From Thermomicrobium sp. (lineage in GTDB: Bacteria; Chloroflexota; Chloroflexia; Thermomicrobiales; Thermomicrobiaceae): a stretch of DNA of 42,672 nucleotides. Shown here piece by piece: positions 1 to 42,672 of the stretch. Every line of letters begins with the position of its first letter. Within the stretch, counting starts at the first letter, position 1. A program made the position numbers and the translations under genes. The stretch covers positions 1 to 42,672 of the forward strand of contig JANZZC010000029.1 in the NCBI GenBank assembly GCA_026419575.1. The letters are read 5' to 3'. Below the pieces are notes generated by a model that did no database searches, had not been told where the DNA came from, and saw only the letters and a list, made by a program, of their open reading frames with translations.

Positions 1-777
1 ACGACTGCCGCCGAGAACCTGCAGCGCGAGCTCGAGGGTTATGGGGCCGTCGGCAGCCGACTCGCCGGCGAAGACGACCAGGCGCTCCAGGAGACCGAGC
101 GCGTCGCGCAGGCTCCCCGTGGCACGTCGAGCGATCAGCGCGAGGGTGGCCTCGTCGGCGGGGATCCCTTCCTGCGTACAGACGAAGCGCAGGCGCTCCA
201 CGACCTGGTCGACGGGAAGCCGACGGAAATCGAAGCGCTGGCAGCGCGAGGCGACCGTGTCCGGGAGCTTGTCCGGCTCGGTAGTAGCGAGGACGAAGAC
301 GACATGGGGCGGCGGCTCCTCGAGCGTCTTCAGGAACGCGTTGAAGGCATCGCGGGTGAGCTGATGCGCCTCGTCGATGATGTAGAACTTCGTGCGGAGT
401 TCGACCGGGGCGTATTTGACCTTCTCCCGCAAGTCGCGGATATCGTCGACGCCACGGTTGGAGGCAGCGTCGATCTCCACGATATCCACCGCGGCTCCGC
501 TGGCGATGGCACGACAGGCGGCGCAACGGTTGCAAGGACGTCGCCAGGGATCCGGTTCGAGACAGTTGACCGCCTTGGCGAGCAGACGCGCGGTGCTCGT
601 CTTCCCGGTGCCGCGCGGACCGCAGAACAAGTACGCGTGGGCCACGCGGCCGAGGGCGACCGCGTTGCGCAGCGTGCGGGCAATCGCCTCTTGACCGACG
701 AGTTCCTCGAAGGTCTGCGGCCGATACTTCCGGTACAATGACCCGGATTGCATGCTGGCCTCGCGGGACGAACTCAT
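1..777 (-). CDS. dnaX: DNA polymerase III subunit gamma/tau, N-terminal part (runs off the left edge)
   Basis: Reverse-strand translation from ATG at 777: MSSSREASMQSGSLYRKYRPQTFEELVGQEAIARTLRNAVALGRVAHAYLFCGPRGTGKTSTARLLAKAVNCLEPDPWRRPCNRCAACRA. It has the canonical DnaX N-terminus, Walker A GPRGTGKTS and the Cys zinc motif. Missing from the ORF track because the stop lies outside the window. Confidence 0.96.
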   Translation of the reverse strand, partial: MSSSREASMQSGSLYRKYRPQTFEELVGQEAIARTLRNAVALGRVAHAYLFCGPRGTGKTSTARLLAKAVNCLEPDPWRRPCNRCAACRAIASGAAVDIVEIDAASNRGVDDIRDLREKVKYAPVELRTKFYIIDEAHQLTRDAFNAFLKTLEEPPPHVVFVLATTEPDKLPDTVASRCQRFDFRRLPVDQVVERLRFVCTQEGIPADEATLALIARRATGSLRDALGLLERLVVFAGESAADGPITLELALQVLGGSR

Positions 778-855
778 CGTCGGGGCCCCTCTGCGCGGTG
801 ACGCAGCGCAAGCATCCGTACGGCTAAGCTTACTGGGCACGTGCCAAGCGGGCAA

Positions 856-1731
856 ATGGGAACGCTCTATCTTGTCGGTACGCCGATCGGGAATCTCGAG
901 GACATCACGCTGCGGGCATTGCGCGTGCTCGGCGAAGTACGCCTGATCGCCGCGGAGGATACGCGCGAGACGCGGAAGCTGCTCGAGCGGTACGGCATCC
1001 GGACACCGGTCGTGAGCTTCCATGCCTGGAGCGGAACCGGACGGCTCCAGCGAGTGCTGGAAGCGCTCTCCGACGGAGACGTCGCGCTCGTGAGCGACGC
1101 CGGAATGCCGGCGATATCGGACCCAGGGGCGGAGTTGGTGCGCGCGGCCGTGGCGGCCGGTCACGCGGTGACGGTCGTCCCAGGCCCTTCGGCGGTGACG
1201 GCAGCCGCGGCGATCTCGGGTCTCGTGACCGATGGATTCCTCTTCACCGGTTTCCTCCCGCGGAGAGCGACGGAACGGCGGGCACGCCTGGCAGCGCTCG
1301 CCGACCTTCCCTATCCGCTGGTGATCTTCGAGGCACCGCACCGGCTCGCGGAAACGCTGCAGGACGCGCTCGCCGTCCTCGGCGACCGGCCGGTCGCGCT
1401 CTGCCGAGAACTCACGAAGCGGTTCGAGGAGGTGCAGCGGACGACCCTTGGTCAGGCAGCGGCCTACTACGCGGAGCACGAACCGCGTGGAGAATACGTT
1501 CTCGTCATCGCGGCCGCGGAGTCTCCGGCCGAGCCGCCGAGCGAGGCGGAGCTCCGGCGTCTCGTGGCCGAACGGATGGCAGCAGGAATGCCGCCGAGCG
1601 CGGTGGCGCGGGAACTGGCTCGGGAGACCGGAGTTCCGCGACGTGAACTCTACCGGATCGCTCTCGCGATCCAGGCGACAGCGCGTGGCGAGAACGTGCG
1701 CGTTCGGGAAGGAGCAGGCGATGGCGGTTGA
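856..1731 (+). CDS. rsmI: 16S rRNA (cytidine(1402)-2'-O)-methyltransferase
   Basis: MGTLYLVGTPIGNLEDITLRALRVLGEVRLIAAEDTRETRKLLERYGI...VVPGPSAVTAAAAISGL; classic RsmI/YraL tetrapyrrole-methylase-fold motifs. A GTG start at 841 is also possible. Confidence 0.95.
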   Translation: MGTLYLVGTPIGNLEDITLRALRVLGEVRLIAAEDTRETRKLLERYGIRTPVVSFHAWSGTGRLQRVLEALSDGDVALVSDAGMPAISDPGAELVRAAVAAGHAVTVVPGPSAVTAAAAISGLVTDGFLFTGFLPRRATERRARLAALADLPYPLVIFEAPHRLAETLQDALAVLGDRPVALCRELTKRFEEVQRTTLGQAAAYYAEHEPRGEYVLVIAAAESPAEPPSEAELRRLVAERMAAGMPPSAVARELARETGVPRRELYRIALAIQATARGENVRVREGAGDGG

Positions 1732-2959
1732 CGCAGCCCGATCTCTGCCGCTCGACGGCGTGACGGTGATCGAACTCGGCCAAGCAGTTTCCAGTCCGCT
1801 CTGCACGATGCTGCTCGGCGACCTCGGGGCGGACGTCATCAAGATCGAGCCACCGCAGGGCGATCCGGCACGCGGCTACGGTCCACCGTTCGTTGCCGGA
1901 GAGAGCCCGTATTTCCTCTCGGTCAACCGCAACAAGCGCAGCGTGGTCATCGACCTCAAGCATCCGGAGGGCGCGCGGCTGGCGCGCGAGCTGGCTCGAC
2001 GGGCCGACGTACTGGTGATGAATTTCCGCCCGAGCGCCATGCAGCGCCTGGGCTTGGACGAGCCGACGCTGCGGGCAGCGCACCCGCGCCTGATCTACTG
2101 CCAGGTGACAGGGTACGGACCGCGGGGCCCGTGGGCTGACGTGCCGGCCTTCGATCAGGTGGCGCAAGGGATGTCGGGCCTGATGAGCGTCACCGGGAAG
2201 CCGGAAAGCGGCCCGGTGCGCGTCGGCATCGCGATCGCCGACATCCTCGCTGCGCTCTTCGCCACGTACGGCGTGCTGGCCGCGCTCTACGAGCGCGAGC
2301 GCACCGGTGTCGGGCAGCGGGTCGACACCTCGCTGCTCGGCGCCGTGATCGGTGTACTGACCTTCCAAGCGGGACGGTATCTGGCGGACGGCAGCGAGCC
2401 GGGGCTCGAGGGAAACGATCATCCGGTCGCGGCACCGTACGGCACGTTCCGCTGCGCCGACGGGTACATCAACATCGCGATCGCGAACGAACAGATGTGG
2501 CGTCGTCTGGCCGAAGAGGTCGGGCACCCGGAGTGGGTCGACGACCCGCGTTTCCGGACGAACGCCGATCGCGTCGCCAACCGCGCGGCGATCAACGCGG
2601 CGCTGGAAGCGGCGCTCGCGCAGGGAACGGTGGCGGAGTGGGTGGAGCGGCTCGGTCGGGCCGGCGTCGCCTGCGGACCGATCTGGACCGTCGGGCAGGC
2701 TCTGGAGAGCGAGCCGGTCCAGTACCTCGGGATCGTGCGCACGGTCGAGCATGCGCTGGCGGGGCAGATCCGACTGGTCGGGCCAGCGGTCGAACTCTCG
2801 CGAACGCCGCCGGTGATCCGCCGCGCACCACCGTTGCTCGCCCAGCACACGCGCGAGGTGCTGGCGGAACTCGGCTACGACGATAGCTCGATCGAAGAAC
2901 TCGCCGAGCGCGGCGCCGTCCTGCTCGGTCCGGTGACGCGAGAGCGAACGGTGCGATGA
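1721..2959 (+). CDS. CaiB/BaiF family (class III) CoA-transferase
   Basis: MAVDAARSLPLDGVTVIELGQAVSSPLCTMLLGDLGADVIKIEPPQGDPARGYGPPFVAGESPYFLSVNRNKRSVVIDLKHPEG...; family III CoA-transferase signature. The start overlaps the end of rsmI. Confidence 0.94.
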   Translation: MAVDAARSLPLDGVTVIELGQAVSSPLCTMLLGDLGADVIKIEPPQGDPARGYGPPFVAGESPYFLSVNRNKRSVVIDLKHPEGARLARELARRADVLVMNFRPSAMQRLGLDEPTLRAAHPRLIYCQVTGYGPRGPWADVPAFDQVAQGMSGLMSVTGKPESGPVRVGIAIADILAALFATYGVLAALYERERTGVGQRVDTSLLGAVIGVLTFQAGRYLADGSEPGLEGNDHPVAAPYGTFRCADGYINIAIANEQMWRRLAEEVGHPEWVDDPRFRTNADRVANRAAINAALEAALAQGTVAEWVERLGRAGVACGPIWTVGQALESEPVQYLGIVRTVEHALAGQIRLVGPAVELSRTPPVIRRAPPLLAQHTREVLAELGYDDSSIEELAERGAVLLGPVTRERTVR

Positions 2960-3744
2960 GCGAGCTCCTCGTCGAGCGAACCGGCACGATCGCCACGGTC
3001 GTGCTGAACCGGCCGGAAAGACTGAATGCGCTCACGCTGGCGATGTGGCGCGAACTGGCCCGCACGGTACGGGCGCTCGCCGACGAGCCGGGGGTCCGCG
3101 TCGTCGTGTTGCGGGGCGCCGGAGAGCGAGCCTTCAGCGCTGGTGCGGATATTCGCGAATTTCCGGAGGTCCGCACCGGCAGGGCGGCGGCTGCGAGCTA
3201 CGACCGGACGGTCGCGGCCGCCCTGCAGGCGATACAGGAGATTCCCCAGCCGGTCGTGGCGGTGCTCCGTGGAATCGTCGTGGGGGGCGGTTTGGAACTG
3301 GCAGCCGCCTGCGACGTGCGGCTGGCGAGCGAGGACGCGCGCCTCGGGTTGCCGATCGGACAGCTCGGCGTCATGCCCGGGTTGGGAGAATGCCGTGCAT
3401 TGCTGCGCCTCCTGCCGGCAGGCAAGATCGTTGAACTCGTCCTCCGGAACGAGCTCCTCGACGCCCAGAAGGCGCACCGCTTGGGACTGGTCACGGAAGT
3501 CGTGCCGGTCGACCGACTGGAACAGCGCCTCCAGGAGTGGTGCGACCGGCTGGCCGGACTGTCTCCCGACACCGTCCGCGCCACGAAGGCGGTCCTCCGG
3601 CTGGCCGCGAGCGGGCGCGACGAATCGGACGAACGGTACCAGCAGCTCCTGGAGCTGGTGTACGGCGGGGAGGCCTACCGGGAGGGGGTGCAGGCCTTCC
3701 TGGAGAAGCGCACTCCCGATTTCCGAACGAGGCGCGGCCGCTGA
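2956..3744 (+). CDS. enoyl-CoA hydratase/isomerase family protein
   Basis: MSELLVERTGTIATVVLNRPERLNALTLAMW...GAGERAFSAGADIREF...GGGLELAAACDVRLAS; crotonase fold. ATGA overlap with the upstream CoA-transferase. Confidence 0.95.
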   Translation: MSELLVERTGTIATVVLNRPERLNALTLAMWRELARTVRALADEPGVRVVVLRGAGERAFSAGADIREFPEVRTGRAAAASYDRTVAAALQAIQEIPQPVVAVLRGIVVGGGLELAAACDVRLASEDARLGLPIGQLGVMPGLGECRALLRLLPAGKIVELVLRNELLDAQKAHRLGLVTEVVPVDRLEQRLQEWCDRLAGLSPDTVRATKAVLRLAASGRDESDERYQQLLELVYGGEAYREGVQAFLEKRTPDFRTRRGR

Positions 3745-3867
3745 ACCGCTACCGGAGCGTCCGGCGCGGCACGGGGTGGCACCCGGACGAGGAGGGGCGG
3801 CTGCGGCCGTGGTGAGATCGCCTGCTCCCGTGCCGGTGCGGGCCTGCCTCTCCGATCGCTGAGTCGT

Positions 3868-4908
3868 TCACTGCTGGATCAGGACGACCGTGTAGTAGTG
3901 CATGCCGTCCGCCGCGGTGGCCTCGGCGACTCCGTAGTTCGTGAATCGCGGATCGAGGAGGATGTCGCGGTGCGCCGGACTGGCGAAGAGGGACCGTGCC
4001 GCCTCGCGTGCGGTCTGGTCCAGCGGATAGTTGTTCCGTTGCAGCGTTTCGCCGGCGTACCGCCACGGGATGCCGGTTGCGGCGATGAGGTCGAATGCCG
4101 TCTTCCCTTCGGGTGACACGTGCGCGAAGTAGCCGCGGCGCGCCATGTCGTCGCTGCGCTGCTGCGCGATCGCGGTGAGCGTCGGATCGAGCACGAGCGG
4201 AGCGAGACCTGCTTCGCGACGGCGGTCATTGATGAGTTGGGCCAGCTGGGCGGCCAGCGAGTCGGCTTGGTACGAGACGTCGCGGGCACGCTCGGCCCAG
4301 AGTTGCGCGCCCAACCGACCGAGCAGCACGGCCCACTGGGTCCCGGCGAACTCGGGGTGATACTCGAAGCGCGCGCGCTCGAAGTACTGGACGAGCAACC
4401 CCTGTTCCCAGAACGGCTCGGTGATCGGATAACCGAAGAGGCGGACGCCGCCGCGGTTCTCCCAGTAGGAGACGAATTCCGGAGCGATGTTGTGTCCGGT
4501 CTCCGGGACGTAACGGTGACCGGGCACCGGTGCGACCGGGCGGAGGTCCCGCCCCTCCCGGGTGGCGACCTCCTTTCCGAGCAGCCCGAGGAGCACAGCG
4601 TACTCGGTTCCGGCGTATTCGGGGTGATACTCGAAACGCTGGCGCTCGAAGTATTGGACGAGCCTCCCGTTCTCGAAGGTCGCCGGGCCGAGCGCATAGC
4701 CGAAGACCGGCACGCCCCCGTAGCGCTGGTAGAAGTCCTGGAAAACGGGCGCGACGTCGTACCCCGTCGGACTCGCTGCAGCCGCCGGCACCGGCAGTGC
4801 AGCGAGCACAGCGACGATCGAAGCGAGCAAGAGCGGCAAGAGTCGGCGCGAGCGGCGACGAACCACCGAATCATCCCTCCGCGGCCGGAGCACATCCCCG
4901 ACCGGCAC
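3868..4908 (-). CDS. secreted CAP/SCP-domain protein with two N-terminal FGYP/VQYFER modules
   Basis: Signal-like N-terminus (LLPLLLASIVAVLAALPVPAAAA), two ~65-aa repeats, then a CAP domain (LAQLINDRRREAGLAPLVLDPTLTAIAQQRSDDMARRGYFAHVSPEG...ARSLFASPAHRDILLDPRFTNYGV). Confidence 0.9.
   Translation of the reverse strand: MPVGDVLRPRRDDSVVRRRSRRLLPLLLASIVAVLAALPVPAAAASPTGYDVAPVFQDFYQRYGGVPVFGYALGPATFENGRLVQYFERQRFEYHPEYAGTEYAVLLGLLGKEVATREGRDLRPVAPVPGHRYVPETGHNIAPEFVSYWENRGGVRLFGYPITEPFWEQGLLVQYFERARFEYHPEFAGTQWAVLLGRLGAQLWAERARDVSYQADSLAAQLAQLINDRRREAGLAPLVLDPTLTAIAQQRSDDMARRGYFAHVSPEGKTAFDLIAATGIPWRYAGETLQRNNYPLDQTAREAARSLFASPAHRDILLDPRFTNYGVAEATAADGMHYYTVVLIQQ
4309..4509 (-). repeat. FGYP/VQYFER protein module, copy 2 in CAP protein
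   Basis: VPETGHNIAPEFVSYWENRGGVRLFGYPITEPFWEQGLLVQYFERARFEYHPEFAGTQWAVLLGRLG. Confidence 0.85.
4570..4761 (-). repeat. FGYP/VQYFER protein module, copy 1 in CAP protein
   Basis: YDVAPVFQDFYQRYGGVPVFGYALGPATFENGRLVQYFERQRFEYHPEYAGTEYAVLLGLLGKE. Confidence 0.85.
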
Positions 4909-5753
4909 TGAGGAGTGATCGGCACCGCGGGTGGGCGTTCGGAGAGGCGGAACGGTGAGGCGAGGCTAGCGATTGGGTTCAGGGGGGGTCCTAGCGGCAT
5001 CGTCCTAGGATGGTTAGCCGGCAAGGGTCGTGATGGGAGAGAGAACAATCCCGCGCGGTAGCCGTAACGGGCGAGGACTCGGGTCGGTGGGGACACCGGA
5101 GCTGAAGGTACCGGCGGCCGAGCGGGCTGGTCCACCCGGTCACTCGCGCCCGATGGCGGAACCACGAGGACTCGAGCGGCGTGGACGCCGCTCGTTCGGC
5201 CTGGCGAAGAGAGCGTGCTGATGTCACCGGGCAGCAACCGGGATGGTCGATCGGTCGGTACCGTGGTGACGGCCTGGCGCGGTCGACCGGGAGCGGTCAG
5301 CCGGCAAGTGCACGTCGTCACCGGCGAACTCGACCTGCCGTGCCGAGAGGCGGAGCGAGGGGGGAGAGAACCACGCGAACACCGAATTCAGGCGCCAGGC
5401 ATGGCCCCCGGGGTCACCGGCTGAAAGGGAACGACGCGCGCGGGACGGTCGCGGGGTCGAGCCCGGCCCCGTCGCCGAGTGGAGACACGGGTTCCGAGCG
5501 CGCCGCTCGGCGCAGCAGTGGGCCGAGGCCAGCCGGACCGTGCCGGTGCGGCCGCCCGGCTCCAGGGTGGACTGGAGAGAACCACCGTGAAGCCTACCGA
5601 GTAGCGACGGGAACGCGCTCGGCCGGCGGCAGGCCGAAAGCGCCCGCTCGCCGAGTTCGAGCGCACGGGCGAGCGGGTACGCGGACGCGGGATACCTCGG
5701 GGAACCTCGTCCTGGGAGCGCGAGGTTGCGGCCGGGGTGGGTGGGCTGCAGCC

Positions 5754-6323
5754 TCACCGGCCGTCGTCGCGGAAGCGCAGCGTCCAGGCGACCAGCGCTT
5801 CGAGCAACTGCCGGATCATCTGGCGGGTCGGTTCGTCGACGAGTCTCCCGTCGCGGAACAGGCTGGCGGCATCGCGGACGAGGACATCCGGTTTCGGGAG
5901 GACGTACGACTCGGTGGAGAGGAAGACTTGACGGAGCGCCAGCTGCCCCCGCACCGTTCCGAACAGACCGGTCGTCGCTCCCATGATGGCGACGGGCTTC
6001 CGGCGAAGGGGACTGGTCGCCGGCGGGCGGGAAGCCCAATCGATCGCGTTCTTGAGCGGTCCCGGCACGCTCCAGTTGTACTCCGGGGTGGCGATCAGGA
6101 GGGCATCGGCTTCGGCGATCGCACGTTTGAAGTGCTGCACAGGTGCGGGCGGTCCGGCTTCCTCGAGATCCTGGTTGTAGAGCGGGAGCTCGTGTAGTTC
6201 GTACAGTTCGATCGTCACGCCGGGCGGCGCGAGCTCCTGCGCGGCGAGGAGCAGACCGCGGTTGTACGACTGACGACGGAGGCTGCCGGGGATCCCGAGA
6301 ATGCGCAGGGGTCGCTCGACCAC
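5754..6323 (-). CDS. NADPH-dependent FMN reductase family protein
   Basis: GTG start at 6323 with an AAAGGAGG Shine-Dalgarno 4 nt upstream; VVERPLRILGIPGSLRRQSYNRGLLLAAQE...LPLYNQDLEEAG...ADALLIATPEYNWSVPGPLKNAIDWASRP. Confidence 0.93.
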   Translation of the reverse strand: MVERPLRILGIPGSLRRQSYNRGLLLAAQELAPPGVTIELYELHELPLYNQDLEEAGPPAPVQHFKRAIAEADALLIATPEYNWSVPGPLKNAIDWASRPPATSPLRRKPVAIMGATTGLFGTVRGQLALRQVFLSTESYVLPKPDVLVRDAASLFRDGRLVDEPTRQMIRQLLEALVAWTLRFRDDGR

Positions 6324-6576
6324 AGGTCCTCCTTTCTTTACCGTTCCGACCGCGTCGGGTAGGCTGAGAGCGCCGCGAGGCGATTCCCGCGGCACGGCCG
6401 CTCGTAGAGTGTGCTGGATCATCGGGGACGGTGGCGAGCCGAGGCACCCTGCGAAGCCGGTTTCCCGCGCGCGGGAGGTTCTCGGATCCGGTCCGGCATC
6501 CGTCGTGTCGGAGGCCGCGGACCGAGTGGTGCGTGTGGCGCGAGCGCGTTTGGCACGGGCTGGGGAGAGGCGGAAG

Positions 6577-7227
6577 GTGACCGAGAGCGCTGTCCGTGGG
6601 CGGAACTTCCGAGCGTGCGGAGTCGTGCGGCCGGTCGCTCTCGTTGTGGGACTGTTCCTTTTCTCCCTCGCCTTGGTGCTCGGGTTGCAGAGCGGCCTCG
6701 GGGCGTATTCCTGGGTCGTTTTCCAGGACGGGCTAGCTCGCCGCACGTTCCTGACGGTGGGTCAGGCGAGCATCGTGGTGAGCGGTGTGATCGTAGGCGC
6801 GAGTTGGCTCCTCGGGGTTCCGCCGGGGATGGGGACGATCGCCAATCTCGTGCTCATCGGTGTCTTCATGGACGTTCTGCTGTGGTTGGGGTGGGTACCT
6901 CGCGCGACGACGCTGCTCGGCGGGTTCACGGAAGTCGCGCTGTCGGTCGTGCTGCTCGGCATCGCCACCGGCATGTACGTGGCAGCGGGATACGGCGCTG
7001 GACCGCGTGATAGTCTCATGCTGGCGCTGGCGCGTCGCACCGGATGGTCGGTCGCCTGGGTGCGTTGGTTGCTCGAGGTGTCCGTGACCGGAGCAGGGAT
7101 CGCGCTGGGCGGGGCGTTCGGTATCGGGACGATCGTCGTCGCGATGACGGTCGGACCGGCTGTCCGTCTCGGTTTTCTCCTCTTCGGACTCGATCGGCAC
7201 GGGTACCGGAAGGACGAGGGAGCGTGA
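6577..7227 (+). CDS. YczE/YitT-like integral membrane protein
   Basis: Multi-TM protein with ...GVFMDVLLWLGWVPR...LLGIATGMYVAAGYGAGPRDSLMLALARRTGWSVAWVRWLLEVSV...GGAFGIGTIVVAMTVGPAV; GTG start 6577 preceded by GGGGAGAGG. The longer ORF start at 6301 is less likely. Confidence 0.75.
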   Translation: MTESAVRGRNFRACGVVRPVALVVGLFLFSLALVLGLQSGLGAYSWVVFQDGLARRTFLTVGQASIVVSGVIVGASWLLGVPPGMGTIANLVLIGVFMDVLLWLGWVPRATTLLGGFTEVALSVVLLGIATGMYVAAGYGAGPRDSLMLALARRTGWSVAWVRWLLEVSVTGAGIALGGAFGIGTIVVAMTVGPAVRLGFLLFGLDRHGYRKDEGA

Positions 7228-7230
7228 GGG

Positions 7231-7620
7231 ATGTCGAAGCCGGATGGATTCGCCGCGGTGCGGCGACGGTTGCTACCGATGCTGCGTCGCGTCGCGGAGC
7301 GCTTGGCTGATCGCACGGTGCCGGGATACCCGGTCGTGGTGGACGATCCGGAACAGGGGGTGAGCGGGATCGCGCTCGCGCCGGGTTTCGGGCTGTACCT
7401 GGTGCGCGAGGGGGAGCGCATCCTGCTCCGTCGGGAGCGAGTCCTCCACCGGACGCTCGTGCACACCGCGGCCGGGCGCGAATGGTTCGGTGGCGAGCCG
7501 TACGAGGAGGTCGAGGAAATCGACCCGAGCATCTCGGACATCGAACTGCGCGACGAGCTGGCGCGTCTGCTCGCTACCTGGCACAAACATCCGCTGATCA
7601 TCCGCCAGAGCGACAGCTGA
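7231..7620 (+). CDS. conserved hypothetical protein (129 aa)
   Basis: Complete ORF starting 4 nt after the upstream gene, with an acidic C-terminal half (EEVEEIDPSISDIELRDELARLLATWHKHPLIIRQ). No family recognised. Confidence 0.7.
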   Translation: MSKPDGFAAVRRRLLPMLRRVAERLADRTVPGYPVVVDDPEQGVSGIALAPGFGLYLVREGERILLRRERVLHRTLVHTAAGREWFGGEPYEEVEEIDPSISDIELRDELARLLATWHKHPLIIRQSDS

Positions 7621-7632
7621 CCGTGGGAAGCG

Positions 7633-7659
7633 ACCGGGGCGCCGCGGCGGCGCCCCGGT
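7633..7659. terminator. bidirectional stem-loop between convergent genes (no U-tract)
   Basis: ACCGGGGCGCCGC-G-GCGGCGCCCCGGT: 13-bp perfect inverted repeat between the stop of the 7231-7620 gene and the ndk stop. Confidence 0.7.
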
Positions 7660-7664
7660 CCGAG

Positions 7665-7680
7665 TGTTTCACGTGAAACA
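7665..7680. promoter_or_regulatory. parS: parS centromere-like ParB binding site
   Basis: Perfect 16-bp palindrome TGTTTCACGTGAAACA, identical to the canonical chromosomal parS consensus; intergenic. Confidence 0.92.
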
Positions 7681-7686
7681 GCCGGC

Positions 7687-8136
7687 TCAGCCCATGATCC
7701 ACCGGTCGATCGCTCGCTCGTACTCCACGAGTTCCTCCGGTCGGAAAAACAGGCCGATCTCGTAGGCCGCCTTCTCCGGACTGTCGGAACCGTGGATCAC
7801 GTTCTGCCCGATCGACAGCGCCAGGTCTCCACGGATCGTCCCGGGTTCCGCCTGCGCCGGATCGGTCTTCCCCATCGTCTTCCGCGTCACCTCGATCGCC
7901 CGCGGCCCCTCCACCACACCGACGACCACCGGGCCGGAGGTGATGAACTGCAGCAAGTCCTCGAAAAACGCCTTTCCGTGATGCTCCGCGTAGTGCCGCT
8001 CGGCGAGTTCGCGGTCGATCCGCATCAACTTCAAGCCGACGAACCGCAGCCCGCGCTGCTCGAGCCGTCGCAACACCTCCCCAATCAGCCCGCGCTGCAC
8101 CGCGTCCGGCTTGACGATGATCAACGATCGCTCCAC
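7687..8136 (-). CDS. ndk: nucleoside diphosphate kinase
   Basis: MERSLIIVKPDAVQRGLIGEVLRRLEQRGLRFVGLKLMRID...AIEVTRKTMGKTDPAQAEPGTIRGDLALSIGQNVIHGSDSPEKA; contains the NDPK active-site motif NxxHGSDS. Confidence 0.98.
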   Translation of the reverse strand: MERSLIIVKPDAVQRGLIGEVLRRLEQRGLRFVGLKLMRIDRELAERHYAEHHGKAFFEDLLQFITSGPVVVGVVEGPRAIEVTRKTMGKTDPAQAEPGTIRGDLALSIGQNVIHGSDSPEKAAYEIGLFFRPEELVEYERAIDRWIMG

Positions 8137-8207
8137 GCCGCTACCCTCCGACGACGAACGCGGGCGCCACCGCGCCCGCTCTCCCTACCGCTCGCCGGTC
8201 CATCAGC

Positions 8208-9782
8208 CTACTCGGCCCGCAGCCGCAGTGCCAACTCGTACAGCCGCGCCGCTCGCGCCGTCTCCCCACGCCGCCGGTAGAGCGCCCCCAGCGCCATCGC
8301 CGCTTGTCGCGCCCCCGCCTTCCCCTCCGACACCATCCGCTCCAGTTCCGGTACGAGTGTCACCGCTGCATCCGGGTTCTCGTGCACGATCCGTTGCGCC
8401 AGGCGCGCTGCCCGCGCGCTCTCCCCTTCCGCCACGAGCCGGTGGAACTCCTCCACCGAATCGCCCCACCGATCGAGTTCCTCACTCGCCGCGCGCGCCG
8501 CACCGCTGGCCGGCACCGCCTCCCGCTCCCCTCCCACCGTCGCTTCCGTCGTGCTCGGCGTCGGCTCCTCGACACTTCCCTCGTCCGGTCGCCGGGCCCC
8601 CTCCATCTCCTCGAACGACCACGCCGCGGCCACCACCTCGCGGACGACCGGCTCCGTTTCTTCCTCCGCCACCGCCGACGCGGCTTCCGCCAGTTCCTCG
8701 AGTTCGGCGAACTCCACGGCAGTCCCGGCCTCCTCGAGCAGGCCCGTCCAGCCCGGCTCGAGCGCCTCGCGTCGCGTCTCTCCGTCCTCCAGCGCACCCA
8801 ACTCCGCCTCAGCCGGAACCGTACCCACTGCCCAGACCCCCTCGCCCACCTCTTCCAGCGCGAACTCTCGGAACTCCGCCGCTCCCTCGACTTCCGCCGA
8901 CGCGACCGCCGCCTCCCCCTCGTCGCTGGCGGTCGGACGCGCCGCCTCCAACTCCTCGTCGGTCGGCAACTCCCAGAGGAGCTCGGTCTCCTCGAGCCCG
9001 GCGACCAGCCACGCTTCTTCCACCAGCACTGGCTCCGGTACACCCAGCCAGCCTCGCGCTTCCCACTGCTCCGGCGACACGCAGCGCTCCACCACCTCAC
9101 CGCTGGGATCGAGCGCCCAAAGCAGCTCGCGGTACCGGCGAGCCGCTACGTCGTCACCGCGCTCCCGTGCGGCCAGCGCCGCCACCGCGAGCGCCCCAAC
9201 CAACTCCGGTCGCTCCGCGAGCAGCCGCTCAGCCTCCTCACCTGCCTCCTCACGGGCACCCAGCCACCACAACGCGAGACAGTACCGCTGTCGGAGATCC
9301 CACCGCGGACCCACCCGCTCCAGCGCAGCGCGGCATTCCTCTGCGCACCGTGTCCACCAGCCCTGCGCCAGATACCAGGCCGACAACGCCGGCGACGAGG
9401 GGAACAGTTGGCCTCCCTCTTCCTCGCCGCGGTACCACTCGGTCAACCGCTCGGCCAACTCCCGCCGCCAGGGTGCGCATTCCCACGCGACCTGCAAGCA
9501 GGCACGCGCCGCTTCTCGCTCGCCGCGCCGCCAAAACGCCTCGGCCATGGCACGCCAGGAATCAGCGTCCTCCGGATCGACCGTGATCGCTCGCGCGAGC
9601 ACCCGCTCGGCCGCGGACGGGTCCTCCTCCAGGAGGACCTCACCCCAGATCCGGTGCGTCGCCACTGCCTCCGGCGCGACGCTCCGGATCGCACGCAGCA
9701 TCCGCTTGGCTTCAGCGAGCTGACCGGCGGCGACCGCACGCCGTACCCTCTCCACTGCCTCCGCGAGCGGAATCGTGCTCAT
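8208..9782 (-). CDS. TPR-repeat protein with long Glu-rich central region
   Basis: MSTIPLAEAVERVRRAVAAGQLAEAKRMLRAIRSVAPEAVATHRIWGEVLLEEDPSAAERVLARAITVDPEDADSWRAMAEAFWRRGE...; TPR-like helices at both ends with an acidic low-complexity middle. ATG at 9782 chosen over the upstream ORF start. Confidence 0.85.
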   Translation of the reverse strand: MSTIPLAEAVERVRRAVAAGQLAEAKRMLRAIRSVAPEAVATHRIWGEVLLEEDPSAAERVLARAITVDPEDADSWRAMAEAFWRRGEREAARACLQVAWECAPWRRELAERLTEWYRGEEEGGQLFPSSPALSAWYLAQGWWTRCAEECRAALERVGPRWDLRQRYCLALWWLGAREEAGEEAERLLAERPELVGALAVAALAARERGDDVAARRYRELLWALDPSGEVVERCVSPEQWEARGWLGVPEPVLVEEAWLVAGLEETELLWELPTDEELEAARPTASDEGEAAVASAEVEGAAEFREFALEEVGEGVWAVGTVPAEAELGALEDGETRREALEPGWTGLLEEAGTAVEFAELEELAEAASAVAEEETEPVVREVVAAAWSFEEMEGARRPDEGSVEEPTPSTTEATVGGEREAVPASGAARAASEELDRWGDSVEEFHRLVAEGESARAARLAQRIVHENPDAAVTLVPELERMVSEGKAGARQAAMALGALYRRRGETARAARLYELALRLRAE

Positions 9783-9904
9783 CGTCTCCCCCCTGTATCG
9801 CCGACGCGGCTTCGTAGCGCGAGTATACTCGAGCGGGTTCGGCCGCCGTGTAGCCGAAACCTCCCATTTTCGGTGTCCGCTCACTCGCCGACGGAGCGTG
9901 TTCC

Positions 9905-10879
9905 ATGGTGACGGACTTTCCTGATCCGCTCGGAATCCGTGCCGCCGCGCGCACCGTTCTCGCCCGAGCTCACTGGGTCCAGCTCGACCCTCTCGGACTC
10001 GACCGACTCGCCGACCTCTTGCCCTCGCCGCTGCCGGATCTCCCCGACTGGGATCACCCGCTGCATTGGCGAGGCGACCCCGACCATACTGCGAACTATG
10101 TCCTGCTCCTCGATGCGCTCAACTTCTGCTTCTGGGGCGAACCGCGCTGGCGGATCCGCTACGGTGGGCAGGTGTACGACGGCTACTGGGCACTCGCGGC
10201 GGCCCTCCGGCGGGCGCTCGACGAGGGACGACCAGTCTACGACCCCCGGTACCTGGTCAGCCTCAGCGATGCCGAGATCGCTGCCCTCTTCGCCGGCGAA
10301 GGTACGATCCCCCTGCTCGAGCGGCGGATCGCCCACGTCCGCGAAGTCGCCCGCGGCCTCCTCGAGGCGTGCGACGGCAGTTTCGCCAACCTCATCCGCC
10401 GTGCCGAGCGGAGCGCAGCGGCGCTCGTCCGACTGGTCAGCGCCGTCTTTCCCTCGTTCCGCGACGTCGCTTCCTACGACGGACTGCTGGTGCCGTTCTA
10501 CAAGCGCGCGCAGCTCCTCTGCACGGACCTCGCCGGCGCCTTCGGTGGCCGCGACCTCGGCGCCTTCGACGATCTCCCCGCGCTCACGGCCTTCGCCGAC
10601 TACAAGCTCCCGCAAGTCCTCCGCTTCCACGGCGCGCTCCACTACGCTGACCGGTTGGCCCAGCGCGTCGATGCCCGCGAGGAACTCCCGGCTGGTTCCC
10701 CCGAGGAAGTCGAGATCCGCGCCGCCACCGTCTGCGCGGTGGACGAACTCGCTCGTCGCCTGCAGGCGAGCGGCCGGTCAGCCGCTGCCTGGCAAGTCGA
10801 CTGGGCGCTCTGGCAACTGGGGCAAACGTTGCCTTCCGATGCCCCGCCGTATCACCGGACCCGAACGCCCTTCTATTGA
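9905..10879 (+). CDS. queuosine salvage family protein (DUF2419/Qng1-like nucleotide glycosylase)
   Basis: ...[43 protein letters not shown]...[32 protein letters not shown]...[19 protein letters not shown]; recalled Q-salvage family motifs. Confidence 0.8.
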
Positions 10880-12015
10880 CGCGCCGCGCCGAATCGCGCG
10901 AGTCCCAGGAACCCGATCGGGAGGTGCGATTCGCCGGCGAGCGCCAGATCGGCGAGCGCTTCGCCGATGACCGGAGCGAACTTGAAGCCGTGGCCGGAAA
11001 AACCGCAGCCGATCGCCACCTGTGCCCACACCGGATGGCGATCGACGATGAAGTGCGCGTCCGGGGTCATCGTGTAGAGACAGGTGACCGCCATCATGAG
11101 CCGATCCGGCGCGAGCGGGAGATAGCGGCCGAGCACCGACCGCATCCACTCGATCTCCGCCTCGCCCACCGTCCGGCGCGCGGTCTCCGCCGTGCAAGTC
11201 TCACCGTCGTCGTGCCGGCCGAACTTGACACCCTGGTCGGGCAGCCAAGGAAACCCATAGTACTCCCCTTCGGGAACGTCGAGCAAGCAGATCGGGAGCC
11301 GCTCCGGCAAGAAGCGTTCTCGTTCGCGCGGCTCGACGTGGATCACCAGCACCCGCCGGACGGTCAGGGGCAGACCGAGTTCGCTCAGGAGCTCCGGCAC
11401 CCAGGGACCGGCCGTGACGACCGCCCGCTCCGCCGCGATGACTCCGTCGGCCGTCTCGATCGTAACCCCCGATCCGTCCGCAGCGAAGCGCTCCACGCGG
11501 CACCCGAAGCGCAGGCGAGCCCCGTGCAGCACTGCGTCCTCGCAGAACGCTCGCCAGCAGTCCTCCGCGAACAGGATGCCCGCGCGGCCCTCGTAGAGCG
11601 CAACGAACTCCTCTGGGAGCGACAGCGCCGGAAACCGCGCCTCGGCCTCCCGCGCATCGAGGAGCTCGTGCGCGAGACCGTGGCGCACCGCGCTCTCGCG
11701 CGCTCCGGTGATGAACGGACTGTCCGGCCTGCCGATGCTCACGCCCCCCGTCACCAGCAACAGGCGACGGCCCGTCCGCTCGGCGAGTTCCTCCCAGAGC
11801 TGATAGGATCGTTGCACCAGCGGCACGTACTCGGAAGACTCGAAGTAGGCCTCCCGGATGATCCGCGTTTTCCCGTGCGAGGAACCCCGGGCGTGGAACG
11901 GCGGGTACTGCTCGAGTCCGACGACCCGATAACCGCGTCGTGCCACCGCGCTCACCGCGGCAGCACCCATGATCCCCAACCCGATGACCGCGACATCGAA
12001 CCGCTCCGCGTTCAC
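10873..12015 (-). CDS. FAD-dependent oxidoreductase, monomeric sarcosine oxidase / N-methyltryptophan oxidase-like
   Basis: GTG start at 12015: [74 protein letters not shown]...[22 protein letters not shown]. The upstream part of the 901-aa ORF is spurious. Confidence 0.92.
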
Positions 12016-12077
12016 GCCTGACTCCTCCCGCACGTCGACGTTCCCTCGCCCAGATTGTCCCACGCCGGAGTCGTCCC

Positions 12078-12369
12078 TGTGGAGAGTCGTGTCCACATCT
12101 CGATGGAGAGACACCGTCATCGTAGTCGGGGGTGTGGATCGTGTGGAAATCGCCGGAGAACGCGGTACAGCGCGGGAAAACAGGCTCCTCACCGTGGATG
12201 ACCCACGAGCTCCTGCCCATCGCTGTGGGTGACGATAGCGCTCGCTCGGCACACCAGTGCGATCGTCCACCGTCCTTCCGGAAGGCATCGCCTGGCTACC
12301 CACAATATCGGTCGCTCGGCTGTGGACGACGGGGCGACTTTTCCACCGCCTCCACTCGATCTGTCCACA
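12078..12369. promoter_or_regulatory. cluster of DnaA-box-like 9-mers (candidate oriC or DnaA-titration locus)
   Basis: TGTGGA at 12078, 12133, 12142, 12321; TCCACA at 12092 and 12364; further 7/9-type matches at 12193, 12263, 12296, 12339. Lies in a ~475-bp divergent intergenic region. Confidence 0.5.
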
Positions 12370-12489
12370 CCACGCCCGATCGCCGGCAGCGGTCGTGCCC
12401 GCGAGGCACCGGTGCCGCATCGCCGCGATTGCGGAATGTCGCTCTACTACGTACCGACGCCCGCGACGAGGAGGGAAGGGGAACGGAGG

Positions 12490-13011
12490 ATGCACGACCG
12501 GCTCGCGGGATCCGAGTCGCTCCGAGGGCGAGTCCGGCGCGTCGAGCGCCGCATGCCGGACGAGGAGGCGCGGCGCTGGCTCCAGGCGCAGAAGGTCGTC
12601 CATGTCGCGACGAGAGACCACGAGGGCTGGCCCGACGTCATCCCGCTCGTGTTCGTCTCTCCGAGCGGCAAGCGGCTGTATTTCCACACCGGAGCTCAGG
12701 GCGGCCATTTCCTCTCCAACGTGCGTGCGGATCCGCGCGTCTGCGTCGACGCGGCCGTGATCGGCCCGCTGCATCCCGGGAAACCCTACGCCTGCAACTC
12801 CGCGCTCGTCTACACGAGTGTCGTCGCCTTCGGCCGCCTGCGCATCGTCGACGATGAGGCGACGAAGAGCTGGTTCTTCGATCGCCTCATGGAGAAGTAC
12901 AGCGATTTGGGCCTCTTCGAACCGGGATACCCGCTGCTCGATCGGATCGTGCTCTACGAAATGACGATCGAGCTCCTGACCGGGAAGCGCAGCGAACGTC
13001 TCCGCCCTTGA
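12490..13011 (+). CDS. pyridoxamine 5'-phosphate oxidase (FMN-binding split barrel) family protein
   Basis: [71 protein letters not shown]...[15 protein letters not shown]. The start is uncertain (12436 or 12490). Confidence 0.82.
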
Positions 13012-13119
13012 CGGCCTCCGCTGTCGTGCTGCCCCGGCGACGTCGCGCCGGCTCGACGGCTCGCTGCGGCGGTCGCACCGGCGTCCCTTCGGTACACGCG
13101 TTTCCTGCCCTCGACGGGC

Positions 13120-13148
13120 TTGACGCTCGCTCCCGAACCGGGTAGACT
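13120..13148 (+). promoter_or_regulatory. sigma70-type promoter for the P-type ATPase gene
   Basis: TTGACG (13120-13125) - 17 bp - TAGACT (13143-13148). Confidence 0.6.
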
Positions 13149-13201
13149 TCCGCCGTTGCAAATAGGACTCATTCTCAATTTCCGAAGCAGAGTTCGAACC
13201 G

Positions 13202-15472
13202 ATGACGAGACGCGATGAAGGACGATCGGAGTGCCTCGACCTCCTCGAGCGGTTCGCCGCACGTCCCGGTGTGGTCGGCGTGGCGTTCGATCCGTCCCGC
13301 GACGAGCTCGTCGTGCGGTACCGGCCCGAAGGCGGAACGCCCGCGCTGGAGGTGGATGCCCGACGGGTCGCCCAGGCCCTCGCGGCGCACCGCACCCGCA
13401 ACGGGACGCCGTGTGCATCCTGCTCCGCGCCAGCCGGGCTACTCGTCGTGGGCGATGCGGTCTCCGCTTCCACCGACGGGTTCCGCGAACTCCGCGTGCC
13501 GGTGCGAGGCGAGGCGCGCGCCCGTGCCGAGGAGGAGCGTTTTCTCTGGTGGCAGCAGCACGGGCTCCTCTTGACCACGGCGGCGACCGGCCTCTTCCTC
13601 CTCTCCGCCTGGTCGGCCGACCGCGCTGGTCTCGGCCCGTGGCTCTCCCTCGCGCTCTATCTCGCCGCCTATGTCGCCGGGGGCGCGTACGCGATGTATC
13701 GTGCTGTCCACGCGCTCCTGCGAGCCACCGTCGACATCGACCTCCTGATGATCCTGGCCGCTCTCGGAGCCGCCGTCATCGATGCCTGGTCCGAAGGCGG
13801 GATCCTGTTGTTCCTCTTCTCGCTCGGCAACGCCTTGGAGCACTACGCGCTGGGACGCACGCACCGCGCGATCCGTTCCCTGATGTCGCTGCGGCCGGAC
13901 ACGGCGCTCGTCGTGCGCGGCGGCGCCGAGGCGATCGTCCCGGTCGAGGAACTCGTCCCCGGCGACGAGGTGATCGTCCGTCCGGGCGAGCGGATCCCGA
14001 TCGACGGGACGGTGGTCGCGGGCGATTCGAGCGTCGATCAGTCGGCCATCACCGGCGAGTCGCTTCCCGTGCACAAACGGCCGGGTGACCAGGTGTTCAG
14101 CGGCACGCTCAACACGACGGGGCTCCTCCGCGTCCGCGTCGACCGACCGGTGCACGAGAGCACGCTTGCTCGGATCATCAAGATCGTGGAGGAGGCGCGC
14201 GAGCAGAAGTCGCGGGCGCAGCGGTTCGCCGAAGCGTTCCAGGGCAAGTACGCGCTCGGGGTGATCGTCGTCTCCGCCCTCGCGTTCGCCGTCCCGGTTC
14301 TCCTCGGGGCGCCGGCTGCCGCGAGCTTCTACCGAGCGATGACGTTGCTCGTCGCCGCGTCTCCCTGTGCGCTCGTCATCTCGACGCCCGCCTCCATCCT
14401 CTCGGCGCTCGCCAATGCCGCGCGCCACGGCGTCCTCTTCAAGGGCGCACTCCAGCTCGAGACGATCGGCGTGGTCGACGCCATCGTCTTCGACAAGACC
14501 GGGACGCTGACGGTGGGCAAACCGCGCCTGACCGAACTGGTGCCGGCCGAGGGGGTGGATGCGGAGGCGGTGCTCCGACTGGTCGCGCCGGTCGAATACC
14601 GCTCCGAGCACCCGTTGGGACTCGCCGTCGTCGCCCACGCCGAAGCGCTCGGGTCGTTCGATCGCGAGCTGGCCGACCGTGTCGAGTCGCTGACCTCCCT
14701 TCCCGGCCGAGGCGTCCGCGCCGAACTCGCCGGGGCCGAGGTTCTGGTCGGCAACGAACTCCTGCTCGCCGAGCATGGCATCTCCATCCCGGATTCGCTC
14801 CGAGCGGTCGCCGACGAGCTCCGCGAGCGCGCCCGCACGGCCGTCTATGCTGCGGTGGACGGACGCGTCCTCGCGGTCTTCGGCATCGCCGACGTCGTAC
14901 GGCCGATCGCGGCATCGGTCGTCGAGCAGCTGCGCGCGCTCGGAGTCCGGCGACTCGTGATGCTGACCGGTGACAACGAGCGCGCGGCCCGCGCGATCGC
15001 CCAAGAGGTGGGGATCGACGAGTGGCGTGCCGGGCTCCTGCCGGAAGACAAAGTGCGCATCGTGCGGGAGCTCCAGGCGGCAGGGCACCGGGTCGCTATG
15101 GTCGGCGACGGCGTGAACGACGCCCCGGCGCTCGCCGCTGCCGACGTTGGGATCGCCATGGGAGCGGCCGGTACCGACGTCGCGCTCGAGACCGCCGATG
15201 TCGTGCTGATGAGCGACGATCTCACCAAGCTCCCGTACGCGATCGAGCTGTCGCGCGCTGCCCGGCGGATCATCGTGCAGAACCTGGCGATCTCCCTCGG
15301 CGTCATCGTCGTCCTCGTCGGGAGCATCCTCCTCCATGGCATTCCGCTCCCGCTGGCGGTCGTCGGTCACGAGGGGAGCACGATCGTCGTCGTGCTCAAC
15401 GGTCTGCGGCTGCTCGCGTTTCGCTCCCGTTCTCGCCTCGCGCGGGCGACGAGCATGACCGCTCCCGCGTGA
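13202..15472 (+). CDS. heavy-metal P1B-type ATPase, P1B-4-like (SPC + HEGST motifs)
   Basis: [69 protein letters not shown], and [19 protein letters not shown] near the C-terminus. Confidence 0.94.
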
Positions 15473-15496
15473 TACGATCGCTCGCGGAGGGTGGCG

Positions 15497-16783
15497 ATGG
15501 GTGATGTCCGCAAGGTGCTTGTCCTCACGAACGAATATCCGCCGCATGTCTACGGTGGCGCCGGTGTCCACGTCGAATACCTGACCCGGGAACTCTCGCG
15601 CCACATCGCTGTCGAAGTACGTTGTTTCGGGGACCAGGAGAGCGAGCGACCGAACCTCCGGGTGCGCGGGTACCGCGGCTGGGACGAGCTACGCCAAGGG
15701 GGCGACCGCCGGCACTGGCCGGCGCTCGATGCGCTGTCGCGCGACCTGCTGATGGTGCGCGATCCGATCGATGCCGACGTCATCCATGCCCATACCTGGT
15801 ACACCGATCTGGCAGCGTTGTGGGGGCGTCTGCTCTGGGAGCGGCCCTACGTCTTGACGATCCACTCCTTGGAGCCGCTCCGTCCCTGGAAGGCGGAACA
15901 GCTCGGCACCGCGTACCGGTTGAGTTCGTGGATGGAACGGACGGCGATCGAAGCGGCCGATGCGGTGATCGCGGTGTCCGGCGCCACGCGCCAGGACGTG
16001 CTCCGCCTCTTCCGAGTTCCCCCGGAGCGTGTGCACGTCATCCACAACGGGATCGACACCGAGCTCTACCGCAAGACCGACGACACCACAGCTGTGGAAC
16101 GTGCCGGAATCTATCTGGGGCGCCCCTACGTCCTCTTCGTCGGTCGGATCACGCGCCAGAAGGGGATCGTCTACCTGCTCGACGCCGTACCCTACTTGCA
16201 TCCGGAGGTCCAGGTCGTTTTGCTGGCTGGGCAACCCGACACACCGGAGCTCGCCCGGGCCGTCGAGTCGCGCGTCGCCGAACTCCGCCGTACCCGGAGC
16301 GGTATCTTCTGGATTCCGGAGATGCTGCCCCGCTCGGAGGTGATCCAGTTCTACTCGCACGCCACCGTCTTCTGCTGCCCCTCCGTATACGAGCCGTTCG
16401 GCCTCATCAACCTGGAGGCGATGGCCTGCGAGTGCCCGGTGGTCGCCTCGGCGGTGGGCGGGATTCCGGAAGTCGTCGTGGACGGGGAGACCGGCTTCCT
16501 CGTCCGCGTAGACGTCGACCCGGAGCGGGGCGAACCGCTCGACCCGGAAGGCTTCAGCCGCGAACTCGCCGCGGCGATCCAGCGGATCGTCGACGACCCG
16601 GAGCTGCGTCGCCGTCTGGGACGCGCCGGCCGGGCGCGGGTCGAACAGCTCTTCAGCTGGCGCGCCATCGCGCAGCGGACGCTCGAACTGTACCGCACCC
16701 TCGTCGGGCCCGGTCAGTCTTCGACCGACGCCGGGGTCAAGACGACCGGTGGCTCCACCGGTTCCGGCAGCGAGACGACGTAG
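15497..16783 (+). CDS. GT4 family glycosyltransferase, glycogen synthase / maltose-1-phosphate synthase-like
   Basis: MGDVRKVLVLTNEYPPHVYGGAGVHVEYLTRELSRHIAVEVRCFGDQ...VLFVGRITRQKGIVYLLDAVPYL...PSVYEPFGLINLEAMACECPVVASAVGGIPEVVVDGETG. GGAGG 6 nt before the ATG. Confidence 0.9.
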   Translation: MGDVRKVLVLTNEYPPHVYGGAGVHVEYLTRELSRHIAVEVRCFGDQESERPNLRVRGYRGWDELRQGGDRRHWPALDALSRDLLMVRDPIDADVIHAHTWYTDLAALWGRLLWERPYVLTIHSLEPLRPWKAEQLGTAYRLSSWMERTAIEAADAVIAVSGATRQDVLRLFRVPPERVHVIHNGIDTELYRKTDDTTAVERAGIYLGRPYVLFVGRITRQKGIVYLLDAVPYLHPEVQVVLLAGQPDTPELARAVESRVAELRRTRSGIFWIPEMLPRSEVIQFYSHATVFCCPSVYEPFGLINLEAMACECPVVASAVGGIPEVVVDGETGFLVRVDVDPERGEPLDPEGFSRELAAAIQRIVDDPELRRRLGRAGRARVEQLFSWRAIAQRTLELYRTLVGPGQSSTDAGVKTTGGSTGSGSETT

Positions 16784-18927
16784 GCCGTCCAGACGTCGGG
16801 TACTTGCAGGATCTCGTTCAGCGCTGCTTCCGGAATCGGGTCGTCGACGTTGAGCACCATGATCGCCTCGCCACCGCGCTGCCGTCGTCCCACCTGCATC
16901 CCCGCGATGTTGACCTGATACCGGCCGAGGATCGTACCGATCCGCCCGATGATCCCCGGACGGTCGCGGTGGTGCGTGATCAGCATGTGCCCGGCCAGGG
17001 GCCGTTCGAGCGAGAAGCGATCGACTTCCATGATGCCGGCGTACCGATGGTCCCATCGCACCATGACGTGGTGCGGCGGATCGCCATCGACCTCGAAGTT
17101 GAACTCGGGAACCGTCGAAGCGCCGGTATCGAAGCGGAGTTCGACGAACAGGTGCAACTCCTGGGCGACCAAGCGCGCGTTGACCGGGGTCACGCGACGA
17201 TCCGTCCAGCGGCGGAGGGCCGCTGCCAAGGCGACGGCCGTGACGTGCTCGGCGATATCGGACGCGACTTGCCCGTGCACCGTGACGAGGAAACTGGAGG
17301 GGCGCGCCGGTTGCAGCACCCCGATGAGGTGTCCAGCCGCCTCGGCTACCTGGGTCAGCCGCAGGAGCTCCGGCGCGTGCAGCGAGGCGGCCGGGAGGTT
17401 GACCGCGTTCGGGACCACTTCGCCGCGCAGCGCCGCCAAGGTCGTGGTCGCGATGATCTCACCGACCGCTTCGAGCGCCTCACGACTCGATCCCCCGATG
17501 TGCGGGGTGAGCACGACGTTGGGGAGGCCGAAGAGCGGGCTCTCGTCGGCCGGTTCCTCCGGGAAGACGTCGACGCCCGCTGCCGCGATGTGCCCGCGCC
17601 GCAGCGCGTCCGCCAGCGCCTGCACGTCCACGATCTCCCCGCGCGCGCAGTTGATGACGATCGCTCCCGGCTTCATCCGCGCGATCGCGCGGGCGTCGAG
17701 CATGTGGCGGGTTTCCGGCGTCGCCGGCACGTGGAAGGTCACGATGTCGCTGTGCTCGAGGAGCGTCTCGTAGTCGACCGGCTCGACACCGAGCTGCGCG
17801 AAGCGTTCCCGGGTGATATAGGGGTCGTAGCCGAGCAAGCGGACCTCGAAGGCTCGCAGACGCTGGGCGACGACCGAGCCGACGCGGCCGAGCCCGACGA
17901 TGCCGACGGTCTTTCCCTTGAGGTCGAAGGGGCGGAAGCGCTTGCGTTCCCAACGGCCGGCATGGGTCGTCGCGTTCGCCTCGATCAAGCAGCGCGAGAT
18001 GGCGAGCATGAGGGCGATCGTGTGTTCCCCTGCCGAGACCGCGTTGGCACCCGGAGCGTTGAGGACGAGAATACCGGCCTCGGTCGCTGCCTGGAGGTCG
18101 ATGTTGTCGACGCCTGTGCCGGCACGAGCGATGACGCGGAGACGAGGGGCATGCGCGAGGAGCTCCCGCGTCACCTGGGTCTCGCTGCGCACAATCAAGG
18201 CGTCGGCGTCGCGGAGCGCCTCGTAGAGCGCCGCCTTGTCCCGACCGTCGACTTCGACGATGTCCGCCTCGGCTGCCAGCCGCTCCAGCGCTCGCCGGTC
18301 GATCACGTCGCTGACGACGATGCGCCGTCGACGGAGCGACGCGCCGTCGACCACGGGCGCGGGCAACGGCGCACCGGCCAGCCGCAGGATCGACTGCACC
18401 GCTGCGGTGAGATCCGGAACGCGCACGACGAACGGCGACTCGCCGGACGGTGCCGGCTCCGTCGTCAAGAGGAAGCAGGTGATCCCCGCTTCGGCGTAGC
18501 GCCGCGCGTGACGGATGCTGTCCTCGATCGCGTGCGTCACGCCCAGTTCACGCGCTGCGACCACCTTGTCGTCGGTGAAGACGATGCGGCAGCCGGGGAA
18601 ACCGTGCCGCTGCAGCCACTCCTCGGTGGTCGAGCGGGAGCGCTCGGGCCGCGCGGTGATGATCGCCACCCGGTCGCTCCCGAGCACGCGCAGGAGTTCG
18701 CGCAGAAGGTGCGGCGCATTCGGTGCCGGGTCGAGCAGCGTCGCCGGTCCGCCGGGCCCGTAGACCCAGAGCCGGACCGCTTCCGGCACGTTGCAACCAT
18801 GCGAATCGACGAAGGCGTGATCGGGAAGTTGCATGCCCAGCGCGCGGTTGGCCGCTTGCGCCAACGGCGCTGGATGTTCGGTCAAGACACCGTCAAGATC
18901 GAGCGCGAGTCGAATCTGGCGTTCCAT
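16714..18927 (-). CDS. serA: fusion protein: N-terminal HAD hydrolase + D-3-phosphoglycerate dehydrogenase (long form with ASB and ACT domains)
   Basis: HAD motifs LDLDGVLTE, IITARPE, FTDDKVVAARELGVTHAIEDS (first ~200 aa), then RRRRIVVSDVID...ARAGTGVDNIDLQAATEAGILVLNAPGANAVSAGEHTIALML...GKTVGIVGLGRVGSVVAQRL...TPHIGGSSREA...HRDRPGIIGRIGTILGRYQVNIAGMQVGRRQRGGEAIMVLNVD. ATG 18927 has GGAGGGG 4 nt upstream. Confidence 0.92.
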   Translation of the reverse strand: MERQIRLALDLDGVLTEHPAPLAQAANRALGMQLPDHAFVDSHGCNVPEAVRLWVYGPGGPATLLDPAPNAPHLLRELLRVLGSDRVAIITARPERSRSTTEEWLQRHGFPGCRIVFTDDKVVAARELGVTHAIEDSIRHARRYAEAGITCFLLTTEPAPSGESPFVVRVPDLTAAVQSILRLAGAPLPAPVVDGASLRRRRIVVSDVIDRRALERLAAEADIVEVDGRDKAALYEALRDADALIVRSETQVTRELLAHAPRLRVIARAGTGVDNIDLQAATEAGILVLNAPGANAVSAGEHTIALMLAISRCLIEANATTHAGRWERKRFRPFDLKGKTVGIVGLGRVGSVVAQRLRAFEVRLLGYDPYITRERFAQLGVEPVDYETLLEHSDIVTFHVPATPETRHMLDARAIARMKPGAIVINCARGEIVDVQALADALRRGHIAAAGVDVFPEEPADESPLFGLPNVVLTPHIGGSSREALEAVGEIIATTTLAALRGEVVPNAVNLPAASLHAPELLRLTQVAEAAGHLIGVLQPARPSSFLVTVHGQVASDIAEHVTAVALAAALRRWTDRRVTPVNARLVAQELHLFVELRFDTGASTVPEFNFEVDGDPPHHVMVRWDHRYAGIMEVDRFSLERPLAGHMLITHHRDRPGIIGRIGTILGRYQVNIAGMQVGRRQRGGEAIMVLNVDDPIPEAALNEILQVPDVWTAYVVSLPEPVEPPVVLTPASVED

Positions 18928-19123
18928 CGTTCCCCTCCGGTTCACGTCTGACGACGGCGATCCAGCGAGAGGTCACAGCGCGTCCGAGACGACCAGATCC
19001 GCTGCGACCGGAACCGGAGGGACTACTGGAGCCGCGACCGGAACCCGAACCGGAACCCAAGCCCACCGCCGCGGTGCAGAAGACGACGCGGGTCGTGTGC
19101 GGAATGGCGGTGTACTCGTACAT
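18893..19123 (-). CDS. putative Ser/Gly-rich upstream ORF (76 aa) in the leader of the HAD-SerA gene
   Basis: ATG 19123 preceded by GGAGG; MYEYTAIPHTTRVVFCTAAVGLGSGSGSGRGSSSPSGSGRSGSGRLGRAVTSRWIAVVRREPEGNDGTPDSTRARS*; overlaps the serA start by 35 nt out of frame. Confidence 0.35.
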   Translation of the reverse strand: MYEYTAIPHTTRVVFCTAAVGLGSGSGSGRGSSSPSGSGRSGSGRLGRAVTSRWIAVVRREPEGNDGTPDSTRARS

Positions 19124-19185
19124 TGTGCTCGTTCCCTCCCTACTGTTCGGGTTGCGGCGCAGCTTCGCCAAGATACGCCGAGAGT

Positions 19186-19213
19186 AGTATACGGCAGAAG
19201 ACCGTCCCGGCAA
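19186..19213 (-). promoter_or_regulatory. sigma70-type promoter upstream of the serA leader
   Basis: On the minus strand: TTGCCG (19213-19208) - 16 bp - TATACT (19191-19186). Confidence 0.6.
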
Positions 19214-19352
19214 GAGTGGTCGGCTGAGCACCGACGCGCTGTCGTCGCGCTCCTGGCACGCACGATCCACCGTCGCATCTTGACATCGCTGCCGCATCGT
19301 CGCACAGTCGTCAGGGCACGGTCGATCGTTTCGCCGAGGCAGGGAGGCAGCG

Positions 19353-21032
19353 ATGCCGGATTTCGACTATCAGACCGACGTGCTTGTCGTCGGCAGCGGC
19401 GGTGCGGCGCTCGTCGGGGCGCTGGTCGTCAAGGAACACGGCTTCGAGCCGCTCGTCGTCGAGAAGACACCGTATGTCGGTGGAACCACCGCCTGGTCGG
19501 GAGGCGGACTCTGGATCCCGAACAACCCCGTGAGCCACCGGGCCGGTCTGCGCGACTCCTTCGACGATGCGCTCCGCTACATGAACGAAGTCATCGGCGA
19601 CGTCGGCCCGGCCTCGTCGCCGGAACGACGACGCGCCTTCCTGGAGTACGGCCCGCAGATGGTCGAGTTTCTCGAGCGTCTCGGTTTCCGCTGGCGACCC
19701 TCGCTCGGCTATCCCGATTACTATCCGGAGAAGCCAGGCGGATCGACGTTCGGGCGCTCGATCGAAGGGGCGCTGTTCGACGGCCGGCAGCTCGGCCCCT
19801 GGCTCGCTCGCCTGCATCACTATCCCAACCTCCCGAGTGTGCCGCTCCATACCAACGAGGCGAGCAAGTTCGCGCTCGTCCTTCGGACGCCGAGCGGCGC
19901 TGCGACCACCGCCCGCGTGGTCTTGCGGCTGCTCTCCGCTCGACTGCGCGGGCAGGTACCCCTGACGCTCGGTGGGTCGCTCATCGGGCAGCTCCTGTAC
20001 CTCTGCCTGCAGCGGAGCATCCCGATCTGGCTGGAGACCCCGCTCCTCGACCTCTTGACCGAGGACGGAGCCGTTGTCGGTGCCGTCGTCCAGCATCGTG
20101 GGCGGCAGGTTCGCGTCCGAGCTCGCGGCGGTGTGCTCCTGGCGGCAGGAGGCTTCGCCCACAACCGAGCGATGCGCGAGCGTTATCACCCGCACCCGAT
20201 CACGACCGAGTGGACCAGTGCGGCGCCGAGCGACACTGGCGACGCGATCCTCGCCGCGCAGAAGATCGGTGCGGCGGTCGCGCTCATGGACGATGCCTGG
20301 TGGGGACCGACGGCGATCATGCCCAACGGGCGGCCGCTCTTCGTCCTGTGGGAACGCTCTTTCCCGTTCGGCATCATCGTCGACTCGAGCGGTCAGCGCT
20401 TCATGAACGAGTCGGCTTCCTACGTCGATTGCGGACATGCCCAGTACGAGCGGCATCGGCAGGTTCCGGCAATCCCGGCGTGGCTCGTGATCGACGCCAA
20501 GCATCGTCGCTTCTACCCGTTCGGTTTCGTCCCGCCGCTGGTGACGCCGCGCTCGATGACCGGTCCGCAGTTCCTCGTCCGGGCGCAGACGTTGCGCGAG
20601 CTCGCACTTCGCTGCGGGATCGACCCCGATGGGCTGGAGCGTACCGTGGAGCGGTTCAACCGGATGGCCGTCGCCGGCAAGGACGAGGACTTCCGGCGCG
20701 GCGACAGCGCCTACGACCGCTTCTACGGCGATCCGCGCGTACGGCCGAACCCGAATCTCGGACCGATCGACCGGCCGCCTTTCTACGCGACGGCGATCTA
20801 TCCGGGAGACCTTGGCACCAAGGGAGGCCTCCTGACCGACGAATGGGCGCGGGTGCTGCGGGAAGACGGCCAGCCGATTCCCGGCCTCTACGCCGCCGGG
20901 AACACGACGGCCTCGGTGATGGGTCGGACCTATCCAGGGCCAGGCTCGACGATCGGCCCGGCGTGCACCTTCGCCTACATCGGCATGCTGCACGCGACGC
21001 GGCGGCTCGCCGAATCGCTCGCGCCATCCTGA
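19353..21032 (+). CDS. FAD-binding dehydrogenase, 3-ketosteroid-delta1-dehydrogenase (KstD)/fumarate reductase flavoprotein-like
   Basis: FDYQTDVLVVGSGGAALVGALVVKEHGFEPLVVEKTPYVGGTTAWSGGGLWIPNNP...GLYAAGNTTASVMGRTYPGPGSTIGPACTFAYIG. Confidence 0.9.
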   Translation: MPDFDYQTDVLVVGSGGAALVGALVVKEHGFEPLVVEKTPYVGGTTAWSGGGLWIPNNPVSHRAGLRDSFDDALRYMNEVIGDVGPASSPERRRAFLEYGPQMVEFLERLGFRWRPSLGYPDYYPEKPGGSTFGRSIEGALFDGRQLGPWLARLHHYPNLPSVPLHTNEASKFALVLRTPSGAATTARVVLRLLSARLRGQVPLTLGGSLIGQLLYLCLQRSIPIWLETPLLDLLTEDGAVVGAVVQHRGRQVRVRARGGVLLAAGGFAHNRAMRERYHPHPITTEWTSAAPSDTGDAILAAQKIGAAVALMDDAWWGPTAIMPNGRPLFVLWERSFPFGIIVDSSGQRFMNESASYVDCGHAQYERHRQVPAIPAWLVIDAKHRRFYPFGFVPPLVTPRSMTGPQFLVRAQTLRELALRCGIDPDGLERTVERFNRMAVAGKDEDFRRGDSAYDRFYGDPRVRPNPNLGPIDRPPFYATAIYPGDLGTKGGLLTDEWARVLREDGQPIPGLYAAGNTTASVMGRTYPGPGSTIGPACTFAYIGMLHATRRLAESLAPS

Positions 21033-21271
21033 GTTCGCCCGGTTCTCGTCGGAGGGAACACCGGCACGCGTCCGGGGATCATCGCCGGGTCGCCGGTCGG
21101 CGGCTATCCCACGCGTCTCGTCGGGAGCAGTCGCTCCGCCGGCGACTCGCGGCCGATCTTCCAGGTCCGGCCGGGTATGCTCGCCCTCTTGACAGCTGAG
21201 CTGAAGAGTTCTACGCTGGAATGTGGAGTCCCCCAGTCGAGAGGACCGCGGTGCAGTGAGGGAGGTGCGGC

Positions 21272-22309
21272 ATGTGGAAACCGGAACCGAGTCTCGCTGA
21301 CTTGCGGTACACCGTCGAGAAGTCCGGTCTCACGCCGGAGACGTTGCTCGCGGCGTACCGTCAGATGTGTCTCATCCGTTCCTTCGAGGAGACGATCGCC
21401 GACCGCTACTACATCGGGAAGACCCCCCAGTTCAACATGGCGGCTGGTCCCATCCGGGGCGAGATGCATCTGGCGGTCGGACAGGAGGCGGTGGCGGTCG
21501 GGGTCGGGATGCATCTCCGGGATCCTGACGCCGTCGTCAGTACGCACCGGCCGCCCCACCATGCGCTCGCCAAGGGCGTGCCCGCCGACAAGCTTGCCGC
21601 TGAGATCTTCGGGAAGGTCACCGGCCTCTGCCGCGGGAAAGGCGGGCACATGCATCTCTTCGACGCCGAGCGCCGCTTCTCCTGCAGCGGCATCGTCGGC
21701 GCGTCGTTTCCCCAGGCCGCCGGCGCGGCCTTCGCCTTCCGCCACCGTGGCGAACCGCACGTCGCGGTCGCCTTCGCGGGCGAGGGAGCGGCCAATCACG
21801 GGACGTTCGCCGAGACGCTGAACGCGGCCGTCCTCTGGCGCCTACCGCTGGTGATCGTGATCGAAGACAACATGTACGCCGATTCCACTCCCAAGTGGCA
21901 AGCGCTGGCACAGCCGCACCAGTTCCAGAGAGCGCTCGGTTTCAACGTTCCCTCCTACCTCGTCGACGGGATGGATCTCGTCGACGTCTGGCGTGCAGCC
22001 AAGGAGGCGATCGAGCGCGCGCGTGCCGGCTACGGGCCGAGCGTCATCGAAGCCGTCTGCTACCGCTACCGCGGTCATTTCGAGGGGGACGCCGAAGAAT
22101 ACCGCACGCGCGAGGAGGTCGAGCGGTGGCGACAGCTCGACCCCATCCCACGGCTCGGGGAGCGTCTCAAGCGGCTCGGCTGGGCGGACGACGCGACGCT
22201 GGAGCGGCTGCGCCGTGAAGCGGAAGAGGAGGTCGCACGCGCGGTCGCCTTCGCCGAACAGAGCCCGTTGCCGGATCCGGCAGAAGCGCTCGTGGGGGTG
22301 TTCCGATGA
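21272..22309 (+). CDS. thiamine-dependent 2-oxoacid (pyruvate/acetoin-type) dehydrogenase E1 component alpha subunit
   Basis: ...YRQMCLIRSFEETIADRYYIGKTPQFNMAAGPIRGEMHLAVGQEAVAVG...CRGKGGHMHLFD...AFAGEGAANHGTFAETLNAAVLWRLPLVIVIEDNMYA; TPP motif GEGAANHGTFAETLN. Confidence 0.94.
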   Translation: MWKPEPSLADLRYTVEKSGLTPETLLAAYRQMCLIRSFEETIADRYYIGKTPQFNMAAGPIRGEMHLAVGQEAVAVGVGMHLRDPDAVVSTHRPPHHALAKGVPADKLAAEIFGKVTGLCRGKGGHMHLFDAERRFSCSGIVGASFPQAAGAAFAFRHRGEPHVAVAFAGEGAANHGTFAETLNAAVLWRLPLVIVIEDNMYADSTPKWQALAQPHQFQRALGFNVPSYLVDGMDLVDVWRAAKEAIERARAGYGPSVIEAVCYRYRGHFEGDAEEYRTREEVERWRQLDPIPRLGERLKRLGWADDATLERLRREAEEEVARAVAFAEQSPLPDPAEALVGVFR

Positions 22310-23325
22310 CGCGGACGATGAAAGGCATCGCCTTCGCGATCGCCGAAGCGATCGACCAGGAGATGTCCGAGCGACCGGACATCGTGGTGCTCGGCGAGGA
22401 CGTGACCTACTGGGGTGCCGTCTTCGGCTTCACCATGGGGCTCTACGAGAAGTACGGACGTGACCGGGTGATCGATACCCCGATCACTGAGCAGACCTTC
22501 TTCGGCATGGCAGCCGGCGCGGCTTCGGTCGGCATGCATCCGGTCGTGTCGCTGATGTTCGTCGACTTCCTCGGTGCCGGCTTCGACCAGATGTACAACC
22601 ACATCGCGAAGAACCATTACATGTCCGGTGGCCAGTTCGCGATGCCGGTGACCATCTTGACCGCGATCGGTGGCGGCTACGGCGATGCCGCGCAGCACTC
22701 GCAGGTGCTCTACGGGCTGTTCGCGCACGTGCCGGGATTCAAGGTGGTGGTGCCGGCGACGGCCTACGACGCGAAGGGACTGACCATCGCCGCGCTGCGC
22801 GATCCCAATCCGGTCGTGATCTTCGGCCACAAGCTCTTGACCGGTCTCCCGTTCCTGCCGTTCGAGGGGCAGGAGGAAGCGGTGCCGGAGGACCGCTACA
22901 CCGTCGAGTTCGGGAAAGCTGCCGTGCGCCGCGAGGGGAGCGACCTCACCATGATCGCGGCTGGCCTCATGGTGCACCGGTGCATGCGCGCTGCGGAGGA
23001 GCTGGCGCGCGACGGCGTTTCCGCCGAAGTGATCGACCTCCGCACGCTGGTACCGCTCGACCGGGAGACGATCGTCGCCTCGGCGCGCAAGACCGGTCGC
23101 GTCCTGATCGTCGACGAGGACTACCAGAGCTACGGGATGACCGGCGAGATCGCGTTCCAGGTCCAAGCGGGAGCGTTCGACGCCCTCAAGGCGCCCATCC
23201 GCCGCTTGGCCGTCCCCGACGTACCCATTCCGTTCTCCGAACCGCTCGAGCGCGCGGTCATCCCGAGCGTCGAGCGGATCGTCGCCGAGGCCAAGTCTTT
23301 GCTGGCGGCCGGCGTGCGCGCATGA
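22306..23325 (+). CDS. thiamine-dependent 2-oxoacid (pyruvate/acetoin-type) dehydrogenase E1 component beta subunit
   Basis: MTRTMKGIAFAIAEAIDQEMSERPDIVVLGEDVTYWGAVFGFTMGLYEKYGRDRVIDTPITEQTFFGMAAGAASVGMHPVVSLMFVDF...; overlaps the alpha-subunit stop (ATGA). Confidence 0.94.
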   Translation: MTRTMKGIAFAIAEAIDQEMSERPDIVVLGEDVTYWGAVFGFTMGLYEKYGRDRVIDTPITEQTFFGMAAGAASVGMHPVVSLMFVDFLGAGFDQMYNHIAKNHYMSGGQFAMPVTILTAIGGGYGDAAQHSQVLYGLFAHVPGFKVVVPATAYDAKGLTIAALRDPNPVVIFGHKLLTGLPFLPFEGQEEAVPEDRYTVEFGKAAVRREGSDLTMIAAGLMVHRCMRAAEELARDGVSAEVIDLRTLVPLDRETIVASARKTGRVLIVDEDYQSYGMTGEIAFQVQAGAFDALKAPIRRLAVPDVPIPFSEPLERAVIPSVERIVAEAKSLLAAGVRA

Positions 23326-23347
23326 CGCGATCGCCCAGGCCAACTGC

Positions 23348-23375
23348 GAGGGGCGCCTCCGCGGAGGCGCCCCTC
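23348..23375. terminator. 28-bp perfect palindrome, bidirectional hairpin between convergent genes
   Basis: GAGGGGCGCCTCCGCGGAGGCGCCCCTC between the E1 beta stop and the Usp stop; no U-tract. Confidence 0.75.
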
Positions 23376-23404
23376 CGTACGTTCGCGGACGCTCGCGACC
23401 GGGC

Positions 23405-24280
23405 TCAGCTCGCCTGGACGGCTTCCGGTGGGCGGATGAGCAGCAACGGCACCGTTCCCTCGCGCAGCAGGCGCTCGGCGACGCTCCCGAAGACGACGCG
23501 GCTCAACCCGCTCCGTCCGTGCGTCGCCATCACGACGAGATCCGGCTGCCGCTCCCGCTCGAAGGCGAGCAGTTGCTCCGGTGCGATCCCTTCGAGCACG
23601 TGCGCTTCCACCCGGAGCCCCTCGCCGCGGAGTCGCTCGGCGAGCTCGTTCACGTAGGTCGTCGCCGTCTCGATCATCTGCTGAGCGAGCTGATCGAGTA
23701 CCTCGGCCGACGCAGGGACTCCCGCCGGAACGCTCAGCAGACTGTAGATTTCGGGCGTCTCGGCGACCCGGACGAGATGGATGGTCGCGTCGAAGCGCCG
23801 GGCCAGCTCCTTCGCGTACGGAACAGCTGCCTCGGCCAGTGTCGAACCATCGACCGGCAGCAGGATCGACCGGACGACACCGGGCTCGCGCTGCGGCATC
23901 GACGAGCGGATCAGGAGCACAGGAACGCCGGCGCCGCGCACGACGCGGTCAGCGACGCTCCCGTAGAGCCAGCGCCCCAGCCCGCTGCGCCCGTGCGTCG
24001 TCATCGCGATCGCCGGATCGGGGAGCTCCAGAACGAGGTCGATGATCTCCGCGGCGGGATCACCGTAACGAACGGTGATTTCGGCTGGTACCCCGAGCCG
24101 CTCGGCCACCTTGGCCAGATAGTCCCGTGCTCCCGCCGCCACGTCGGCCGGTGCCTCAATGTCGACGACGCGCACAAGGTACAGCGAGGCACCGAACCTC
24201 TCGGCCAGCGCCTTGCCGTACGGCAGTGCCGCCTCGGCGAGTTCCGACCCATCGAGCGGAACGACGACTGACGCGATCAT
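23405..24280 (-). CDS. tandem-domain universal stress protein (UspA family)
   Basis: MIASVVVPLDGSELAEAALPYGKALAERFGASLYLVRVVD...MTTHGRSGLGRWLYGSVADRVVRGAGVPVLLIR, and a second copy ILLPVDGSTLAEAAVPYAKELAR...MATHGRSGLSRVVFGSVAERLLREGTVPLLLIR. Confidence 0.96.
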   Translation of the reverse strand: MIASVVVPLDGSELAEAALPYGKALAERFGASLYLVRVVDIEAPADVAAGARDYLAKVAERLGVPAEITVRYGDPAAEIIDLVLELPDPAIAMTTHGRSGLGRWLYGSVADRVVRGAGVPVLLIRSSMPQREPGVVRSILLPVDGSTLAEAAVPYAKELARRFDATIHLVRVAETPEIYSLLSVPAGVPASAEVLDQLAQQMIETATTYVNELAERLRGEGLRVEAHVLEGIAPEQLLAFERERQPDLVVMATHGRSGLSRVVFGSVAERLLREGTVPLLLIRPPEAVQAS

Positions 24281-24546
24281 CGGGTACCGTCCTTTCCCTT
24301 CCGCACCCGAAACGCCAACCCTCTTCCGTCACCCGTCCCCCGGTCGAACGAGGAATGCGAAGGCGGAGCACTTTCAGCATAACATGCAGTCAGAACGCTG
24401 TCAGCATCCTTCCTCGCAGGGTGTCCGTCCTGGCGTCGGTGCAGCTCGGAGCGTGCGTCGGTCCAACGCGACGGCCCGGCGTCGATCTGTCCCTCCAGCT
24501 GCTATCATGCGCACAGGGTAGCGCGAGTGGTGCGAGGAGGGAAGCG

Positions 24547-25608
24547 GTGACGGTTCGTGTTCCGGTCGAGGAGCTCCAGCGGTTCGTCACGGCCGTCTTC
24601 ACCCGAGCCGGCCTTTCCGAGGAAGACGCGGCTATCAGCGCCGAGATCTTGCTCGCTGCCGACGTGCGCGGCTTCGACTCCCATGGTATCGCTCGACTCG
24701 ACTATTATGTCCATCGCTTGGAGGCAGGTGCGATCAACCTGCGGCCGAACTTCCGGGCGGTCGCCGAGACGCCGGCGACGGTCGCTTTCGATGCCGACAA
24801 CGGCATGGGCTTCTCCAGTGCCTACCGGGCGATGCGGCGGTGCATCGAGAAGGCGAAGGAAGCCGGTTTCTGCCTCGCCACGGTGCGGCGGAGCAACCAC
24901 TACGGCATCGCTGGGTACTACGCGACGATGGCGCTGGAGGAGCCCGGGATGATCGGCGTCTCCATGACGAACGCGACGCCGCTCGTCGTGCCTCCCTTCG
25001 CCCGCGACGCGTTCCTGAGCACCGCGCCGATCGCCTTCGCCGTACCGGCCGGCAAGGAGCGGCCGCTCGTCTTCGACGGTGCGACGAGCACGGTGGCTTG
25101 GGGCAAGATCGAGATCGCCCGCCGCAACCGTCAACCGATTCCGCTGGGCTGGGCGCTCGACGTCGAGGGGAAGCCGACGACGGATCCCTTCGCCGCACGG
25201 TATCTCACGCCGCTCGGTGCCTTCCCGGAGCTCCGGAGCCACAAGGGATACGCGCTCGCCCTCCTGGTCGAAGTACTGTGCGGGCAGCTGGCTGGTGGCG
25301 TGTGGGCCAAGTACGTCGGTGGCTCTCGGTCGCAGACGCTCGGGCCGTCGGGTACTGGACACGCCTTCATGGCGATCCGCGTCGACGTGTTCCGTCCGCT
25401 CGAGGAATTCCTGGCCGACATGGACGACATGCTCGGGGAGCTCCGGCGCGCGCGACCGGCCGAGGGGGCCGAGCGCGTTCTCGTCCCCGGCGACCTCGAA
25501 TACGAGACCGAACTCGACCGGCGTGCCAATGGTATCCCGGTGCACCCGGAGGTGCTCGCCAAGCTGCAGGAGATCGCCGCACGCTACGAACTTTCTTTGC
25601 CGGTTTGA
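24547..25608 (+). CDS. malate/L-lactate dehydrogenase (LDH2/YlbC-type) family oxidoreductase
   Basis: VTVRVPVEELQRFVTAVFTRAGLSEEDAAISAEILLAADVRGFDSHGIARLDYYVHRLEAGAINLRPNFR...RRSNHYGIAGYYATMA...HKGYALALLVEVLCGQLAGG; GTG with GGAGGG upstream. Confidence 0.93.
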   Translation: MTVRVPVEELQRFVTAVFTRAGLSEEDAAISAEILLAADVRGFDSHGIARLDYYVHRLEAGAINLRPNFRAVAETPATVAFDADNGMGFSSAYRAMRRCIEKAKEAGFCLATVRRSNHYGIAGYYATMALEEPGMIGVSMTNATPLVVPPFARDAFLSTAPIAFAVPAGKERPLVFDGATSTVAWGKIEIARRNRQPIPLGWALDVEGKPTTDPFAARYLTPLGAFPELRSHKGYALALLVEVLCGQLAGGVWAKYVGGSRSQTLGPSGTGHAFMAIRVDVFRPLEEFLADMDDMLGELRRARPAEGAERVLVPGDLEYETELDRRANGIPVHPEVLAKLQEIAARYELSLPV

Positions 25609-25644
25609 GGGATCGGGCAGCGAGCACGACGTGCCAGGTCCCTG

Positions 25645-26562
25645 TTACCGGAACGCGAGCGCCTTCCCGACGGCACGGATGAGAGCGTGCGCGAGGAAAG
25701 CGACGAATACCGCGATGAAGAAGGCGAAGACGAAAACGAGGAGGCCCCAGCCTAGGCTGCCGAGCCTATCGAGCCAGCCGTCGCGCTCGATCGATCCCGC
25801 GAAACTTCGTGCGATGTTCTCGAGCGTGCTCGGCCCCAGCCGGAGGGTCAGCGCCCCGGACAAGAACAGCACGAGGAGACTGGTGACGAATTCACCGAGA
25901 AGACCGCGCCGGGTCGTCCTCTCACCGGTCGTGCTCGCGACGCTGGCGACGACTCTGTCGCCCCGCCGAAGACCGATGACGTAGAATTCGCTGCCCAGGG
26001 GTAACAGCTCTTCGGTCACCTCGATCGCGGTGAGTGTCCCTCCCTCTAGTGGGGAAACGAGTGCACGTGCCCACTCCGGTGCCTCGACTGCGCTCCATTC
26101 CTTCGACTGTGACGGCCAGTACCGCAAGGCTTCGGAAAGGTCGATCCGCACCTTCCCCGACCCGTCGTCGAGGAAGACGTCTTCGTCGACTTTCACTGTC
26201 GAGCTGGTGCTCGTGTGCTTCTGTTTGGTCGAGTCCGTCTTTCTCCACCTACCGGTGACGTGCAGCTCGTAGGCAGCGGCTGCTCGTTGCGTGAGCGGTG
26301 CGCTGCGCTGCTCCGGTGTCCAGGCACGGCCATGAAGCTCGATCGGTCGCTCGCCCTGCGCTGCATCCAACGCGGCGACGCTCACCGTGCGCAAACGAAG
26401 GCTGCGTCCGAGGTCCGCCAGTCGTCGGGCGGCGACGATCGTGCTGACGATGAACGTCAAGAATGTCGAGCCGAAACCGGAAACCCACAGTGTCGTGCCT
26501 GCCCAGAGCTCGCACGATTCGCCGCAACGGCGGAGGACGATGAAGAACGTGAGCGGCTCCAT
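25645..26562 (-). CDS. membrane protein with GIDE/MUL1-like domain
   Basis: N-terminal TM, then GERPIELHGRAWTPEQRSAPLTQRAAAAYELHVTGRWRKT...VDEDVFLDDGSGKVRIDLSEALRYWP, then two C-terminal hydrophobic helices. Confidence 0.65.
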   Translation of the reverse strand: MEPLTFFIVLRRCGESCELWAGTTLWVSGFGSTFLTFIVSTIVAARRLADLGRSLRLRTVSVAALDAAQGERPIELHGRAWTPEQRSAPLTQRAAAAYELHVTGRWRKTDSTKQKHTSTSSTVKVDEDVFLDDGSGKVRIDLSEALRYWPSQSKEWSAVEAPEWARALVSPLEGGTLTAIEVTEELLPLGSEFYVIGLRRGDRVVASVASTTGERTTRRGLLGEFVTSLLVLFLSGALTLRLGPSTLENIARSFAGSIERDGWLDRLGSLGWGLLVFVFAFFIAVFVAFLAHALIRAVGKALAFR

Positions 26563-26756
26563 ATCGCCTGCCTCCCGGAAAAGTCCGTCGTTTGTCGGAT
26601 CACGGTGAGTTTACGGACACATGCCGAATCGCGTCGAGACGGCAGGTGCTCGCCGGCAGGCCAGGTCACCGCTCGCGGCTGCGAGACCGGTTCCTCCTCG
26701 GGAGGAAGTCCTGCAGGCGAGCGTTCCCGACCCGCTGCTCGGGTAGCGTGCGGCGC

Positions 26757-27284
26757 TCATCGACCTGCCAGCTGCCTGGCGCTGTCCCACCATGGTCGTT
26801 CCCAGCACTCGGGACATTGGTACGAGAGGAACCTGACCCACGCCAGGACGTCGTCCGGATCCGGTAGCCGGTGCTGGCCGTCGTCCGACCAGACCTGCCA
26901 GATCGTCCCGATCTCGTCGGCCAGGACGACGGCAGCGTGCGGCCGACCTCGCTCGTCGACGAAGCCGTAGCGGGCATGGAGCTCGTTCGCTTCGGCCAGC
27001 GCGAGCGTGACGCTCGACTCGTCTCCCTCGAGCCGGGGCACGACGATCGCGGAACCGAGCGGGACCACGGCGACTGCTCGGCAGCGTTCGGCGAGGAGGT
27101 TCGCGCTCCGGTGACCGATCGAGGCGAGGTAGGCGCGGCACTCGGTACATGGCCACTCGTGCGTGAAGACGACGAGCAGGCTCGTCCGCAGGTACGCGCG
27201 CCGGGTCGAGAACGTGGATCCATCCAGACACGGTGCTTGGAAATCGACGATCCGGTCTCCTGGTGACGGTCGTGCCGCCCGCAT
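26757..27284 (-). CDS. peroxiredoxin/AhpC-TSA-like redoxin-domain protein
   Basis: MRAARPSPGDRIVDFQAPCLDGSTFSTRRAYLRTSLLVVFTHEWPCTECRAYLASIGHRSANLLAERCRAVAVVPLGS...HARYGFVDERGRPHAAVVLADEIGTIWQVW. The start is uncertain. Confidence 0.7.
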   Translation of the reverse strand: MRAARPSPGDRIVDFQAPCLDGSTFSTRRAYLRTSLLVVFTHEWPCTECRAYLASIGHRSANLLAERCRAVAVVPLGSAIVVPRLEGDESSVTLALAEANELHARYGFVDERGRPHAAVVLADEIGTIWQVWSDDGQHRLPDPDDVLAWVRFLSYQCPECWERPWWDSARQLAGR

Positions 27285-27324
27285 CGCGTACGCTCCGCGT
27301 CTCGGCGCTCCTGGTCCGCGACTC

Positions 27325-30300
27325 CTAGGAAGTCGCACAATCCCGAGGACGGTCGGTCGGTACCCGCGTTTCATTGTGCCACGCCGGAGCTCCCTCGCCG
27401 TCGCTGGCGGCCAGCGCTCCCCAATGCAGGACGGTGTGCGCGAGTTCGGCCGCGTCCTCCCGGTGGCGCGGTGGACCGAACAACGGACCTTGCCCGAACT
27501 GGCACCCCGAACGAGCCAAGGCAACCAGATGCGCGAGTTCGTCGATGCCCTCTGCGAAACTCACCAGGCCGAGGTCGCGCGCGACCTGGACGATCGCGCG
27601 GGCGACGGCAGCGGAGTGCGGCTGGGTCAAGAAGGCGCGGACGAAGGCTTCCGGAACCCGGAGTCCTGCTTTCGGGAGGCGCAAGAGCGGCTCGATGCTG
27701 GCAGGGGCAAGCGATGGATCGCGGACGAGGACGCCGACTCGCCGGGCGACGATCGGTTGCCATTCCCGCTCGATCCCTGGTCGCGCCAATGTCGCCATGG
27801 GGAGATCGAGCCAGAGGCGGGTGCAGTACGTCGACAATCCGCTCGGCGCTCGCTCGAGGTCCGACCAGGTTTCCGGATCGAGGAGCGCACGGCTCGGAAA
27901 GCCGACGACGACGAACGTCGATTCGGGCAGGAGTTCCAGCCACCGGCAGGCCTCGAGGAGGCTCTCCCGTGCCAGCCAGAGATCGGCCCCAGCGTTCTCG
28001 GCGATGGTCGCCAGGTCGCGTCCGCTCCGTTGCGTCCCGGCGACATCGACCCAACACGGTGTCACCTCGAAGCCGGCCAGCTTCCCACTGGGCAGGTGCA
28101 CGATCGGAAGTCCGACGAAGCCGATGCGGCGGTGTTCGATCGCCTGACGAAGTTCCTGTGCCAGCGAAAGTTCCTGCGTCGCCTCTTCGGCCAGCTGCTC
28201 GTGATAGAGGACGACGCGTCCCTTGCCGCGACGCTTGGCTTCGTACAGCGCTAGGTCCGCGTTGCGGAGCACCTCGGTGGGGGAGCACGGCCGCTCTTCG
28301 GAGCAGAGCACGATGCCGATGCTCGCGCCCAGCGACACCGTTCGCCCCTCGATCCGGAACGGCTGGGCGAGCGCGACGAGCAGGCGGGCGGCGAGCTCGC
28401 GAGCAGCCTCGCGGTCCCGGAGCGGGGCGACGACGAGAAACTCGTCGCCACCCAAGCGACCGGCCGTGTCCTCGCTGCGGACGCTCCGGCGGAGTCGCTC
28501 GGCGACCTCGCGGAGGAGCGCATCTCCAGCCAGGTGACCGAGCGAGTCGTTCACCGCTTTGAAGCCGTCGAGGTCGATGAGGAGCGCAGCGAAGGGGCGG
28601 CCGGTTCGGATCAGTTCCTCGAGCCGGGCGACGACCGCCAGCCGGTTCGCCAGGCCGGTCAGTCCGTCGCTCGTCGCCAACCGCTCGAGTTCCTGCTGGG
28701 CGCGTACCTGCTCGGTGACGTCGAAGGCGATGCCGATGACGCCCTCGATGTCGCCGGACTTGGTGCGCAGGGGCTCGAGGCGAACACGGTAGTGCCGTCC
28801 GTTCGTGTGGAACTCGTACTCCTGCGGGTCACCGGCGAGCGCAAGCCGATGGAGTCGGATCGGCAGGTAATCGGGGTCGTCGGTCCCGAAGTACTCGTAG
28901 AGACTCCGTCCCACCACTTGCCCGGGCTTGAGTCCGAGGTGCGCGAGACCGCTCCCTTCGCTCGACGTGAAGACGAGGTCGCGATCGACGGTCCAAACGA
29001 TCGCTGGCAACTGGCGGAGCGTGGCTTGCAGCCAGGCTTCGCGCTCGGCGAGCAACCGTTCGATCGTCTTGCGTTCGTCGATCTCCTCGAGGAGCTGCCG
29101 GCTCAAGGTGCGCAGACGCTCGTTCCCCTGGACTTCGCGCCAACTGACGAGGAGCGCGAATGCCAGGAGCCACGAAGCGACGAGGCCGAGGACGAGGACG
29201 ATCTGCGGGAACGGTGCCATAAGCGGCTGGGCTCGACCTGGGCCGAGCTGGACCTCGACGCGGAGCAGACCGAAGCCGGCTCGCTCGACCGGTGCAGGGA
29301 CGAGGACCCGGGGTGCGCGAGGCTCGGGTGTTCCAGCGGCGGCGATCTCCTCGCCGTTGAGGAACAGCCTGATCGCTGTCCCACGGAGGACCGCGGCCTG
29401 GATCGTCGGTGCGAAGAACGCAGGTGGATCGAGGAGCGCGAGCGCGATCGAGTTGTCGCGCTGCCAGCCGACCGCCAGCAGGGGACGCTGGTCGGGACCA
29501 GCGACCCGGAGCAACGCTGGCGAAGCGAGATGCGGACCGAGCCGGAGCGTCGAAACGCTGTCCTGGAGTTCCGGCGTTCGCTCCTCCCAGGCCTGGGCGA
29601 CGAACAGCGTCTGCCAGCCAGTCGCGGTTCGCTGGCCGTACCAGAGGAGACCGGGAACGGTCTCGTCGTTCACCCCGACGACAGGTACGCGCTCCGGGGC
29701 CAGCCGCGCAAGACGGTTGTTGAGGATCGTCCCCGCGTGGCTGGCGGCGGCGATCGCCTCGGTCCGGGTCTGCGCGCGGAGGACGTTCGCTTGCCACTGC
29801 GCCAGCACGCCGGCCGACAGTGCGGTGAGGAGCAGTCCTGTCCCCAGGGCGGCCCAGGGGGCCCAGCGCAGCGGCGAACGGCGGTGGGCACGATCCAACC
29901 GGATCGCTTCGAGGACGACCAGCAGGTTCGTCAGCCCGAGAAGGGCGATCGCGGCGAACCCGGCGGCGCCGAGCACGGGCGGTCGGAGATCGGCGAGATC
30001 GAAGCCCCAACCGATCGCCAGCGCGAGGCCGCTGACGCCGGCGATCGATCCGCTCGCGCCGGACAGGCACACGAGCTGCGGGCGGTGTCCGAGGAACGGT
30101 GCGAGGAGTGCGGTCGCCGTGAGCAGGAGCGTGACGACGAGCAGGAGCCGGGGCGGTTCCGGCTCCGCGAGCGGTGCGTCGGCGAGGAGGTTGGCCGCCG
30201 GTGCCAGGACGATTCCGGCAGCCAGTGGAACGGCCACGCATTTCCACACTGCTGCTGGCGGTGTCAGCACCCGAAGCAGCGCGAGCGCGGCGAGGAGACT

Positions 30301-30510
30301 CGCTCCGCCGAGGAGGACGAGGTCACTGCCGAGCGGCAGCAGCGCGAGCGCCGCGAGCACGACCAGCGCCGAGCCGAGGGCGATGGTCACGGCGAGCCAG
30401 CGCGCGTGAGTGCGCGGCGGACTCGCGGCGCCGGTCGTCGGTCGTTCCGGGCGCTCGGCGTCTCCCATCGGCTGATCCCTCGTGACGTCGACCACGTTCG
30501 TGTCGGACAC
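27325..30510 (-). CDS. membrane-anchored PAS-GGDEF diguanylate cyclase with degenerate EAL domain
   Basis: Multiple N-terminal TMs, PAS (AWLQATLRQLPAIVWTVDRDLVFTSSEGSGLAHLGLKPGQVVGRSLYEYF), DGLTGLANR...GRLGGDEFLVV...ADLALYEAKRRGKGRV, then an EAL-like region retaining SFAEGIDELAHLVALARSGCQFGQGPLFGPP. Confidence 0.9.
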   Translation of the reverse strand: MSDTNVVDVTRDQPMGDAERPERPTTGAASPPRTHARWLAVTIALGSALVVLAALALLPLGSDLVLLGGASLLAALALLRVLTPPAAVWKCVAVPLAAGIVLAPAANLLADAPLAEPEPPRLLLVVTLLLTATALLAPFLGHRPQLVCLSGASGSIAGVSGLALAIGWGFDLADLRPPVLGAAGFAAIALLGLTNLLVVLEAIRLDRAHRRSPLRWAPWAALGTGLLLTALSAGVLAQWQANVLRAQTRTEAIAAASHAGTILNNRLARLAPERVPVVGVNDETVPGLLWYGQRTATGWQTLFVAQAWEERTPELQDSVSTLRLGPHLASPALLRVAGPDQRPLLAVGWQRDNSIALALLDPPAFFAPTIQAAVLRGTAIRLFLNGEEIAAAGTPEPRAPRVLVPAPVERAGFGLLRVEVQLGPGRAQPLMAPFPQIVLVLGLVASWLLAFALLVSWREVQGNERLRTLSRQLLEEIDERKTIERLLAEREAWLQATLRQLPAIVWTVDRDLVFTSSEGSGLAHLGLKPGQVVGRSLYEYFGTDDPDYLPIRLHRLALAGDPQEYEFHTNGRHYRVRLEPLRTKSGDIEGVIGIAFDVTEQVRAQQELERLATSDGLTGLANRLAVVARLEELIRTGRPFAALLIDLDGFKAVNDSLGHLAGDALLREVAERLRRSVRSEDTAGRLGGDEFLVVAPLRDREAARELAARLLVALAQPFRIEGRTVSLGASIGIVLCSEERPCSPTEVLRNADLALYEAKRRGKGRVVLYHEQLAEEATQELSLAQELRQAIEHRRIGFVGLPIVHLPSGKLAGFEVTPCWVDVAGTQRSGRDLATIAENAGADLWLARESLLEACRWLELLPESTFVVVGFPSRALLDPETWSDLERAPSGLSTYCTRLWLDLPMATLARPGIEREWQPIVARRVGVLVRDPSLAPASIEPLLRLPKAGLRVPEAFVRAFLTQPHSAAVARAIVQVARDLGLVSFAEGIDELAHLVALARSGCQFGQGPLFGPPRHREDAAELAHTVLHWGALAASDGEGAPAWHNETRVPTDRPRDCATS

Positions 30511-30612
30511 GGCGTTCGACTCCCGGAGCGGACACTCGTCCAGCATTACGGCAAGACTGCGTTGCGGTCCATGGGTAATCGGTCGGAAACGCTGCGCCCC
30601 GGAACGTACGCC

Positions 30613-30641
30613 GAAGGGGCTACCGGAACGGTAGCCCCTTC
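30613..30641 (-). terminator. stem-loop downstream of nrdJ
   Basis: GAAGGGGCTACCG-GAA-CGGTAGCCCCTTC: 13-bp stem, 3-nt loop, immediately 3' of the nrdJ stop. Confidence 0.7.
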
Positions 30642-30665
30642 CTAGGTCGTGCCGGTGAGGCGCCG

Positions 30666-33600
30666 TCAGCTGCAGCCGAGACTGTTCCCGCAGTTCAGGC
30701 ACTTGTAGCAGGAGCCGTTCCGCACCGTGAGATGTCCGCAGACGTCGCAGAAGGGAGCATCGCCCATCAGCTGCGAGAGCTGCTCGTCCAGAGCGTCGCG
30801 GAGAACCGAGGCACGCGCGGCGCCGTTGGCGGCAGCGGCGACGGTGACCAGGGCTGCCGCGAGCTCGGCCTGACCATTGACCCGCGGCTTCGGTCGTTCA
30901 GCGGCCGACGTGGCCGGCTGCGTCTCAGCCGCCCCCTGCTCGGGTGCGGCCTGGAGTTCCTCGCTGTTCGCTGCCGGCTGCTCGGTCGGGGTGCTCGCTG
31001 CGGGCGGCTCCGCCGGCGGCACGTGGACGAGGTCGGTGCGCCCGAGGTACTCGTAGCCGAGGACGCGGAAGATGTAGTCGATGATCGACGTCGCCATCTT
31101 GATGTTCGGGTGCCCTTCGACCATTCCCTGGGGCTCGAAGCGCTGGAAGGTAAAGGTGTCGACGAACTCTTCCAACGGCACGCCGTACTGCAGCCCCTTG
31201 GAGATGGCGATGGCGAAGCAGTTCATCAGGCTCCGGAAGGCGGCTCCCTCCTTGGCCACGTCGACGAAGATCTCGCCGAGCGTCCCGTCCTCGTACTCGC
31301 CGGTGCGCAGGTAGATCTTCTGCCCGCCGACTCGGCCCTCGTAGGTGATCCCGCGGCGCTTGGCCGGGAGCGGGCGCCGACGCGGTCGCTCGACGACCAC
31401 CACCTGCTTCTCCTGCGGCTCGCTGGTCGTGACCACAGCCTCGGTTTTCTGCTCCTTCTCCTTGTCACTGCCCAAACGGGTCGAGAGCGGCTGCGAGAGC
31501 TTGGAGCCGTCGCGGTAGATCGCCAGTGCCTTGAGGCCGAGTCGCCAGCCCTCGAAGTAGGCGTCGGCGACGTCCTCGACCGTCACCTCGTGCGGCATGT
31601 TGATCGTCTTGGAGATCGCGCCGGAGAGGAAGGGCTGAACAGCCGCCATCATCCGGATATGGCCCATGTAGTGGATGAAGCGCGTCCCGTGCTTGCCGCA
31701 CTTGTTGGCGCAATCGAAGACGGGCAGGTGCTCCGGCTTGAGGTGCGGCGCTCTCTCGACCGTCTGCCGACCGCAGATCACGTCGTTCGCTTCGTCGATC
31801 TGCTGCGCGGTGAAACCGAGCGCCGCGAGCAGGTCGAAGCCCGGCTGGCTCCACTGCTCGGGGGTGAAGCCGAGTCGGCGGAGGGTCGCTTCGCCGACGA
31901 TGTACGGCGAGAAAGCATGGCGGAGTTCGAACACACCGGGGAGCGCGGCCTCGATCCGCGCGAGATCGTCCTCGGTGAAGCCACGGGCGCGCAGCGACTC
32001 GCGGTTGACGTGCGGCGCACCCTCGAGCGAGAGTGTGCCGAGGACGTAGCGCAAGATGTCCTCGATCTGCTCGGGGGAATAGCCGAGCCGCTCGAGTGCC
32101 GGTGCGACCGAACGGTTCACGATCTTGAAGTACCCACCGCCCGCCAGCTTCTTGAACTTGACGAGCGCGAAGTCCGGCTCGATGCCGGTCGTGTCGCAGT
32201 CCATGAGGAGACCGATCGTGCCGGTGGGTGCCAGGAGGGTCGCTTGCGCGTTGCGGTAGCCGTACCGCTCGCCCAGTTCGAGCGCCCGGTCCCACGCCTC
32301 GCGCGCAGCGCGCAGGAGCTCCGGCGGGCACTGGGTCGGATCCAACCCCTGCGGCGCGATGTGGAGCCCCTCGTACTCTTCCGGATGGGCGTCGTACGCC
32401 GCCCGCCGGTGGTTGCGGATCACCCGGAGCATGTGTTCCCGGTTCTCCGGGAACGCCGGGAACGGGCCGAGCGCGGCCGCCATCTCGGCCGAGGTCGCGT
32501 AGGCCTCGGCGGTCATGATCGCGGTGATCGCTGCCGCGACGGCACGAGCTCGGTCGGAATCGTAGGGGAGTCCCATCGTCATGAGGAGCGAACCGAGGTT
32601 GGCGTAGCCCAACCCGAGCGTGCGGAAGCGATAGCTGTTCCAGGCGATCTCCCGGCTCGGGTACTGCGCCATGAGGACGGTGATCTCCAGCACGATCGTC
32701 CACAGGCGCACGGCGTGACGGAATGCGGCCACGTCGAAGCGACCGGACTTCGGGTCGTAGAACTTGAGCAAGTTGAGCGAGGCCAGATTGCAGGCGGTGT
32801 CGTCCAGGAACATGTATTCGGAGCAATTGTGCACCACGATCCCATTGGCCACGAAATGCTGGGTGCGCGGCTCGGTCAAGTCGAAGACTGGCTGCTCGCC
32901 CAGGTATTCGAGCCCGACCACTTCGTCCTCGAGCCGGTCCTCGTACACGCCCACGCCGTCGTTGAGGACTGCCAGCTTCGCTGCCTTCGGACTCTCCGGC
33001 ATGAAACCGATCTCTTGGGCGAAGCGGACGCGCGAGGAGCGGCTGATCCGAAGCGAGTGCAACGGCTGTCGCTCGTACGTGCCGCCAGGCACGCGGTCGA
33101 AGCCACCGAGCGAACGATTCCGGTCGAGCTTGGCCTTGATGCCGAACGAGAGAAGCATGAGTTGAACCTGCTGCAACAACGTCAGCGAGGTGCTTTCGAG
33201 GGAGATGTCGTAGTTCTCGTCGCCGTAGTTGGCGACGGTGCCGTCAGCAGTGAACAAGCCTCGAAGAAGTGCTGCTTGCGAGGCGCGGTCGAGCGTGAAG
33301 ACCTCGTCAGCGAAGCGCTTACCGGCCGCGCCCTGGTCGAGCACCGCGTACCGCGAGACCAAGGTGCGCACCGGCAGCGCTGAAGTGCCGACGCGAAGCA
33401 TGGTGGGGGTCTCGATCACCCGCTTCGTCCGCCGAGCCCGACCATCCTCTGCCGTTGCAGTGAAGTCGTCGAGGCTGGTCGCCAGCTTCGCCGCGAGCGC
33501 TGTCTCTTCCTTGCCGATGGTGATGAAGAGGTGACCCTGACTTCCGGTCGGACACCCATCGCCCACCGCCAGTCCAATGAGTTCCGCCAGAGTCGGATCG

Positions 33601-35105
33601 AGGCTCCGGGTACCGAACCCAGCTCCGCGGAGTTGGATCCGATCCCCCGGTCGAAGCTCGATGGCGGGAACATCCCCCCGGTTCACCGTCCAGACGCGAT
33701 GATCGGGGGTGAGATCCAGCGTGTAGCCAGCACGGGTGTGCAGTCGGTAGACCGGCTTGATTCCTGTGGGAAACACCCGCGTCACGAGCGAGGGGCGTCC
33801 GTCCCCCGCGATGATCTCGACCGTCTGACCGACGAGATCGGCGATGCGACGATAGCCCTGGGTCGTCGCGATGAGCGTGTCACCGGTCACACACGGGTTA
33901 GATGCATTGATCCGACCGGAGGCCGGGCAGGTGTGCCAATCGTTGATGGTCGTGTCGTACTGGATCCCTGGATCGGCGCACTGCCACGCTGCCTCGGCGA
34001 TCATGTGCCAGAGGTCGCGCGCCCGCACCGTCTTGGCGATACGGCCGTCGGTGCGCCAGCGGAGGTGCCATTCGCGGTCCTCCAGCACCGCCTGGATGAA
34101 CTCGTCCGGGACCCGGACCGAGTTGTTCGAGTTCTGACCGGAGACCGTCGCGTAGGCCTCGCCGTTGAAGTCGGCCGAGTAGCCGGCTGCGACGAGCGCG
34201 GCGACCTTCTTTTCCTCCTCGGCCTTCCACCGGATGAACTTCTCCACGTCGGGGTGGTCGATGTCCACGACGACCATCTTGGCGGCGCGTCGGGTGGTGC
34301 CGCCGCTCTTAATGGCCCCCGCCGCCCGGTCGAAGACCTTGAGGAAGCTCATCAGCCCGGAGGAAGTGCCGCCGCCGGAGAGCGGTTCGCCCTCGGCCCG
34401 GATCTTGGAGAAGTTGGTGCCCGAACCGGCACCGTACTTGAAGACGCGCGCTTCGCGCAGCACCAGGTCGAAGATCCCACCGGGATTGACGAGGTCGTCC
34501 TCGACCGACTGGATGAAGCAGGCGTGCGCCGAGGGATGCGAGTACGCGTCGGGCGATTGCCGGAGTTCCTCCGTCTCCGGGTCGACGTACCAGTGACCCT
34601 GCGGCGGTCCGCTGATCCCGTACGCCCAGTAGAGCCCGGTGTTGAACCACTGCGGCGAGTTCGGGGCGCCGATCTGGTGCAGCAGCATGTAGGCCAGTTC
34701 GTCCTCGAAGGCCTGCGCGTCCTCGGGCGTCGCGAAGTAGCCGTACCGCTCGCCCCAGTCGCGCCAGCAACCCACCAGGCGCCGCACCACTTGCCGGACG
34801 CTCCGCTCGGGGCCGAGCACCGGGTTGCCCTGCTCGTCCAGGATCGGCCGACCCTGTTCGTCGTACTGCGGCACACCGGCCTTGCGGAAGTACTTGGACA
34901 CGACGATGTCGGTCGCCACCTGCGACCAGTGTTCCGGCACCTCCGCGTCGGTCATCTCGAAGATGACCGTGCCGTCCGGATTGGTGATGCGGGACGCCCG
35001 GCGTGCCCAGCGGACGGTCTCGTAGGGATCCTCCCCCGGGCGCGTGTAGAAGCGTGGAATCCGCAAGCCGCGTCGCTCCTCGCTGCCGTTCCCTCGCTCG
35101 CTCAT
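30666..35105 (-). CDS. nrdJ: adenosylcobalamin-dependent (class II) ribonucleoside-diphosphate reductase, intein-containing precursor
   Basis: [33 protein letters not shown]...; NrdJ motifs [32 protein letters not shown]|intein|[49 protein letters not shown]-terminal [27 protein letters not shown]. Confidence 0.96.
32826..33893 (-). mobile_element. intein (356 aa) with LAGLIDADG/DOD-type homing endonuclease domain inside NrdJ
   Basis: Starts [17 protein letters not shown], block [13 protein letters not shown] motifs [11 protein letters not shown] and [12 protein letters not shown], block [19 protein letters not shown], block [12 protein letters not shown] followed by Cys+1. The exteins join as ...INASNP-CSEYMF... 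Confidence 0.95.
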
Positions 35106-35191
35106 GCTCGCCCCCACAATCCCTTCCTCGCGACAGCGGATCGATGGACCACTAGATGTTGCGTGCACTGCTCGTGCGCAGCTCAAGCTCT

Positions 35192-35220
35192 AGTGTAGTC
35201 GCCCCGACCGGCCCTGTCCA
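35192..35220 (-). promoter_or_regulatory. candidate nrdJ promoter
   Basis: On the minus strand: TGGACA (35220-35215) - 17 bp - TACACT (35197-35192), 87 bp upstream of the nrdJ ATG. Confidence 0.5.
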
Positions 35221-35464
35221 GCTGTGTCTTCCGGTCAAATGTGCGACTCGCCGCTTCGGCTGGCGATGCTGTACGTACAGCCTGGCAACAGTCTAGCACT
35301 CCGCGGGGTGTCGTGCAAGAGGAGGTGCGTACGAACGCGAGTACCTTCTGCGACGAGCCGGGCGCGTCGGCCGGAAGAGGAGCCGCTTCGGGGGCGGAAC
35401 GGGAGGTCGCTGGTTCGTCGGAACGGTGCCGGCGCGGCAGCAGGCTCCGCTGTGCCGCGTCGAC

Positions 35465-36130
35465 TCACTCGGTCTGCGGATCGAGGAGGCCGATCCGCAG
35501 CGCGAAGCGGACGAGCTCCGAGCGGCGTGAAAAGCCGAGCTTCTGCATCACCCGATGACGGTAGGTCTCGACCGTCTTCGGCGAGAGGAACAGCTGGTCG
35601 GCGATCTCCTGCGCTGTGTATCCGGCCGCCGTCAGCCGTAGCACCTCCCGCTCCCGTTCGGAGAGGAGCTGCGCCGGATCCTGCACTTCCCCGGCCTGCG
35701 CGCGGTCGAGGTATCCCTGGAGCAGTGTCCGTGCTGCCGCTTGGTCGATGAAGACCTCCCCACGGGCGACGGTGCGGATCGCTTCCACCAGGTCGGTATG
35801 CAGGCTGGATTTGCGGACGTAGCCGGAGCCGCCGGCTTGCAGGACCGGCAGGAGATACCGTTCCTCGGCGTGAACGGTCAGGATCAGGATGCGCGTCGGC
35901 AGCCCCAGTTGCGCGATGCGCCGCAGCGCCTCGAGACCGTTGCCCGGCATGCTGATGTCCAGTACTGCCACGTCGGGCTGCAGCTGCCGCGCCAGCTCGA
36001 CCGCCTCGTCGGCGGTGCTGGCTTCGCCGACGACCTGGATGTCCGGTTCCCCCTCGAGCAATGCGCGCAGCCCTACCCGGACCACCGGGTGATCGTCGGC
36101 GAGCAGGACTCGAATCGTTCCGGTCGGCAT
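35465..36130 (-). CDS. LuxR/NarL-family response regulator
   Basis: MPTGTIRVLLADDHPVVRVGLRALLEGEPDIQVVGEASTADEAVELARQLQPDVAVLDISMPGNGLEALRRI...LSEREREVLRLTAAGYTAQEIADQLFLSPKTVETYRHRVMQKLGF. The 503-aa ORF over-extends upstream. Confidence 0.95.
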   Translation of the reverse strand: MPTGTIRVLLADDHPVVRVGLRALLEGEPDIQVVGEASTADEAVELARQLQPDVAVLDISMPGNGLEALRRIAQLGLPTRILILTVHAEERYLLPVLQAGGSGYVRKSSLHTDLVEAIRTVARGEVFIDQAAARTLLQGYLDRAQAGEVQDPAQLLSEREREVLRLTAAGYTAQEIADQLFLSPKTVETYRHRVMQKLGFSRRSELVRFALRIGLLDPQTE

Positions 36131-36132
36131 CG

Positions 36133-37191
36133 TCAACCCTCGGTTCGCGGGATCGGTCGGTCGGTCGATCGGACCGGAACGGCAGCGATCACTTCCGTCC
36201 CGGCACCGGGAGCCGTCCTGATATCGAGTGTGCCATGGACGAGTTGCGCGCGTTCGCGCATGCTGAAGAGCCCGAGCCCGGAGCCGAGCGCTTCGCCGAG
36301 GTCGAAGCCCTTCCCGCCGTCCCGGACCCTGAGCACCGCTCGGTCGGCTTCGATGTCCAGTTCCAGCGTGGCGCGATCGGTTCCGGCGTGCTTGGCGACG
36401 TTCGTCAGCGCTTCCTGGGCGATCCGATAGAGCGCGAGTTCCACTTCCGGCGCGAGCCGCTGGCGCTGCCCGCGGATCTGTACCTGGACCGAGAGGCCGA
36501 ACCGCTGCCGGTACTGCGCGGCCAGCCCTTCGAGTGCCGCTGCCAGCCCGAGGTCGTCGAGGACCGGTGGTCGCAGCTCCTGGGCGATCGCGCGGATCGC
36601 TTCCAGCGTCGAGCTGGTGAGACCGATCAGTTCGCGCAGTACCGTCCCGTCGGTCGGTTGCTGCCGGTCGTGCAGCATCTTGAGGAGCACGAGGAGCGCC
36701 GTGAGGCTCTGGGCTGGGTCGTCGTGCAGTTCGCGGGCGATCCGGCGACGCTCTTCCTCCTGCGCGGTCAGCGCTCGCTGGGAGAGCTCGCGCAGCCGCT
36801 CCTGATAACCGACGAGTGTGTCGAGCATCGCGTTGAAGGTCGCCGTCAAGTTGTCGAGATCCGGGTCGCTGAAGGAGACGGTCGGGGCACGCACGTGGAA
36901 GTTGCCGCGCCGGACCTCGTCCGCCGTCTGCTCGAGCACCTCGATCGGGCGGAAGGCTGCTCGCAGGACGACCCAATTGATGAGGACGGAAAGGAGCGTG
37001 CCGCTGATGGCGAAGAGCGCGACGAGCTCGGGAAGATGATCGGTGTTCCCGGTACTCAGGAGCGTCAGCGTGGTACCGACGATCGCGCCACCGACGACGA
37101 TGAACGAGTTGGCGACGAGCACCTTGTAGAAGATCGGGAGATGGGTCAGCTGTCGGACGAGACGAGCGAACAGCCTGTGGAGTCGTCGCAC
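36133..37191 (-). CDS. sensor histidine kinase (HAMP + HisKA_3 + HATPase_c)
   Basis: Two TMs, HAMP (RPIEVLEQTADEVRRGNFHVRAP), QEEERRRIARELHDDPAQSLTALLVLLKML, LRVRDGGKGFDLGEALGSGLGLFSMRERAQLVHGTLDIRTAPGAGTEV. Confidence 0.95.
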   Translation of the reverse strand: MRRLHRLFARLVRQLTHLPIFYKVLVANSFIVVGGAIVGTTLTLLSTGNTDHLPELVALFAISGTLLSVLINWVVLRAAFRPIEVLEQTADEVRRGNFHVRAPTVSFSDPDLDNLTATFNAMLDTLVGYQERLRELSQRALTAQEEERRRIARELHDDPAQSLTALLVLLKMLHDRQQPTDGTVLRELIGLTSSTLEAIRAIAQELRPPVLDDLGLAAALEGLAAQYRQRFGLSVQVQIRGQRQRLAPEVELALYRIAQEALTNVAKHAGTDRATLELDIEADRAVLRVRDGGKGFDLGEALGSGLGLFSMRERAQLVHGTLDIRTAPGAGTEVIAAVPVRSTDRPIPRTEG

Positions 37192-37212
37192 GGTGTCGAT
37201 CCGTCTTCGCCT

Positions 37213-38679
<1,467 letters not shown>

Positions 38680-38682
38680 GGC

Positions 38683-39645
38683 TCATCCCTCCTCGTCGCC
38701 GAAGAACAGGGCGTCGACGTAGGATTCGGGGTCGAACTCGGCGAAGTCGGTCGGTTTCTCGCCGGTACCGACGTAGGCGATCGGGATGCCGAGTTCGCGG
38801 GAGATCGCGAACGCGATCCCGCCCTTGGCCGTACCGTCCAGCTTGGTGAGCGCGATATCGGTGACGCCCGCTGCCTCGGTGAACACGCGTGCCTGGTTGA
38901 GCCCGTTCTGACCGGTGGTCGCGTCGATCACCAGCAGGACCTCGTGGGGAGCGTCCGGGACGTGGCGCTGGATCACCCGCCGGATCTTCGCCAGCTCGGC
39001 CATCAGGTTCGACTTCGTGTGCAGGCGACCGGCGGTATCGATCAGGAGCACGTCGATGCCACGATTGTGGGCGGCCTGCATCCCGTCGAAGACGACCGCT
39101 CCCGGGTCCGCTCCCGGCGCGTGCGCGATCACCGGCACGCCGAGTCGCTCGCCCCACGTCTTGAGCTGATCGATCGCGGCCGCCCGGAAGGTGTCGGCTG
39201 CGACGAGCAGCACCGATCGTCCCTGATCGAGGTGATACCGCGCCAGCTTGGCGATCGTGGTGGTCTTGCCGGTGCCGTTGACGCCGACGACCAGCGAGAC
39301 GAAGGGAACACCCCGTTGGTAGATCTTGACGCGCCGGTTCCGCATGGCGGCGTCCAGCAAGGCGACCATCTCGTCGCGCAAGGCCTCGCGGGCCTCGGCG
39401 GGGTCACGGAGTTCGCCGCGACGGACGCGCTCGCGCAGCCGCGCGAGCAACGCCTCGGTCGTCGCGACACCGAGGTCCGCTTGGATGAGCAGCGCCTCGA
39501 GGTCCTCGAAGAGCTCCTCGTCGATCTGGTTGCGATCGAACAGTTGGACGATCTGCCGGAAGATTCCCTGGCGGCTCCGCTTCAGCCCGGCTTCCAGCTG
39601 GGGGGTCGCCGGTGCGCGCCGGCGGAAAAAGCGACTGAAGATCAC
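38683..39645 (-). CDS. ftsY: signal recognition particle receptor FtsY
   Basis: ...[74 protein letters not shown]...[23 protein letters not shown]...[34 protein letters not shown]. Confidence 0.98.
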
Positions 39646-39862
39646 GGTCGTCTCCTCGGTCTACGGGATCCGCTCCCTGGAGTGTGGCGCCGCAGCGAAC
39701 GCCGCGGCGCCGAAAACAAGTATACCCGCTCGCCCTTCGCGCCCTCGTGGGGGCGAGCGTACCGGAGACCGGTCCCAGCGGCAGCGGTCGGGGCATTGAC
39801 GGCCGGTCGCTCGCTCGGCACACTCGGCGGCAACGGAGTCGCGCCGCGAGCAGGGACACGGT

Positions 39863-40576
39863 ATGGGTCCGGCGCCCGAGGAGTATCACCTCTCGATCAA
39901 GGAGTTGCCGGCGAGCGAGCGCCCGCGGGAGCGCCTGCGGCAGTTCGGCCCCGAAGTCTTGACCAACGCCGAATTGCTCGCGGTGATCCTCAATACGGGG
40001 ACGCGCGGCGAGTCGGTCCTGGAGCTCGCGCAGCGGTTGCTCGTCGCCTTCGAGGGACTGGTCGGCCTGGCGCGAGCCGATCTCCCGACTCTCCAACGGT
40101 TTCACGGGCTCGGTGAGGCCAAGGCAGCGAAGTTGAAGGCCGCCTTGGAGCTCGGCCGGCGGCTGGCCTCAGCGCAACCCGAGGAGCGTCCGGTGATCCG
40201 CACGCCGGAGGACGTCTACGCGGTCGCCGGGGCCGAGATGGCGATGCTCGAGCAGGAGCAGTTGCGGGTCCTCCTGCTCGATACGCGGAACCGCGTCCTG
40301 CGCACGGTGACCGTCGTTCAAGGGCACGTCAACGGCGCGCAGGTACGGATCGCCGAGCTGTTCCGCGACGCGGTGCGGGCCAACGCCCCGGCGATCGTGC
40401 TGCTGCACAACCATCCCTCGGGGGATCCGACCCCGTCCCGGGCCGACGTCGAGCTGACGCAGCAGGCCGTCCGGGCCGGGCAGTTGCTCGGGATCGAGGT
40501 CGTCGACCATCTCGTCATCGGGCACGGGCGGTTCTGTTCGCTCCGGCGACTCGGCTTGGGGTTCGGAGCCGGTTGA
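39863..40576 (+). CDS. radC: RadC family (JAB/MPN) protein
   Basis: MGPAPEEYHLSIKELPASERPRERLRQFGPEVLTNAELLAVILNTGTRGESVLELAQRLL...LLHNHPSGDPTPSRADVELTQQAVRAGQLLGIEVVDHLVIG; RadC HNHPSGDPxPSxxD motif. Confidence 0.96.
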   Translation: MGPAPEEYHLSIKELPASERPRERLRQFGPEVLTNAELLAVILNTGTRGESVLELAQRLLVAFEGLVGLARADLPTLQRFHGLGEAKAAKLKAALELGRRLASAQPEERPVIRTPEDVYAVAGAEMAMLEQEQLRVLLLDTRNRVLRTVTVVQGHVNGAQVRIAELFRDAVRANAPAIVLLHNHPSGDPTPSRADVELTQQAVRAGQLLGIEVVDHLVIGHGRFCSLRRLGLGFGAG

Positions 40577-40914
40577 CGAGCGGAGTTCGCCCGGGCGCGA
40601 AGCCGCTCGCGGCGCGGGCGCGAGGGAGACGACGTTCCGAGGCTCCGGAACGCTGATGAGCGGATCCTCCGGCGGAACCGAGCGCTGCTCCATGGCAGCC
40701 GGCGAGGCTGGCCCAGGACTCCGACCGCGGCGTCGCCGGATTCGCGGTGGCGCTGCAGGCACACCTTTGCAGTGGACCTGCGGGCGGGCAGCGCGCACCA
40801 TTTGCCGGCCGCGAGCGTCGTCTCCCACGGTGCGCGTCCAGGAAGGTGTGGCCGGTGTCGTCGGGAGCGCGGGGCCGCCGGGAGCGTCGATGCGGCGTCC
40901 TCGGTCGGGCTCCC

Positions 40915-42672
40915 TCATGCTCCGGGGAGCCAGCCTCGGTCGATGAGCGTCTCGCGACCCAGGTGCCCGAGCAGGATCTCGAAGCGCGTCCCGGCGAGTT
41001 CGGGGTGGTACTCCATGCGGTTCCGCTCGAAGTACTGCACGAGGTAACGCTTGCCGTCCGTCTTGCTCGCTTCCTCGAACGGCTCGCTGATCGGGTAGCC
41101 GAAGACCGCGGCACCGCCGCGGCTCCACCAGTACGTCCGGAACGGCGGCCCCAGCGTGTGGCGGGTCTCGACGAAGTAGTCGAGGCTCGGTTCGTCCGGT
41201 CGCTCGACCGGCCGGAACGGTGGCTCGTTCTCGCGTCCGCGCGTGCGCTCGACGCCGAGCAGCCCGAGGAGGACCTCGAACGGGGTGCCGGCGTTCTCCG
41301 GATGGTGCTCGAAGCGGGCGCGCTCGAAGTACTGGACGAGGTACTGCTGCCCGTCGGTCGCCGAGACCTCGACGAACGGCTCGGTGAGCGGGTAGCCGAA
41401 GCGCTCGAGTCCGCCGTTCGCTTCCCAGAAGCGGTAGAACAGGCGCGGGACGTTGTGCCCCGTCTCGTCGAAGTAGACCATGTCGGGGTCAGAGCTCGGC
41501 GGCACCGGCGCGGTGGGCGGCGGGAGCGTCTGGAGTTCCTGCGGGAAGACGCCTTGTTGCTCGTAGCGGACGAACTCGCGGACCAGGCTCGCCGTGAGCT
41601 TCCACCGCCGAACCGAACGCAACCGGATGTACCCAGTGACCGTCGCTTGCTCGCCCGGGGCGAGCGGGCCGGGCAGTCCCCAGCGGAACGGGTTTGGGAT
41701 GCCGGTGTTCCCCTCGAAATCGACGCCCACCCGGAACGCACCCTCTTGCTTGGCATAGCCGACGGTATCGAACGTCTGCCCTTCCTCGTAGATGAAGCCC
41801 GGGGGCGGTCCCTGGGTCGGGAGCTCGACCGGTCCGGTGTTCCGGACGACCGCGTCCACCCGAACCAGCGTTCCCGCGTAGAGTTCGCTTGAGGGGGTGA
41901 AGGTCACCGAGACGAGTTCGGCCTTCGGTTCGATCCGGCGCGGCTTGGAGCGGAAGACGATCGGTCCAGTGCCCTTCAGCAGCCCCCGTAGCACCGGAAT
42001 CTGGTCGTAGAGCTGGTCGCCCGGGCACTCGGTGACGTTGTAGTCGCGGTGGCCGCCGATGTTCGGGACGTCCAGGAGATCCCGGAAGCGGCCGATCCCG
42101 GCGGGGTCGAGGTTCCCGGCGCGTGTGCGGATGAGCCGCGTCAGCGCCTCCAGCACCGGCCGTGGCGGTGCGGTGGCCGTGAAGTCGCCGAGGACCGCGA
42201 TGCCGAGCGTTCCTGTGTTGTAGCCCGCGGTGTGAGCGCCGACCACGTTCGGTCCACCGTAGCGCCCTTCGTAGACGCGGCCTTGCCAATCGACGATGAA
42301 GTTGTAGCCGATGTCGCCCCAACCGAGCGTGACCGCGTGGTACGCGTAGATCGCGCGGATCGTCGCAGCCGGATCGGGAGGATCGTTCTTGGTGACCGTG
42401 TGGTGCACGATCACCTTCTGGATCGGCGCATAGCTCGGTGGCCAGATCTCGCGGCCGTTCGCGTCGAAACGGAGCGATTCGTCAGCGCCCCAGCCAGCGC
42501 GCGGGACGATCCAGCCGTCGATGAGGTCGCCCGTCGCCAACCAGCGGACGTCGGTTCCCTGCGTCGCGACAGCGGTGACCCGGACCGCATGGACGACCGG
42601 TCCGGTGCCGTCCGGACCCGGTTCGCAGCGCACGAGGAGCTGGACCGCTCGCCCGCTGGCGAGGACCGGTGG
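40915..42672 (-). CDS. secreted PGRP/amidase_2-type N-acetylmuramoyl-L-alanine amidase with two C-terminal FGYP/VQYFER modules (5' end outside window)
   Basis: PRAGWGADESLRF...APIQKVIVHHTVTKNDPPDPAATIRAIYAYHAVTLGWGDIGYNFIVDWQGRVYEGRYGG...GHRDYNVTECPGDQLYDQIP (His/His/Cys zinc ligands), an Ig-like middle region, then two repeats. The frame stays open to the window end. Confidence 0.93.
   Translation of the reverse strand, partial: PPVLASGRAVQLLVRCEPGPDGTGPVVHAVRVTAVATQGTDVRWLATGDLIDGWIVPRAGWGADESLRFDANGREIWPPSYAPIQKVIVHHTVTKNDPPDPAATIRAIYAYHAVTLGWGDIGYNFIVDWQGRVYEGRYGGPNVVGAHTAGYNTGTLGIAVLGDFTATAPPRPVLEALTRLIRTRAGNLDPAGIGRFRDLLDVPNIGGHRDYNVTECPGDQLYDQIPVLRGLLKGTGPIVFRSKPRRIEPKAELVSVTFTPSSELYAGTLVRVDAVVRNTGPVELPTQGPPPGFIYEEGQTFDTVGYAKQEGAFRVGVDFEGNTGIPNPFRWGLPGPLAPGEQATVTGYIRLRSVRRWKLTASLVREFVRYEQQGVFPQELQTLPPPTAPVPPSSDPDMVYFDETGHNVPRLFYRFWEANGGLERFGYPLTEPFVEVSATDGQQYLVQYFERARFEHHPENAGTPFEVLLGLLGVERTRGRENEPPFRPVERPDEPSLDYFVETRHTLGPPFRTYWWSRGGAAVFGYPISEPFEEASKTDGKRYLVQYFERNRMEYHPELAGTRFEILLGHLGRETLIDRGWLPGA
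40954..41178 (-). repeat. FGYP/VQYFER protein module, copy 2 in PGRP protein
   Basis: YFVETRHTLGPPFRTYWWSRGGAAVFGYPISEPFEEASKTDGKRYLVQYFERNRMEYHPELAGTRFEILLGHLGR. Confidence 0.85.
41251..41475 (-). repeat. FGYP/VQYFER protein module, copy 1 in PGRP protein
   Basis: YFDETGHNVPRLFYRFWEANGGLERFGYPLTEPFVEVSATDGQQYLVQYFERARFEHHPENAGTPFEVLLGLLGV. Confidence 0.85.

Follow-up and report, generated by a model that had tools for sequence, protein, structure and literature searches.

The usual marker genes give no indication of the replication origin in Thermomicrobium, and skew alone has been used to place it before. A dense cluster of DnaA-box-like elements in an intergenic region of one such genome raises the question of whether this is the chromosomal replication origin (oriC) or a DnaA-binding site of another kind. 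The stretch of DNA analysed here (the window, 42,672 nucleotides) is contig C118 of a 2.70-Mb assembly in 174 contigs. From sequence comparisons, we conclude that positions 12078-12369 are very probably (roughly 0.92) the oriC of a Thermomicrobium species. The first-pass annotation had also made oriC its first choice, and this reading is favoured because GC skew switches at the orthologous site in three relatives, the genome has a single parS close by, the box positions are conserved across the family, and skew had already placed the origin of T. roseum near dnaX in a published analysis.

A dense array of DnaA boxes between divergent genes

The putative oriC (12078-12369, no strand assigned) was delimited by core scan, density and alignment, and consists of DnaA boxes in a left and a right module. 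A sequence scan of the window placed six TGTGGA/TCCACA cores in this region (at 12078, 12092, 12133, 12142, 12321 and 12364) and four weaker relatives (12193, 12263, 12296 and 12339), and all the elements that the first-pass annotation had read there are present. The non-coding, divergent setting that it described is also confirmed, with a FAD oxidoreductase gene starting at 12015 on the minus strand and a pyridoxamine-phosphate-oxidase-like gene starting at 12490 on the plus strand.

The window as a whole holds 16 cores against 11.6 +/- 3.1 expected, and since there is no general excess, it is the clustering of six cores in 292 bp that constitutes the signal. In spaced stretches covering 417 kb of the 2.7 Mb of its own genome, 0.075 cores are expected per 292 bp, and the array is therefore approximately 80 times denser than the remaining genome. 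The Poisson probability of at least six cores is 2.3e-10 for one stretch of 292 bp and about 2e-6 genome-wide. Elsewhere in the 417-kb sample there were never more than two cores per 300 bp, so that the claim of a dense cluster stands, and the search for similar densities at other places comes out on the side of oriC. Three cores per 300 bp were found at no other place in 818 kb sampled from the relative G001, and the orthologous cluster was the densest in the samples from G006 (378 kb) and G007 (419 kb).

None of the boxes in the window is an exact TTNTCCACA, although relatives carry exact ones at the same positions. Counting TTNTCCACA genome-wide with one mismatch gave 542 sites versus 489 for the reversed pattern, which is no useful excess. 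The intergenic DNA had no match in a plasmid collection.

Genomic surroundings and parS

The perfect parS that had been noted 4.4 kb from the array was confirmed. A genome-wide search found the palindrome TGTTTCACGTGAAACA (7665-7680, no strand) as the only copy in the genome even when up to two mismatches were allowed, and a single parS is likewise near the cluster in relatives. When up to one mismatch was allowed, parS-type sites turned up in 12 of the 16 family members searched, always as one or two copies and only in the vicinity of the queuosine salvage gene; two of the other four genomes, which gave no match, are assemblies of low completeness. A parS near oriC is usual but not universal, and an adjacent dnaA is frequent but not defining.

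From the gene calls, ndk (7687-8136) follows parS and the queuosine salvage gene is found at 9905-10879 on the plus strand; by comparison with relatives, the latter is an origin-side marker throughout the family. Homology to dnaX, encoding DNA polymerase III tau/gamma, was found on the minus strand at 61-741, where the contig end truncates it. From this gene to the array it is about 11 kb in the window, and the corresponding distance in G001 is 12 kb. According to the part of the T. roseum genome paper that concerns the origin, it was placed in that species by GC skew alone, near dnaX (Wu et al. 2009, PMC2615216). With dnaX present in the window, two independent lines of evidence therefore meet at this region.

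GC skew and the distance to dnaA

Because the window's own assembly is too fragmented, the skew was judged in relatives, using spaced samples with a resolution of about 30 kb; inside the window alone gene-level noise dominates and the switch itself is not visible. The cumulative skew minimum, which the first-pass annotation had suggested as a check, falls on the orthologous cluster in the three better-assembled relatives. On a 2.05-Mb contig of G001, negative skew prevails between about 0.2 and 1.09 Mb and gives way to positive values from 1.16 Mb onward. Both the cumulative minimum and the minus-to-plus switch fall at 1.07-1.11 Mb, a range that includes the cluster (1.1015 Mb). The switch is at 0.50-0.53 Mb in G006 (cluster at 0.5055 Mb) and at 2.58-2.64 Mb in G007 (cluster at 2.5940 Mb), the latter being the weakest case, with skew near zero for some 250 kb past the cluster.

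These positions bear on the possibility that the array is a datA- or DARS-like site of DnaA titration or reactivation, the true origin being elsewhere. The many boxes, the missing clear AT-rich element and the non-adjacent dnaA would all suit such a site. However, a locus of that type is distinct from the origin, whereas the skew switch of three relatives falls on the orthologous cluster and parS is close by. The sampled genome parts hold no comparably dense cluster. None of our results favours this alternative, which the first-pass annotation had offered, and we regard it as extremely unlikely.

The resolution of the skew analysis also leaves room for a true origin in another stretch within about 30 kb, the cluster serving as an accessory site of DnaA binding within that origin domain. 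In the relevant part of its genome paper (PMC2615216), base 1 of T. roseum is put in the vicinity of dnaX, and this gene is separated from the cluster by about 11 kb. However, that part gives skew as the only basis for base 1, and no second dense box cluster was found in 58 kb of G001 around the switch, nor in the window. An origin beside the cluster rather than at it is in our judgement highly unlikely.

As had been annotated, dnaA is not adjacent, being on a different contig (C169) of the same genome. In two well-assembled Thermomicrobium relatives the cluster and dnaA are 0.73 Mb apart (G001, dnaA at 1.834 Mb) and 0.71 Mb apart (G006, dnaA at 1.216 Mb), and in both genomes dnaA is deep in the positive skew arm, with no box cluster in about 1.5 kb on each side of it. 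In G007 dnaA is at the first bases of contig 1, which is 0.15 Mb from the cluster if the contig is circular. A linked arrangement was observed in another member of the same family (G009:C3:288857-301248), in which dnaA is about 7 kb from the origin cluster and parS is on the other side. With distances of 0.71-0.73 Mb, 0.15 Mb and about 7 kb, the separation of dnaA from the origin varies within the family. The relevant part of the T. roseum paper likewise describes dnaA, dnaN, gyrA/B, Spo0J and gidA as dispersed (PMC2615216). In a genome from another family of the order (G022:C1:254316-258794), dnaA and two near-perfect parS sites were found within 5 kb and there was no dense box cluster there; the position of the origin may differ in that genome.

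Conservation of the box positions

The close relatives are other Thermomicrobium genomes (e.g. strain CFH 73360) and, within the family, Sphaerobacter and Thermalbibacter; G007 is Sphaerobacter-like, sharing its genus with G012 and G015, which bear that name, and may be S. thermophilus itself. In most members of the family a box cluster is found just beyond the queuosine salvage gene. The conservation in relatives on which the first-pass annotation had made its reading depend was indeed found, as box positions are kept in 13 genomes of five genera when set relative to the box R2 (12339 in the window). The conserved positions are near -206 to -219, -146 to -158, about -115, -19/-20, 0 and +21/+22, although not every one of the 13 genomes has every box.

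In the window, these positions correspond to the following elements, all read on the plus strand. Scan and alignment identified the inner left module as two head-to-tail boxes, TGTGGATCG and TGTGGAAAT (12133-12150). The middle box CGTGGATGA (12193-12201) is at -146 from R2 and has an exact TGTGGA core in the other Thermomicrobium genomes and in many other members. The box-like CTGTGGGTGAC (12222-12232), at about -115, corresponds to TGTGGG in the other Thermomicrobium genomes (CGGTGGG in G004). The right module was defined by alignment and, for R1, also by the profile described below, and is made of R1 (TGTGGACGA, 12321-12329), R2 (TTTTCCACC, 12339-12347) and R3 (CTGTCCACA, 12361-12369, 22 bp from R2). 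Further out, the box scan found the outer left boxes TGTGGAGAG (12078) and GTGTCCACA (12089), together spanning 12078-12097 with no strand assigned, and box-like sequence is also found at -250 to -272 from R2 in several relatives.

The boxes of the window are weaker than those of its relatives. R2 is TTATCCACA in 12 of 12 aligned relatives, and TTTTCCACC, ending in C, in the window. In Thermomicrobium, G008, G013 and G009, R1 is directed toward R2. In the Sphaerobacter-like genomes and in G014, the position of R1 (12316-12330 in the window) is kept and its orientation is reversed.

The array is the shared upstream region of two divergent genes, and one could consider that its boxes are merely transcriptional, with DnaA regulating these genes. 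However, the distance from the cluster to the queuosine salvage gene is about 150-430 bp in the Sphaerobacter-like genomes versus 1.2-1.5 kb in Thermomicrobium, indicating that one neighbour gene is not shared, and yet the spacing of the array is unchanged between genera. The array also coincides with the skew switch and parS, and the chance that it serves only transcription appears negligible.

A profile of the right module

From the right modules of 12 relatives, leaving out the window, we built a sequence-only profile. Its best place in the window, in an unfiltered scan, was 12318-12376 (15.6 bits, E 3.8e-4), which is where the proposed oriC has its right module. In each of the 12 training genomes the best whole-genome match adjoins the queuosine salvage gene, as expected by construction, and the profile also finds the site at this gene in six untrained genomes (G010, G016, G017, G019, G033 and G039), two of which, G033 and G039, belong to another family than the training genomes. 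The best match is at a different place in other untrained genomes, among them most members of other families and G018, whose contig breaks off close to the gene.

The window's copy of the right module is the most degenerate of the set, and a fast whole-genome search of its own genome with the profile missed the window and returned a site upstream of an mraZ-like gene (19.4 bits). This site (G000:C111:25117-25201; L052 9118-9202) looks like an MraZ operator and is nevertheless scored by the oriC profile. It holds two exact boxes near the end of its contig that were considered as a second origin and rejected: they flank TGGGG repeats with a period of about 10 bp, just upstream of a gene that, from its sequence, we take to be mraZ, the repeats presumably being an operator of the MraZ type. 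Also rejected as a DnaA box was TTATACACA at contig ends, which is a sequencing-adapter remnant (Tn5 mosaic end). Such Tn5 (Nextera) remnants, TTATACACA or CTGTCTCTTATACACAT, were seen in the sequence at ends of C111 and C169 and are inferred at those of C4, C5, C15 and C24; they can be counted as DnaA boxes in careless scans.

A candidate opening region and a possible mechanism

The first-pass annotation saw no clear AT-rich unwinding element, and we agree. The candidate unwinding site from a GC scan (12085-12124, plus strand) is the lowest-GC 40-mer, which overlaps the GTGTCCACA box and, at 53% GC versus 68% for the contig, is only mildly AT-enriched. Among the relatives, G005, G007 and G009 have their lowest-GC 40-mer at a comparable offset, -254 to -280 from R2, and the others do not, so that 4 of 10 genomes, counting the window, agree.

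Alignment identified a conserved block around CGTCAYCGTAGTCG (12115-12129, plus strand), just before the inner left boxes. All six Thermomicrobium genomes share CGTAGTCG without a difference, and several other genera have TAGTAG at this position. As in the basal unwinding system, composed of a DnaA-box, a spacer and DnaA-trios, a TAG-containing block and a G-rich spacer immediately precede tandem boxes and are oriented as expected. However, the published DnaA-trio pattern requires at least three NAN triplets within 16 bp of a DnaA box (PMC8287927), and the CGTCAYCGTAGTCG block has fewer than three. It was therefore rejected as a standard DnaA-trio; the pattern was found neither in the window nor at the CGTCAYCGTAGTCG block in any of 13 genomes.

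Perhaps the origins of Thermomicrobiaceae share an architecture of two modules that is tied to the queuosine salvage gene and a single parS. The opening block (CGTCAYCGTAGTCG or TAGTAG) would then act as a deviant DnaA-trio that lacks the three central adenines and functions in DNA of high GC content where no AT-rich unwinding element is present. We put this forward tentatively, as an idea that is rather doubtful at present. Initiation at the array, as inferred for the oriC reading itself, would proceed as follows. DnaA, encoded on another contig, would bind the right module, where R1 faces R2 and R3 with a spacing of about two turns, and also the middle and left boxes. From the right module the DnaA oligomer might grow leftward over the tandem boxes at 12133-12150, and the duplex would open at or to the left of the conserved CGTCAYCGTAGTCG block, at about 12085-12129, where the helicase could be loaded. 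ParB spreading from parS would presumably segregate the newly copied origins.

Significance and comparison with known systems

The origin region was roughly known before; what is new is the exact element, the bipartite box array, the conserved CGTCAYCGTAGTCG block and the single parS. A limited, non-exhaustive literature search found no published box cluster or parS for the Thermomicrobium group. An exact, conserved element makes the Thermomicrobium origin testable, and the queuosine salvage marker together with the profile could be used to find origins in fragmented genomes of the order. The family also offers a case in which dnaA and oriC are separated to different degrees and oriC and parS stay together, and it raises the question of how an origin of 65% GC opens without a distinct AT-rich element or standard DnaA-trios.

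The T. roseum origin, in the same genus, resembles the present one in being near dnaX, here at the left end of the window, and in having dnaA and the usual markers dispersed. It differs in that its published placement is by skew only, with no boxes named in the passages on the origin and no mention of parS in the text of the paper (PMC2615216). T. roseum itself was not among the genomes searched here, and our array site is about 11 kb from dnaX. With datA and DARS of E. coli the array shares a box cluster distant from dnaA, but the present cluster is set apart by its coincidence with the skew switch and with parS. Multi-box bacterial origins differ in that here, in Thermomicrobium, dnaA is not adjacent, the boxes of this species are degenerate and an obvious AT-rich element is missing, but the likeness to them includes clustered 9-mer DnaA boxes (TTATCCACA in relatives), an intergenic location, the skew minimum and a nearby parS.
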